This document shows positions 1 to 48,623 of a DNA stretch of 48,623 nucleotides, in pieces. The position numbers were made by a program, and so were the translations under genes. Origin of the DNA: Ahrensia sp. GTDB lineage: Bacteria > Pseudomonadota > Alphaproteobacteria > Rhizobiales > Rhizobiaceae. The notes beneath the pieces were generated by a model. It made no database searches, had not been told where the DNA came from, and worked only from the letters and a program-made list of their open reading frames with translations. How positions within the stretch are numbered: position 1 is the first letter of the stretch; each line of letters starts with the position of its first letter. The stretch is taken from contig PAKZ01000018.1 in assembly GCA_002706335.1 (NCBI GenBank), positions 1 to 48,623 of the forward strand. The letters run 5' to 3'.

Positions 1-247
1 CGCCACCTCAGCGCGAACACCAGGAACCGTCCCTTTCCCAAGCTGTCGGTTCTAGACCCGGCTTCCAATGAAAGGACACGAAAAGGGTAAGCGATGGCGA
101 AGGGCGGTGGATAAATTTCTTGTCGAACCGCGTTTCCGACCATGCGCGAGGCGGCGGTTCTCGACAGCTTCGCGGCGTCCGGGCCCCATTTTCGGGAGCA
201 TTGCAAGATTTTGCATGACGCGCCGGATTTCCCCGTGCTAGGGCCGC

Positions 248-336
248 ATTCATTGGCGGCTTCCCTAGGGGCATAGGCCGCCAATCGCGGCGGCAAGACC
301 CCAACCCAACCCCTGCCGCCGCGTCTTTCTTTTTTT
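248..336 (+). ncRNA. Candidate small RNA or attenuator: two stem-loops plus U-tail
   Basis: Two perfect stem-loops follow each other: an 8-bp stem 253-260/277-284 and a 10-bp GC-only stem 286-295/314-323 with a C-rich 18-nt loop. A T-rich tail follows at 324-336, the form of an intrinsic terminator on the plus strand. A weak promoter-like pair, TTGCAT (211-216) and TGCTAG (236-241) with 19-nt spacing, would start an RNA of about 90 nt near 248. A short open frame (about 218-244) precedes it, so a leader attenuator is also possible. No plus-strand gene follows, which favours a free-standing small RNA or the terminator of a gene left of the window. I do not recognise the family. Confidence 0.45.
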
Positions 337-523
337 ACGGATTATCGGCGGCGTTTATCCAACGGGCTCGTAAGAGTCGGCGGGGGTATTGGCTCGATGG
401 CGAGGGCCCCCTCTCTGGTGGATCCAAGGGTCTCACGAGACAGAAGGGTCGGGCCGGTGTTCGGACCCCCTCTCTGGCAAAAACTAAGGGCTTAGCTTCG
501 CTAAACCCAAGTTTTTGCTTTCT

Positions 524-658
524 CCCCCACCAAGGGGGAGATGGGGCGGGCACTCCTGCGCTCCGCTATGGCTCCGCGCGTTCGTCGCTCGAAAAGCCAA
601 ATCGGTGGCTTTTCGTCCGCTGAGGCGGACCGCTTCTCACCCCCCACCAAGGGGGAGA
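524..658. repeat. Two copies of a C5-ACCAA-G5AGA palindromic repeat
   Basis: The 18-base core CCCCCACCAAGGGGGAGA occurs at 524-541 and again at 641-658 in the same orientation. Each copy is itself a hairpin with the same ACCAA loop. In the left copy the stem extends to 8 bp (521-528 with 534-541). The identical loop shows a shared repeat family rather than chance GC-rich folding. It is probably an interspersed intergenic repeat of the genome. No flanking target duplication is evident. Confidence 0.7.
590..615. repeat. Perfect 10-bp inverted repeat
   Basis: CGAAAAGCCA at 590-599 is the exact reverse complement of 606-615, with a 6-nt loop. A further small hairpin (615-620 with 625-630) abuts it. 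Both lie between the two copies of the C5-ACCAA-G5 repeat, so they may be parts of one composite repetitive element. No T-run follows on either strand, so a simple intrinsic terminator is unlikely. Confidence 0.6.
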
Positions 659-662
659 AAGA

Positions 663-2861
663 TCACCCAGCGATTTTCGAGAAATCCGCGAGCTTGCGCG
701 TGGTGGCGCGGAGCGAGGAGAGGAGGGCGAGGCGGTTGGCGCGGACGGCCGCGTCGTCGGCATTGACCATCACCGCGTCGAAGAAGGCGTCGACGGCCGG
801 GCGCAGTTCGGCCAGCACGCTGAAGGCACCGGTATAGTCTTCCTTGCCGATATGGGTATCGACATGGCCGGAGACGGTTTCGAGGACATTGGCCAGTTCG
901 CGCTCGGCGGGTTCGGTCAACAAGGACTTGTCGACCGCGCCGTCGAAAGCGCCTTCGCCGTCCTTCTTTTCCTCGGCCGCGAGGATGTTCAGCGCGCGCT
1001 TGGTGCCAGCGAGAAGGTTCGCGCCGGCCTCGGTGTCGAGCATCGCGCCGAGCGCCTCGACCTTGCGTACGACGATCAAGAGGTCGTCGTCTTCCGGCGA
1101 CAGGATCGCGTCGATCAAGTCGTGGCGCGCGCCGGAATCGCGGAGATAGACCTTCAGGCGGTCATGGAAGAAGGAGAGGAGGTCGACATTTCGATATAGC
1201 TCGTGGCTGTCGATACTCACGGGAGTGGCCGCTTCCACTATGTCCGGTGCCAATGAGCTTTCCCAAAATCGCATCTGGGTATGCAGCCTGAGTCTGATCC
1301 CGTTCTCCAGCAATATCCGGATCACGCCCAGCGCCGCCCTGCGCAGCGCATAGGGGTCTTTGGAGCCGGTCGGTTTCTCGTCGATGGCCCAGAAGCCGGT
1401 CAGCGTGTCGAGCTTGTCGGCGAGCGCGACGGCAATCGCGACCGGGCCGGTGGGCACGTCGTCGGTCGGGCCGAGCGGCTTGTAGTGATCCTCGACGGCT
1501 TTCGCGACATCCGGATCTTCGCCCTGCAGTTCGGCATAGATGCGGCCCATCGCGCCCTGCACCTCGGGGAACTCACCGACCACTTCGGTGGTGAGATCCG
1601 CCTTGGCGAGCAGCGCGGCGCGGCGGGCGTCTTTCGGGTCGGCACCGACCTTCGGGGCCAGTTCCTCGGCGAGCTTGGCGATGCGCGCGACGCGCTCGCC
1701 CTGTGTGCCGAGCTTGGCGTGGAAGGTGACGTCCAGCCGGTCGAGCTTGGCCATGCGCTGGTCGAGCGGCTTCTTCAAATCGAGGCCGAATTTTTCCGCC
1801 GAGGCTTTCAACTCGCCGAGATCGGGCAGGTCGGCCTGGTCGGTCTTCCAGAAATGCAGCGCGTCGGACAGGCGCGCGCGCACGACCTTGCCATTGCCGT
1901 GGACGATCTCCTTGCCGCCGTCGGTCGCCTCGATATTGGCGACGAGGATGAAGCGGTTGGTGAGCTGCTGCGTCTCGGGATCGCGGCAGACGAAACACTT
2001 CTGGTTCGTCTTGATGGTGAGGCGCACCACCTCGTCGGGGATTTCGAGGTAATCCGCCTCGAACTCGCCCATCAGCGGCACCGGCCATTCGACGAGGCCG
2101 GAGACTTCCTCCAGCAGGCCCTCGTCCTCGACCAGTTCGACGCCCTGCGCGAAGGCGAGGTTGCGGGCGTCGGTGGCGATCATGTCCTTGCGGCGCTCGG
2201 CATCGAGCACGACCCTGGCGTCCTCCAGCTTGGCGACATAGTCGTCGAAGCGGCGCACCGTGATCTCGCCCGGCGCGTGGAAGCGGTGGCCGCGCGTGAC
2301 GTTGCCGGCGACGATGCCGTCGACCTCGAAGGCAATGATGCGCGTTTCCTCGGTCTCGGGGCCGAAGGTGCAGAGGATCGACTGCAGCGGGCGTACCCAG
2401 CGCAGCGAGCCGGGCTCGCGCGACGCCTTGCCCCAGCGCATCGATTTCGGCCAGGGGAAGGAGCGGATGATGCCGGGCATAGCCTCTGCGATGATCTCCT
2501 CGGCGTCGCGGCCGGGCTTTTTGATCACGGCGACGTAGAAATCGCCCTTTTTCGGGTCGGACCGGACCTCGGCCTCATCGACGGAGGCAAGGCCTGCGCC
2601 GCGCAGGAAGCCCTCGACGGCCTTCTCGGGCGCGTCGGTGCGCGGGCCCTTGCGTTCCTCGGAAATGTCGGCGGAGCGGGCGGTGACGCCGCGAATGTCA
2701 AGCGCGAGGCGGCGCGGCGTCCAGTATTCGCGCGCACCCTCATAGGTCAGACCGCTCTCCACCAGCGCGTCGGTGACGGCTTTCCTGAGGTCGCCCGCCG
2801 CCTTGCGCTGCATGCGGGCGGGGATTTCTTCGCAGAAGAGTTCGAGTAGGAGGTCTGGCAT
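663..2861 (-). CDS. glyS: Glycyl-tRNA synthetase beta subunit
   Basis: This 732-residue protein is the beta subunit of the heterotetrameric bacterial glycyl-tRNA synthetase, which charges tRNA-Gly with GlyQ. The N-terminus [17 protein letters not shown] is the family signature. The middle holds the HD-like segment (around [14 protein letters not shown]) and the family stretch [17 protein letters not shown]. The C-terminus resembles the DALR anticodon-binding region. The start at 2861 is chosen because the family signature begins there; an upstream in-frame ATG (2909) would add 16 unconserved residues. It sits downstream of lemA and the DUF2207 gene on the same strand, and its partner glyQ is about 8.3 kb upstream. 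Confidence 0.97.
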
Positions 2862-2961
2862 GGTGGGTCCGGTAATGTCGGATGGGAGTGTCGCGGGGGC
2901 GAATAGCAAGACCGCGGGACGATGTCACGCGGTCTGGGCGAAAAGCGGCGTGGAGCGTGTC

Positions 2962-4893
2962 TTACCAGCCGCCGCCGCCGCCACCGCCACCACCGCCGCC
3001 GGAGAAGCCGCCGCCGCCCGAAAAGCCCGACGACGAGGATTTCGGCGTCGGCAGGGAGGCGGTGAAACTATCGGAAAGCGAGCCGGCGAGATTGCCCATC
3101 GTATCGCCGATGCGGTCGGTGTCGAAGAAGGGGCCGCCATGATACCAGCCCGGCCCGTGATAGGCCGCCGCCGTGGCGACGCCGGCCGCGACCGCCGTGG
3201 CGAGCCAGGCCTGGAAGGCCTTCGACCATGGCTTTTCGACGCCGAGCGCCACCGCATAGGGCAGCAGCGTCTCGTAATGCTGCGGCGACATCTGCGGCGC
3301 GCCTTCCATGTTCATCCGGTCCTTCTCGGCGACGGTGAGGTAGCGCTTCAGCCCCTCGATCTCGTCTGTGCGCTGCCGGCCGAGCTTCGTCGGCGCGCCC
3401 ATCAGGAAGAAGAACAGGACGTTGAGCATGACCAGCGTCGCCAGCGCGCCGACCAAGGCCGGCTTGTCGATCAGGTCGGCCAGTTGTCCGCCGGCGAAGA
3501 TGCCGGAATTGACGATGAAGATGCCGAAGAAGAAGGCCATGAAGACGATCTGCAGCTTGCCGCCGAAGCCGGAGCGCGCGCGCTTGCCGATGCTGACGGC
3601 CATGACCGTCATGACGATGCCGAAAAAGCCGATGGGGATGGCGAAGCCCAGCGTGTCCTGGGAGAGATTGCCGAACGCCAATGTCAGGATAATCGTCGCG
3701 ATCGAGACGATGACGCCGGGCACGATCCAGCCGATATTGGCCCGGTAGAACATCGCGCGATGCTCGCTCTCCATGGCGGAGCGGAATTTCGAGGCAAGCG
3801 ACTTGACCTTGGTGCCGTTGGATTTGTCGATGGTCAGCCGGCCGCCGAGACCGTCGATGGTGGCGATCAGCGCCTTTTCGCCGACAGGGAACCTGACGCC
3901 GCCGGTCGGCTTTTCGGTGCGCCGGATGGTGATGGTCTCGCCGATATCGTCGAGTTCCAGATAGCCCTTCACGGCGAGATTGAGGGCCGCAGCCGAGATG
4001 GCCGGGAAGCCGGCCTTCTTCAGCCCCTTGTTCCAGATGTAATGGGTCAGCGCCGGCGAGACGCCCTCGGGCAGGTCCCAGCGCGGCACGACGATGCCGG
4101 CGGGCGGATCGCGGCCGACGCGCAGCCAGGCCCAGAGGTAATAGAGGAAGACCAACGTCAGCCCGGTGACCGCGATGATGGTGCCGAGATTGTCGCGCAG
4201 ATACCAGCCGAGTTTCTGTTCGTCGGTCGGCTCGGCGATAACGCCCTTTTCAAGCCCGACCACGACCGACAGCCCTTCGCGCGCGCCGAGCGGCCGCGTT
4301 GTTTCGAAGGTGACGACGTTGCCGTTCGCCGAGGTGGTCGCCGTGGCATTCTGCGCCCGCGAGCCGTAGCCGCCCGTATAGGCGGCGGTGCCCTGCGCGG
4401 TCGCGCCGTCTGGCAGGTCGATCACCGCGATCGCCTTTTCGATCGGGAACATCCATTCCGTGCCGGTGGCGTTCCAGTAGACCTCGTCGTGATCGGCGAA
4501 GAAACGGACCTGACGGTCGGTGCGGTATCTCAGCTCGTAGGTGTGGATGCCCGGCGACAGGAACACGTCCTCCTTGCCCAGATAGACGCGCACCGCGGAG
4601 CTGATGCGCTCCACCCGGCTCGTCTCCGGCTGGCCGTCTCGCGTCGCCGAGAGCAATTCGAAACCGGCGCGCACCGTGCGGCCCTCGGGATCCTCGAACT
4701 GGACCGGGAAGTCGCGAAAGATGCCGCGCCTGATGTTGCGGCCCTCCGCATTGACCCGGATGGTTTCGGTGACGAGGAAATCGCCATTGGCCTGCACCTC
4801 GACGTCCGAGCGGTAGAGCAGGATCGTCTCGGCGGCGAGCGTGACCGTCGCCGAGGCGATGAGGAGCAGGAGGGCGAGGGCGCCGCGGAGCAT
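2962..4893 (-). CDS. DUF2207 membrane protein with poly-glycine tail
   Basis: This 643-residue protein has a signal peptide (about 1-20), an exported beta-rich DUF2207 domain (about 21-225), a membrane segment at about 237-257, a cytoplasmic stretch, and several further hydrophobic segments in the second half. The extreme C-terminus is almost pure glycine (FSGGGG repeats ending in an 11-Gly run and Trp). Such tails are typical of DUF2207 proteins. It lies 27 nt downstream of lemA, a pairing widespread in bacteria. The molecular function is unknown; a role in the cell envelope together with LemA is an inference from the pairing. Confidence 0.88.
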
Positions 4894-4920
4894 GGGATTT
4901 CTGCCGGTCAGAACTTCAGA

Positions 4921-5481
4921 TCAGAATTTCACTTCGGGCGTCTGGCGGTCGGCCTCGTTCTCCAGCTCGAAATAGTCCGCCTTGGCGAAGCCGAACTGGC
5001 TGGCGATCAGGTTCGACGGGAAGCTCTCGACCTTGACGTTCAGCTCGCGCGCCGAACCGTTGTAATAGCGCCGCGCCATCTGGATCTCGCTTTCCAGCGT
5101 TTCCAGCGTGCCCTGCAGGTCGCGGAAATTCTCGTTGGCCTTGAGGTCGGGATAGGCTTCCGCCACGGCCATCAGCCGGCCGAGCGCCTGGGAGAGCATG
5201 CCCTCCGCCGCGGCCCTGCCTGCGACATCGCCCGCCGGCACCGACTGCGCGCGGGTGCGCATCTCTGTGACCTTTTCCAGCGTCTCCTTCTCGTGGCCGG
5301 CATAGCCCTTCACAGTCTCGACGATGTTGGGAATCAGGTCGGCGCGGCGCTTCAGCTGCACGTCGATGCCGCTCCATGCCTCCTGCACCATCTGGCGCAC
5401 GCGCACCAGCGCATTGTAGGTGACGATGGCGTAACCGACGACGGCGACGACAATGATGATCAGGATCAGGCTCGAGCTCAT
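4921..5481 (-). CDS. lemA: LemA family protein
   Basis: The protein has 186 residues with a single N-terminal membrane segment (about 5-22, an Ile/Val-rich run) followed by a long helical cytoplasmic or periplasmic domain. The motif YNALVRVRQMVQEAWSGIDV and the following KRRADLIPNIVETVKGYA are diagnostic of LemA. It is the first gene of a likely two-gene unit with the DUF2207 gene. LemA proteins are of unclear function. The start at 5481 directly precedes the membrane segment and needs no extension. Confidence 0.93.
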   Translation of the reverse strand: MSSSLILIIIVVAVVGYAIVTYNALVRVRQMVQEAWSGIDVQLKRRADLIPNIVETVKGYAGHEKETLEKVTEMRTRAQSVPAGDVAGRAAAEGMLSQALGRLMAVAEAYPDLKANENFRDLQGTLETLESEIQMARRYYNGSARELNVKVESFPSNLIASQFGFAKADYFELENEADRQTPEVKF

Positions 5482-5558
5482 GCGGGATCTCCGGATTCGC
5501 GAATGACCCGGACGTTAGCCCAGTTGCGGAACCGTTTGAAGCTCCTTGGCGAAACCGG

Positions 5559-5933
5559 TCAGGCGGGCGTGATCCAGCCGGAGGCGGAACCCGAGGCCGA
5601 CTTGACGATGGCGACGCGCCCGACATTGGGCACATCGAACGGCGCGCGCATTATCTTGCCGCCCGCGGCCTTCGCCATTTCGACGCGGGCATCGACATCG
5701 TCGACAGCGAAATAGGTGAACCAGTGCTCCGGCACGAGCCGATATTTCCAGCCGGTCAGGGTGAAGATGCCGGCAACCGTCTCGCCGTTGGAGGAACACA
5801 TGTAATAGGGCGCATCACCGCCCATCGGCATGGCGTCGAATGTCCAGCCAAGTGTTTCGCCGTAGAACTTCATCGCCTTGTCGGCGTTATGAGTGTTCAA
5901 TTCGGTCCAGTGGATGGTGCCATGTGGGATCAT
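5559..5933 (-). CDS. VOC (glyoxalase/bleomycin-resistance fold) protein
   Basis: This 124-residue protein has a single vicinal oxygen chelate domain. The N-terminus GTIHWTELNTHNADKAMKFY and the stretch FTYFAVDDVDARVEMAKAAGGKI give the two beta-alpha-beta units, and the ending resembles the last strand (GRVAIVKSASGS). The substrate cannot be read from the sequence; relatives include glyoxalase-like and antibiotic-binding proteins. A ribosome binding site GGGAGAAACGC precedes the ATG. The gene is separate from lemA (77-nt gap) and may have its own promoter in the AT-richer 5934-6016 stretch. Confidence 0.85.
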   Translation of the reverse strand: MIPHGTIHWTELNTHNADKAMKFYGETLGWTFDAMPMGGDAPYYMCSSNGETVAGIFTLTGWKYRLVPEHWFTYFAVDDVDARVEMAKAAGGKIMRAPFDVPNVGRVAIVKSASGSASGWITPA

Positions 5934-6016
5934 GCGTTTCTCCCGCGACAGAAAAACCGCTTTGTAACAGGTCGGTCAGTCCAGCGCGACCGACAACTTG
6001 AAAAGCAAAGGAATAA

Positions 6017-6367
6017 TCAGGTTTCTATTGTTGATCTATTGTGTCGCCTTTTCACGCCGTCGATATCGTCCAGCATGACGCGCAGCGCCCGGATCGCCTT
6101 TTCCTCGTCCGGCGTGAGCGGCTGTTTCGGGTCGAAATGCTCCAGCAGCACGGCGAGCGCGTCGCCGATCCGGCCGAGCTGGCGGCCATAGCTGCCGACC
6201 TCGTCGAGAATGTCGCGCTCGACCTCCGGCGCGCTGGACCGTCCGAGATTGATGTTGATCAGGCCGACCTGGCTGCCGAAGGCGCTGAACCACGAGGTCC
6301 AGGGCGCGATCATCTGCGACACGTCGCCCGAGAAGGGCCATTTGACGGTGGGTGTGAAGGCCGGCAT
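6017..6367 (-). CDS. Hypothetical protein, 116 residues
   Basis: I do not recognise a function. The start at 6367 (MPAFTPTVKWPF) is chosen because AGGAGACAGCGC directly precedes it; a longer frame to 6442 would add 25 Arg-rich residues. The N-terminal third is aromatic and hydrophobic (WPFSGD, APWTSWFSAFGS). The C-terminal part is helical and charged, with heptad-like spacing (VERDILDEVGSYGRQLGRIGD and DEEKAIRALRVMLDDID), suggesting an oligomerising helix bundle. No signal peptide or clear membrane span is seen. It follows the small RHH-like gene by 75 nt and may be co-transcribed with it. Confidence 0.75.
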   Translation of the reverse strand: MPAFTPTVKWPFSGDVSQMIAPWTSWFSAFGSQVGLININLGRSSAPEVERDILDEVGSYGRQLGRIGDALAVLLEHFDPKQPLTPDEEKAIRALRVMLDDIDGVKRRHNRSTIET

Positions 6368-6442
6368 GCGCTGTCTCCTGTCGTCATCCTCCCGGAGGGC
6401 AGGATAGCAGGGAAGGGTGCGGCGCCGAAGCCGATAGAGCAA

Positions 6443-6667
6443 TCAGCCCTCTTCGCCGTCGGCCTTTCGTTCCAGGACGCCGAAATCCTTCGATTTTTCA
6501 TGGGTTTCCGCCCATGCCACGCCTTCCGAGGTGAGGCCAAGCCGCAGCAATTCGCGTACGGCTGACGCTCGGCTAGGCATCCGCCGCTGGAAGCGCCAGT
6601 CGTCGATCGCCTCGAGCTCCTGCTCGGACAACATGATTTGCAGTCGTTCGTTTCTGTCGCGATTCAT
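6443..6667 (-). CDS. Small ribbon-helix-helix-like protein, 74 residues
   Basis: The N-terminal half (MNRDRNERLQIMLSEQELEAID, then RRMPSRASAVRELLRLGL) has the pattern of a ribbon-helix-helix DNA-binding domain: a short strand, a helix, then a turn rich in Ser/Arg before a second helix. RHH proteins dimerise and bind DNA, often as transcription regulators or antitoxins. The start at 6667 is the second in-frame ATG and gives the canonical strand; 6694 would add 9 residues. It is divergent from the plus-strand accessory cluster, with a 17-bp palindrome between them, so it could regulate the cluster. That link is inference. Confidence 0.65.
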   Translation of the reverse strand: MNRDRNERLQIMLSEQELEAIDDWRFQRRMPSRASAVRELLRLGLTSEGVAWAETHEKSKDFGVLERKADGEEG

Positions 6668-6749
6668 GTGTATGGACGGCGGGAATATACTCAACGAATT
6701 TGTTAGTTAATAGCTCAAATGCGTCAACTTGCAAATGTTTTGCCTGTTG

Positions 6750-6766
6750 TATGAGCGACGCTCATA
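6750..6766. promoter_or_regulatory. 17-bp perfect palindrome, candidate operator
   Basis: TATGAGCGACGCTCATA is a perfect palindrome centred on A6758. It lies in the AT-rich divergent region between the RHH-like gene and the 6897-10271 cluster. Its length and single-base centre suit a dimeric repressor such as a TetR-type protein. It ends one base before the ATG at 6768, which leaves no room for a ribosome binding site if that were the start. This argues that the first cluster gene starts further downstream. Confidence 0.55.
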
Positions 6767-6896
6767 GATGAAGCGGCGGCTTTACAGGGAGGTGCAGGGC
6801 TGCGATCATGGCGCAAACAACCGACACCACGATTCAAACCTGGCCCGCGACGCAGTTCAATTTGTCGTGGAGGTCTTTGTATTTGGAGAAGAAATC

Positions 6897-7304
6897 TTGG
6901 ATGTTCTCGTCTTTGCCGAAGAGCCGGATTTCGCCGCCGATATCATTCTGCGGCTGGAGGAAGCCGGCGATTTCAACGTCTACCCGATCAATGGCGGCAG
7001 CCTTGCCGGCGAAATGCAGATTCCGAGCGGCGACGTGGCCGTGGTCGCCGCGCCCACCGATGTCGAGATGACGGAGGAGATTCTGGGAAGGCTGGAACAG
7101 ATCGGCGTCCCGACCGTTCGCCTGAGCGAGACGGGCAAGCCGGACGCGAACCATCTGGCCGCGCTCTCCGCCCACGGCGACGTTGCGGCCCTGACCCAGC
7201 TCCTGGGAATATTGGACAGCGACAGGAAAACCGGACGATACGAGACAGGCGTGGGGCTTCGCCCGGCGCCCGCCGAACGGGACGAAGCCGTCGACAAACC
7301 GTGA
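6897..7304 (+). CDS. Receiver-like protein without phosphoacceptor Asp
   Basis: I place the start at TTG 6897, 8 nt after GGAG (6885-6888), giving 135 residues beginning DVLVFAEEPDFAADIILRLEEAG. This reads like beta-1/alpha-1 of a response-regulator receiver domain. Beta-3 appears at GDVAVVAAPTDVE (46-57), where the phosphoacceptor Asp is replaced by Ala, and beta-4 at GVPTVRLSE (70-78). A pseudo-receiver is therefore likely, but this is pattern matching only. The frame stays open upstream to an ATG at 6768 (178 residues), yet that extension is His/Arg-rich and abuts a palindrome. Another frame has an ATG at 6808 after AGGGAGG. It is the first gene of the accessory cluster. Confidence 0.6.
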   Translation: MDVLVFAEEPDFAADIILRLEEAGDFNVYPINGGSLAGEMQIPSGDVAVVAAPTDVEMTEEILGRLEQIGVPTVRLSETGKPDANHLAALSAHGDVAALTQLLGILDSDRKTGRYETGVGLRPAPAERDEAVDKP

Positions 7305-7315
7305 CCGGGCCCCAA

Positions 7316-7342
7316 GGCGCGTGTCACAGCCACCCACGCGCC
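7316..7342. repeat. Hairpin between cluster genes 1 and 2
   Basis: GGCGCGTG (7316-7323) and CACGCGCC (7335-7342) form a perfect 8-bp stem with an 11-nt loop, just after the stop of the receiver-like gene. No T-run follows, so it is more likely an RNA-stability or processing hairpin than an intrinsic terminator. Confidence 0.4.
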
Positions 7343-7394
7343 GGGCCAGTGCCGAAAGGTTACGGACCACGGCCGAAAGCCGATCGCAAATACG

Positions 7395-8000
7395 ATGTTT
7401 CAAGTTCTCGCGGAAAACCGGCAGACCATCAATACTGTCATCAACGTGCTGATGCTCTTGGTATGGACCTTCTACTTCCAGATGCTGTTCAATGCGCATC
7501 GCCGCGGGATGCGGCCGAAGATCCTGATCAACCGCAGCGCCGGGCAGAACCTCGATGCGCAATGCGTGATCTCCAACATGAGCGCCGGCACCGTTTATCT
7601 GGAGGCTGTCGTCATGTGCCTGACAGTCGGCGACGAGACGCATGAATGCTCGCTGACCGATCTCAGCAATCTCGTTAAGGCGCCTGAAGGCGACAAGCGC
7701 TCGCACTGGTTCCAGGGTCCGCTGACATCCGGCGAGTTTCTCTCGCTCGGCGGATTCGACAAGCTGTTGGAAAACTGTACCCGGCAGCATGGTCTCGACA
7801 TGTCGAATGTCTCGGAATTCGACCTGCTCGTCGTGGCAACCTACGGCCCGAGCGAGAACCCCGCCGGGGCGAAGCGCAAGTTCCAGCTGGAAACGACGGA
7901 AGCGGGAGAGAATTGGTGGCGCGCTTTCGCCAACCACCAGCTCCGGTCTGTCTGGTCGCGGCGCGGCCTGAAACGCTTCCTGCGGGACGCACCGCGCTGA
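7395..8000 (+). CDS. Membrane-anchored protein of unknown function, 201 residues
   Basis: I do not recognise a family. A single membrane segment lies at about 11-31 (INTVINVLMLLVWTFYFQML), followed by Arg-rich residues (HRRGMRPK) that place the rest in the cytoplasm by the positive-inside rule. The following 100 residues alternate hydrophobic and polar (ILINRS, CVISNMSAGTVYLEAVVMCL, FDLLVVATYG), suggesting a beta-sandwich. The C-terminus is basic (RSVWSRRGLKRFLRDAPR). It sits 90 nt after the receiver-like gene in the same direction. It could be a membrane docking component of the cluster, which is inference from order alone. Confidence 0.7.
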   Translation: MFQVLAENRQTINTVINVLMLLVWTFYFQMLFNAHRRGMRPKILINRSAGQNLDAQCVISNMSAGTVYLEAVVMCLTVGDETHECSLTDLSNLVKAPEGDKRSHWFQGPLTSGEFLSLGGFDKLLENCTRQHGLDMSNVSEFDLLVVATYGPSENPAGAKRKFQLETTEAGENWWRAFANHQLRSVWSRRGLKRFLRDAPR

Positions 8001-8049
8001 CCGCCGGTCCGCCGCCGCCCGTTTCCCCGCTCCGCATGAACGGAAGATA

Positions 8050-8071
8050 AACCGGCCCGCCACGGCCGGTT
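8050..8071. repeat. Hairpin after cluster gene 2
   Basis: AACCGGCC (8050-8057) and GGCCGGTT (8064-8071) form a perfect 8-bp stem with a 6-nt loop, 50 nt after the stop at 8000. There is no U-tail. It may weaken read-through or stabilise the upstream mRNA. Confidence 0.4.
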
Positions 8072-8126
8072 CAGGCGGAAGGGCGCATGCTGCCGGGACG
8101 ATCAACCCGAACCCGGCGACAGCGCC

Positions 8127-8291
8127 ATGCAAACCGTCAAGATCATCCAGATATGCCTGCTGGCAGCCTGCCTCTCGAACGAACTGCACGAGGATGATCT
8201 GGAGATGTCCGGGATGCGCCGCGCGATCGAACAATCCACCAAGGAACTCTACAAGGCGAAGCAAGCGGATCTCGGGGTGCGTATCGCATGA
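8127..8291 (+). CDS. Possible small protein, 54 residues
   Basis: The open frame runs MQTVKIIQICLLAACLSNEL to the stop TGA at 8289-8291. Third codon positions are mostly G or C, as in neighbouring genes. The first 16 residues are mildly hydrophobic with two Cys; the remainder is charged and helical (ELHEDDLEMSGMRRAIEQST). No strong ribosome binding site is seen. Its stop overlaps an ATG at 8288 that opens the longer version of the next frame, which would couple translation if that start were used. It lies in the same direction as the cluster and could be a real small component or chance. Confidence 0.4.
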   Translation: MQTVKIIQICLLAACLSNELHEDDLEMSGMRRAIEQSTKELYKAKQADLGVRIA

Positions 8292-8401
8292 AGTATTGTG
8301 AATACAGAAAATCGCTTATCGCAGAATCTATTGTTGTATTTTCGTCTTCGAAGAAAAAACAAGCTGTGTTAGACTGGCGGCATGAATACAATGAGGTCGC
8401 C

Positions 8402-9595
8402 ATGCTGCTTTTCGGCTCCTTGCGCGCTTCCTGCCTTGCTCTTGTCGGAGTTCTTCTCCTGATCCCCGGAGAGCCGGCCCGGGCGGGGAAAGTTGGGCCG
8501 CCTCGTCTTGTCGAGGCGCTTCGCGCCCAGCCGGGTGAAATCTACGATTACGTGGTTTCCTTTGAGGAAGACGAAACGCCCGATTCGGGCCTCGCCGGAC
8601 AGCGCGAGACCCTTCCGTTGAAGCTGCTCAACGGCTTTGCCATGCGGATGCCGGTGGCGGATGCCTTCGAACTCGCCGATCAGCCAGGGATCCGCTGGGT
8701 ATGGTATCTCCATCCCGACGAGGCGACGGGAACGATCAGGGTCCTGCAGGGGCTGGACTACACCGTCGCGACCCTGCCCTTGCCGAACCTGGCCAATCTC
8801 TCGCTTGGTCCTCCCACGAAGTTCTATCGAACGGAGCCGGAGCTCGACGCGCCGGTGCAACGCGCTCTCGGCGCAGCGGCCGAACGCGGGCTCATAGCGA
8901 TTGTGGCTATCGGAAACACGGGCGAGCAGGCGCCGGGCTACGTCAATCCCTGGAGCGCGCCGCCGTGGGTCATTTCGGTCGGGGCATGGGATCATACGAC
9001 AAACGCGGTATGGACCGGCTCGTCCACCGCGGAGCCCGATCGCGTGGACGCGTGGCCGGACGTGGTCGCTCCGGGTGTAGATGTCATCGGTCCCTGGACG
9101 TCCACCCGCGAAAAATCCGTGGAACGGCGGGCCTACGATGAGGCAAACGACCGCTTTCGGACGCAAATTCCCAAGGAGGAGCAGGACAAGTACACGCTGA
9201 TGACGGGAACCAGCCAGGCCGCGGCTGTCGTCAGCGGCGCGGCGGCGCAAATCCTGCGATATCTCAACGGATTTATCGTTGAGCACAAAACAAGCTTCGG
9301 CGACGCTCTGTTCGAGCTCGAGGCGGGCCCCGACCGCATGTCCGATTATGACCGGCAGGCCCCGAGGCTGACAGGCACCGCCACCCCGAACGACAGTGGC
9401 GGAATGACATATTCCTACACGCTGGACGAACCCTGGAGGCTGGTCAAACAGATCCTGATCGACACCGCGATCCCGGTTCCAGGGGCCAGGTCCTGGCAGG
9501 CCGGCGCCGGGTTGGTCGACCGGGACTACATAAACGCCCAGTTCGGCGCCTATGGATCCGAGCCGCCGCAACTTCTTCCGGTCAAAGTGCAATGA
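8402..9595 (+). CDS. Exported subtilisin-like (S8) protein lacking catalytic Asp/His
   Basis: The start at 8402 follows GAGG and gives a signal peptide (about 1-28, ending PARAG); an in-frame ATG at 8288 would add 38 unlike residues. Residues 46-105 resemble an inhibitor I9 prodomain (IYDYVVSFEED, LKLLNGFAMRMP, PGIRWVWYLHPD). The S8 fold then begins abruptly at ANLSLGPP (131-138). It continues through the oxyanion Asn segment AIVAIGNTG (N172), WVISVGAWD, and the nucleophile motif MTGTSQAAAVVSGAAA (Ser271). The usual N-terminal part of the domain, with the catalytic Asp (DTG) and His (HGTHVAG) motifs, is missing. It is thus probably a pseudo-protease or depends on a partner. It is 10 nt before the Trypco2-like gene. 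Confidence 0.8.
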   Translation: MLLFGSLRASCLALVGVLLLIPGEPARAGKVGPPRLVEALRAQPGEIYDYVVSFEEDETPDSGLAGQRETLPLKLLNGFAMRMPVADAFELADQPGIRWVWYLHPDEATGTIRVLQGLDYTVATLPLPNLANLSLGPPTKFYRTEPELDAPVQRALGAAAERGLIAIVAIGNTGEQAPGYVNPWSAPPWVISVGAWDHTTNAVWTGSSTAEPDRVDAWPDVVAPGVDVIGPWTSTREKSVERRAYDEANDRFRTQIPKEEQDKYTLMTGTSQAAAVVSGAAAQILRYLNGFIVEHKTSFGDALFELEAGPDRMSDYDRQAPRLTGTATPNDSGGMTYSYTLDEPWRLVKQILIDTAIPVPGARSWQAGAGLVDRDYINAQFGAYGSEPPQLLPVKVQ

Positions 9596-9605
9596 GGCCA
9601 TCACA

Positions 9606-10271
9606 ATGAACCAGCTTCTCGCTTCCTTCCTCATCGGCGCGATCGCTTTCTGGGGCGCGTTTCAGCTTTATCCGAAGATATTCCAGGAGGCGGCGGACGA
9701 GATAGCGGTTCTCTCGCTCGAGGACACGATCCGCCACATCGAGCTCGAGTTGGCCGAGATCGCGGCGACGCCGGGTGATACGGCCGGACTGATCCTGGAC
9801 ACCGTGAAGGTGGAGTTGTCGGCGCAGCGGCAGGACGAGGAGAACACCACGGCGGAACTTGCCGTACCGGTCTTCGATGAGGCCAGCATCGGCGTCGACA
9901 CCACGCGCAAACTCACCCGGGGGTCGAAGATCACGGTCGCGTTCAAGGCTCCGGCGGGCGATGAACTGCTCGCCGACGGCGCGCATGGAGAGCTCGATCT
10001 CTCCGCGCTGGTTCTGGCGGCCCGTCAAGCGCTTCTGGCCACGGCGAAGGACGATCCCGTCCTCTTGCCGAAATCCGTCGACATAGAGGTTCATTTCGTC
10101 CTGGCCAGGAGCGTGAAGGGGGAGGGCAAGATCAAGGCCTACGTCATCGCGGTGGGCGGCTCGTCTTCCCAACTGGATACCGGCGGAAACAAGATCGTGC
10201 TCGGCTACGTCAATCCTTTGTTCGCGGAGGAAAAAAAGGACAGCGCGGGCAAAGCCGTGCCTCCGATCTGA
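9606..10271 (+). CDS. Membrane-anchored protein with two Trypco2-like domains
   Basis: The start at 9606 is preceded by TGAGG and overlaps nothing; the frame opens at 9552 inside the previous gene. The 221-residue product has an N-terminal membrane segment (about 4-21). Two similar units follow: residues 37-115 (LSLEDTIRHIELELAEI, then LDTVKVELSAQ) and 131-206 (LDLSALVLAARQALLAT, then SVDIEVHFVLA and IKAYVIAVGG). Helix-then-strands with a terminal hydrophobic strand is the layout of the trypsin-co-occurring domain 2 (Trypco2), described near proteases in bacterial conflict and signalling loci. The assignment is from memory of the pattern. Adjacency to the S8-like gene agrees with it. Confidence 0.7.
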   Translation: MNQLLASFLIGAIAFWGAFQLYPKIFQEAADEIAVLSLEDTIRHIELELAEIAATPGDTAGLILDTVKVELSAQRQDEENTTAELAVPVFDEASIGVDTTRKLTRGSKITVAFKAPAGDELLADGAHGELDLSALVLAARQALLATAKDDPVLLPKSVDIEVHFVLARSVKGEGKIKAYVIAVGGSSSQLDTGGNKIVLGYVNPLFAEEKKDSAGKAVPPI

Positions 10272-10392
10272 GGCCCGTCGGTATCGCGCCCGCGACAGGA
10301 GCGGCGGTGCCCGCCAATTCCGTCATGGAAATTTCACACGCAGGCGCGCCTCGGGGGATTAAGGCTTCGTGGTCCGACAGGAGACCCGCCCA

Positions 10393-11166
10393 ATGCCTCC
10401 GCCCAAGCCGTTCGATCTCGACAAGCTTGCCCGATCCGCCAATGCCGCGCCGAACCGTTTCGTCGGCGTCAGGCTGGACAGGAACCGTGTGTTTCTGCCG
10501 GAGGCGGGCAACACCGTGGTGCGCCATGTCGTGCCCGGATCCGAAACCGAGGCGGCGCTGATCGAGTTGCGAAAGCGCCTGCGCGATCTGCCCTGGGGCC
10601 ACCGTTTCGCCTTTACCGATGTGGAAAGCCTCCACATGACGGTCTTCAATGGCGTAATCGAGACCTGCCGCGAACCGGGCTTCTGGCCGCAAGAGCTGGC
10701 CCTCGCCCTGCCGATCGAAGCGGTGACGGATTATCTTGCCGCGCGGCTCGACGGATTCTCCGGGCCGGGACCGTTCGACATGCGCATCGCCGAGGTGACG
10801 CCCTATGGCCTGACGCTGACCGGCGCGACCGAGGCGGACGAGAAGACGGCGCGGGCATGGCGCGACGCGCTCACCGGCCCCTTCACCTACCGCGCGCCGA
10901 AACATGACGCCTACACGTTCCATGTCACGCTCGCCTATCTGATCGACTGGCTTCCGGACGACATGGTCGACTGCTACCGACAGGCGCTCGCCGAACTGAC
11001 CGGGGAATTTCGCCAGCGCATCCCGGTCGTCGAACTCGGCCCGCCGGCCTTTTGCACCTTCGAGGACATGAACGGCTTTCCGCCGGTGATGACGCTGGAA
11101 GGGACGGGACTGGAGCCGGTCTTGCGCACGGCCGACGAGGGACTTGAAGCGGATCAGCCCGCGTAG
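10393..11166 (+). CDS. DUF1868 / 2H-phosphoesterase-like protein
   Basis: This 257-residue protein has two H-x-T motifs, [10 protein letters not shown] near residue 78 and FHVTLAYLI near 176, the hallmark of the 2H phosphoesterase (2'-5' RNA ligase-like) superfamily. Length and spacing fit DUF1868. Members act on 2',3'-cyclic or 2'-5' phosphodiester bonds, but the substrate of DUF1868 is not known to me. The start at 10393 follows AGGAGA; 10369 would add 8 residues. The 3' end overlaps the convergent glyQ by 13 bases. It may be part of the accessory insert or independent. Confidence 0.82.
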
Positions 11167-12107
11167 TTCACGCCGCCGGCTTCCGTCATCAGGAACGCTT
11201 CTCCGCATTGGCGCGACAGGTTGCGGACCTTGAGGATGTAGCTCTGCCGCTCGGTGACCGAGATGACGCCGCGCGCGTCCAGCAGGTTGAAGACGTGGCT
11301 TGCCTTGATGCACTGGTCGTAGGCCGGCAGCACGCATTTGTGCAGGCGCTCGTTGGAATTATCGCCGGGCGCGCCTGCCGCCAGAAGGGCCGCGCATTCG
11401 GCCTCGGCGTCCTCGAAATGCTTCAGAAGCATCGCCGTGTTGGCATATTCGAAATTGTGCCGCGAATATTCCTGCTCGGCCTGCAGGAAGACGTCGCCAT
11501 AGGAGATGCGGTCTTCGCCGTCGAGGCCGTTGAAGTTGAGGTCGTAGACGTTGTCGACGCCCTGCACATACATGGCGATGCGTTCCAGGCCGTAGGTCAG
11601 CTCGCCCGAGACAGGCGCGCATTCGATGCCGCAGACCTGCTGGAAATAGGTGAACTGCGAGACCTCCATGCCGTCGCACCAGCATTCCCAGCCGAGGCCC
11701 CAGGCGCCGAGCGTCGGGCTTTCCCAGTCATCCTCGACGAAGCGGATATCGTGCAGAAGCGGATCGATGCCGATCGCCTTCAACGAGCCCAGATAGAGCT
11801 CCTGCAGGTCCGGCGGAGATGGCTTCAGGATCACCTGATACTGGTAATAATGCTGCAGGCGGTTGGGGTTTTCGCCATAGCGGCCGTCCTTCGGCCGGCG
11901 CGACGGTTGCACATAGGCGGCCTTCCAGGGCTTCGGTCCGAGCGAGCGCAGCGTGGTGGCCGGATGGAACGTGCCCGCGCCGACTTCCATGTCGTAGGGC
12001 TGCAGGATCACGCAGCCATGCGCCGCCCAATAGCGTTGCAGCGTCAGGATGAGCCCCTGGAAGGAACGGGTCGGATCGAGCGGATCGATGGTGGCGTGCG
12101 CGGTCAT
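11154..12107 (-). CDS. glyQ: Glycyl-tRNA synthetase alpha subunit
   Basis: The 317-residue product is the catalytic alpha subunit of the alpha2beta2 glycyl-tRNA synthetase. Class II core motifs are evident: [17 protein letters not shown], then [51 protein letters not shown] and GLERIAMY. The start at 12107 is where family similarity begins; a further in-frame ATG at 12215 is not supported. It lies downstream of sppA and a small membrane protein on the same strand. Its partner glyS follows only after the accessory insert, so the two subunits are probably expressed from separate promoters here. Confidence 0.97.
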
Positions 12108-12308
12108 GATTTCGGCCTTGTGGCTGGTCGGCGCTTCCGTGGCATGACGCTCCCAAAGGGTCAAGTGGCGCTCCCTGTGACCGTATGCACATCGCCGTCG
12201 CGTCAGCCGGGGCATGCTGGGTTCAACTTACCGGTGGCCGTGGTGATCGCACAATCGAGACCTCCGCCGGCAGTTCGGGGCTGAAACTCGAACCAATGGA
12301 GAAATGAC

Positions 12309-12719
12309 ATGAACACGACACTGACACATCGCAATATCTTCGCTGCACTCGTCCTCGTCCCCGCGATGGCGCTGGGCGGTCTCGTCGCCGAGCCGATTGC
12401 CGGCAAGTCCGGCGCCGAGGCGCAACAGCAGAGTTTTCAGCGGAGCCCGGACTACTCGCGTCCGGACAGGAAGGACAGCAGCGACGAACCGCGTCGCGGC
12501 CGTACTCCGCCGCCATGCATACCGGGTACCGCCTCGGTGGCTGCGATCGACTGCACCCCGTGGACGCCGCCGCGCTTCACCGCTTCCTCCAAGGAGGATT
12601 GCGAGTGCCACATCGTCTACAAGACGGTGAATGGCCAGCGCGTCGCCGAAAAGGATTGCTATGTCCTGCTGCCGACCAACAAGGTTTACTACTGTCAGAA
12701 CCCGCGCGCGGTGAACTGA
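12309..12719 (+). CDS. Exported Cys-containing hypothetical protein
   Basis: The 136-residue protein has a signal peptide-like N-terminus (HRNIFAALVLVPAMALGGLVA, likely cleaved near 39 after AEA) and a Pro/Arg/Ser-rich linker. The C-terminal half carries six Cys (PPCIPG, DCTPW, DCECHIVY, DCYVLL, YYCQN), consistent with disulfide bonds in the periplasm. I do not recognise a family. A ribosome binding site (GGAGAAATGAC) precedes the ATG, and a clear intrinsic terminator follows at 12744-12769. It is divergent from glyQ across a 201-nt region. Confidence 0.75.
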   Translation: MNTTLTHRNIFAALVLVPAMALGGLVAEPIAGKSGAEAQQQSFQRSPDYSRPDRKDSSDEPRRGRTPPPCIPGTASVAAIDCTPWTPPRFTASSKEDCECHIVYKTVNGQRVAEKDCYVLLPTNKVYYCQNPRAVN

Positions 12720-12743
12720 CCGCAAACGCATCGCGAATGCAAA

Positions 12744-12769
12744 GGGCGGCCTCCGGGCCGCCCATTTTC
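12744..12769 (+). terminator. Intrinsic terminator after the 12309 gene
   Basis: GGGCGGCC (12744-12751) pairs perfectly with GGCCGCCC (12756-12763) across a 4-nt loop and is followed by ATTTTCC. It stands 25 nt after the stop codon of the exported protein gene and just before the possible promoter of the next gene. Confidence 0.8.
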
Positions 12770-12781
12770 CGTTGATCGCAC

Positions 12782-12807
12782 GGAACCATTGCGCCCGGCC
12801 GGCTGTT
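12782..12807 (+). promoter_or_regulatory. Candidate EcfG/RpoE2-type general stress promoter
   Basis: GGAAC (12782-12786) is followed after 17 nt by TGTT (12804-12807), close to the alphaproteobacterial general-stress consensus GGAAC-N16/17-CGTT (in Sinorhizobium given as GGAAC-N18/19-TT). It lies about 27 nt upstream of the ATG of a general-stress-protein-26-type gene, with an intrinsic terminator directly upstream, so a promoter is needed at exactly this place. There is one mismatch in the -10 element. Confidence 0.55.
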
Positions 12808-12833
12808 ACCCGGAGACCAACAAGGAGTAAGAG

Positions 12834-13325
12834 ATGGCCGACCTGAAGGAAACGAAGACAGATCCGAAGAAACAGCTCTGGGACGAGATCGACGGCGTTC
12901 GCGCGGTGATGCTCGGCGTTCCGGCATCCGGCCAGCACATGCAGCCGATGGCCCCGATGCCCTCACGCGAAGAGAACCGGATCTGGTTCTTCACCAAGAA
13001 GGACAGCGATCTCGTCAAGGCCGTGGCCGCCGGCAAGGCGCATATGTGCCTTGTTTCGGACGACCAGGATTTTCACGCCTGCGTTTCCGGCCAGCTTGCC
13101 GAAAACAAGTCGCAACAGCATATCGACCGGTTCTGGTCCTCCGTGGTCGGTGCATGGTTCGACGGCAAGGACGATCCGAACCTGACCATGCTGGAACTGA
13201 TACCCGATCACGCCTCTGTCTGGGCGTCGTCCGACAGCTCGCTGCGCTTCGGCTGGGAGATCGCCAAGGCGAACCTGTCCGACAGCGAGCCTGATCTCGG
13301 TTTCCACACGCAATTCGCGATGTAG
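12834..13325 (+). CDS. Pyridoxamine 5'-phosphate oxidase-like general stress protein
   Basis: The 163-residue protein fits the flavin-binding split-barrel family typified by general stress protein 26. The opening KQLWDEIDGVRAVMLGVP, the following MQPMAPMPSREENRIWFFTKKDSDLV and the core KAHMCLVSDDQDFHACVSGQL match its order. It is not a true PdxH (that gene is at 35781). Likely ligands are FMN, FAD or F420-like flavins; the reaction is unknown. AAGGAG lies at proper distance before the ATG. It is monocistronic, bounded by terminators on both sides, and probably stress-induced if the upstream promoter call is right. Confidence 0.88.
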   Translation: MADLKETKTDPKKQLWDEIDGVRAVMLGVPASGQHMQPMAPMPSREENRIWFFTKKDSDLVKAVAAGKAHMCLVSDDQDFHACVSGQLAENKSQQHIDRFWSSVVGAWFDGKDDPNLTMLELIPDHASVWASSDSSLRFGWEIAKANLSDSEPDLGFHTQFAM

Positions 13326-13350
13326 GAGCCGGGATTTCCGTAATGGGAGG

Positions 13351-13378
13351 AAAAAAGGGGCCGCGAGGCCCCTTTATT
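13351..13378. terminator. Bidirectional intrinsic terminator
   Basis: GGGGCC (13357-13362) pairs with GGCCCC (13367-13372) across GCGA. The hairpin is flanked by AAAAAA on the left and TTTATT on the right, so it can stop transcription from both strands. It separates two convergent genes and overlaps the last codons of the minus-strand small gene. Confidence 0.85.
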
Positions 13379-13565
13379 CGTCAGGCTTCATGACCCGGTA
13401 TTCGCCGGTCTTCTCGTCCTTGACCAGGGTGCCGACGGCGCCGGTCTGCTGTTCCTTTTCGGCGCGGCGCACGCGCGCCGAGACGCGCTCCGCCTCGCGG
13501 AGGAAAGCCCGGTATCCGAATACGCCGACCGCGACGACGCCGGCAAGCAGCAGAAGTTGAGGCAT
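13374..13565 (-). CDS. Small single-span membrane protein, 63 residues
   Basis: The product begins MPQLLLLAGVVAVGVFGYRAF, one membrane helix, followed by a basic and charged cytoplasmic tail (RVSARVRRAEKEQQTG) and an ending TLVKDEKTGEYRVMKPDE. It is 23 nt downstream of sppA in the same direction. Small proteins of this form occur between sppA and glyQ in Rhizobiales. Function is unknown; co-expression with the protease is likely. The larger frame opening at 14495 is not coding, because it overlaps sppA in another frame. Confidence 0.78.
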   Translation of the reverse strand: MPQLLLLAGVVAVGVFGYRAFLREAERVSARVRRAEKEQQTGAVGTLVKDEKTGEYRVMKPDE

Positions 13566-13588
13566 GCCGATAACTCCCCTCCCAGCCC

Positions 13589-14464
13589 CTACAGACCGTA
13601 GCGGGCCCAAATGGATCGATCTTCCATGGCGTTGGCGAGGCCTGTCCCCGCCGCGGCGGTCAGCGCTTCCGCATCGACCCCGTTGAGCGCGGAGATGATG
13701 CCGGTCGCCTGCCTGCGCCCGAAGAGATTGCGCTGCGGCTGGACGAGCCGCAACTCGGTCTTTTCTCCATAGCGTTCCTTCAGGAAGGATCGCATGTCGC
13801 CGATATGGTCGACAAGGCCGAGTTCTTTCGCCTTGTGCCCGGCCCAGAAGGCGCCGGTGAACAGTTCGGGATCGTCGGCGAGCTTCGCGCCGCGCCGCTC
13901 TTTCACCATGTCGATGAAGATCTTGTGGATGTCGAGCTGCATCGATTTCAGCCGCTCGATGTCCTCTTTCTTCTCGGGCTGGAACGGATCGAGCACTGAC
14001 TTGTTCTCGCCCGCCGTATAGACGCGCCTTTCGACGCCGATCTTGCCGATCGCCTCGACGAAGCCGAAGCCGGCGGAAATCACCCCGATCGAGCCAATGA
14101 TCGAGGAGGGGTCGGCGATGATCTCGTCGCCGGCGATGGCGATCATGTAGCCGCCCGACGCCGCCACGTCCTCGGTGAACATGTAGACCTTCTTGTTCTT
14201 CTCGGCGGCGAGATCGCGGATGCGCCGGAAGATCAGCCGCGACTGGACCGGCGAGCCGCCGGGCGAGTTGACGGTGAAGGCGACCGCGGGCGCGCGCTTG
14301 TCGGCAAAGGCCTTGTCGATCACGGGTGCGACAGTTGCCAGCGACAGGCGCTGCGCCATCGGCGAATTGCCGGCGGCGATCGTGCCTTGCAGCCGCACCA
14401 CCGGGATGACCGGAACATCGGTGCGGAAACGCTTGGGGAGCAGGGATTTGATCTTCGGGGTCAC
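13589..14464 (-). CDS. sppA: S49 family signal peptide peptidase-like protease
   Basis: The 291-residue protein is a short-form S49 peptidase. VNSPGGSPVQS (65-75) is the oxyanion region, the nucleophile is Ser103 in AASGGYMIA, and the general base is Lys155 in TAGENKSVLDP, giving the Ser/Lys dyad of SppA. SIIGSIGVISAGFG follows the nucleophile as in the family. No obvious signal peptide or membrane span is present at the N-terminus. The family digests leftover signal peptides or membrane-associated peptides. It is the head of the sppA-small protein-glyQ unit and divergent from the acyl-CoA dehydrogenase gene. Confidence 0.92.
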   Translation of the reverse strand: MTPKIKSLLPKRFRTDVPVIPVVRLQGTIAAGNSPMAQRLSLATVAPVIDKAFADKRAPAVAFTVNSPGGSPVQSRLIFRRIRDLAAEKNKKVYMFTEDVAASGGYMIAIAGDEIIADPSSIIGSIGVISAGFGFVEAIGKIGVERRVYTAGENKSVLDPFQPEKKEDIERLKSMQLDIHKIFIDMVKERRGAKLADDPELFTGAFWAGHKAKELGLVDHIGDMRSFLKERYGEKTELRLVQPQRNLFGRRQATGIISALNGVDAEALTAAAGTGLANAMEDRSIWARYGL

Positions 14465-14576
14465 TGTCGCTCTCGCTGGCCTGATTGATGTCCAACCCTA
14501 TGTAATGGCGCTTGGCGGCTGCGCAACTCGCGAGAACCGAGATTGCGGTTTCGCGGTGCGCCCGACAGCGCGAATA

Positions 14577-14592
14577 TTGACGTTTACGTCAA
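14577..14592. promoter_or_regulatory. Candidate LiuR-type operator
   Basis: TTGACGTTTACGTCAA contains perfect 7-bp inverted repeats (14577-14583 and 14586-14592) around TT. It resembles, from memory, the site of the MerR-family regulator LiuR, which controls branched-chain amino acid and fatty acid catabolism in proteobacteria. It lies about 70 nt before the start of an acyl-CoA dehydrogenase gene, a fitting target. No regulator gene is in the window. Confidence 0.55.
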
Positions 14593-14662
14593 AAGTAACT
14601 AGCGCTGGCAGCAACGAGAAACAGTGCCGCCGAAGCGCGGCGCACCTTTCCGGGAGGTCTTC

Positions 14663-16438
14663 ATGTACAAGGCGCCAGTCGGCGAAATCGCCCATACGCT
14701 GAAATCCGTTGCCGGCCTTTCGGCGGCGCTCGAGGCCGGCAAGCTCGGCGATCTGAGTGACGACCTCGTCGATGCGATTCTGGAGGAAGCGGGCAAGTTC
14801 GCCTCCGACAGGATCGCGCCGATGCACGGCCCCGGCGACCGTCAGGGCGCCACCTGCCAGGATGGCGCGGTGACCATGCCGGACGGTTACAAGGATCTCT
14901 ACCAGGACTGGATCGCCGGTGGCTGGAACAGCCTCGCCGCCGATCCGGAGCATGGCGGGCAGGGCCTGCCGACCATGCTGGCCATGGCGGTCTCGGAAAT
15001 GTGGAATTCCGGCGCGATCGGTTTCGGGCTTTGCCCGACGCTGACCATGGGCGCAATCGAGGCGATGGAAGCGCATGGTTCCGAGGAGCTGAAGGCCACA
15101 TATTTGCCGAAGCTCGTCTCCGGCGAGTGGACCGGCACGATGACCCTGACCGAGCCGCAGGCGGGCTCCGATGTCGGCGCGCTGAAGAGCCGGGCCGAAC
15201 CGGTCGGCGACGGGACCTACCGCATCTTCGGCCAGAAGATATTCATCACCTATGGCGAGCACGACATGGCCGAGAATATCGTCCATCTGGTCCTCGCCCG
15301 CCTGCCGGACGCACCGGCGGGCACGCGCGGCATCTCGCTGTTCCTGGTGCCGAAATTCCTCGTCAATGAGGACGGATCGCTCGGCGCGCGCAACGATGTC
15401 GTCTGCCATTCCATCGAGCACAAGCTCGGCATCAATTGCTCGCCGACCTGCACGATGATCTATGGCGACGGAAAGTTCGGCGATCAGCCGGGCGCGATCG
15501 GCTGGCTGGTCGGCGAGGAGAACCGCGGTCTCAATTGCATGTTCACGATGATGAACAATGCGCGGCTTGCCGTCGGCATTGAAGGCGTCGCCGTTGCCGA
15601 GGCGGCCCGCCAGAAGGCCATCGAATATGCAAACGAGCGCCGTCAGGGCAAGGCGCCGGGCTGGACGGGCGAGGGGATGAGCCCGATCGTGCTGCATCCC
15701 GATGTCCGCCGCGATCTGCTGACCATGACCGGCCTGACGCGCGCCGCGCGCTCGATCTGCTACGCCTGCGCGCATGCCATCGACATGAGTCGCGCCCATG
15801 AGGGTGACGAGGCGAAATTCTGGCATGAGCGCGCCAGCCTGCTGACCCCGATCGCCAAGGCGTTCTCCACCGATATCGGCAGCCAGGTCGCCTCGCTCGG
15901 CGTGCAGGTCCATGGCGGCATGGGCTTCATCGAGGAGACCGGCGCGGCGATCTTCATGCGCGATGCGCGCATCGCCCAGATCTATGAGGGCACCAACGGC
16001 ATCCAGGCGATCGACCTCGTCATGCGCAAGCTGCCGCAATCGGACGGCGCCTGCGTGGCCGCATGGTTTGACGAGCTGGACGCGACGATCGCCGAACTGG
16101 CCGCCTCCAACAATCCGGCCTTCGGCGCCTCGGCCGAACGGTTGAAACAGGCGATGGACGCGCTGCGGGCCGCGACCGACGCGCTGTCGGCGATGCTGCA
16201 TGGCGGCGACACGGCGGGCGCGCTTGCCGGCGCGACACCCTATCTGAAGCTGGCGGGTCTGGCTTCGGGCGGCGTCTATCTGGCGCGCGCCGCACTGGCC
16301 GACGGCGAGAATGGCGAACGCGCGGCGCTCTGCCGCTACTTTGCCGAAAACCTCGCCGGTGAAACGGCGGCGCTGTGCCGCACGGTCGAGACCGGCGCGG
16401 AAAGCCTGCACGAAGCCGGCGAATTCCTGGTCGCCTGA
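14663..16438 (+). CDS. Acyl-CoA dehydrogenase, long (C-terminal extended) type
   Basis: This 591-residue FAD enzyme introduces a trans-2 double bond into an acyl-CoA. TMTLTEPQAGSDVGALK is the FAD/substrate segment, and QVHGGMGFIEETGAAIFMRDARI followed by IYEGTNGIQAIDL carries the usual catalytic Glu. A C-terminal domain (about 460-591) is present, as in the subfamily often annotated DmdC (3-methylmercaptopropionyl-CoA dehydrogenase-like). Substrate cannot be assigned. The start at 14663 follows GGGAGG at 6 nt; 14624 would add 13 residues. It is followed 11 nt later by an enoyl-CoA hydratase gene, suggesting consecutive beta-oxidation steps. Confidence 0.93.
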   Translation: MYKAPVGEIAHTLKSVAGLSAALEAGKLGDLSDDLVDAILEEAGKFASDRIAPMHGPGDRQGATCQDGAVTMPDGYKDLYQDWIAGGWNSLAADPEHGGQGLPTMLAMAVSEMWNSGAIGFGLCPTLTMGAIEAMEAHGSEELKATYLPKLVSGEWTGTMTLTEPQAGSDVGALKSRAEPVGDGTYRIFGQKIFITYGEHDMAENIVHLVLARLPDAPAGTRGISLFLVPKFLVNEDGSLGARNDVVCHSIEHKLGINCSPTCTMIYGDGKFGDQPGAIGWLVGEENRGLNCMFTMMNNARLAVGIEGVAVAEAARQKAIEYANERRQGKAPGWTGEGMSPIVLHPDVRRDLLTMTGLTRAARSICYACAHAIDMSRAHEGDEAKFWHERASLLTPIAKAFSTDIGSQVASLGVQVHGGMGFIEETGAAIFMRDARIAQIYEGTNGIQAIDLVMRKLPQSDGACVAAWFDELDATIAELAASNNPAFGASAERLKQAMDALRAATDALSAMLHGGDTAGALAGATPYLKLAGLASGGVYLARAALADGENGERAALCRYFAENLAGETAALCRTVETGAESLHEAGEFLVA

Positions 16439-16449
16439 GGAGAACCGCG

Positions 16450-17199
16450 ATGTCCGATCATATTCTCGTCGAGCGTACCGAGGCCGTGCAGGTGATCCGG
16501 CTGAACCGGCCGGACAAGAAGAACGCGATCACCCGCGCCATGTATGACGCGATGGCCAAGGCGCTCAGGGAGGGCGAGGCGGACGACGCGGTACGCGTGC
16601 ATGTCTTCCTCGGCTCGCCCGGCGCGTTTTCGTCGGGCAACGATTTGCAGGACTTCCTGGCGATCGCCATGGGCGGCGATCATGGCGACGATGTCTGGGA
16701 TTTCCTGATCGCGCTGGCGACGGCGACGAAGCCCGTCGTTTCGGGCGTCGACGGGCTGGCGATCGGCATCGGTACGACGATCCATCTGCATTGCGACATG
16801 ACATTCGCGACGCCGGGCTCGCTGTTCCGCACGCCCTTCACCGATCTCGCGCTGGTGCCCGAGGCGGCTTCCAGCCTGCTCGCGCCGCGCATCATGGGCC
16901 ATCAGCGCGCCTTCGCGCTGCTCGGCATGGGCGAGGGCTTCACCGCCGAACAGGCGCTCGACGCCGGGCTGATCTGGCAGATCGTCGAACGCGACCATCT
17001 CGAAGACGAGGTCATGGCAGCCGCGGGCGCGCTGGAAAAGAAGCCGCCGAAGGCATTGCAGCTTGCCAAGAAGCTGATGAAGGGCGACCAGGAGCAGGTG
17101 CTGGCCCGGCTCAGGGAAGAGGGCGAACTCTTCCTGCAACAGCTGAAGTCGGACGAGGCGCGGGAAGCGTTCACGGCCTTCATGGCGCGCAAGAAATAG
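16450..17199 (+). CDS. Enoyl-CoA hydratase/isomerase family protein
   Basis: The 249-residue product has the crotonase fold: LNRPDKKNAI near the start, GAFSSGNDLQDF for the first oxyanion hole, KPVVSGVDGLAIGIGTT for the second, and FRTPFTDLALVPEAASS. In typical hydratases both catalytic Glu are present. Here the second region (LVPEAASS) keeps Glu, while the first equivalent is not obvious, so an isomerase or a different crotonase activity is possible. GAGGAGAACCGCG precedes the ATG. It is co-transcribed with the upstream acyl-CoA dehydrogenase. Confidence 0.9.
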   Translation: MSDHILVERTEAVQVIRLNRPDKKNAITRAMYDAMAKALREGEADDAVRVHVFLGSPGAFSSGNDLQDFLAIAMGGDHGDDVWDFLIALATATKPVVSGVDGLAIGIGTTIHLHCDMTFATPGSLFRTPFTDLALVPEAASSLLAPRIMGHQRAFALLGMGEGFTAEQALDAGLIWQIVERDHLEDEVMAAAGALEKKPPKALQLAKKLMKGDQEQVLARLREEGELFLQQLKSDEAREAFTAFMARKK

Positions 17200-17357
17200 G
17201 CCTGGCCTCTCATCCGGCTAAAAAATCGCGCCAAAATGCCGTTTTCGTATGGTTTTTGGGTTTCAACAGCTGCTTGCCGAGTACCTTTCCTCCGGTAAGA
17301 TGGTATGCAGTTGCGAAGCAATTTCCGCCAACCCGCCAGCATGAAGGCCTGCAAGCC

Positions 17358-18026
17358 ATGGATTGGGCTGCCCTTGTCAAGGAGCTCGTTACCCTCTTCG
17401 TCGTGATCGATCCGGTCGGCTCGGTCCCCGTTTTCCTGTTCGCCGTACAGCACGTGCCGCGGAAATTGCATCGCCTGTTCGCGCTGAGGGCGGTGGCGAT
17501 AGCGGCGGTCGTCCTGCTGGCATTCCTCGCCGGCGGGCAATTTCTTTTGGAAACGCTGGGCCTGCGCCTCGGATCGTTCCAGATCGCGGGCGGGATTATC
17601 CTGTTCGTCTTTGCGATGACGATGATCTTCGGCGAATCGAAGCCCTTGCGGGAAATCGAGGAGGCGGAGCGCGACCACCTTGCCGGTGCGGTATTCCCGC
17701 TCGCCATGCCGTCCATCGCATCGCCGGGTGCGATGCTGGCCGTCGTGATCCTGACCGATAATCATACGGAATCGTTGGCCGATCAGGCGACGACCGCAGG
17801 TCTGCTGATGATCGTCATGCTGATGACGCTGTTCCTGCTGCTGGCGGCGAGCTTCGTGCACAAATTCATCGGAAATACCGGGGCGAGCGTCATCAGCCGT
17901 GTGATGGGGATCGTCCTCGCCACGATCGCGGTGGACTCGGTCCTCGGCGGACTGGCTGCACTCGATGTCCTCGACCTCGCTCCGCCGCCGGTAGAAAATC
18001 CGATCACGCAGCCGGCGACGGGGTAG
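17358..18026 (+). CDS. MarC family integral membrane protein
   Basis: The 222-residue protein has about six membrane segments and the MarC opening (LVKELVTLFVVIDPVGSVPVF) with the internal stretch FQIAGGIILFVFAMTMIFGE and SPGAMLAVVIL. MarC proteins are predicted transporters of unknown substrate; the old link to multiple antibiotic resistance is not general. The start at 17358 is the first ATG giving the family N-terminus. The ribosome binding site is weak. The 158-nt gap before it probably holds its own promoter. A hairpin at 18035-18053 separates it from the convergent dehydratase gene. Confidence 0.88.
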   Translation: MDWAALVKELVTLFVVIDPVGSVPVFLFAVQHVPRKLHRLFALRAVAIAAVVLLAFLAGGQFLLETLGLRLGSFQIAGGIILFVFAMTMIFGESKPLREIEEAERDHLAGAVFPLAMPSIASPGAMLAVVILTDNHTESLADQATTAGLLMIVMLMTLFLLLAASFVHKFIGNTGASVISRVMGIVLATIAVDSVLGGLAALDVLDLAPPPVENPITQPATG

Positions 18027-18034
18027 GGCGACGA

Positions 18035-18053
18035 CGGCCGGTCATACCGGCCG
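18035..18053. terminator. Hairpin between convergent marC-type and dehydratase genes
   Basis: CGGCCGG (18035-18041) pairs perfectly with CCGGCCG (18047-18053) over a 5-nt loop, in the 32-nt gap between two convergent genes. There is no T-run, so termination would be weak or factor-assisted. The position is what suggests a bidirectional terminator. Confidence 0.5.
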
Positions 18054-18058
18054 GGGCG

Positions 18059-19231
18059 CTACCAGTCGACGATGGTTCCGTCTTCGAGAACGGCGTTCTT
18101 CGTGTGATAGACTTCCGGCGCGAAGGGGTGTTTCGCGCATTCGCCCTCCTCGACCTCGACGCCGAGGCCGGGCGTGTCGGGGACCTGCCAGTGGCCGTCG
18201 GTCATGACGATCGGTCCGCGCACGACGTCGAAATACCACGGCACCGCGCCGACCATCTCCTCCTGGATGATGTGGTTCGGCGTGGAGACGGCGAAGTGCA
18301 GCGCCGCGGCGCCGGCGATCGGGCCGAGCGGGTTATGGGGCGCGACGCCCATGCCCGCAGTCTCCGCCATGGCGGCGATCTTCTTCGTCTCCAGCAACCC
18401 GCCGCAATGGCAGATGTCCGGCTGTGCGATATCCATCGCGCGCATGTGGAAATGCGTCTCGAATTCGCCGCGGTCAACGAGCCGCTCACCCGTCGCGATC
18501 GGCACCGGCGATTTTTGCGTGATCCGCTTCATGGCGCGCGCGTCGCCCGGCTGGACCGGCTCCTCGACGAACATCGGGCCGTAGGGCGCGACCGCGTCGA
18601 TGAACGAAAGGGCGGTGGCGACCGAGCCCGGCTTGCCGTGAAAATCGAGCATGATCTCGGTGTCGGGGCCGGCGGCTTCGCGCAGGCCCGCCATGAGCTT
18701 TTCCACATGGGCCACCGCCTTGCGCGGCGCGTAGGCGTGGACATAGGGCAGGATCACCACCTTGAAGGCGGTGTAGCCTTTCGCCAGGACCTCCTGCGTG
18801 CGCTCGATCAGCGGATCGACGCTGTCGGTCTCGTAGACAGCGCGCATCTCGCCGAAGCCGAGATGGGTGTAGACATGCACCTTGTCGCGCGTTCGCCCGC
18901 CCAGCAACTTCCAGACCGGCACGCCGTAATGCTTGCCGGCGATGTCCCACAGGGCGAGTTCGATGCCCGATGCCGCGCTCATCCCGATCGCGCCGAGCGG
19001 CCAGAACGACTGCTTGCGCATCGCCCGGACCGCCTGTTCGATATCCAGCGGATCACGGCCGACGACCAGCGGCGCGAGGTCCTCGATGGCGCCCGCGACG
19101 CCCCGGGTCTTCCACTCAAGCGTCGCCTCGCCCCAGCCATGCAGGCCCGGCACATCCGTCTGGACCTTGACGAAGACCCAGTTGCGCATCTCGGCATTCA
19201 CGACATGCGCGTCGATGGAAACGATCTTCAC
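18059..19231 (-). CDS. Mandelate racemase superfamily sugar-acid dehydratase (galactonate dehydratase-like)
   Basis: The 390-residue enolase-superfamily enzyme has an N-terminal capping domain (about 1-115) and a TIM barrel. Metal-ligand positions are visible at LDFHG (Asp196, with His198), FVEEP (223-224) and TGER (Glu249), with PHNPLGP (His299) as the base and IIQEEM beyond. The Asp-x-His pair is typical of galactonate and mannonate dehydratase groups, so dehydration of a hexonate or related sugar acid is likely. The exact substrate is undecided. It is the last gene of a TRAP transporter operon, which probably imports its substrate. Confidence 0.88.
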   Translation of the reverse strand: MKIVSIDAHVVNAEMRNWVFVKVQTDVPGLHGWGEATLEWKTRGVAGAIEDLAPLVVGRDPLDIEQAVRAMRKQSFWPLGAIGMSAASGIELALWDIAGKHYGVPVWKLLGGRTRDKVHVYTHLGFGEMRAVYETDSVDPLIERTQEVLAKGYTAFKVVILPYVHAYAPRKAVAHVEKLMAGLREAAGPDTEIMLDFHGKPGSVATALSFIDAVAPYGPMFVEEPVQPGDARAMKRITQKSPVPIATGERLVDRGEFETHFHMRAMDIAQPDICHCGGLLETKKIAAMAETAGMGVAPHNPLGPIAGAAALHFAVSTPNHIIQEEMVGAVPWYFDVVRGPIVMTDGHWQVPDTPGLGVEVEEGECAKHPFAPEVYHTKNAVLEDGTIVDW

Positions 19232-19265
19232 GCGGCGGACCTCCCGGCTCCTCTGGTCATGACTG

Positions 19266-20579
19266 TCACGAGACCGGCCAGATGGCGAGCGGCGGATAGA
19301 ACAGCAGGATCCCCAGCACCAGCAGCTGAAGCGCGATGAACGGCAGCAGCGCCGTGTAGATGTGCTTCAGGGTGATGTCGGGCGGCGCCACGCTCTTCAG
19401 GTAGAAGGCAGCGGGTCCGAAGGGCGGGGTCAGGTAGGAGACCTGCATGTTGACCGCGAACAGGATGCCGAACCAGATCGGGTCGTAGCCGAGTTCCTTG
19501 ACGATGGGCACGAAGATCGGGAGCGTCAGCAGCGCGATGCCGATCCAGTCGAGGAACATGCCGAGGACGATCAGGATCGCCATCATCACCAGGATGATCA
19601 CGACGGGGGAGGCGTCCAGTCCGAGGATCGCCGCCGATACGAAGCGATTGCCGCCCATGAGATTGTAGACACCGACCAGCACGGCGGCGGCGATGCCGAT
19701 CCAGATGATCATGCCGCAGGTCTCGAGCGTATGGACCAGACTGTCCTGCAGCATCCGGAAATTCAGTTCCCGGCGCAGCAGCGAGATGACCAGCACCGAC
19801 GAAACGCCAAGCGCCGCGGCCTCGGTGATCGAGGCGACGCCGGCATAGATCGAGCCCAGGACGGCGATGACGATGAAGAGCGGCGCGATCAGCGCCTTAA
19901 GCGCAGAGGCCACTGATTCCTCCGCCTGCTCCTCCCTCGACATGGGCGGACCGAGATCGGGGTTTTGCAGGCAGCGCACGAGCACATAGGCGATGTAGCA
20001 GCCGAGCAGCAGCATGGCCGGCGTGATCGCGGCGACGAAGAGATCGGCGATGGAGACGCCCGCGACGAGACCGTAGATGATCAGCACAATCGAGGGCGGC
20101 ATCATGGTGCCGAGCGAGCCGCCTGCGCAGACCACGCCGATCGAAAGCGAGCGGTCGTAGCCGAGCCGCAGCATCTGCGGCAGCGCAAGGATGCCCAGCA
20201 GCACGATCTCGCCGCCGATCACCCCCGACATGGCGGCCATCAGGATCGCCACGATCAGCGTCTGGACCGCGACGCCCCCGGGCAGGCGCCCGGCGAGTAT
20301 TCGCATGCCGTTGAAGAGGTCCTTCGCGATGCCCGACCTGTCGAGCAATGCGGCCATGAGAATGAACATCGGGATGGCGACGAGCGAATATTCGGTGATG
20401 AAGCCGAATATGCGGGAGGTCACGAGCGGAAGGGCATTCCCGCCGAACCAGCCGAAGGTAAAGATGAGCGCGACCAGCCCGGTGACCCAGGCGAGCGGCT
20501 GCCCGGTCACGAGGAGAAGAAAGATCATCCCGACGAGCAGGAATGTGCCGTTCTCGATGCCGAGTGCGTTGAGGCCCAT
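19266..20579 (-). CDS. dctM: TRAP transporter large permease (DctM)
   Basis: The 437-residue protein has about twelve membrane segments of the DctM type. GVIGGEIVLLGILALPQML, then GGSLGTMMPPSIVLIIYG and FLDWIGIALLTLPIFVPI are family landmarks. It forms the ion-coupled channel of a tripartite ATP-independent periplasmic transporter. It starts one base after the dctQ stop. Substrate is probably an organic acid such as a sugar acid, judged only by the downstream dehydratase. Confidence 0.95.
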   Translation of the reverse strand: MGLNALGIENGTFLLVGMIFLLLVTGQPLAWVTGLVALIFTFGWFGGNALPLVTSRIFGFITEYSLVAIPMFILMAALLDRSGIAKDLFNGMRILAGRLPGGVAVQTLIVAILMAAMSGVIGGEIVLLGILALPQMLRLGYDRSLSIGVVCAGGSLGTMMPPSIVLIIYGLVAGVSIADLFVAAITPAMLLLGCYIAYVLVRCLQNPDLGPPMSREEQAEESVASALKALIAPLFIVIAVLGSIYAGVASITEAAALGVSSVLVISLLRRELNFRMLQDSLVHTLETCGMIIWIGIAAAVLVGVYNLMGGNRFVSAAILGLDASPVVIILVMMAILIVLGMFLDWIGIALLTLPIFVPIVKELGYDPIWFGILFAVNMQVSYLTPPFGPAAFYLKSVAPPDITLKHIYTALLPFIALQLLVLGILLFYPPLAIWPVS

Positions 20580-20580
20580 G

Positions 20581-21144
20581 TCAGCGGTCCTCGCCCGATA
20601 CGTCGCGGCGGATGGCCTTGACCAGATGGATGGCCGACTGCACGAACATCAGCACGACGCAGATCAGGATGATGATCTTGAGCAGCGCCGGCGTCGGCGG
20701 GTTCCACGCTGTGCCGGTGCCTTCGAAGTGAATATCGCCGGTCGGCGTGTGCGTCGCCTTCCAGGCGAGCGTCCAGCCGGCATAGCCGAGGCCTGCAAAG
20801 AAGATCATGGCGATGACGGAATTGACGATGTCGAGCCAGCGTCGCGCTGCCGGAGAAACCGTGTCGTAGATCATGCGCACGCGGATGTGCTTGTCGCGGG
20901 CGAGCGCGATGGGGCCGCCGACGAGAAATGTCGCGGCGATCAGGAAGGTCGTCGATTCATGCACCCACATTGTCGGGCTGTCGAAGACGTAGCGCGAGAT
21001 GACCTCGAAGACGCTGATCGCAAACGCGATGAATATCGCCCATGACAGGATCTTCGCGGAATTCGCGACGATCCGGTCGAGACCGCTTCTGATCTCGACC
21101 TCTTCCTCCGGCTGTTCCGGGACAAGGTCCGGATTGTCCGACAT
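20581..21144 (-). CDS. dctQ: TRAP transporter small permease (DctQ)
   Basis: The 187-residue protein has four membrane segments, with IAFAISVFEVISRYVFDSPTMWVHESTTFLI typical of DctQ (the Arg-Tyr-x-Phe and Trp-x-x-Glu positions). The N-terminus is acidic and polar before the first helix. It pairs with DctM in the inner membrane. A 12-bp stem hairpin precedes it in the gap after dctP, which could lower its expression relative to the binding protein. Confidence 0.92.
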   Translation of the reverse strand: MSDNPDLVPEQPEEEVEIRSGLDRIVANSAKILSWAIFIAFAISVFEVISRYVFDSPTMWVHESTTFLIAATFLVGGPIALARDKHIRVRMIYDTVSPAARRWLDIVNSVIAMIFFAGLGYAGWTLAWKATHTPTGDIHFEGTGTAWNPPTPALLKIIILICVVLMFVQSAIHLVKAIRRDVSGEDR

Positions 21145-21168
21145 GGCTTCCTCCCAGTCAGGTATGTG

Positions 21169-21194
21169 CGCCCGGCCGGATGTCCGGCCGGGCG
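21169..21194 (-). repeat. Intercistronic hairpin between dctP and dctQ
   Basis: A perfect 12-bp stem (21169-21180 with 21183-21194) lies in the 79-nt gap between the binding-protein gene and the permease genes. There is no T-run after it in the transcript direction, so it is not a classic terminator. Such hairpins often protect the upstream mRNA and raise the amount of binding protein over permease. Confidence 0.65.
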
Positions 21195-21223
21195 TCTGTC
21201 TTTACCGGTTCACGCTGTCCGGA

Positions 21224-22243
21224 TCAGAGCTGGTTGCGGCCCTTGAGGTAGGAGACGACCGCGTCGTAGTAGCGCTGGGTCATTTCGGTCTTGCCGGCCC
21301 AGTTTTCCCACTCTTTCTGCGCGATCTGGCGGAACTTCGTCCGCTCGTCGCCCGACCAGTTGATGATCTCGATCTCCGGGTTCTCCTTCGCCTTGGCCAC
21401 GGCCTCGGCGTCGAGCTTGCGAACCGAATAGACGTGCTGGAAGATGAACTTGTCGACGGACGCGTTCAGGATCGCCTTGAGGTCATCCGGCAGGTCGTCC
21501 CAGATCGACTTCGTCATCGAAATGTCGATCAGCGGCAGCGAGTGGAAGCCCGGATAGAGCGGATAATGGGCGATGTCGTTCATGCCCTGGGCCTGGTTGG
21601 TGGCGAACACCGTGTAGTCGGCGGCCTCGACGACGCCCTTGTCGAGCGCGGTGAAGACCTCGGAACCGGGCAGGGCCACCGGCGCAGCGCCCGCCTTCGA
21701 GAAGATCTCGTAGACCATGCCTTCCGGCGCACGCAGCTTCAGGCCCTTCAGGTCATCGACGCCACGCAGCGGCTTGCTCGAAACGAAGGCTTCCGGCTCG
21801 GTTGCAGCAGCACCGATGAAGTGGACGCCGTAAGGCTCGACCAGTTCGGAATAGAGTTCGTGGCCGCCGCCGGACTGCATGAAGCCGAGCAGCTCGAAGG
21901 GGTCGCTCCACGCGCCGACGAGATTGCCCATCATCGCGAAGGCCGGATCTTTGCCCGCGAAGTAGCTCGGGTCCGTCAGGTGGCCCTGAAGGATACCGGA
22001 ACCGACGGCGTCGAGCGTGTCGGTATGGGGCACCACGGATCCGATCGGCAGGATCTCGATCTCGATCCGTCCACCGGACATTTCCTTTACGCTTTCGGCC
22101 CATTTCTGCTTGTTGATGAAGCCCGGCTCGCCGGCCGTCTCGGACGTCTGGAACGTCCAGTTGTAGTCGGCGGCCATGGCCGTGCCGGCAAACAGTAACG
22201 TTGATGTGGCGACAATCGCCCCACTCAGAATCTTCTTGAACAT
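21224..22243 (-). CDS. dctP: TRAP transporter substrate-binding protein (DctP)
   Basis: The 339-residue periplasmic protein has a signal peptide (FKKILSGAIVATSTLLFAG, cleaved after AMA near residue 24) and the DctP fold. Landmarks are KQKWAESVKEMSGGRIEIEI near the start and LKGLKLRAPEGMVYEIFSKAG, which carries the Arg that binds the carboxylate of the ligand. The start at 22243 follows GGAGGAG; the longer frame to 22357 lacks a signal peptide. It is the first gene of the dctP-dctQ-dctM-dehydratase operon. Two inverted repeats upstream may be regulator sites. Confidence 0.95.
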   Translation of the reverse strand: MFKKILSGAIVATSTLLFAGTAMAADYNWTFQTSETAGEPGFINKQKWAESVKEMSGGRIEIEILPIGSVVPHTDTLDAVGSGILQGHLTDPSYFAGKDPAFAMMGNLVGAWSDPFELLGFMQSGGGHELYSELVEPYGVHFIGAAATEPEAFVSSKPLRGVDDLKGLKLRAPEGMVYEIFSKAGAAPVALPGSEVFTALDKGVVEAADYTVFATNQAQGMNDIAHYPLYPGFHSLPLIDISMTKSIWDDLPDDLKAILNASVDKFIFQHVYSVRKLDAEAVAKAKENPEIEIINWSGDERTKFRQIAQKEWENWAGKTEMTQRYYDAVVSYLKGRNQL

Positions 22244-22279
22244 ATTCGTCTCCTCCCTGAGATCGAACCAACAAACGAC

Positions 22280-22295
22280 CGGATTTTGCAATCCG
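22280..22295. promoter_or_regulatory. Inverted repeat upstream of dctP, candidate operator
   Basis: CGGATT (22280-22285) and AATCCG (22290-22295) form a 6-bp inverted repeat with a 4-nt spacer, 37 nt before the dctP start codon. The form suits GntR, LacI or similar sugar-acid regulators. An alternative is a small RNA hairpin in the 5' untranslated region. Confidence 0.4.
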
Positions 22296-22427
22296 CGGAA
22301 AAATACTATGATTTCCCTACGGCCATTGAATGCATGAAGCGGACGCACGATCAACACCGGAATTGAGGATAGTTGGGCTCATGCACGGACAATCGCTCGA
22401 ATGACGGGCACACGCCCGCCGCGACTT

Positions 22428-22437
22428 ACGTTAACGT
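22428..22437. promoter_or_regulatory. ACGTTAACGT palindrome, possible LiuR/LacI-type site
   Basis: A perfect 10-bp palindrome within TTACGTTAACGTTAAAG, about 185 nt upstream of dctP. It shares the ACGTTNACGT layout with the site before the acyl-CoA dehydrogenase gene (14577-14592). It may be an operator for the TRAP operon or a leftover site of a lost gene. Confidence 0.4.
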
Positions 22438-22662
22438 TAAAGTTCCGCTCGTTGTCAGGCGTCAGATGAGTGGTGACGAGCGCGGTCTACCCCGCATCGT
22501 CGACGAAATGGGCGGTGGGAAGTCTTCCGAAATCACCGGCTTACCACCGATCAGAATGCGGAAGCACATGCGCGGCGAATGGCGCCGAAAACCACAGGTC
22601 AGGTCACCCGTTCAGGGCGCGTTTCACATATCCGACCAGTGCCGCTTCTTGCCCACCTTGCG

Positions 22663-23898
22663 CTACAGCAGCGCGACGGCTTCCAGATGCGGGGTCCAGA
22701 TGAACTGGTCGATCGGCGTCACCGATTTCAGCGTGAAGCCGGCTTCGGTCAGGATGGCGAGGTCGCGAGCCAGCGTCTCGGGATTGCAGGAGATGGCGGC
22801 GACGTGGCGGACGGGCGAGCCCGCGATTTCCCTGACCTGCGCTTCCGCGCCGGCCCGGGGCGGGTCGAAGACGACGCCGTCATAGGGTTTCAGTTCCGAT
22901 GCGGTCAGCGGCCGGCGGGCGAGGTCGCGGCGTTCGACGGTGACGGTCTTGAGCCGCTTGTCGGAATTGTCGCGGAACCCGCGGTCTAGCGCGGCGAGCG
23001 CCGGGCCGTCGCCTTCAACCGCATGGACGGTTGAATTTTTCGCCAGCCGAAGCGCGAAGGTGCCGCAGCCGGCATAGAGGTCTGCGACGCGCTTCGACTT
23101 CGCCATGTGGGCGGTGACGATGTCCGCCATCTGCTCTTCCATTGCCGGCACGGCCTGCAGGAAGGCGCCAGGCGGCGGTGAGACGGTGACGTCGCCGAAC
23201 GCGACGAGGGGACGTTTCGGCGCGAGAATGATCTCTCCGTTGACCGTCAGCCGGGCGAAGCCGAGCCTGCGGACGGCATCCGCCGCGGCGCGCTTCCGGC
23301 TGTCCTCCGGCGCGATCTTGCCCTCGACGGCTATGTCGAGCCCGGCATGCGTCTGGTTGACGGTGACATGCACGGTCTTGCCGGCTGGCAGGAATGTGGC
23401 GAGCAACTCCTTGATTGTGGGACGGGCGGCGTCGATCTCCGGCGTGATGACGTGGCATTCGGTGATGTCGACGACATGGTTGCTCGCCGCTTGCTGGAAG
23501 CCGAGCAGCACGCCCTTCTCGGTCGAGATTGCCGAGAAGACGGCGCGGCGGCGCGATTGCGGCGCGCAGAAGCGAGCCGGCTGCATGACGGATGTGTCGA
23601 GGCCGCGCGCAGCCAGCGCCTGGGTCAGCAGTCCCGTCTTCCATGCGCGATAGGCGTCCTCGCCCATATGCTGCAGCGAGCAACCGCCGCAGGTTTCGAA
23701 ATGGACGCAGACCGGCTCGATCCGCACGGCCGCGGGCGTCTTGACGGAGAGCAGGGCGGCCTGCTTGCCGTCGGCGATGGCAGTGACCGTCTCTCCGGGC
23801 AGCGTGTAGGGCACGAAGACCGGGCCGGCATCGGTTTTCGCAACGCCGTCTCCGCGCGCGCCGAGATGGTCGATGGTGAGCGTCGCGGTCTTGCTCAT
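22663..23898 (-). CDS. TrmA/RlmD-type RNA (uracil-5-) methyltransferase
   Basis: The 411-residue protein has an N-terminal TRAM domain (about 1-55, HLGARGDGVAKTD). Iron-sulfur ligands are Cys64, Cys70 and Cys73 in CVHFETCGGCSLQHM, with a fourth at ITECHV. The SAM-binding segment is DLYAGCGTFAL, followed by FDPPRAG and the nucleophile loop ISCNPETLARD. It methylates C5 of a uracil in rRNA or tRNA; the exact site cannot be read. Its start overlaps the stop of the tlyA gene by 4 bases, so the two RNA methylases are translationally coupled. Confidence 0.93.
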   Translation of the reverse strand: MSKTATLTIDHLGARGDGVAKTDAGPVFVPYTLPGETVTAIADGKQAALLSVKTPAAVRIEPVCVHFETCGGCSLQHMGEDAYRAWKTGLLTQALAARGLDTSVMQPARFCAPQSRRRAVFSAISTEKGVLLGFQQAASNHVVDITECHVITPEIDAARPTIKELLATFLPAGKTVHVTVNQTHAGLDIAVEGKIAPEDSRKRAAADAVRRLGFARLTVNGEIILAPKRPLVAFGDVTVSPPPGAFLQAVPAMEEQMADIVTAHMAKSKRVADLYAGCGTFALRLAKNSTVHAVEGDGPALAALDRGFRDNSDKRLKTVTVERRDLARRPLTASELKPYDGVVFDPPRAGAEAQVREIAGSPVRHVAAISCNPETLARDLAILTEAGFTLKSVTPIDQFIWTPHLEAVALL

Positions 23899-24650
23899 TC
23901 TTTTCTTCCCGCCAGCAGATATTCGGTGTTTCCGTCGCCGCCTGAGATCGGCGAGGGGCAGAGGCCGAGGACCGTCCAGCCGGGCTGGGTGGAGAGCCAG
24001 CCGGCGAGATCGTCGGCGCAGGCCTGCGCCGCTCCCGGCGCGACCAGCCCGCCCTTGCCGACCTTATCGCGCCCGACTTCGAATTGCGGCTTGACCAGCA
24101 GCACTGCTTCCGCGCCCGGCGCGGCCAGCGAGAGGGCGGGCGGCAGGGCGAGTTTCAGCGAGATGAAGCTGACATCGGAGACGATGACGTGAGGATGCGC
24201 GCCATCGAGATGGGCGAGGTCGAGATCGCGGGCGTTCAGTCCCTCGATATTGGTGACCCGTGGGTCGGCGGCGAGGCCGGCATCCATCTGGCCGTGGCCG
24301 ACATCGATGGCGACGACATGCGTCGCGCCTTCCTCGAGGAGCACTTGCGTGAAGCCGCCCGTGGAGGCGCCGACATCGAGCGCGATACGGCCCTTCGGGG
24401 TGAGGTCGAAATGGGTGAGGGCGGCTTTCAGCTTGAGCGCGGCGCGCGAGACATAAGCCTGTGCAGGATCGTCGAGATCGATCGCGGCGTCGATCGGCAC
24501 CATCTGGCCGGGCTTTGCGGCCTGCATGCCGGAAACCCGCACCGTGCCACGCAGAATCGCGTCGCGCGCCCGCGAACGCGATGCGAAGGCGCCGGTGTCG
24601 ACCAGCAACTGGTCGAGCCGGACGCGCTGTGTAGTTTCGGCCGTCGTCAT
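23895..24650 (-). CDS. tlyA: TlyA family rRNA 2'-O-methyltransferase
   Basis: The 251-residue protein has an N-terminal S4 RNA-binding domain (RLDQLLVDTGAFASRSRARD, 11-30) and an FtsJ-like methylase domain: ALDVGASTGGFTQVLLEEGA for SAM binding, then VVAIDVGHGQMD, SDVSFISL and VKPQFEVG with the catalytic Lys. TlyA enzymes methylate cytidine 2'-OH in 16S and 23S rRNA, and some relatives act as hemolysin-like factors. In many Rhizobiales dxs precedes tlyA. Here a small exported protein gene lies upstream instead. Confidence 0.93.
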   Translation of the reverse strand: MTTAETTQRVRLDQLLVDTGAFASRSRARDAILRGTVRVSGMQAAKPGQMVPIDAAIDLDDPAQAYVSRAALKLKAALTHFDLTPKGRIALDVGASTGGFTQVLLEEGATHVVAIDVGHGQMDAGLAADPRVTNIEGLNARDLDLAHLDGAHPHVIVSDVSFISLKLALPPALSLAAPGAEAVLLVKPQFEVGRDKVGKGGLVAPGAAQACADDLAGWLSTQPGWTVLGLCPSPISGGDGNTEYLLAGRKE

Positions 24651-24705
24651 GCCAGTGTCATTGCAGGCGTTGCGCGCCTTGGCAATGACATTCGAGGCAA
24701 ACGGA

Positions 24706-25089
24706 TCAGCCGGCGTAGACGATGCGGATATCGGTGCGCGGCGTCAGCCAGCGCGTCGCGCCGTCGTTCTTGGCCTCTGGCTTCGGCGGAAGCGGCTGGT
24801 ATGAGCGGATCGATCCGGTTTCGATCGCATCCGTCGCGGTGCGGCCGAAGAAGGTCTCCGTCGTTTCCGGCAGCGCGGCGGCGACGTCATCGAGCGCGCC
24901 GATACGCAGATCGCCGAGAGCTTCGGCCGCCTTGTCGGCGAGGAACTTCGCCAGCTTCTTGTCGAATTGCGGTTGTGCATGGGCTCCGGAGACAGGAGCC
25001 AGAACGACCGCCATCCCCAGAAAAGCACATGCGCCCGCCATTTTCAGCGTGTTCGCATACATCATGTCCACCATCCCTGTGTTGGACAT
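24706..25089 (-). CDS. Exported hypothetical protein, about 120 residues
   Basis: I do not recognise a family. A signal peptide is clear (KMAGACAFLGMAVVLAPVSG, cleaved after AHA). The mature part begins QPQFDKKLAKFLADKAAEALG, a likely amphipathic helix, and ends in a Pro/Arg-rich tail (RSYQPLPPKPEAK). The start is uncertain: ATGs lie at 25089, 25074, 25065 and 25062, none with a strong ribosome binding site. The signal peptide fits the later ones equally well. It is 55 nt before tlyA on the same strand. Confidence 0.7.
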   Translation of the reverse strand: MSNTGMVDMMYANTLKMAGACAFLGMAVVLAPVSGAHAQPQFDKKLAKFLADKAAEALGDLRIGALDDVAAALPETTETFFGRTATDAIETGSIRSYQPLPPKPEAKNDGATRWLTPRTDIRIVYAG

Positions 25090-25190
25090 GACTTTACGGA
25101 ACAGGTGTTATTTCCACGCAAAGAAACGCGGTAAGTCCTTGGAAAACAAGGATGGTAAGCTCCGGCCTAACGTACAGGGTGAACCGGAGA

Positions 25191-25712
25191 TTAAGGCGCG
25201 GGAGCGCGGCTCAGCCGGTCGGCGGCGGCAAGCAGGCTCGGAATGCGTCCCGTCCCGCGCATGGATGCGACAAGCCGTTTCGCCTCATCCGGTTCAATCC
25301 CGACGCTCGTTACATAGAGCGGCCGGGCACTGCGGCCGCGCAGCAGTTCCGCCGATACCGGCGTGTCGCGGAACCGGTTCTTGGCGACGCCGATGATCGC
25401 GATCTTCCGGTCGAGTGCCTCGAAGAGATGCGCTCCGAGGCCGGGGCGCTCATCGGGGCCGAGCGTCACGTAACCGTCGATGACGATGATGGAGGGCGTC
25501 GTGTCGAGCGTCTCGATCAAGGCGAGGAGGCAGGGCAATTCGCGCTCGAAGAAGCGGCCGGGCACGTAAGCGCTGACAGAAGGGATCGTGACGACGGTTT
25601 CGCGGGCGATCTCGTCGGTCTCCCAGTCGGGAAACAGGATACCGGCCGCGACAGCCGAACCGTCTTCGCGATAATGAACGTCGACAGCGAGGTTGAGGGG
25701 AGAAGTCGTCAC
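25191..25712 (-). CDS. Endonuclease V-like protein
   Basis: The 173-residue product follows the order of endonuclease V (deoxyinosine-specific nicking of DNA or RNA): LAVDVHY with the first Asp, YVPGRFFERELPCLLALIE with the Glu, IVIDGYV with the second Asp, then HLFEAL and IIGVAKNRF. It is shorter than the usual 210-230 residues. It also lacks the HPRR motif, which is replaced by GPDERPG, so activity on deoxyinosine is uncertain. It ends close to the 3' side of a pirin gene (10 nt), indicating a shared transcript. Confidence 0.78.
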   Translation of the reverse strand: MTTSPLNLAVDVHYREDGSAVAAGILFPDWETDEIARETVVTIPSVSAYVPGRFFERELPCLLALIETLDTTPSIIVIDGYVTLGPDERPGLGAHLFEALDRKIAIIGVAKNRFRDTPVSAELLRGRSARPLYVTSVGIEPDEAKRLVASMRGTGRIPSLLAAADRLSRAPAP

Positions 25713-25722
25713 CTCGTTCCTG

Positions 25723-26640
25723 TCAGCCCGGAAGCGGGATGAACTCCTCGTCGTCGCCCGGCACGATGTCGAAGCGGCGGCTCTTCCATTCTTCCTTGGC
25801 CTGCTCGATGCGCTCGCGCGACGAAGAGACGAAGTTCCACCAGATATAGCGCCGTGAGCCGAGCGACGCGCCGCCGAGAAGCGCGAACGACGCGCCGCGC
25901 TCGGATCTCACGACGATCTGGTCGCCGGGGCGAAACACAAGCAACTGGTCCTGGCCGAACGTGTCGCCGGCGATCTCGACCGAGCCTTCGGCGACATAGA
26001 GCGCGCGTTCTTCCGTATCGGCAGGCACCTCGATCTCGCCGCCGGCGGGCAGCGTCACGTCGACATAGAGCGTGTCGGAATATTGCGAGACGGGCGAGGT
26101 CGCGCCGTGGAAGGAGCCGATCAGGACGCGCGCATGTGCCTTTCCGTCGTCGAGAACGCCCATGGACGCGGCGGCGGTGTTCTCGAAGGCCGGCGCCATT
26201 TCCTCCACGGCGTCGGGCAGCGCCAGCCATGTCTGCAGGCCGGAGAGCCGACGCGACGAATCGCGCGTTTCTTCCGGTGAGCGCTCCGAATGGACAATTC
26301 CGCGCCCCGCCGTCATCAGGTTGATGTCGCCCGGGGCGATGACCATCTCGGTGCCGAGCGAATCGCGGTGGCGGATGGTGCCGTCATAGAGATAGGTGAC
26401 GGTGGAGAGCCCGATATGCGGATGCGGCCGCACGTCGATGGCTTCGCCGGGCTTGAAGGTCGCCGGGCCCATGCGGTCGAAGAAGATGAACGGCCCGACC
26501 AGCTTGCGCTTCAGCGATGGCAGGGCGCGCCGCACCTCGAAGCCGCCGATATCGGAGACTTTCGGGATAATCAGCGTCTCGATGGCGTCGCAGGCGAAGG
26601 CATCGCCGGCCTCTGGGTCATTTCCGGGAAAGAAGCTCAT
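25723..26640 (-). CDS. Pirin family protein
   Basis: The 305-residue bicupin has metal-ligand motifs in the N-terminal cupin: RPHPHIGLSTVTYL, then RHRDSLG and GRGIVHSERSPE. The second cupin (about 180-300) is more variable. Pirins are iron-dependent, some with quercetin dioxygenase activity, others acting as redox-sensitive regulators. Which applies is not visible. It is followed at 10 nt by the endonuclease V-like gene. Confidence 0.93.
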   Translation of the reverse strand: MSFFPGNDPEAGDAFACDAIETLIIPKVSDIGGFEVRRALPSLKRKLVGPFIFFDRMGPATFKPGEAIDVRPHPHIGLSTVTYLYDGTIRHRDSLGTEMVIAPGDINLMTAGRGIVHSERSPEETRDSSRRLSGLQTWLALPDAVEEMAPAFENTAAASMGVLDDGKAHARVLIGSFHGATSPVSQYSDTLYVDVTLPAGGEIEVPADTEERALYVAEGSVEIAGDTFGQDQLLVFRPGDQIVVRSERGASFALLGGASLGSRRYIWWNFVSSSRERIEQAKEEWKSRRFDIVPGDDEEFIPLPG

Positions 26641-26746
26641 GAGGCTGCTCCGAGTGTTTCGTCACGAGGGCAAATGGGAGGCGTTGAAGGCTTTTCAATC
26701 AAGGGCGACACTGCGTCTCCCAAACGAGGACTGTCGTATCGCTGGC

Positions 26747-27112
26747 TCAGCCGTTGTGCCACCAATCCGCATGATAGAGCGATGCCGGGCCGAAAAAGGC
26801 GCGGATCGTTTCCCACGTGCCCAGCCGCCCGGCCCGGCCTGACATTGCCTCGATCATGCCCGTCGCAACGGCAGTGCGCAGAAGTTCGTCGGGTGAGACC
26901 ATGCCCTCCTCGATGCGCGCATATATGTTTCGCCGCATATCCGCGTCGAAGCGATCGTGATGTTGCACGATCGCGCGGCCGATATCCGCATAGGCAATGG
27001 TCAGAGGCGGCGTTTCTTCATTCCAGTAAGCCAGCGTCTCGAGACGAACCTTTTCGAGTTCCGGATCGAGGCCGGCAATGTCGGCGAGAAACGTATCGGT
27101 CAGCGCGCTCAT
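26747..27112 (-). CDS. Hypothetical protein, 121 residues
   Basis: I do not recognise a function. The protein is soluble and mostly helical: LTDTFLADIAGLDPELEKV, DRFDADMRRNIYARIEEG, ELLRTAVATGMIEAMSG. It ends in an aromatic stretch (FFGPASLYHADWWHNG). No cofactor motif is evident. It follows xseB by 11 nt and is probably in the same transcript as the hydrolase and xseB. Confidence 0.7.
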   Translation of the reverse strand: MSALTDTFLADIAGLDPELEKVRLETLAYWNEETPPLTIAYADIGRAIVQHHDRFDADMRRNIYARIEEGMVSPDELLRTAVATGMIEAMSGRAGRLGTWETIRAFFGPASLYHADWWHNG

Positions 27113-27123
27113 GCCGGGAGGGC

Positions 27124-27375
27124 TTAACCGTCCAGCGGCTCCGTCCCCGCCGGCTTGCCTTCCCGGGTGAGCTTGATCTTCTCGATCTTCGCTTCCGCCG
27201 CCTTCAGCAATTCGTCGCAGCGATTGCGCAGCGCTTCGCCGCGCTCGTAGATCTCGATGGATTTGTCGAGCGGCACGTCGCCGCGTTCGAGCTGGTCGAC
27301 GATGGTTTCGAGCTGTTGCAGCGCCGTCTCGAAGTTCATTTCCTTCACATCGGCGTGGTTCGGGGCGTCGGCCAT
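27124..27375 (-). CDS. xseB: Exodeoxyribonuclease VII small subunit
   Basis: The 83-residue protein matches XseB throughout: [20 protein letters not shown], then [18 protein letters not shown] and AEAKIEKI. It joins XseA to form the nuclease that degrades single-stranded DNA; xseA is not in the window. It starts 4 nt after the stop of the deacetylase-like gene. Confidence 0.96.
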
Positions 27376-27379
27376 CGGT

Positions 27380-28309
27380 CTATCCTCGCATCAGTCGCAT
27401 GACATGGGCGGCGGTGGAAGACGCCAGCCCCTTCAGATCGTAGCCGCCTTCCAGAAGGCTGACCACACGGTTGTCGCAATGGCGGCCGGCGGCGTCCATC
27501 AGCTTGCCGGTCGCCCAGTCGAAATCGTCCTCGACGAGATTGATCTCGGCCAGCGGATCGCGGTGATGCGCGTCGAAGCCGGCGGAGATGATGAGCAGGT
27601 CGGGGCGGAAATCGTCGATCGCCGTCAGGATGCGATCCTTGAAGGCCTCGCGGAATTGGTCGCCGGTGTCATGCGGGCTGAGCGGCGCGTTGCGAATCGT
27701 GCCGTGCGCGCCGGTTTCGTCCTTCGCGCCTGTGCCCGGATAAAGCGGCATCTGGTGCGTCGAACAGTAGAGGACGGTCGGATCGTCCCAGAAGATGTCC
27801 TGCGTACCGTTGCCGTGATGCACGTCCCAGTCGACGATGGCGATGCGCTCTGCGCCATGGGTGCGCTGCGCATGGCGCGCGGCGATGGCCGCCGTGTTGA
27901 ACAGGCAGAAGCCCATAGCTGTTGTCTTCTCGGCATGGTGGCCGGGCGGGCGGGCCGCGACGAAGACGTTGGAGACGGTCTGGGCGAAGACATCGTCCAC
28001 CGCCGCATTGGCCGCGCCGATGGCGTGCAGCGCCGCCTCGTAGCTTCTCGGGCTGGCGCAGGTGTCAGCGTCGACGCGGGCGATGCCGGTTTCCGGGATC
28101 TGCGCGATGACGCGCTCGATATGGTCTTCCGGATGCGCGTAGCGGATGGTTTCCGGATCGCCCTCCGGCGCGTCGACCCGGTCGAGCGGATCGAAGGCCT
28201 CGTCGGCGAGCGCTTCCCACACCGCCCTGATCCGGTCCGGGCGTTCCGGATGGCCGGGCGGGGTTACGTGTTCGAGGAAGATGTCGTGCGAATAGAGACG
28301 GGTGGTCAT
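27380..28309 (-). CDS. Histone deacetylase-like / acetoin utilization family hydrolase
   Basis: The 309-residue arginase-deacetylase fold enzyme shows [19 protein letters not shown], then [14 protein letters not shown] (Asp and His zinc ligands), [12 protein letters not shown] (third ligand Asp) and LEGGYDL (transition-state Tyr). All catalytic residues are present. Likely substrates are acetylated polyamines or other acetylamides rather than histones. It is directly linked to xseB. Confidence 0.94.
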
Positions 28310-28365
28310 GGCGGCCTATGTAGCATCTGCGGCGCGCGCTGCCATCCGTCTCTCACAGAAGTTTT

Positions 28366-29319
28366 TTACTGCGTGACGGGCCGTCCGCCGAAGGCAGTCT
28401 TCGCCTTGTCCGTCAGGTCGCGGAACTTGTCGGACGCACCGGCCAGCTTGCGATCCCATTCGGGATCTGGAACCTGGCCTTCGATGCGCTTGAAATAGAC
28501 CTGCATCAGCGCGCAGATGGCGAAGGGCTCCATCAGCGCCGCCTTGAACGCCCATGCGAGCAGCAGCGCGAAGACGAAGCCGTAACCGCTCGCCGAGCCC
28601 GGAATCGCATAGACGAACAGGCCGGCCGGGACGAGCATGATCAGGAAGACAAGGAGGGAGAACGCCCACATGATGGCGGTCAACCAGACGGCGTTCTTGA
28701 TCATGTGGGTGCCGTTCTGTGCATAGAGCACGAGCGCGTGGCGCGACGTCTCCCACGGATTGTCGCTGCGAATGCGGATGTTGTAGCCGAGGATCACCTC
28801 GTCGACATAAGTCAGCGACATGCGGATGATGCCGTTGATGAAGCCGACGATGCCGCTGAGGCCGGGGATCGGCAGGAAAGCCGCGACGCCGCCGAGCAGG
28901 CCGGTGATGGCGCGAATGACGCCTTTGACGATCTGGTCGAGCGCGAACAGGACATTGGCCTCGCCGAAGCGCTCCTTTACGGTTTCCTGCGCATGGGCGA
29001 TCTGGCCCTGCGGCAGCGGCTCGCCGTCGATCAACTCGACCATGACGGCGATGTGGCCGGCCTTGACCATGTAGAGGATGTATTCGCGGATCCAGTAGAC
29101 GATGGCGGAGACGATGCCGAAGCCGGCGATACCGCCCCACAGCGCAAAGGAGCCCGGCTCGTCGCCGATCTGCCCGACGCCATAACCGATGCCGGCGCCC
29201 GCGCCGGTCGCGATGATATAGGCGAATGTGATGCCGAAATAGACCGCCATCCTGAGCAGGATGAAAGGCATGGTGCGGCCGAGGATCGACAGTGTCGTCC
29301 CGATGGAAAAGTCCCACAT
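28366..29319 (-). CDS. Multi-span inner membrane protein of unknown function
   Basis: The 317-residue protein has about six hydrophobic segments (for example MAVYFGITFAYIIATGAG, GGIAGFGIVSAIVYWI, LLGGVAAFLPIPGLSGIVGF, LTAIMWAFSLLVFLIMLV and FVFALLLAWAFKAAL). A conserved-looking amphipathic loop lies between them (YVDEVILGYNIRI). I do not recognise a transporter family. The C-terminus is charged and soluble. AAGGGG precedes the ATG at good spacing. It appears monocistronic. Confidence 0.8.
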   Translation of the reverse strand: MWDFSIGTTLSILGRTMPFILLRMAVYFGITFAYIIATGAGAGIGYGVGQIGDEPGSFALWGGIAGFGIVSAIVYWIREYILYMVKAGHIAVMVELIDGEPLPQGQIAHAQETVKERFGEANVLFALDQIVKGVIRAITGLLGGVAAFLPIPGLSGIVGFINGIIRMSLTYVDEVILGYNIRIRSDNPWETSRHALVLYAQNGTHMIKNAVWLTAIMWAFSLLVFLIMLVPAGLFVYAIPGSASGYGFVFALLLAWAFKAALMEPFAICALMQVYFKRIEGQVPDPEWDRKLAGASDKFRDLTDKAKTAFGGRPVTQ

Positions 29320-29400
29320 GGCAAAGGCCCCTTCTTGGATGAGATGGGCGCGACTTTAGTCATGCGGCATAAACGCGATGTGACCGGCGTCACAGCCCTC

Positions 29401-30411
29401 TCAGGGGATCACCACCAGCAGCCTGCCGTCATCCGTGCCGGTGACGATTCGCCCGTCGACCGCCGCGATCGACATGTCGATGCGTGTGGGGAGGGCGATA
29501 TCGGGCAGGTCCGAGATCGGGAAGCGCAGCCGCATTCGATCCTGCGACGGCAGGAAGAGGTCGGGACCGCCGTTGCCGTCGAAATCGGCAAAGGCGGACA
29601 TGGCCTGCTCACGCGAGCCGAAGACATGGTTGGAGAGGTCGCCGGCAATGTCGTTGCGCTCGGCGATGCGGCCATTGCCGTAATTGAGGGACAAAAGCCG
29701 GCCGCCGATATGCGGCGTGCGGACGGCATAGATCGTCCGGAAGCCATTCGCGTCCGGAACGATGCCGGCGATGTTGAGCCAGCGATTGGGCCGGCCGTTT
29801 TCCGAACCTGCGCCGAGTTCAACGAGTTCGCCGTCCTTGAGCCCATAGAGCGCGACGGCGGAACCGCCCGTCCGCGACGAACGGATGGCGACGATTTCGT
29901 TCGTCCCGTCGCCGTCGAGATCGGCGATGCGCGGCGTGATGTCCTCGAAGACCTGCGTTTCGGGGAGGACGAATTCGGCTTCGCTTCCGTCGGTCAGAAC
30001 AGCAACCAGCGAACCGCCCTCGATATCGTCGCCGAGCGCGCCATGGGCGTAGCGCTGCGTCGGCTGTCCGTACCAGGCCTTGCGGATATCGCCGGCAGTC
30101 GCCGTGGCGACGAAGCCGTCGGGCAGGGCGCCGGCAGGCGTTTTTTCGCGCAGGCCGGTTTCGGCGGTCGTTTCGAGGCAGATGCCCGCCTCGGCGGCAC
30201 AGGGCAGCAGCTGGAAGACCTCGCCCCCGAGCACGGCATAGGTCTCGTCGCCCGATTTGCGGATTTCTGTCAGCGGCGCGGGCAGGGCGAGCTCGTACAG
30301 TTCCACCGCGCGCGCCGGAAGCGTGGCGCAGGCGAGAAGCGCCGCCGCCGCGAGAACGCTAGATGATTTCCGTCGAACTGATCTGGATGCCAAAGCCCTC
30401 AAGTCCCACAT
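29401..30411 (-). CDS. Exported FG-GAP/VCBS-like repeat protein
   Basis: The 336-residue protein has a signal peptide (SSSVLAAAALLACATLPARA) followed by a beta-propeller-like domain. Calcium-loop repeats ADLDGDGTNEIVAI and ADFDGNGGPDLFLP are visible and are characteristic of FG-GAP/VCBS repeats. Ligand is unknown. The start at 30411 lies inside the end of the upstream ribB gene, a 53-base overlap. Later TTG codons would shorten the overlap but would cut into the signal peptide region. Translational coupling to ribB is therefore likely. Confidence 0.85.
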   Translation of the reverse strand: MWDLRALASRSVRRKSSSVLAAAALLACATLPARAVELYELALPAPLTEIRKSGDETYAVLGGEVFQLLPCAAEAGICLETTAETGLREKTPAGALPDGFVATATAGDIRKAWYGQPTQRYAHGALGDDIEGGSLVAVLTDGSEAEFVLPETQVFEDITPRIADLDGDGTNEIVAIRSSRTGGSAVALYGLKDGELVELGAGSENGRPNRWLNIAGIVPDANGFRTIYAVRTPHIGGRLLSLNYGNGRIAERNDIAGDLSNHVFGSREQAMSAFADFDGNGGPDLFLPSQDRMRLRFPISDLPDIALPTRIDMSIAAVDGRIVTGTDDGRLLVVIP

Positions 30412-31447
30412 AATGCCGTTCGCGCGAAGAATAGAGCTTTATCGAGGCGATGCCGAGATCTTTCAGGATTTGCGCGCCGAGGCCGATTTCGCGCCATTCG
30501 GCCTCGCGGTCCTGCGCTTCGGCATGTTCCTCGGGAAGCCGGCGGCCGCTCGCCTTGCCGACACCCACCGAGCCTTCGCGCAGATAGACGACCACGCCGC
30601 GGCCTTCCTCGGCCATGCGGCGCAGGATGGCCGAGATGACCTTTTCCTTGCCGAAGACATCGTCGACGACGGATTCCAGATGCAGCCGGACCGGGATGTC
30701 GACGCCGTCGCGGATGTCGCCATAGACGACGGCGAGGTGATGCATCGGGTCCCAGGGTAGCGTGTAGGAATAGGCCTTGGCGGGCCCGACGATCGTATCC
30801 ACGTCGAAGGTCTCGACGAGTTCGATCAGCGTTTCCTTGCGCTGACGATAATTGATCAGGTCGGCGACGGAAACCTGCTTGAGGCCGTGCTGTTCGGCAA
30901 ACGCCGTGACCTGCGGGCCCCGCATGACGGTGCCGTCGTCATTGACAAGCTCGCAGATGACGCCGACCGGCGGCAGATTGGCGAGCTTGCACAGATCGAC
31001 CGCAGCCTCGGTATGGCCCGAGCGCATCAGGACGCCGCCCTCGCGCGCCACGAGCGGAAAGATATGGCCGGGGCGGACGAAATCGGCGGCGCCGGCATTC
31101 GGATTGGCGAGGTTGCGCACGGTCAGCGTGCGGTCGTCGGCGGAAATGCCGGTGGTCGTGCCGTGCTTGTAATCGACGGTGACCGTGAAGGCGGTCGAAT
31201 GCGGCGCGTCGTTGTCGGCGACCATCGGCGCGAGATTGAGCCGCTTGGCCTCTTCGCGCGGCATCGGCGCGCAGACGATGCCCGATGTGTGGCGGACGAT
31301 GAAGGCCATCTTCTCGGGTGTCGCGTGGACCGCAGCGACGATCAGATCGCCCTCGTTCTCGCGTCCGTCATCGTCCATCACAACGACAATCTCGCCGCGT
31401 TCGAAGGCGCGAAGCGCCTCGATGACTTTCGCCTGTTCGTATACCAT
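30359..31447 (-). CDS. ribB: 3,4-dihydroxy-2-butanone 4-phosphate synthase with degenerate GTP cyclohydrolase II domain
   Basis: The 362-residue protein makes the four-carbon unit of riboflavin from ribulose 5-phosphate. The N-terminal domain is complete: DDDGRENEGDLI, HTSGIVCAP, HGTTTGISADDRT, RPGHIFPL and GGVLMRSGHTEAAVDL. The C-terminal domain aligns in layout with GTP cyclohydrolase II but lacks the zinc Cys cluster: where the family has HSECLTGD it has LHLESVVDD, and the following Cys pair is absent. The second domain is thus probably inactive, so another RibA must exist. It sits 8 nt after aroC. Confidence 0.94.
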   Translation of the reverse strand: MVYEQAKVIEALRAFERGEIVVVMDDDGRENEGDLIVAAVHATPEKMAFIVRHTSGIVCAPMPREEAKRLNLAPMVADNDAPHSTAFTVTVDYKHGTTTGISADDRTLTVRNLANPNAGAADFVRPGHIFPLVAREGGVLMRSGHTEAAVDLCKLANLPPVGVICELVNDDGTVMRGPQVTAFAEQHGLKQVSVADLINYRQRKETLIELVETFDVDTIVGPAKAYSYTLPWDPMHHLAVVYGDIRDGVDIPVRLHLESVVDDVFGKEKVISAILRRMAEEGRGVVVYLREGSVGVGKASGRRLPEEHAEAQDREAEWREIGLGAQILKDLGIASIKLYSSRERHYVGLEGFGIQISSTEII

Positions 31448-31455
31448 GAAATTCC

Positions 31456-32550
31456 TCAGATACGGCCGGTCTGGCCTCTGTGCCGCAGATAATGGTCGGC
31501 GATCGCGCAGGCAACCATTGCCTCCCCGATCGGCACGGCGCGAATGCCGACACAGGGATCGTGCCGGCCCTTGGTGACAACCTCGGTTTCCTCGCCGTCG
31601 GCGGTGATCGACCGCGTCGGGATCAGAAGCGAAGAGGTCGGCTTGACGGCAAACCGCGCGACAACCGGCTGGCCGGTGGAAATGCCGCCGAGAATGCCAC
31701 CGGCATTGTTGGAGAGAAAGGACGGGTTGCCATATTCGTCGAGCCGGATCTCGTCGGCGTTGTCCTCGCCGCGAATGCGGGCCGCCTCGAACCCGTTGCC
31801 GATCTCGACGCCCTTGACCGCGTTGATCGACATCAGCCCTGCGGCAATGTCCTGATCGAGCTTGGCGTAGATCGGCGCGCCCAGTCCGGCCGGCACGCCT
31901 TCCGCGACAATCTCGATCACCGCGCCAACCGAGGAGCCGGCCTTGCGGATCTCGCCGAGATAGTCGGCGAAATCCTCGGCGGCTTGCGAATCCGGCGTGA
32001 AGAAGGGATTGCGGTCGACTTCCTCCCAGTCCCAGCGGTCGCGGTCGATTTCCTTCGTACCCATCGAAACGAGCGCACCGCGCACCGTCAGGCCCGGCAC
32101 GATCTTGCGCGCCAGCGCACCCGCGGCGACCCGGGCCGCCGTCTCGCGCGCCGAGGAACGTCCGCCGCCGCGATAGTCGCGGATGCCGTATTTCATGTCA
32201 TAGGTGAAATCGGCATGGCCGGGCCGGTAGCGCTTGGCGATGTCCGAATAGTCCTTCGAACGCTGGTCGGTGTTCTCGATCATCATCGAGATCGGCGTGC
32301 CGGTGGTTACCAGCGTCTCGCCGTCCTCCTGCGGCATGACGCCGGACAGAACCCGCACAGCGTCGTCCTCGCGGCGCTGCGTGGTGAACTTCGACTGGCC
32401 GGGCTTGCGCTTGTCGAGATAGGCCTGCACTTCAGCTTCGGTAAAGGCGATGCCGGGCGGGCAGCCGTCGATCACGCAGCCGAGCGCGATGCCGTGGCTT
32501 TCGCCCCAAGTGGTGACCCTGAAAAGATGGCCGAAAGTGTTGTGCGACAT
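31456..32550 (-). CDS. aroC: Chorismate synthase
   Basis: The 364-residue enzyme makes chorismate from 5-enolpyruvylshikimate 3-phosphate, the last step of the shikimate pathway, with reduced FMN. The N-terminus [19 protein letters not shown] and the stretches [34 protein letters not shown] and [17 protein letters not shown] are signatures. Length is normal. It is followed by ribB in the same unit and preceded by a histidine phosphatase gene. Confidence 0.97.
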
Positions 32551-32625
32551 GAGAGATCCGTTCCTGCGCCCGCTTTTAGATCACAGGTCGCCGAAATGGA
32601 AACAGTTCTGTTGCGGATGCGACGA

Positions 32626-33225
32626 TCAGTTTTCCAGCCAGCGCGCGGTCGTGCCGTCGAACTTGTAGATACGGTCCTGCGGCACCGCCGCGTCGGCGAT
32701 TTCGCGGCCGTCGCCGCCCTGGAAGATATACTGGGTGGCGCGAAGAATGCCCCCGTGGCAAACGATGACGGCGGGCTCGTCGAGATCGTCGAGGAAGGCG
32801 GAGACGCGTTCCACGGCTTGCGAATAGCTTTCTCCGCCGGGCGGGACATGCGCCCATTTGTTCGCGTCGCGCAGCGCCATTTCGGCGGGTTCCTCCGCGG
32901 CCAGGTTCTCCATCAGCCGGTGCTCCCACTTGCCGAAGGACACCTCGATCAGCCGGTCGTCGGGCGTGTAGGCGTCCGGCGCGAGGCCCATGGATGTGCG
33001 GATGATTTCCATCGTTTCGCGGGCGCGGCCGAGCGGGCTGCTGAAGAACCGCCAGCGCGACCAGTCATCGCCGAGCGCCGCGAGCTGGCGTCCATTGCCC
33101 GCAGCCTGTTCGCGCCCGTGTGCATTGAGCGGGATGTCGGCCCGCCCCTGATAGCGCTTTTCGCGATTCCAGTCGGTCTCGCCGTGCCGGATCATGTAGA
33201 ACGGCGGAAATGCCTTCGTCGTCAT
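32626..33225 (-). CDS. Histidine phosphatase family protein
   Basis: The 199-residue protein has the phosphoglycerate mutase-like motif YMIRHGETDWNREKRYQG with the phospho-accepting His14. The second catalytic His lies in VIVCHGGILRA and the proton donor Glu in LIEVSFGKWEHR. It is a phosphatase of unknown substrate rather than glycolytic mutase. It lies between fabI (33-nt gap) and aroC in a common transcript. Confidence 0.9.
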   Translation of the reverse strand: MTTKAFPPFYMIRHGETDWNREKRYQGRADIPLNAHGREQAAGNGRQLAALGDDWSRWRFFSSPLGRARETMEIIRTSMGLAPDAYTPDDRLIEVSFGKWEHRLMENLAAEEPAEMALRDANKWAHVPPGGESYSQAVERVSAFLDDLDEPAVIVCHGGILRATQYIFQGGDGREIADAAVPQDRIYKFDGTTARWLEN

Positions 33226-33258
33226 TGCGAAGCCGTCGTTTCGGAAGAGGGGAGAGGT

Positions 33259-34080
33259 TCAGTCCTTCGTGATGTCTGGCGCGTCGACAGCCTTCATGCC
33301 GACGACATGATAGCCGGAATCGACATGGTGCACTTCGCCGGTCACAGAGCGCGACAGGTCTGACAGGAGATAAAGCGCGGAATCGCCGACATCCTCGATC
33401 GTCACGGTCTTGCGCATCGGCGAGTTGTACTCGTTCCATCGCAGGATATAGCGGAAATCGCCGACCCCGGACGCGGCCAGCGTCTTGATCGGGCCGGCCG
33501 ACAGCGCGTTGACGCGGATGCCGTTCTTTCCGAGATCGACCGCCAGGTAGCGTACGCTCGCCTCAAGCGCGGCCTTGGCGACGCCCATGACATTGTAGTG
33601 CGGCATGACCTTCTCGGCACCGTAATAGGTCAGCGTCAGGATCGAGCCGCCATTCGACATCAGCGGTTCGGCGCGCTTGGCGACCGAGGTCAGCGAGAAG
33701 ACGGAGATGTCCATCGTCCGGCCGAAATTCTCGCGCGTCGTGTCGACATAGCGGCCGGTCAGCTCGTCCTTGTTGGAAAAGGCGACGGCGTGCACGACGA
33801 AGTCGAGCCGGCCCCAGGTTTTCTCCAGATGCGCGAAGGCGGCCTCGATCGTGTCCGGCTCGGTCACGTCGAGATGGCCGCAGACGATAGCGTTCAATTC
33901 GGCCGCGAGCGGCTCGACACGCTTCTTCAGCGCGTCGCCCTGATAGGTGAAGGCCAGCTCGGCGCCCTGTTCGGCGCAGGATTTCGCGATGCCCCAGGCA
34001 ATCGACTTGTTGTTCGCAAGGCCGATGATGAGGCCTCGCTTGCCTTTCATGAGGCCCGAACCTGTGGTCATGATTTTCAT
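33259..34080 (-). CDS. fabI: Enoyl-[acyl-carrier-protein] reductase (NADH)
   Basis: The 273-residue short-chain dehydrogenase relative reduces enoyl-ACP in fatty acid elongation. MKGKRGLIIGLANNKSIAWG is the FabI NAD-binding start. The active site follows the FabI spacing Tyr-x6-Lys in MPHYNVMGVAKAALEAS, after LTYYGAEKV, and NALSAGPIKTLAASG follows. The product may start at the second Met (MKGKRG); the 34080 start adds 10 residues. It is the essential target of triclosan-type inhibitors in many bacteria. It is downstream of the dnaJ-like gene. Confidence 0.96.
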   Translation of the reverse strand: MKIMTTGSGLMKGKRGLIIGLANNKSIAWGIAKSCAEQGAELAFTYQGDALKKRVEPLAAELNAIVCGHLDVTEPDTIEAAFAHLEKTWGRLDFVVHAVAFSNKDELTGRYVDTTRENFGRTMDISVFSLTSVAKRAEPLMSNGGSILTLTYYGAEKVMPHYNVMGVAKAALEASVRYLAVDLGKNGIRVNALSAGPIKTLAASGVGDFRYILRWNEYNSPMRKTVTIEDVGDSALYLLSDLSRSVTGEVHHVDSGYHVVGMKAVDAPDITKD

Positions 34081-34172
34081 CCCGCAAAGAGTCTTGTCTT
34101 TATCGGGCGAGCATATCGCACAGCAATTTCAGTCCATCAAGCCAGAAGGCGTCGGCGCGCGAAAACGCGGCG

Positions 34173-35135
34173 TCAGACCTCGGTCTTGCGGAAAAGTGCC
34201 TCCAGCGCCTCGCGATTTTCATCGGGGAGCTGAATTTGCAGCACCGCGAGCAGGTCGCCATGGCCGGATTTCGCGCCCGGCAGGCCCTTGCCCTTGAGGC
34301 GCAGGGTCTGGCCCGACGAAGTCCATGCGGGGACGGTCAGCGCGACCTTCTTGCCATCGGGCGTCGTCAGGGGAAGTTTGCCGCCCACGATCGCGGTTTC
34401 CAGCGGGACGTCGACATCCATGACGATGTTGGCGCCGTCGACACGCATTCCTTCGGCTTCGCGGAAGCGGATCTTCGCCAGCACGTCACCGCGATGGCCG
34501 GCCGGACCGGCGAGGCCCTGGCCCTTCAGACGGATGACCTGCCCCTCGACCGCGCCGGCCGGGATGGAGACCGCGACAGCGCGACCGTCGGGCAGCGTCA
34601 GTCGCGCCTTGCGGTCGCCCATCAGGTCGGCAACGGTTACGGAAAGATCGGCCTCGATATCCTTGCCCTTCGGCGGCTGCGCCTTGGACTGGCGCGGGCC
34701 GCCGCCGCCGGCTCCGGCGAAACCGGACGCGAACGGACCGGACGAGCGGCGCGCGCCGCCGCCGAAAGCCGAGCCGAACAGTTCGGAAAGAATGTCCTCG
34801 GCCGCGCCCTGGTTGCCGCCCCGGAATTCGAAGCCGCCCTGGCCGCCGCGCGCGGCGAAGCCGTCATAGGCGGTGTGGCCGCTGCCGCCGCCGCGAAAGC
34901 CCTGGAAGGTCTCGCGTCCTTCGGCGTCGATCTCGCCTCGGTCGAACTGCTTGCGTTTGGTCTCGTCGCCGACGATTTCGTAGGCGCTCGAAATCTCCGA
35001 GAAGCGCTCCTGCGCCTTCGGGTCGTCCTTGTTGGCGTCCGGATGGTACTTCTTGGCGAGTTTCCGGAACGCCGATTTTATTTCGGAAGCGCTGGCCGTC
35101 TTGGCGACGCCGAGCACTGCATACGGGTCTCTCAT
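34173..35135 (-). CDS. DnaJ-like (CbpA type) co-chaperone
   Basis: The 320-residue protein has a J domain (about 1-65, [20 protein letters not shown] with the HPD motif in [11 protein letters not shown]). A Gly/Arg-rich middle (about 95-150) and two C-terminal substrate-binding beta domains follow ([18 protein letters not shown], then [16 protein letters not shown]). The zinc-finger repeats of true DnaJ are absent, so it is CbpA-like. It stimulates DnaK. The start at 35135 is the family start; 35156 adds 7 residues. Confidence 0.93.
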
Positions 35136-35234
35136 GGCACTTTTGCGCTGTTGCAAACGGAGTTATCGCAGATATGGCGATGAAGTATCGGAAATTCCAG
35201 ATGTGACTGCCGAATTGTCAGCTTTTCGGGCGGC

Positions 35235-35729
35235 CTAGCCGGCATTCTTGCCCGAACCGGCCGGCGTAAGCATGCGCGTCCACCATCCGGTGCGGCGGTC
35301 GAGGCAGAGATCGCCCCGGTAGAGCGTGACGCCGTCGTAGGATTCGCGCGTGGCATTGAAGCTCCGGCAGACCTGGCCGGAGACCTTGCGCTGCTCGAGA
35401 CCGGTGATCGTGCCTTTCGAGCCCGTCGACTGGTTGGCCCATTGGACAGTGTCGCCTTGCTCCTTCAGGTTGGCGGAGGTGACGGCGTTGCGGATCGTGT
35501 CCTCGTCGAGAAGCCGGTCGCGCGCCGCGCCCTCGGCGTTTTCGGCGGGCCGGAACGGATCGCCGGCCAATGGCGCGTCAGCGTCGACGATGGCGATGGC
35601 GCCGACGGCGGTCTCGTCGAGTCCGCGGCCGGTCATACTGCACCCGGCAAGCGTCGCGACGGCGGCGATCATGGCAACGGCCTTGAACGCTTGCGCGAAA
35701 CCTCCAATTGTGTGCAACTCGAAACGCAT
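35235..35729 (-). CDS. RT0821/Lpp0805-type surface lipoprotein
   Basis: The 164-residue product has a lipoprotein signal (VAMIAAVATLAGCSM, with the lipobox Cys after LAG). A C-terminal domain of the RT0821 surface antigen family follows (TVQWANQSTGSKGTITG, QVCRSFNATRESYDGVTLYRGDLC). It is probably anchored in the outer membrane. Starts at 35747 and 35765 are possible; 35729 leaves the most ordinary signal peptide. It is divergent from pdxH across about 50 nt, so the two share a compact promoter region, an order frequent in Rhizobiales. Confidence 0.85.
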   Translation of the reverse strand: MRFELHTIGGFAQAFKAVAMIAAVATLAGCSMTGRGLDETAVGAIAIVDADAPLAGDPFRPAENAEGAARDRLLDEDTIRNAVTSANLKEQGDTVQWANQSTGSKGTITGLEQRKVSGQVCRSFNATRESYDGVTLYRGDLCLDRRTGWWTRMLTPAGSGKNAG

Positions 35730-35780
35730 TAAACGACCATCGCCCATACGCGGCAGATGCCGCATTTCCCGGACAGGATT

Positions 35781-36401
35781 ATGACGCCGGCAGAGTTAAC
35801 AAATACTGACTTCACCACAAGCGAGGACCCGTTTGCCCTGTTTGCGGACTGGCTGGGCGAGGCCGAGAAATCAGAGATCAACGATCCGACCGCGCTGTCG
35901 CTGGCGACCGTCGACGAGGACGGGCTGCCGAATGTTCGCATGGTGCTGTTGAAGGAATTCGACGAGCGCGGCTTTGTCTTCTACACGAATTTCGAGAGCC
36001 AGAAGGGCACCGAGATCCTCGCCACGAAGAAGGCCGCGATGTGTTTCCACTGGAAATCGCTGCGCCGGCAGGTGCGGGTGAGAGGGCCGGTCTCCGTCGT
36101 CAGCGACGCCGAGGCCGACAACTATTACGCCTCGCGCGCCCGCGGCAGCCGCATCGGCGCCTGGGCATCGAAACAGTCCCGGCCGCTCGAAAGCCGTTTC
36201 GCGCTTGAAAAGGAAGTCGCGAAATACACTGCGAAATATCCGGTCGGAGAGATCCCCCGGCCGCCCTACTGGTCGGGTTTCCGCATTGCGCCGGTCTATA
36301 TCGAGTTCTGGAAAGACGGCGCCTTTCGTCTCCACGACCGCATCATCTTCCGCCGCGCGGAAGAGGGCGCGGCTTGGACGAAGACGCGGTTTTATCCGTG
36401 A
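35781..36401 (+). CDS. pdxH: Pyridoxamine 5'-phosphate oxidase
   Basis: The 206-residue FMN enzyme oxidises pyridoxine or pyridoxamine 5'-phosphate to pyridoxal 5'-phosphate. Evidence is the ordered match to Pdx[77 protein letters not shown] and the RLHDR near the end. The start at 35781 follows a GGACAGG and gives the family N-terminus; an upstream ATG at 35757 adds 8 residues. It is divergent from the surface lipoprotein gene. Confidence 0.96.
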
Positions 36402-36718
36402 CGCTCCGGCAGGAACAGGCGGTCTTTCAGGAGCGAAAATGCGTTGCTCCCAGGAAAGCCGGGCCTGCCATTTTCGGCGATGATTTGCGGGCAGAGCGGG
36501 CAAATGCCCGATCGCTAGAATTGTAACAACCGGCTTCAACGGCGGTTATCTTTTGCCTGTTACCAAAGGGAAAGCGAGCCTTCCCGCCCGGGAAGCGAGC
36601 ATGATGCGCTCTCGCGATCCTGCCTTGCAGGATGCCTTCTGGAGAACCGGCCGCGACGCAGGCCGCGGGTGAATTCCGCGGATCGACGCGCCCCGGTGCC
36701 GACCGGCGGAGCGCGATG
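36402..36718. other. Intergenic region before the signalling operon
   Basis: This 317-nt stretch has no gene I am sure of. It holds a perfect palindrome CGGGCA-AA-TGCCCG (36497-36510), a hairpin CTTCCC/GGGAAG near 36580-36596, and a very short frame (36601-36672, 23 codons, after GGAAG) that might be a leader peptide. The AT-richer stretch 36510-36575 is the likely promoter of the response regulator gene. Confidence 0.5.
36497..36510. promoter_or_regulatory. 14-bp palindrome upstream of the signalling operon
   Basis: CGGGCAAATGCCCG is a perfect palindrome with 6-bp arms, about 210 nt upstream of the response regulator gene. It could be an operator or the terminator stem of pdxH, but no T-run follows. 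Confidence 0.35.
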
Positions 36719-37105
36719 ATGAAATTCCTGATCCTGGACGATGTTACGACCAACTGCGCCATTCTCGGCCGGCTGGCCCGGCAGGCGTTCGAGGCCGAGA
36801 CGGTCCGCATGACCAATCCGATCGACGCGCTGGCGCTGTGCTGCTGCGAGCGCTTCGACGCGCTGATCATCGACTATTTCATGCCGGACATGAACGGTGT
36901 CGAGTTCAGCCGCTTCGTGCGGAGCCTGGACGGCTATCGCGACATACCGATCATCATGGTGACCACCGCCGACGAGCAGAAGATCCAGTCGGACGCCCGC
37001 GAGGTCGGCGTCACCGATTTCATGACCAAGCCCGTCTGCATGGTTCAGTTCCGCGAACGACTCGGCGCCCGGCTGGCAGTCGAAGGCGCCCGCAGAATGC
37101 ATTGA
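36719..37105 (+). CDS. Single-domain response regulator
   Basis: The 128-residue product is a lone receiver domain. Conserved residues are present: the acidic pair LDD (7-8), phosphoacceptor Asp52 in LIIDYFMPDMNG, Thr in MVTTAD (83) and Lys104 in MTKPV. The start at 36719 (MKFLILDD) is the typical receiver start after GGCGGAG; the preceding in-frame ATG (36716) adds one Met. It has no output domain and may relay phosphate to or from the hybrid kinase and Hpt domain encoded 0.5 kb downstream. Confidence 0.93.
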   Translation: MKFLILDDVTTNCAILGRLARQAFEAETVRMTNPIDALALCCCERFDALIIDYFMPDMNGVEFSRFVRSLDGYRDIPIIMVTTADEQKIQSDAREVGVTDFMTKPVCMVQFRERLGARLAVEGARRMH

Positions 37106-37125
37106 AGCCTCAAGGGGGAAATCCG

Positions 37126-37635
37126 ATGAAATCCACAATTGCACGCCTTACCGTGGCGATCGGCACGGCGCTGATGCTGACAGTCGGTGCAAGCGCACTC
37201 GAGCGTCCGGCAGGCGACGTCGTCCTGACTGTCAGGGGCGCCATTACACAAAAGAATGCCGGCGAGGCTGCCGAGTTCGATCCGGCCATGCTGCGCGCCC
37301 TGCCTGGTCGCGACGCGACGCTCCAAACGCCCTGGACAGAAGGCGAGACGGGTTTCTCCGGGCCGTATCTGCGCGCGGTGCTGGAGGAGGTCGGTGCGAC
37401 GGGATCCAGGTTGATCATCCGTGCCCTCAACGACTACGCCGCCGAAGTGCCGGTGATTGACGCCGTGGATTTCGATACGATCCTTGCCATCGACATGAAC
37501 GGTGAACCGATGACCGTGCGAAACAAGGGCCCGCTCTTTCTGATCTATCCGTTCGACACAAATCCCGACCTCTACAACGAAAAATACTTCAGCCGTTCTG
37601 TCTGGCAGATCAAGGAAATCGTAGTCGTCGAATGA
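37126..37635 (+). CDS. Exported molybdopterin-oxidoreductase-like (SUOX-fold) protein
   Basis: The 169-residue protein has a signal peptide (ending VGASA near 24). It continues with a small domain resembling the oxidoreductase molybdopterin-binding (sulfite oxidase) fold: VVLTVRGAIT, FDPAMLRALPGRDATLQTPW, FSGPYLRAVLEEVGA, NDYAAEVPV, RNKGPLFLIYPFD and SRSVWQIKEIVV. It has no cysteine at all, so the Mo-coordinating Cys of true enzymes is missing. It lies 20 nt after the response regulator and overlaps the kinase by 4 bases. A periplasmic ligand-binding or sensor partner of the kinase is the best inference. Confidence 0.82.
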   Translation: MKSTIARLTVAIGTALMLTVGASALERPAGDVVLTVRGAITQKNAGEAAEFDPAMLRALPGRDATLQTPWTEGETGFSGPYLRAVLEEVGATGSRLIIRALNDYAAEVPVIDAVDFDTILAIDMNGEPMTVRNKGPLFLIYPFDTNPDLYNEKYFSRSVWQIKEIVVVE

Positions 37636-39830
37636 TCGCCGGTGTCCAAAAGTGCGATGCGTCCGCCGTTTGCAGCGGACGCATAGCGGTTGCTCTGCAG
37701 GTTGCATCGGCGTTGCTGCTTGCCGTGCTGATCGGCCTGTTCGCTTTGCTCTATCAGAACCAGAACACACTCAGGGACTCCGTCCGCGAGGATGCGATCT
37801 GGGGTGTCTACCAGCTCGACCGCGAAACGCGGAAGCTTGGCGCCTCGCTGCACAACTATATCAACGATCCTGCGACGGGCGCGAAGGCCCTGGATCAGAT
37901 CGGGCTGCGCTATGACATTTTGTATTCGCGCCTGAACGTGCTCGAGAATGCCAAGTACCAGGACTATTTCACGGACAACCCGGAAGTGGTTGCGCGTATT
38001 CGTGACACGCGACGGCAAATCCTCGCGATGGAACCGGTGTTCAACCGTATCGCCGAAGGCGGGGAGCCCATCCGCGAAGCCTTGCTGGAAATCGAAGCCG
38101 GCTTCCCCGAACTCGTCAACTCGACCGAGGACTTCCTGACCTTCACGAACGCCACCGTGTCCCGGCAGCGCGCCGAGAGCCGCGAGCGCCTGATAACGAT
38201 CGAGCGTGTTACGGCAGGCCTCGTCGCGGGCCTGTTCTTCGTGATGATCGTGCTGGTCTTTGCCCTGCGGCGCCAGGCATACAGCGCCCGCGCGCTCGCC
38301 GACCGCGCCGCCCATGTCTCCGAGGAACTGTCGCGTTCCTGGGCCGCGGCGGAAGCGGGCAACCGCGCCAAGTCGCAGTTCATGGCGACGATCGGCCATG
38401 AAATTCGCACACCGCTGAATGCAATTCTCGGCATGGCCGAACTTCTCGACGCCGAGGACCTCCCGGCGGAATCCGCAGAGTGCGTGCAGGTCATCCACTC
38501 GTCGGGCAGCACCCTTCTGGAGATGCTCACCGAGATTCTCGATTATTCGAAGATCGAGCATGGCAAGCTGGAGATCGAGTACCAGCCTGTCGCCCTCTCC
38601 GCGCTTGTCGACGGGGCGCTCGATATCGTGCGCGGGCGTGCGCATGAGAAGGATCTCGTCCTGCGCGCCGACGTCAGCGAAAGCCTGACACGTTCGCTTT
38701 ATCGCACCGATCCCACCAGGGTCCGCCAGGTGCTGATCAATCTTCTCGGCAACGCAGTCAAATTCACCGATGCCGGAGAAATCCGCCTGACCGTCCGCAT
38801 GCAGGATCGTCTGGGGCGGCAGAGCCTCAGGTTCGAGATTCGCGATACCGGCATAGGCATAGACGCCGAGGGCCGGGAAAAGCTGTTCGAACCTTTCTCG
38901 CAGGTCGATTCCAGCATCAGCCGGGGTTTCGGCGGCACCGGCCTCGGCCTCACCATCTGCAAGCACATCGTAGAGGCGTTGGGCGGAAGGATCGCCATGC
39001 GGCCGAACAGGGACGGCGGCAGCACCTTCTGGTTCGACATACCGGTCGAACAGGTCGCCGGCATGCCGGCCCAGGAGCCCGTCACGGCGATTGCCGAGCA
39101 TGCCCCCATGCTGCCGCAGGTGAAGACGCTTCTCGTCGAGGACAACTCCTTCAACAACCGCGTCGCGACGCGCTTTCTGGCGCGGCTCGGTCAGACCGCG
39201 ACCATCGCGGTCAATGGACTGGAAGCGGTCGATATCGCATCGCGCGAGAAGTTCGACCTGATCCTGATGGACATACAGATGCCGCTGATGGACGGCATCG
39301 AGGCTGTCCGACGCATCCGTTCCGGTACCGGACCGAACGCACGGACAACTGTCGTTGCGATGACGGCCAACGCCTCGGAGGAAGATCGGCGGCGCTGTTT
39401 CGAGGTCGGCTTCGACGGCTTCGAATCAAAGCCCATGACAATGGACAGGCTCCGAGCGGTCTTCGGCCGCGTTGTCGACGGCAAGCAGATGCCCGGGGAG
39501 GCGGTCGAGCCGCAGTTCGGCGGTCGCGTGAACCCTGCTCGCCAGGCGGAGATGATCGATCTCTTCGGCGAGGACGAATACCGTGAACTCGTCAGTGCAT
39601 TTCTACGCGAAGCCGAAGGCCTTGTCTCGGCTCTGGAACAGCCCGGTTCGGCCGATGCCGAAACGAGAGATCGGCTATTGCACACGTTGAAAGGCGCCGC
39701 GCTCAATGTTGGCCTCGACGATATCGCGGCCGCCGCGACGGCCCTGCGGGCCCAGCCGTCAGCGCCCGGCGACGCGGAAAAGCTGCGGGCCTGCTGCACG
39801 GCGGCCCGCCCGCTGGAGGATGCGGCATGA
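37632..39830 (+). CDS. Hybrid histidine kinase with receiver and Hpt domains
   Basis: The 732-residue kinase has a membrane segment at about 18-41, a helical periplasmic part (about 42-190) and a second membrane segment at about 193-212. HisKA follows with His256 (TIGHEIRTPLNAI), then HATPase (NAVKFTD, DTGIGID, GFGGTGLGLTI; 360-475), a receiver with Asp547 (LILMDIQMPLMDG), and an Hpt domain with His684 (LLHTLKGAALNVG). The full phosphorelay is intact. The start overlaps the SUOX-fold gene by ATGA, and its stop overlaps the HD-GYP gene likewise. The periplasmic domain probably contacts the SUOX-fold protein. Confidence 0.95.
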   Translation: MIAGVQKCDASAVCSGRIAVALQVASALLLAVLIGLFALLYQNQNTLRDSVREDAIWGVYQLDRETRKLGASLHNYINDPATGAKALDQIGLRYDILYSRLNVLENAKYQDYFTDNPEVVARIRDTRRQILAMEPVFNRIAEGGEPIREALLEIEAGFPELVNSTEDFLTFTNATVSRQRAESRERLITIERVTAGLVAGLFFVMIVLVFALRRQAYSARALADRAAHVSEELSRSWAAAEAGNRAKSQFMATIGHEIRTPLNAILGMAELLDAEDLPAESAECVQVIHSSGSTLLEMLTEILDYSKIEHGKLEIEYQPVALSALVDGALDIVRGRAHEKDLVLRADVSESLTRSLYRTDPTRVRQVLINLLGNAVKFTDAGEIRLTVRMQDRLGRQSLRFEIRDTGIGIDAEGREKLFEPFSQVDSSISRGFGGTGLGLTICKHIVEALGGRIAMRPNRDGGSTFWFDIPVEQVAGMPAQEPVTAIAEHAPMLPQVKTLLVEDNSFNNRVATRFLARLGQTATIAVNGLEAVDIASREKFDLILMDIQMPLMDGIEAVRRIRSGTGPNARTTVVAMTANASEEDRRRCFEVGFDGFESKPMTMDRLRAVFGRVVDGKQMPGEAVEPQFGGRVNPARQAEMIDLFGEDEYRELVSAFLREAEGLVSALEQPGSADAETRDRLLHTLKGAALNVGLDDIAAAATALRAQPSAPGDAEKLRACCTAARPLEDAA

Positions 39831-40915
39831 TGGAGGCAGCCCGTCGCGACACCAGGATCCTGCTTGTCGAGGACAACCCGACGACCCTGAAGACCTTCGC
39901 GCGACTGGTAGAAAAGATCGAGGGTTGCGTGCCGGTCTGCTACGACGATCCTGCCGATCTTGTCGCCAGTCTTCCGGATATCGATTTCGACATCGCCGTG
40001 CTCGATTATCGCCTCCCGTTCTGCACCGGCCTGGATCTGATCCGGAAGCTGAGGGTCTCGCCGCGCCACCAGGACATTCTGATCGTATTGGTCACGGCCG
40101 ACGATGAACCGGCGATCCGCGTCGAGGCCCTGGAGGCGGGCGCGATCGACTTCCTGCGCAAGCCGGTGGACCATGTCGAGTTCATCGCCCGGATGAGAAA
40201 TCTCGTCCGCCTGCGCGAAGCCCAGATTGCCATGTCTGGGCGTGAGGACTGGCTGAGAAGCGAGGTCGAGAAGGCGACGGCGGAGCTGCGCGAACGCGAG
40301 GAGGAGGTCATCCACCGCCTCACGCTTGCCGCGGGATACAAGGACAGCGAGACCGCGCTGCACACCGAACGCGTTGGCCGCTATTCCGGCGTCATTGCCC
40401 GCCGTCTGGGCCTCCCCGCCGCGATCTGCAGGGATATCGAGCTGGCCGCGCCGATGCATGACATCGGCAAGGTCGGGATACGGGAGGAGGTTCTAAGGAA
40501 GCGCGGCAAGCTCGACGAGGCGGAAATCCGGGAGATGCGCCGGCACACATCCATCGGCGCCGAAATGCTCAACGGGTCGAAATCGGCGCTTCTGCGTCTC
40601 GCCGCCGACATCGCGGCGAGCCACCATGAGGATTATGACGGCGGCGGTTATTCATGCGGCCTTTCCGGCGAGGCGATCCCGTTAGCGGGCCGCATCGTCG
40701 CGATCGCGGACACCTTCGATGCCCTGACCACAGAGCGTCCATACAAGCCGGCATGGCGGATTTCGGAAGCGTTCGCCTATATCCGCTCACGTTCGGGATT
40801 GCAGTTCGATCCCGCCTGCGTCGAAGCCTTCTTCCAGGCGTCGCCGGAAATCGCCGCGATCTGCCGTAAATTCAGGGACGTGCCGAGCCCGGCGGCCGAG
40901 ACGACGGCAGCCTGA
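39827..40915 (+). CDS. Response regulator with HD-GYP c-di-GMP phosphodiesterase domain
   Basis: The 362-residue protein has an N-terminal receiver (Asp60 in IAVLDYRLPFCTG, Lys112) and a coiled linker (about 128-165). An HD-GYP domain follows: HTERVGRYS (His179), MHDIGKVG (His211-Asp212), RRHTSIGAEML (His240) and HHEDYDGGGYSCGL (266-279). Metal-binding residues are intact, but the GYP triad reads GYS. The family hydrolyses c-di-GMP. Its start overlaps the kinase stop (ATGA), so it is the output of this pathway. It ends 2 nt before a convergent gene. Confidence 0.94.
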   Translation: MMEAARRDTRILLVEDNPTTLKTFARLVEKIEGCVPVCYDDPADLVASLPDIDFDIAVLDYRLPFCTGLDLIRKLRVSPRHQDILIVLVTADDEPAIRVEALEAGAIDFLRKPVDHVEFIARMRNLVRLREAQIAMSGREDWLRSEVEKATAELREREEEVIHRLTLAAGYKDSETALHTERVGRYSGVIARRLGLPAAICRDIELAAPMHDIGKVGIREEVLRKRGKLDEAEIREMRRHTSIGAEMLNGSKSALLRLAADIAASHHEDYDGGGYSCGLSGEAIPLAGRIVAIADTFDALTTERPYKPAWRISEAFAYIRSRSGLQFDPACVEAFFQASPEIAAICRKFRDVPSPAAETTAA

Positions 40916-40917
40916 GC

Positions 40918-42120
40918 CTACCCTTCCGCCGGCTGACCGAACAGCACGATAGCCGCCGCGAGGAGCGCCAGCGCGAGGAAACCCGCGGCGTGCAGAACCG
41001 GATGTTTCCTGCGCCGCGCCGTCGTGAGGGCGATCGCCGCCTGCAGTCCGTAATAGAGGGCGAAGGCCCGCGACGCGTACGCTATGATCTCGTAGACATC
41101 GGCGATCCATGTCAGCGTGACGCCGGCCAGGACTATGATGAGATAGCCGACGCGGGGCCCGATCCTTTCGCCGCTCAGTTCCGCGAACAATCCGCCGGTG
41201 CCGCTGGTGTCGGCGACCGCGGCGCTCATCTGCGCGGTGAGCGCGGCGACCACCAGCAAGGCAGGCAAGACGGGAGCGATGAACTGCATCATGTCGACGA
41301 TCGCCGTCTCCGACATCTTCAGTTCGCTGCGCTGGAACACATAGGCGATCAACACGACATAGATCATGTAGATGACGGTCGAGACGCCCTGCGCCAGCCG
41401 CATCGAGCGGATGCGCGTCGGCGGATCGTATTCCTCGCCGAGATAGCGCGACGTCTCGAAGCCCTGAACGGTCACGATCAGGCCGAAGGCGAGTGTCACC
41501 GCACCCCATCCGTGAAGCCGTGGCTCGATGACGACCAGCGAACCACCCGCCGCTCGATGCCAAAAATAGACGGCCATGCCGATCAGCAGCCCGACGATGA
41601 TGGCGAGCTTCGCGGCGACGGAATAGTATTCCAGGTGCTCCAGCGCCTTGAAGCCGTGACCCCAGCCGAGCACCAGGATGAGCGCGAAGGCGGCTGTGGT
41701 CACGACACGCGCGTAAAACGGATCGTCGAAGGGCGTCAGGCTGACGCCGAACGCGCCGAACAGGTTGAGATAGTAGGCGACCGAGACGATGTAGGCGAAG
41801 GCGAGCGCCCATGACGACGCGGTTTCGAGATGGTTTTCGGCATGGCCGCGCGTGTCGGTGTCATCGGAGATGTTCGCGATATTGTAGCGGACCGCCCAGC
41901 CGAAGGCGAAGGCGGCGAGGCAGAGCGCGGCCATAACCGCAGGCGCCAGATAGCCATAGGCGTCGTCGAGAAGCGGCCCGAGGATCAGGAACCCGCTGCC
42001 GATGATCGAGGCGAGCGGCGTGATCACCGCCCGCCAGAGCGGCAGGCGTGACAGGCGTGGCGACAGGAGTATGGCCGCGGGTGCGAGAACGCCGGCGAAG
42101 ATCGCCACATTGAGGAACAT
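40918..42120 (-). CDS. APC-type transporter, 400 residues
   Basis: The protein has about eleven membrane segments. The first contains LASIIGSGFLILGPLLDDAYG, the Gly-rich helix break characteristic of amino acid-polyamine-organocation (APC) transporters. Other segments are AALCLAAFAFGWAV, VTLAFGLIVTVQGFETSRYLG and VVAALTAQMSAAVADTSGTGGL. The Gly-Phe-Glu motif in the sixth helix supports an APC fold. Substrate is unknown. It is convergent with the HD-GYP gene with 2 nt between stops. Confidence 0.78.
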   Translation of the reverse strand: MFLNVAIFAGVLAPAAILLSPRLSRLPLWRAVITPLASIIGSGFLILGPLLDDAYGYLAPAVMAALCLAAFAFGWAVRYNIANISDDTDTRGHAENHLETASSWALAFAYIVSVAYYLNLFGAFGVSLTPFDDPFYARVVTTAAFALILVLGWGHGFKALEHLEYYSVAAKLAIIVGLLIGMAVYFWHRAAGGSLVVIEPRLHGWGAVTLAFGLIVTVQGFETSRYLGEEYDPPTRIRSMRLAQGVSTVIYMIYVVLIAYVFQRSELKMSETAIVDMMQFIAPVLPALLVVAALTAQMSAAVADTSGTGGLFAELSGERIGPRVGYLIIVLAGVTLTWIADVYEIIAYASRAFALYYGLQAAIALTTARRRKHPVLHAAGFLALALLAAAIVLFGQPAEG

Positions 42121-42186
42121 TGGAAGGAAATCCCGAATACAGGATCGAACTTATGAGCGCGGGCGGAAGGCCTGTCGAGCCGCTTG

Positions 42187-42882
42187 TCAGGCCGGACCGA
42201 GAATTTCATCAACGAAGGCCGGCACGATTTCCGTCGCGGGACCGTGCCGGTGGCTGTCGAAGAAAACCGTGCCGTCGGAAGGCTGCAGGTTGAGTTCCAG
42301 TGTCTCCGCGCCGGCATTGGCGGCGATCTCGACGAAACCGGCGGCCGGATAGACCGCGCCGCTGGTGCCGATCGCCACGAACAGATCGCATGTGTCGAGC
42401 GTCCGCATGATCTCCTCCATGCGGTAGGGCATCTCGCCGAACCAGACGATGTCCGGGCGCATGTGGCCGGCCGCGCCACATTCGGGACAGGCGGTCGCGG
42501 AGGAAAGATCGTCGTTCCATTCCACGCGGGCATCGCAGGCGCGGCACCAGGCCTGCCGCAACTGGCCGTGCATGTGAACGACTTCGCGGGAGCCGCCGCG
42601 CTCATGCAGATCGTCGACATTCTGGGTGACCAGCATGAAATCGCGGCCGAGCTCTTTCTCGAGCCGGGCGAGCGCTAAATGGGCGGCATTAGGCTCGACT
42701 TCGCGCAACTGCGCCCGGCGCGCATTGTAGAAGCCTTGGACCAGCTCCGGATCGGCCGCGAAGGCTTCCGGCGTCGCCAGTTTAATCGGATCCATCTTCA
42801 TCCAGACGCCGTCCGGATCTCGGAAGGTGGACAACCCGCTTTCGGCGGATATCCCGGCGCCTGTGAGGACCACGATTCTCAT
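42187..42882 (-). CDS. cobB: NAD-dependent protein deacylase (sirtuin)
   Basis: The 231-residue protein has the Sir2 core: LTGAGISAESGLSTFRD, TQNVDDLHERGG, catalytic His105 in HMHGQL, zinc ligands Cys113, Cys116, Cys132 and Cys135, and the IGTSGAVYPAA region. Tyr52 and Arg55 in FYNARRAQL match the class III signature that binds succinyl or malonyl groups, so desuccinylation is likely alongside deacetylation. The start at 42882 is the family start; the frame to 43029 overlaps the permease gene. It lies 20 nt after the ABC permease gene on the same strand. Confidence 0.94.
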   Translation of the reverse strand: MRIVVLTGAGISAESGLSTFRDPDGVWMKMDPIKLATPEAFAADPELVQGFYNARRAQLREVEPNAAHLALARLEKELGRDFMLVTQNVDDLHERGGSREVVHMHGQLRQAWCRACDARVEWNDDLSSATACPECGAAGHMRPDIVWFGEMPYRMEEIMRTLDTCDLFVAIGTSGAVYPAAGFVEIAANAGAETLELNLQPSDGTVFFDSHRHGPATEIVPAFVDEILGPA

Positions 42883-42902
42883 GCGCGGGATTTCTCCTGA
42901 CC

Positions 42903-43664
42903 CTAGCTCTTCAAACGGTAGCCCGTCCGGAAAATCCACCAGACCACCGACATGCATATGACAAGGAAGAGGCTGATCATCGCAAGGCTGATGCTGACGG
43001 AAACGTCTGAAATCTCGTAGAAACTCCACCGGAAACCGCTGATCAGATACAGCACAGGATTGAACAGCGTCACCTTCTGCCAGAACTCCGGCAGCATGGA
43101 GATCGAGTAGAAGCTGCCGCCGAGGAAGACCAGCGGGGTGATCACCAGCAGCGGCACGATCTGCAGCTTCTCGAAACTGTCCGCCCAGATGCCGATGATG
43201 AAGCCGAGCAGCGAGAACGTGACGGCGGTTAGCAGCAGGAAGGCGATCATCGCGACCGGATGGGCGATGTGCAGGTCGACAAAGAAGGAAGCGGTGCCGA
43301 GAATGATCAGGCCGAGAATGGTCGACTTGGTCGCCGCAGCTCCGACATAGCCCAGGACGATTTCGAAATAGGAAATCGGCGCCGACAGGATCTCGTAGAT
43401 CGTACCGACGAATTTCGGGAAATAGATGCCGAATGCCGCGTTGGATACGCTCTGGGTGAGGAGGTTCAGCATGATGACGCCGGGCACGAGAAACGCGCCA
43501 TAGGAGACGCCCTCGACCTCGGTAATGCGCGAGCCGATGGCCGCGCCAAAGACGACGAAATAGAGCGAGGTCGAGACGACCGGCGACACCACGCCCTGGA
43601 AGAGCGTGCGGAACCAGCGCGCCATTTCATACTGATAGATGGCCCAGACTGCGGTCAGGTTCAT
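42903..43664 (-). CDS. ABC-2 type transporter permease
   Basis: The 253-residue protein has six membrane segments and ABC-2 landmarks: [21 protein letters not shown] near the start, [19 protein letters not shown], and [22 protein letters not shown] before the last loop. It forms the membrane part of an exporter with the ATPase whose stop overlaps its start by 4 bases. Substrate is unknown; relatives export drugs or lipids. Confidence 0.93.
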
Positions 43665-44587
43665 GCGTTTTCCTCCACCAGGGAGACGAAGATGTCTTCA
43701 AGCGAGCTTTGGCGCGTGTCGACGTCGGAAAAGCGGATGCCTTCATCGGCGAGTGTCGTCAGCAGCCGGGTAAGGCCGGTGCGTTCGCTGGTCGTCATGA
43801 AGGAATAGGTCAGTCGCTTTCCATCGTCGGACAGCGCCAGATTGTAGTCCGAGACGCTTTGCGGGATCGCGTCGAGCGGTTCGCCGAGGGTGAGCGTGAT
43901 TTCCTTCTTGCCGAGCTTGCGCATCAATTCGGCCTTTTCCTCGACGATGATGATCTCGCCCTTGTTGATGACCGCGATGCGGTCGGCCATCTCCTCGGCT
44001 TCCTCGATGTAGTGGGTCGTCAGAATGATGGTCACGCCGCTCTCGCGGAGCTTGCGCACCGTGTTCCACATGTCCTTGCGCAAGCTGACATCGACGCCGG
44101 CCGACGGCTCGTCGAGGAACAGGATGTCGGGCTCATGCGCCAGCGCCTTGGCGATCAGAAGCCGGCGCTTCATGCCGCCGGACAAGGTGCCGACCTTCTC
44201 GTTGCGCTTTTCCCAAAGCGACAGTTCCTTGAGCACCCATTCGATGTGCTCGGGTTTCGGCCGCTTGCCGAAGAGGCCGCGAGAATAGGTGACGGTGGCA
44301 TGGACCGTTTCGAACTGGTCGGTCGTCAGTTCCTGGGGCACGAGACCGATGCGCGCACGCGTCTTGCGGTAGTCGCGCACGATATCGTCGCCCTCGACCG
44401 TCACGGTTCCGGATGTCGCCTGGCTGATGCCGCAGATGATAGAGATCATGGTCGTCTTGCCGGCGCCATTCGGGCCGAGCAATGCGATGATCTCGCCCTT
44501 TTCGATGGTCATCGAGACGCCCTTGAGCGCCTGGAAGCCGCCATCATAGGTCTTGGCGAGATTGTCGATGGAAATGAGGGATGTCAT
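43661..44587 (-). CDS. ABC transporter ATP-binding protein
   Basis: The 308-residue ATPase has Walker [14 protein letters not shown], signature [16 protein letters not shown], Walker [14 protein letters not shown] and the switch His in [13 protein letters not shown]-terminal extension (about 230-308) is typical of DrrA/NodI-type ABC-2 exporters. The start at 44587 ([16 protein letters not shown]) is family-like; the frame to 44743 is not. It drives the adjacent permease. It is divergent from the arylamine acetyltransferase gene. Confidence 0.95.
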
Positions 44588-44741
44588 GAGATGAGGGGCC
44601 GGTTGTCGGTGAGACGGCTTACATAGGGCCATCGCCAATCGATTTAAACCGCAGGCGTGCGATCGCCTCGTAGACTGCTGACAATTGCAACGCCGGCCGG
44701 AAGCCGGCAAAGAACGGATATGACCGTCACTCGGGGGAAAC

Positions 44742-45563
44742 ATGGATTTTGACCGCTACTATCGACGCCTCGGCATCGACCGCCCGTCGTCCGATATCGC
44801 CGGCCTGCGCCGCCTCCAGTCGGCGCAGATGGATGCTGTGACTTTCGAGAACATAGACCCGCTGCTCGGCATCGTGCCGGACGTGTCTCTGGAAGGCATT
44901 TTCGACAAGATCGTCGGCCGTGGTCGTGGCGGCTACTGTTTCGAGCTGAACACGCTTTTCGGCACGGCTCTCAAGGACGCGGGTTTCGAGGCGCGCCGCA
45001 TCATGGCGCGGGTCCGCAACGGCGCCCCGCAGGGCGCCAATCGCAGCCATCTCGCCTGGATTGTCACTCTCGACGGAGATGAGTGGCTGGCCGATACCGG
45101 TTTCGGCGGTTCGGGGACCTCGATCCCGCTGCCGCTCGCGTCGCGGGAGGTGCAGCCGGCGCCGACCGGCCGCTACCGCTTCACCGAGGACGCCGCGGCG
45201 GGCGAACTGGTTCTGGAGCGCGAAACGCCAGACGGCTGGTATTCGCTGTTCGGCTTCGACCGTGTGCCGGTGCGCGATGCCGATATCGAGGCGGCCAATT
45301 TCGTCACCGCGCGCTGGGAGAAAGCGCCATTCCCCTCCAATCTGATGCTGAGCCGCCATACCGGGGAGGGCCGCATCAGCATGCTCAACACGGCGCTGCG
45401 CATCGAAAGCGGCGATGGCGTGACGAAACGGACGATCGGTTCGCCCCAGGAGATGCAGGCGGTGCTAGCCGGGGATTTCGCGCTGCCGGTCGATGCATCG
45501 CTCGCGGCGGAGATCTGGCGGCGGCTAGAAGACTGCGGCCGCGTCGAACGGCTTGCCGGTTAA
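44742..45563 (+). CDS. nat: Arylamine N-acetyltransferase
   Basis: The 273-residue enzyme transfers acetyl from acetyl-CoA to arylamines or hydrazines. The Cys-His-Asp triad is present: Cys66 in RGGYCFELN, His103 in SHLAWIV and Asp118 in ADTGFGG. The N-terminal [18 protein letters not shown] also fits. A GGGGGAAAC lies before the ATG. The natural substrate is not evident. It is divergent from the ABC exporter, a pairing that could suggest detoxification. Confidence 0.95.
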
Positions 45564-45648
45564 GCTTGCCGGTTGAACCGGCCGACTTCGCTCCATAGGT
45601 GATACGGGCGCAGGCAGACTGGTTCGCCTGTGATTCAGGTGGCACTCC

Positions 45649-46650
45649 ATGATCCCGATTTCCGTCCTCGACCTTTCCCCGATCCCCGAAGGCTTCAGCG
45701 CCGCCGATGCGCTCGCCAATACGCTGGATCTCGCCCGCCATGCGGAGGATTGGGGTTACCGGCGCTTCTGGCTGGCCGAACATCACAATTCGCCAGGCAT
45801 CGCCAGCGCGGCGACCTCCGTCCTGATCGGCCATGTCGCCGGCGGAACGAAGACGATTCGCGTCGGCGCCGGCGGCGTCATGCTGCCCAACCATGCCCCC
45901 TTGGTGATCGCCGAGCAGTTCGGCACGCTGGCGACGCTTTATCCCGACCGCATCGATCTCGGTCTCGGCCGGGCCCCCGGAACCGACATGGCGACGGCGC
46001 GCGCGCTGCGCCGCGGGCTTGACCAGCATGACGGGTTTCCCAACGATGTTGTCGAACTGCTCGGCTATTTCGGGGACGAGCCGGAGGAGGGCGCGCGGGT
46101 CCGCGCCATTCCCGGCGTCGGAACGCATGTGCCGGTCTGGATCCTCGGATCGAGCCTCTATGGCGCGCAGCTCGCCGCCCATCTCGGCCTGCCTTACGCT
46201 TTCGCCTCGCATTTTGCGCCGGGCGCGCTGGAACAGGCCGTCGAGATCTACCGCCGGACCTTCCGCCCGTCGCCTTGGCTCGACAAGCCGTATTTCATGC
46301 TGGCGGTGAATGTCTTCGCCGCGCCGACGGACGAGGAGGGGCGCTATTTGCGCACCACGATGCAGCTGGGTTTCGCGCGGCTGAGAACCGGGATGCCGGG
46401 CCAGTTGCCCCGCCCGGTCGACGACCTCGACGCCCATATTTCGCCGGAAATCCGGCCGATGGTCGACGAGGCGTTGCGCATCTCGGCAGTCGGTTCGCCC
46501 GACAGCGTGCGGGCAACGCTCAACGATTTCATCGCGCGATACGAACCGGACGAAGTGATGCTGACCGGCCAGATTCACGATCATGCGGCACGGTTGCGCT
46601 CCTTCGAGATCGCCGCGGAGGTGCTCGGAGCACTGCCGGTGAAAGCTTGA
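45649..46650 (+). CDS. LLM-class flavin-dependent oxidoreductase (luciferase-like)
   Basis: The 333-residue protein matches the bacterial luciferase-like monooxygenase family of the MsnO8/YhbW type: [20 protein letters not shown] near the start, [40 protein letters not shown] and [13 protein letters not shown]. It uses reduced FMN or F420. Substrate is unknown. The gap after the acetyltransferase gene is 85 nt, so the two may be co-transcribed. Confidence 0.93.
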
Positions 46651-46720
46651 CCCGGGTCAATTCCCATCGGTGCGCGACGGTGCTACTGATTTTCTTCAAC
46701 CACTGACCAAGGCGGACAAA

Positions 46721-46942
46721 ATGGCGTTCGAAGGACTGATCACGCGGCTTAACCTGCTGTTCAACGAGATGGAAAACCAGCCGGAGGACAACCATGAGCT
46801 GCTCGAACAGATCCATATGGAACTGATGCAGATGAAGGCGACGGGCCAGCCCGTGCCGCAGGATCTGGTCGAGCTGGAAGAACGCCTGACCGCCGAATTC
46901 GAAAAGCGCGGCCGCACGCCTCCGCCCGCATCAAACGCTTAA
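46721..46942 (+). CDS. Small helical protein, 73 residues
   Basis: The protein begins MAFEGLITRLNLLFNEMENQ and continues as a second helix (NHELLEQIHMELMQMK) and a third (DLVELEERLTAEFEKRG), ending in a Pro-rich tail. It is acidic, soluble and likely a helical bundle or coiled coil. AAGGCGG lies before the ATG. I do not recognise a family. It is 25 nt before the PGM1-related ligase gene and probably co-transcribed with it, so it might be a substrate, carrier or adaptor for the ligase. Confidence 0.75.
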   Translation: MAFEGLITRLNLLFNEMENQPEDNHELLEQIHMELMQMKATGQPVPQDLVELEERLTAEFEKRGRTPPPASNA

Positions 46943-46967
46943 GCACCGGCGGGAGGGGTCGGGAGGC

Positions 46968-48482
46968 ATGACGGAGGCGTTCACCGAGCCCGGCGACATC
47001 GAGGCTTTCGGCCGCCTCCAGGAAAGGCTTGGCGATATCTATCGCGACGTCTTTCCCGACCCGCTCATGCCGCGCACGGTGCTGATCGTCCCGAGCCTGT
47101 CTCTCGACCCGGAAGTGCTCGCCCGCATCGACGGCGTGCGCCATTACGAGGAGCGCATGCTGTGCCTGCTGCTCCTTCTGCGCATGCCGGAAACGCGCGT
47201 CATCTATGTCACCAGCGGACCGATCGACGAGGCGACGATCGACTATTACCTGCATCTCCTCGAAGGCGTCCCGCATCGCCATGCCCGCGAGCGGCTGACA
47301 TTGCTGAACTGCCAGGACATGTCGGATCGGGCGCTGACCGCGAAGATACTCGAACGGCCGCGGCTGATGAAGCGCATCGCCGACGCGATCGGCGACAAGT
47401 CGGCGTCGCACATGGTCTGCTACACGGTTTCGGAGATCGAACGGCGGCTGGCGCTCGAACTCGACCTGCCCATCTATGGCTGCGATCCGAAGCTCCTGCC
47501 GCACGGCTCCAAGAGTGGCGGCCGCAAGATCTTCCGCGAGGCGGGCGTCCTGATGCCCGACGGCTTCGAGGATCTGGAAAGCGAGAAGGACATCATCGAC
47601 TCGCTCGTCGAATTGAAGCGGCGCGATCCGCAATTGCGCCGCGCCGTCGTCAAATACGATGAGGGTTTCTCGGGCGAGGGCAACGCCACCTTCGATTTCG
47701 AAGGCTGCCCCGAAACCGGTCTGGAGGCATGGATCGCCGCGCATCTGCCGCAGATGGACTTCGGCGCGCACGATCTCGACTGGGATATCTATCGCGGGAA
47801 ATTCGCCGAGATGGGCGGCATCGTCGAAGCTTTTGTCGATGGCGAAAACAAGCGTTCGCCCTCGGCGCAGTTCCGTATCGATCCGGCCGGTCATGTCGAG
47901 GCGATCTCGACCCATGACCAGGTTCTGGGCGGCCTGACCGACCAGGAGTTTCTCGGCGCGCTGTTCCCCGCCGATGAAGCCTATCGGCTCGAGGTGCAAG
48001 CCGAGGGGATGAAGGCCGCGAAGGCGCTGGCCTCAAAGGGCGTTTTGGGGCGGTTCGCCGGCGATTTCATCTCCGTGCCCGAAGAGACGGGCTGGAAGCA
48101 CTACGCCATCGAGATCAATCTGAGGAAGGGCGGCACGACGCATCCCTTCATCATGCTGCAATATCTGACCGACGGGATCTACGATTCCGCCACCGGCCTG
48201 TTCAACACGCCGCAGGGCGAGCAGCGCTGCTATTACGCCACGGACAATCTCGCCTCCGATGGTTATCGCGGATTGTTGCCGGAGGATCTGATCGACATCG
48301 CGGTGCGCAACGGCATCCATTTCCATGGCGCGACGCAGACCGGTGTCGTGTTCCACCTGATCGGCGCCCTGTCGGAGTTCGGAAAGCTCGGCGCGGTCTG
48401 TGTCGGCCGCAGCAGGCAAGACGCGGAAGAACTCTACCGCGCCATGGTCGCTATTCTCGACCGCGAGTGCGCCCACCGCTAG
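46968..48482 (+). CDS. ATP-grasp ligase, PGM1-related
   Basis: The 504-residue protein has an N-terminal Rossmann-like region (TVLIVPSLSLDPEVLARIDG, then VIYVTSGPIDEATIDYYLHL). The ATP-grasp domain follows: HGSKSGGRKIFREAGV (179-194), AVVKYDEGFSGEGNA with Lys229, and the metal-binding EINLRKGGTTHPF (382-394). A C-terminal domain (about 400-504) is added. It resembles ligases grouped with pheganomycin peptide ligase PGM1, which joins a carboxylate to a peptide amine. The product in this organism is unknown. No other biosynthetic gene is adjacent except the small helical protein. Confidence 0.85.
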   Translation: MTEAFTEPGDIEAFGRLQERLGDIYRDVFPDPLMPRTVLIVPSLSLDPEVLARIDGVRHYEERMLCLLLLLRMPETRVIYVTSGPIDEATIDYYLHLLEGVPHRHARERLTLLNCQDMSDRALTAKILERPRLMKRIADAIGDKSASHMVCYTVSEIERRLALELDLPIYGCDPKLLPHGSKSGGRKIFREAGVLMPDGFEDLESEKDIIDSLVELKRRDPQLRRAVVKYDEGFSGEGNATFDFEGCPETGLEAWIAAHLPQMDFGAHDLDWDIYRGKFAEMGGIVEAFVDGENKRSPSAQFRIDPAGHVEAISTHDQVLGGLTDQEFLGALFPADEAYRLEVQAEGMKAAKALASKGVLGRFAGDFISVPEETGWKHYAIEINLRKGGTTHPFIMLQYLTDGIYDSATGLFNTPQGEQRCYYATDNLASDGYRGLLPEDLIDIAVRNGIHFHGATQTGVVFHLIGALSEFGKLGAVCVGRSRQDAEELYRAMVAILDRECAHR

Positions 48483-48553
48483 AGCCTTTCAGGGTCAGAT
48501 GGAAGCATTCTGCCGGAGCAGGTATGCCCCGAGATCGAGGGATCTGGCGCGGG

Positions 48554-48621
48554 CCGTGCCGGGGCACGGTCAAGCCGGAGCCCGAAGGCATCGGGGCAAA
48601 CATGCCCGGCCCTTCGGGTTT
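48554..48621 (+). terminator. Hairpins downstream of the ligase gene
   Basis: Two structures follow the stop at 48482. CCGTGCC and GGCACGG (48554-48560 and 48563-48569) pair in a tight stem. CCCGAAGG (48581-48588) pairs with CCTTCGGG (48611-48618) around an inner GGGCA/TGCCC stem, followed by TTT. The second may act as the terminator of the ligase transcript. The rest of 48483-48553 shows no gene. Confidence 0.5.
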
Positions 48622-48623
48622 CC

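Follow-up and report, generated by a model that had tools for sequence, protein, structure and literature searches.

The window analysed here is a stretch of 48,623 nt from Ahrensia sp. (contig PAKZ01000018.1), in which five candidate genes, A to E, are found on the plus strand. The next gene downstream of E, coding for a 2H phosphodiesterase (10369-11166), is also on the plus strand. On the left side the group is flanked by a glyoxalase/VOC gene (5559..5933, minus strand), assigned by Pfam PF00903 and synteny. In the sister genome G300 the glyoxalase/VOC gene and the 2H gene are separated by 181 bp (blastn of the window against L021 and L022), and a block of about 4.4 kb (5935..10374) is absent from the same place. 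D and E are thus located in a lineage-specific block which is missing in the sister species. In the comparison with the sister genome G299 no protein of the block was matched in L020, a contig that stops 0.87 kb past the 2H gene and is too short to judge the block. The 2H gene was unmatched in G297 and G298, and neither genome entered the site comparison.

Gene A (6897..7304, plus strand, TTG start) codes for 135 residues without a recognisable domain. It had been taken for a receiver-like protein, a reading that found no support: no Pfam family, Response_reg included, was matched at E ≤ 10 and nothing better than E 0.61 was found among the PDB sequences. Gene B (7395..8000, plus strand, 201 residues) has a single hydrophobic span, as had been described; considering that positive charges follow this span, the proposed cytoplasmic location of its C-terminus is plausible. 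B is a member of a widespread stand-alone family (31 records found), and the eight contexts examined from these records were all without A, C, D or E within 5-6 kb. ORF C (8127..8291, plus strand, 54 residues) is a doubtful gene, with a codon score of 0.16 against 0.13 on the opposite strand. The comparisons below give no sign that A or B is part of the conserved unit.

Gene D (8402..9595, plus strand) codes for 397 residues of an S8 homologue without the Asp/His block, that is, a pseudo-subtilase, apparently exported. Its start is most likely at 8402 and not at 8288. The stretch 8288-8401 is not coding-like, and the start at 8402 also fits a signal cleavage A|G, residues which align with the relative of D in L036, a contig of a gammaproteobacterial MAG. 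The predicted signal peptide (8402..8485, plus strand), read by eye, suggests the export of D. Against Pfam Peptidase_S8 (PF00082) the match was above the cut-off (E 3.2e-18) and gave the S8 core (residues 169-327; 8792..9268, plus strand), but it was limited to positions 114-258 of the 288 of the profile, so that the Asp/His region is unmatched in D. The core retains an oxyanion-type Asn (AIGN; codon 8915..8917, plus strand) and a nucleophile-type Ser (GTSQAAAVV; codon 9212..9214, plus strand). A possible I9-like prodomain (8537..8716, plus strand) would be joined directly to this truncated core. There, a strand/helix order was read from low-confidence secondary structure, no Pfam I9 match was obtained, and three weak matches were found in the PDB, one of them (E 0.73) to an 81-residue chain named 'Protease', taken as a subtilase prodomain because of its length and sequence. 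Of the earlier description of D, the S8 homology without Asp and His stands, and the I9-like prodomain is plausible but weak.

Below threshold, D matched the NCBIfam models T7SS mycosin (3.7e-11), CspBA (1.8e-8) and CspC (8.4e-8), the CspC-type model with 31.1 bits against a cut-off of 675, which leaves D out of this family. Searched alone in the PDB at E ≤ 0.01, D matched only the CspC-type chains 6mw4, which we take to be CspC, and 9sj9. The profile built from the two D proteins gave 3afg and 9ues as best matches (E 5.5e-5 and 6.7e-5), from the helix before N-x-S-x-G onwards. The AlphaFold models, each obtained from a two-row alignment, were of low confidence, with a mean pLDDT of 34.8 for D and 39.2 for E.

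Both D proteins, that of the window and its relative in L036, are without a block of about 100 residues bearing the catalytic Asp and His, and both keep the Ser motif (GTSQAAAVV) and the Asn motif (GN). The S8 alignment had 20 rows, formed by the two D proteins and 18 other rows (17 distinct proteins, L002 and L026 being the same protein); L003-L007 come from one genus, and the loci L009, L038, L044, and L048, the last being the same gene as L037, were left out. The Asp (D-S/T-G) and His (H-G-T or similar) motifs were present in all 18 of the other rows and were not common to the two D proteins, and the GTS and GN motifs were found in 20 of the 20. In the Asp column the alignment sets the DSG at residues 99-101 of D, located in the prodomain-like part, opposite SSE in the relative; near the His column the sequences are NGF in D and HGY in the relative. 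The DSG of D and the HGY of the relative are taken as chance, since neither occurs in the other D protein. It was also possible to see the loss in the spacing: the prodomain-like part of D ends (WVWYLHP) 33 residues before the N-x-S strand, and the catalytic Asp lies 87-136 residues before this strand in the seven S8 relatives measured (L008 gave no row, and L037 no N-x-S strand). A split protease was rejected, because no detached N-terminal half of S8 with Asp and His was found in the window or in L036, either by motif or by tblastn with the N-terminal parts of five relatives.

Gene E (9606..10271, plus strand) codes for an N-terminal hydrophobic span and Trypco2, an adaptor-type domain known from its place beside trypsins. 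The match to Pfam Trypco2 (PF19631) was of 41.1 bits, with a cut-off of 24.2 (E 2.1e-10), and the relative of E in L036 reached 46.0 bits. Two Trypco2 stretches were counted in E with the E-value limit relaxed to 10. The second repeat (9996..10196, plus strand) is above the cut-off alone (2e-6); the first half of E alone gave no Trypco2 match, and that of the L036 relative gave a weak one (E 0.0031), below the cut-off. The tandem described earlier is thus firm in its second member, and E probably has two repeats, judging by these profile matches. The charges flanking the span, with K/R absent before it and a single one following, leave the orientation of E ambiguous; cytoplasmic Trypco2 repeats would be unable to meet D, which is apparently exported.

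A scan of species-genome contigs, from which records close to the source genome of the window may be missing, gave one D relative only, that of L036. It is 58% identical to D, with a gap-free alignment from about residue 107 to 435, and an E homologue (45% identity) starts 13 bp after it. Conserved gene order in another genome had been set beforehand as the test of the cluster, and it was found for D and E in a second class of bacteria. In L036, D is preceded by a different gene, and no relative of A, B, or C was found in its 9.9 kb (1-9854); as the contig extends only 600 bp upstream of D, A or B could lie beyond its end. The five-gene cluster of the first-pass annotation shrinks in this way to a two-gene module, D-E, whose conservation rests on one pairwise comparison, as only two D-E loci are known.

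Ten of the 297 genomes of the order gave a match to D at E ≤ 0.001, one being the source genome of the window and the other nine having short S8 matches; within the genus, D was matched in one of six genomes. E was found only in its own genome (1/297 and 1/398). The two-row D profile, searched without a positive control in three other classes of the phylum, gave 0/78, 0/48, and 9/369 genomes, all nine of the last being short S8 matches. Proteins from 15 of the 18 genomes with short S8 matches were aligned, and those have Asp and His. No D-E match was found in plasmids, where the matches of D and its relative were partial S8 ones, none covering 80% of the query. A viral or phage origin of D-E was rejected: three pattern-based scans of viral contigs, which depend on exact matches to short peptides and may overlook distant relatives, gave no relative of D or E, and by tblastn against phage records the single match of D was to an unrelated reductase (E 0.1) and E matched nothing.

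Three other genomes with Trypco2 (L023, L024, and L025) were present in a sample of 385 genomes of the class, and in all three a gene matching Trypsin_2 adjoins Trypco2, the match in L024 clearing the cut-off by just 0.1 bit. Read by eye, the N-termini of the L025 pair, a tandem Trypco2 protein and a trypsin, are both of export type, the hydrophobic segment of the trypsin being short. The neighbour of E is S8-like and not trypsin-like. Taking into account that Trypco2 stands beside a trypsin in the other three genomes, the triad-less, protease-like D takes the place of the trypsin, and the earlier proposal of a disabled subtilisin in this position is reinforced by the recurrence of D-E in a second class.

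Considering that D has lost part of the cutting machinery and that E is of a protease-adjoining kind, the pair may sense or scaffold rather than act as an enzyme. We give about even chances to the following reading, in which D-E is a pseudoprotease-adaptor pair of the envelope. The exported D would keep the C-terminal two thirds of the S8 fold, from the helix that precedes the N-x-S-x-G strand to the C-terminal part, both motifs (Asn and Ser) included, with the Asp/His block lost and the prodomain-like part fused directly to what is left of the core. The N-terminal span of E would anchor it in the inner membrane, the Trypco2 repeats lying outside, and E would bind D as an adaptor. D would be unable to cut in the normal S8 way and its vestigial cleft would most likely bind a peptide or a protein, the D-E complex then working as sensor, scaffold, or decoy. 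More tentatively, and with the odds rather against it, the pair could be a new envelope sensor in which a membrane Trypco2 adaptor reads a pseudo-subtilase with its prodomain permanently joined to the core. If this were true, a Trypco2 system would have left the cytoplasm for the cell envelope, and the trypsin effector would have been replaced by a pseudoprotease from another family. A natural pair whose protease-like member is without Asp and His and comes from another protease family would point to a general target recognised by Trypco2, or to a partnership able to serve binding rather than cutting. Since D-E is small and apparently exported, the binding of Trypco2 to its protease-like partner can be addressed directly with two proteins.

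Among the other explanations, D could be a protease inhibitor or decoy, whose prodomain-like part and vestigial cleft bind active proteases or substrates, with E anchoring the complex. Subtilase propeptides can inhibit, according to the available text of PMC10580911 and PMC6993865, and an uncleavable prodomain would suit this role. A pure inhibitor, however, would not need the core, which is the better conserved part (45% identity in the N-terminal part against 55% for the whole), and the prodomain assignment is itself weak, so we consider this explanation unlikely. D could also keep some hydrolytic or self-cleaving activity through the retained Ser with another base. The Ser and Asn motifs are kept in both D proteins, and the three histidines of D (H142, H236, and H333, ORF numbering from 8288) are invariant in the pair, but the whole Asp/His block is missing, and by alignment, with the subtilisin fold as reference, H236 and H333 would lie away from the S8 active site. 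Residual activity is improbable on this balance. Decay of D into a functionless protease gene would agree with the lost catalytic residues and the narrow distribution; nevertheless, more than 300 residues are aligned gap-free at 58% identity across two bacterial classes, and this conservation, with open frames in both, points to selection. Decay is largely refuted and hardly credible.

The remaining explanations enlarge the system. D-E could serve in conflict, against phages or otherwise, in the manner of the trypsin/Trypco systems of VMAP loci, in which Trypco2 was defined (PMC7159879 and PMC10907252, in the text available). Of the three other Trypco2-trypsin loci, two have conflict-type genes within a few kb, as read by eye: L023 has a TIR/STAND-like protein and L024 a protein with a formylglycine-type domain. 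D-E also lies in a lineage-specific block. D also matches the PADLOC subtilase model (8.7e-9) and the PHROG 'protease' family (8.1e-17), as expected of an S8 domain, with weak PADLOC matches to IetS (0.005) and a type IV restriction model (0.011). Against this, no other PADLOC component was found in A, B, C, or E, no MoxR, vWA, or STAND gene was recognised among the ORFs read around either D-E locus, the pattern-based scans of viral contigs and tblastn against phage records gave no relative of D or E, and the pair appears exported. The defence role put forward earlier has in consequence little support, and we hold it to be quite unlikely, although less so than residual activity. Less probable than either is a single trans-envelope signalling chain formed by A-E. 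The five genes share the strand and the lineage-specific block, and in L036 A and B could lie upstream, beyond the end of the contig; yet what precedes D there is a different gene, B stood apart from the others in all eight contexts, and the gaps of 90 bp (A-B), 126 bp (B-C), and about 400 bp (B-D) differ from the 10 bp of D-E. The earlier interpretation is in this way supported in part: the pseudo-subtilisin in the trypsin's place holds, and the five-part system in three compartments finds no support.

With the pseudoprotease-adaptor reading, D-E can be compared with several known systems. The Tk-SP type subtilisins, as we take 3afg and 9ues to be, are the best PDB match of the two-row D profile; they are active enzymes, and the stretch aligned with D begins after their Asp/His part. 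The trypsin-Trypco2 pairs (PMC7159879, available text) resemble D-E in having the Trypco2 gene directly beside a protease-family gene, and in the L025 pair the Trypco2 protein is likewise tandem and apparently exported; in D-E, by contrast, the partner is of S8 and not a trypsin, and is without Asp and His. Unlike the VMAP systems, D-E has no VMAP, MoxR, or vWA component recognised nearby, in window 2773-13325 or L036 1-9854 (by eye, with Pfam on some ORFs). The literature consulted on Trypco2 and on inactive subtilases showed no S8-Trypco2 pair. We know of no Trypco2 in Csp systems. In the available text of PMC6636752 and PMC12880746, CspC and CspA of Clostridioides difficile belong to the S8 family without a working triad and are used in signalling, CspC with its prodomain uncleaved. 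In CspC the Asp is kept and the His and Ser were lost by substitution (same sources, available text), whereas in D the Asp/His block was lost by deletion and the Ser and Asn are kept; D, with 397 residues, also has no insert the size of the jelly roll of about 130 residues. D would add, after the Csp proteins, a further bacterial example of subtilases turned into non-enzymatic signalling parts.

Codon scores were obtained for the five consecutive plus-strand ORFs (A to E, 6897-10271) that the first-pass annotation had proposed as one cluster. They supported A (6897-7304, with its start at 6897), B (7395-8000) and E (9606-10271). C (8127-8291) was considered a doubtful gene because its score was about equal on the opposite strand (0.16 versus 0.13). 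D, mechanically 8288-9595, was likewise supported with a start at 8402, which was more likely, the stretch 8288-8401 scoring under background. The unit was reduced to the pair formed by D, an S8 homologue, and E, a Trypco2 protein.

When genome_contigs was scanned with D, a single relative emerged from 109 pattern matches. It is 58% identical, alignable without gaps from about residue 107 onward, and lies on a contig (L036) of an uncultured Granulosicoccaceae MAG (Gammaproteobacteria). A relative of E (45%) begins 13 bp past it, which is good evidence, from a single pair of loci, that D-E would be a working two-gene unit. No relatives of A, B or C were found in the 9.9 kb of L036; considering that this contig starts 600 bp before D, it is possible that A or B lies past its end. 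Those 600 bp hold another reading frame (2-331, FKBP-like by eye). Also near the pair on L036 are an exported phage-tail-collar domain protein (Pfam, 2745-3362) and an RHS-repeat-like protein (by eye, 8771-9853). D was present in one of the six genomes of the genus, as was B. Whole-genome samples gave no further orthologue of D in the order, none by D profile in three other classes, and none of E in the order and phylum.

D matched Pfam Peptidase_S8 (E 3.2e-18) over profile positions 114-258 of 288 only, and its relative likewise partially (111-258). Both were aligned with 17 distinct S8 proteins filling 18 further rows, leaving out four loci. The Asp and His motifs were present in all 18 other rows, while the Ser motif (GTS) and Asn (GN) were present in all 20, D and its relative included. 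The aligner placed DSG of D (residues 99-101), which sits in the prodomain-like part, in the Asp column, where the relative reads SSE; close to the His column, D reads NGF and its relative HGY. Since neither DSG nor HGY is common to both D proteins, the catalytic Asp and His were both counted as absent by alignment, in agreement with the S8 protein devoid of its Asp/His region described initially. From the WVWYLHP strand, at the end of the prodomain-like part, to the N-x-S-x-G strand there are 33 residues in D, against 87-136 from the catalytic Asp to that strand in the seven S8 relatives measured. Therefore the S8 domain is missing about 100 residues from its N-terminal part, and what precedes them abuts the core directly; no coding frame for the missing half was found elsewhere in the window or in L036. 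The proposed export of D is consistent with a signal-peptide-like N-terminus; the relative shares its likely cleavage residues, A|G (by eye); the accompanying I9 identity of the prodomain-like part is weakly supported.

E matched Pfam Trypco2 (E 2.1e-10), with two stretches at a lax limit, and an N-terminal hydrophobic span stands ahead of the repeats. Of the previously suggested tandem Trypco2 domains the second was secure; the first repeat was weak in the relative of E and gave no match when the first half was searched alone. In the secondary structure of a low-confidence model, a helix is followed by a single strand in the N-terminal half but by three in the C-terminal half; this loosely fits a repeat, and proves nothing.

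The receiver-like nature attributed to A found no backing: searches of Pfam, PHROGs, PADLOC and plasmids gave no match, and NCBIfam only short subthreshold lasso-peptide matches (the best at 0.0007 across 15 residues). Membrane proteins of about 200 aa, mostly of Alphaproteobacteria, make up the widespread, unnamed family of B, which has relatives in 31 plasmid records, also mostly from that class. None of the eight contexts examined contained A, C, D or E; four had stress or regulatory-type genes nearby (catalase, ferritin-like, PRC-barrel, sigma-70 family).

In a sister genome (G300) the flanking glyoxalase and 2H-phosphodiesterase genes (here 5559-5933, minus strand, and 10369-11166, plus strand) are 181 bp apart, and in another (G301) the matching interval is 820 bp, with no glyoxalase match in the stretch taken. 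The window has at the same place about 4.4 kb (5935-10374), containing A to E and two minus-strand genes; therefore the block was either gained in this lineage or lost in the sisters. Neither of those two genes (6017-6694) had relatives in the loci compared. One encodes a protein with a weak ribbon-helix-helix match (Pfam RHH_1, E 0.025, below cut-off); the product of the other, at most 141 aa long, had no Pfam match. At the contig end, 48480-48593 and the terminus of contig C22 in sister genome G299 match at 92% over 115 bp; both assemblies may have broken at a repeat there.

Normal catalysis is not expected of S8 enzymes without Asp and His, and D would not be expected to cut in that way. 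That D has kept its Ser and Asn motifs, with the surrounding residues, suggests that its cleft still matters, probably in binding. A prodomain-like part that is not removable could fix D in one defined state, and E would anchor it at the membrane. We give an even chance to this reading of D-E as a binding-type pseudoprotease held at the membrane through E. D may instead be an inhibitor or decoy, or a residual hydrolase. The pair may also be a defence system, as the way Trypco2 got its name and a PADLOC subtilase match of D (8.7e-9) would favour: Trypco1 and Trypco2 were named from genes adjoining trypsin-like peptidases in VMAP conflict systems (PMC7159879), and a later paper terms them adapter domains (PMC10907252). 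However, no other defence component was recognised, viral relatives of D or E were looked for and none found, and the pair appears exported.

Taking the binding-type pseudoprotease again, a precedent for D is CspC, an S8 pseudoprotease described as having an uncleaved prodomain and a role in germinant sensing (PMC6636752, PMC12880746). As for E, Trypco2 was above cut-off in 4 of 385 genomes of the class sample, that of the window among them, and in the other three the adjoining gene matched Trypsin_2 (at L024 only 0.1 bit over cut-off). Motifs for all three triad residues were detected by pattern in two of these partners; in that of L024 the pattern picked up Asp and Ser, and His was read by eye. 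Conflict-type genes lie near two of the three loci (by eye); vWA-like and TIR/STAND-like proteins were seen at L023 (9006-14825) and a formylglycine-type domain protein at L024 (7792-18952), both by eye. The nearest parallel to D-E is at L025 (915-2771, genome G939), where a tandem Trypco2 protein adjoins a trypsin-like protease, both with export-type N-termini (by eye); this likeness supports a periplasmic place for E. The D-E gene pair is real, unusual and smaller than the cluster first reported, and it is a variation of the known Trypco2-protease pairing rather than a new category.
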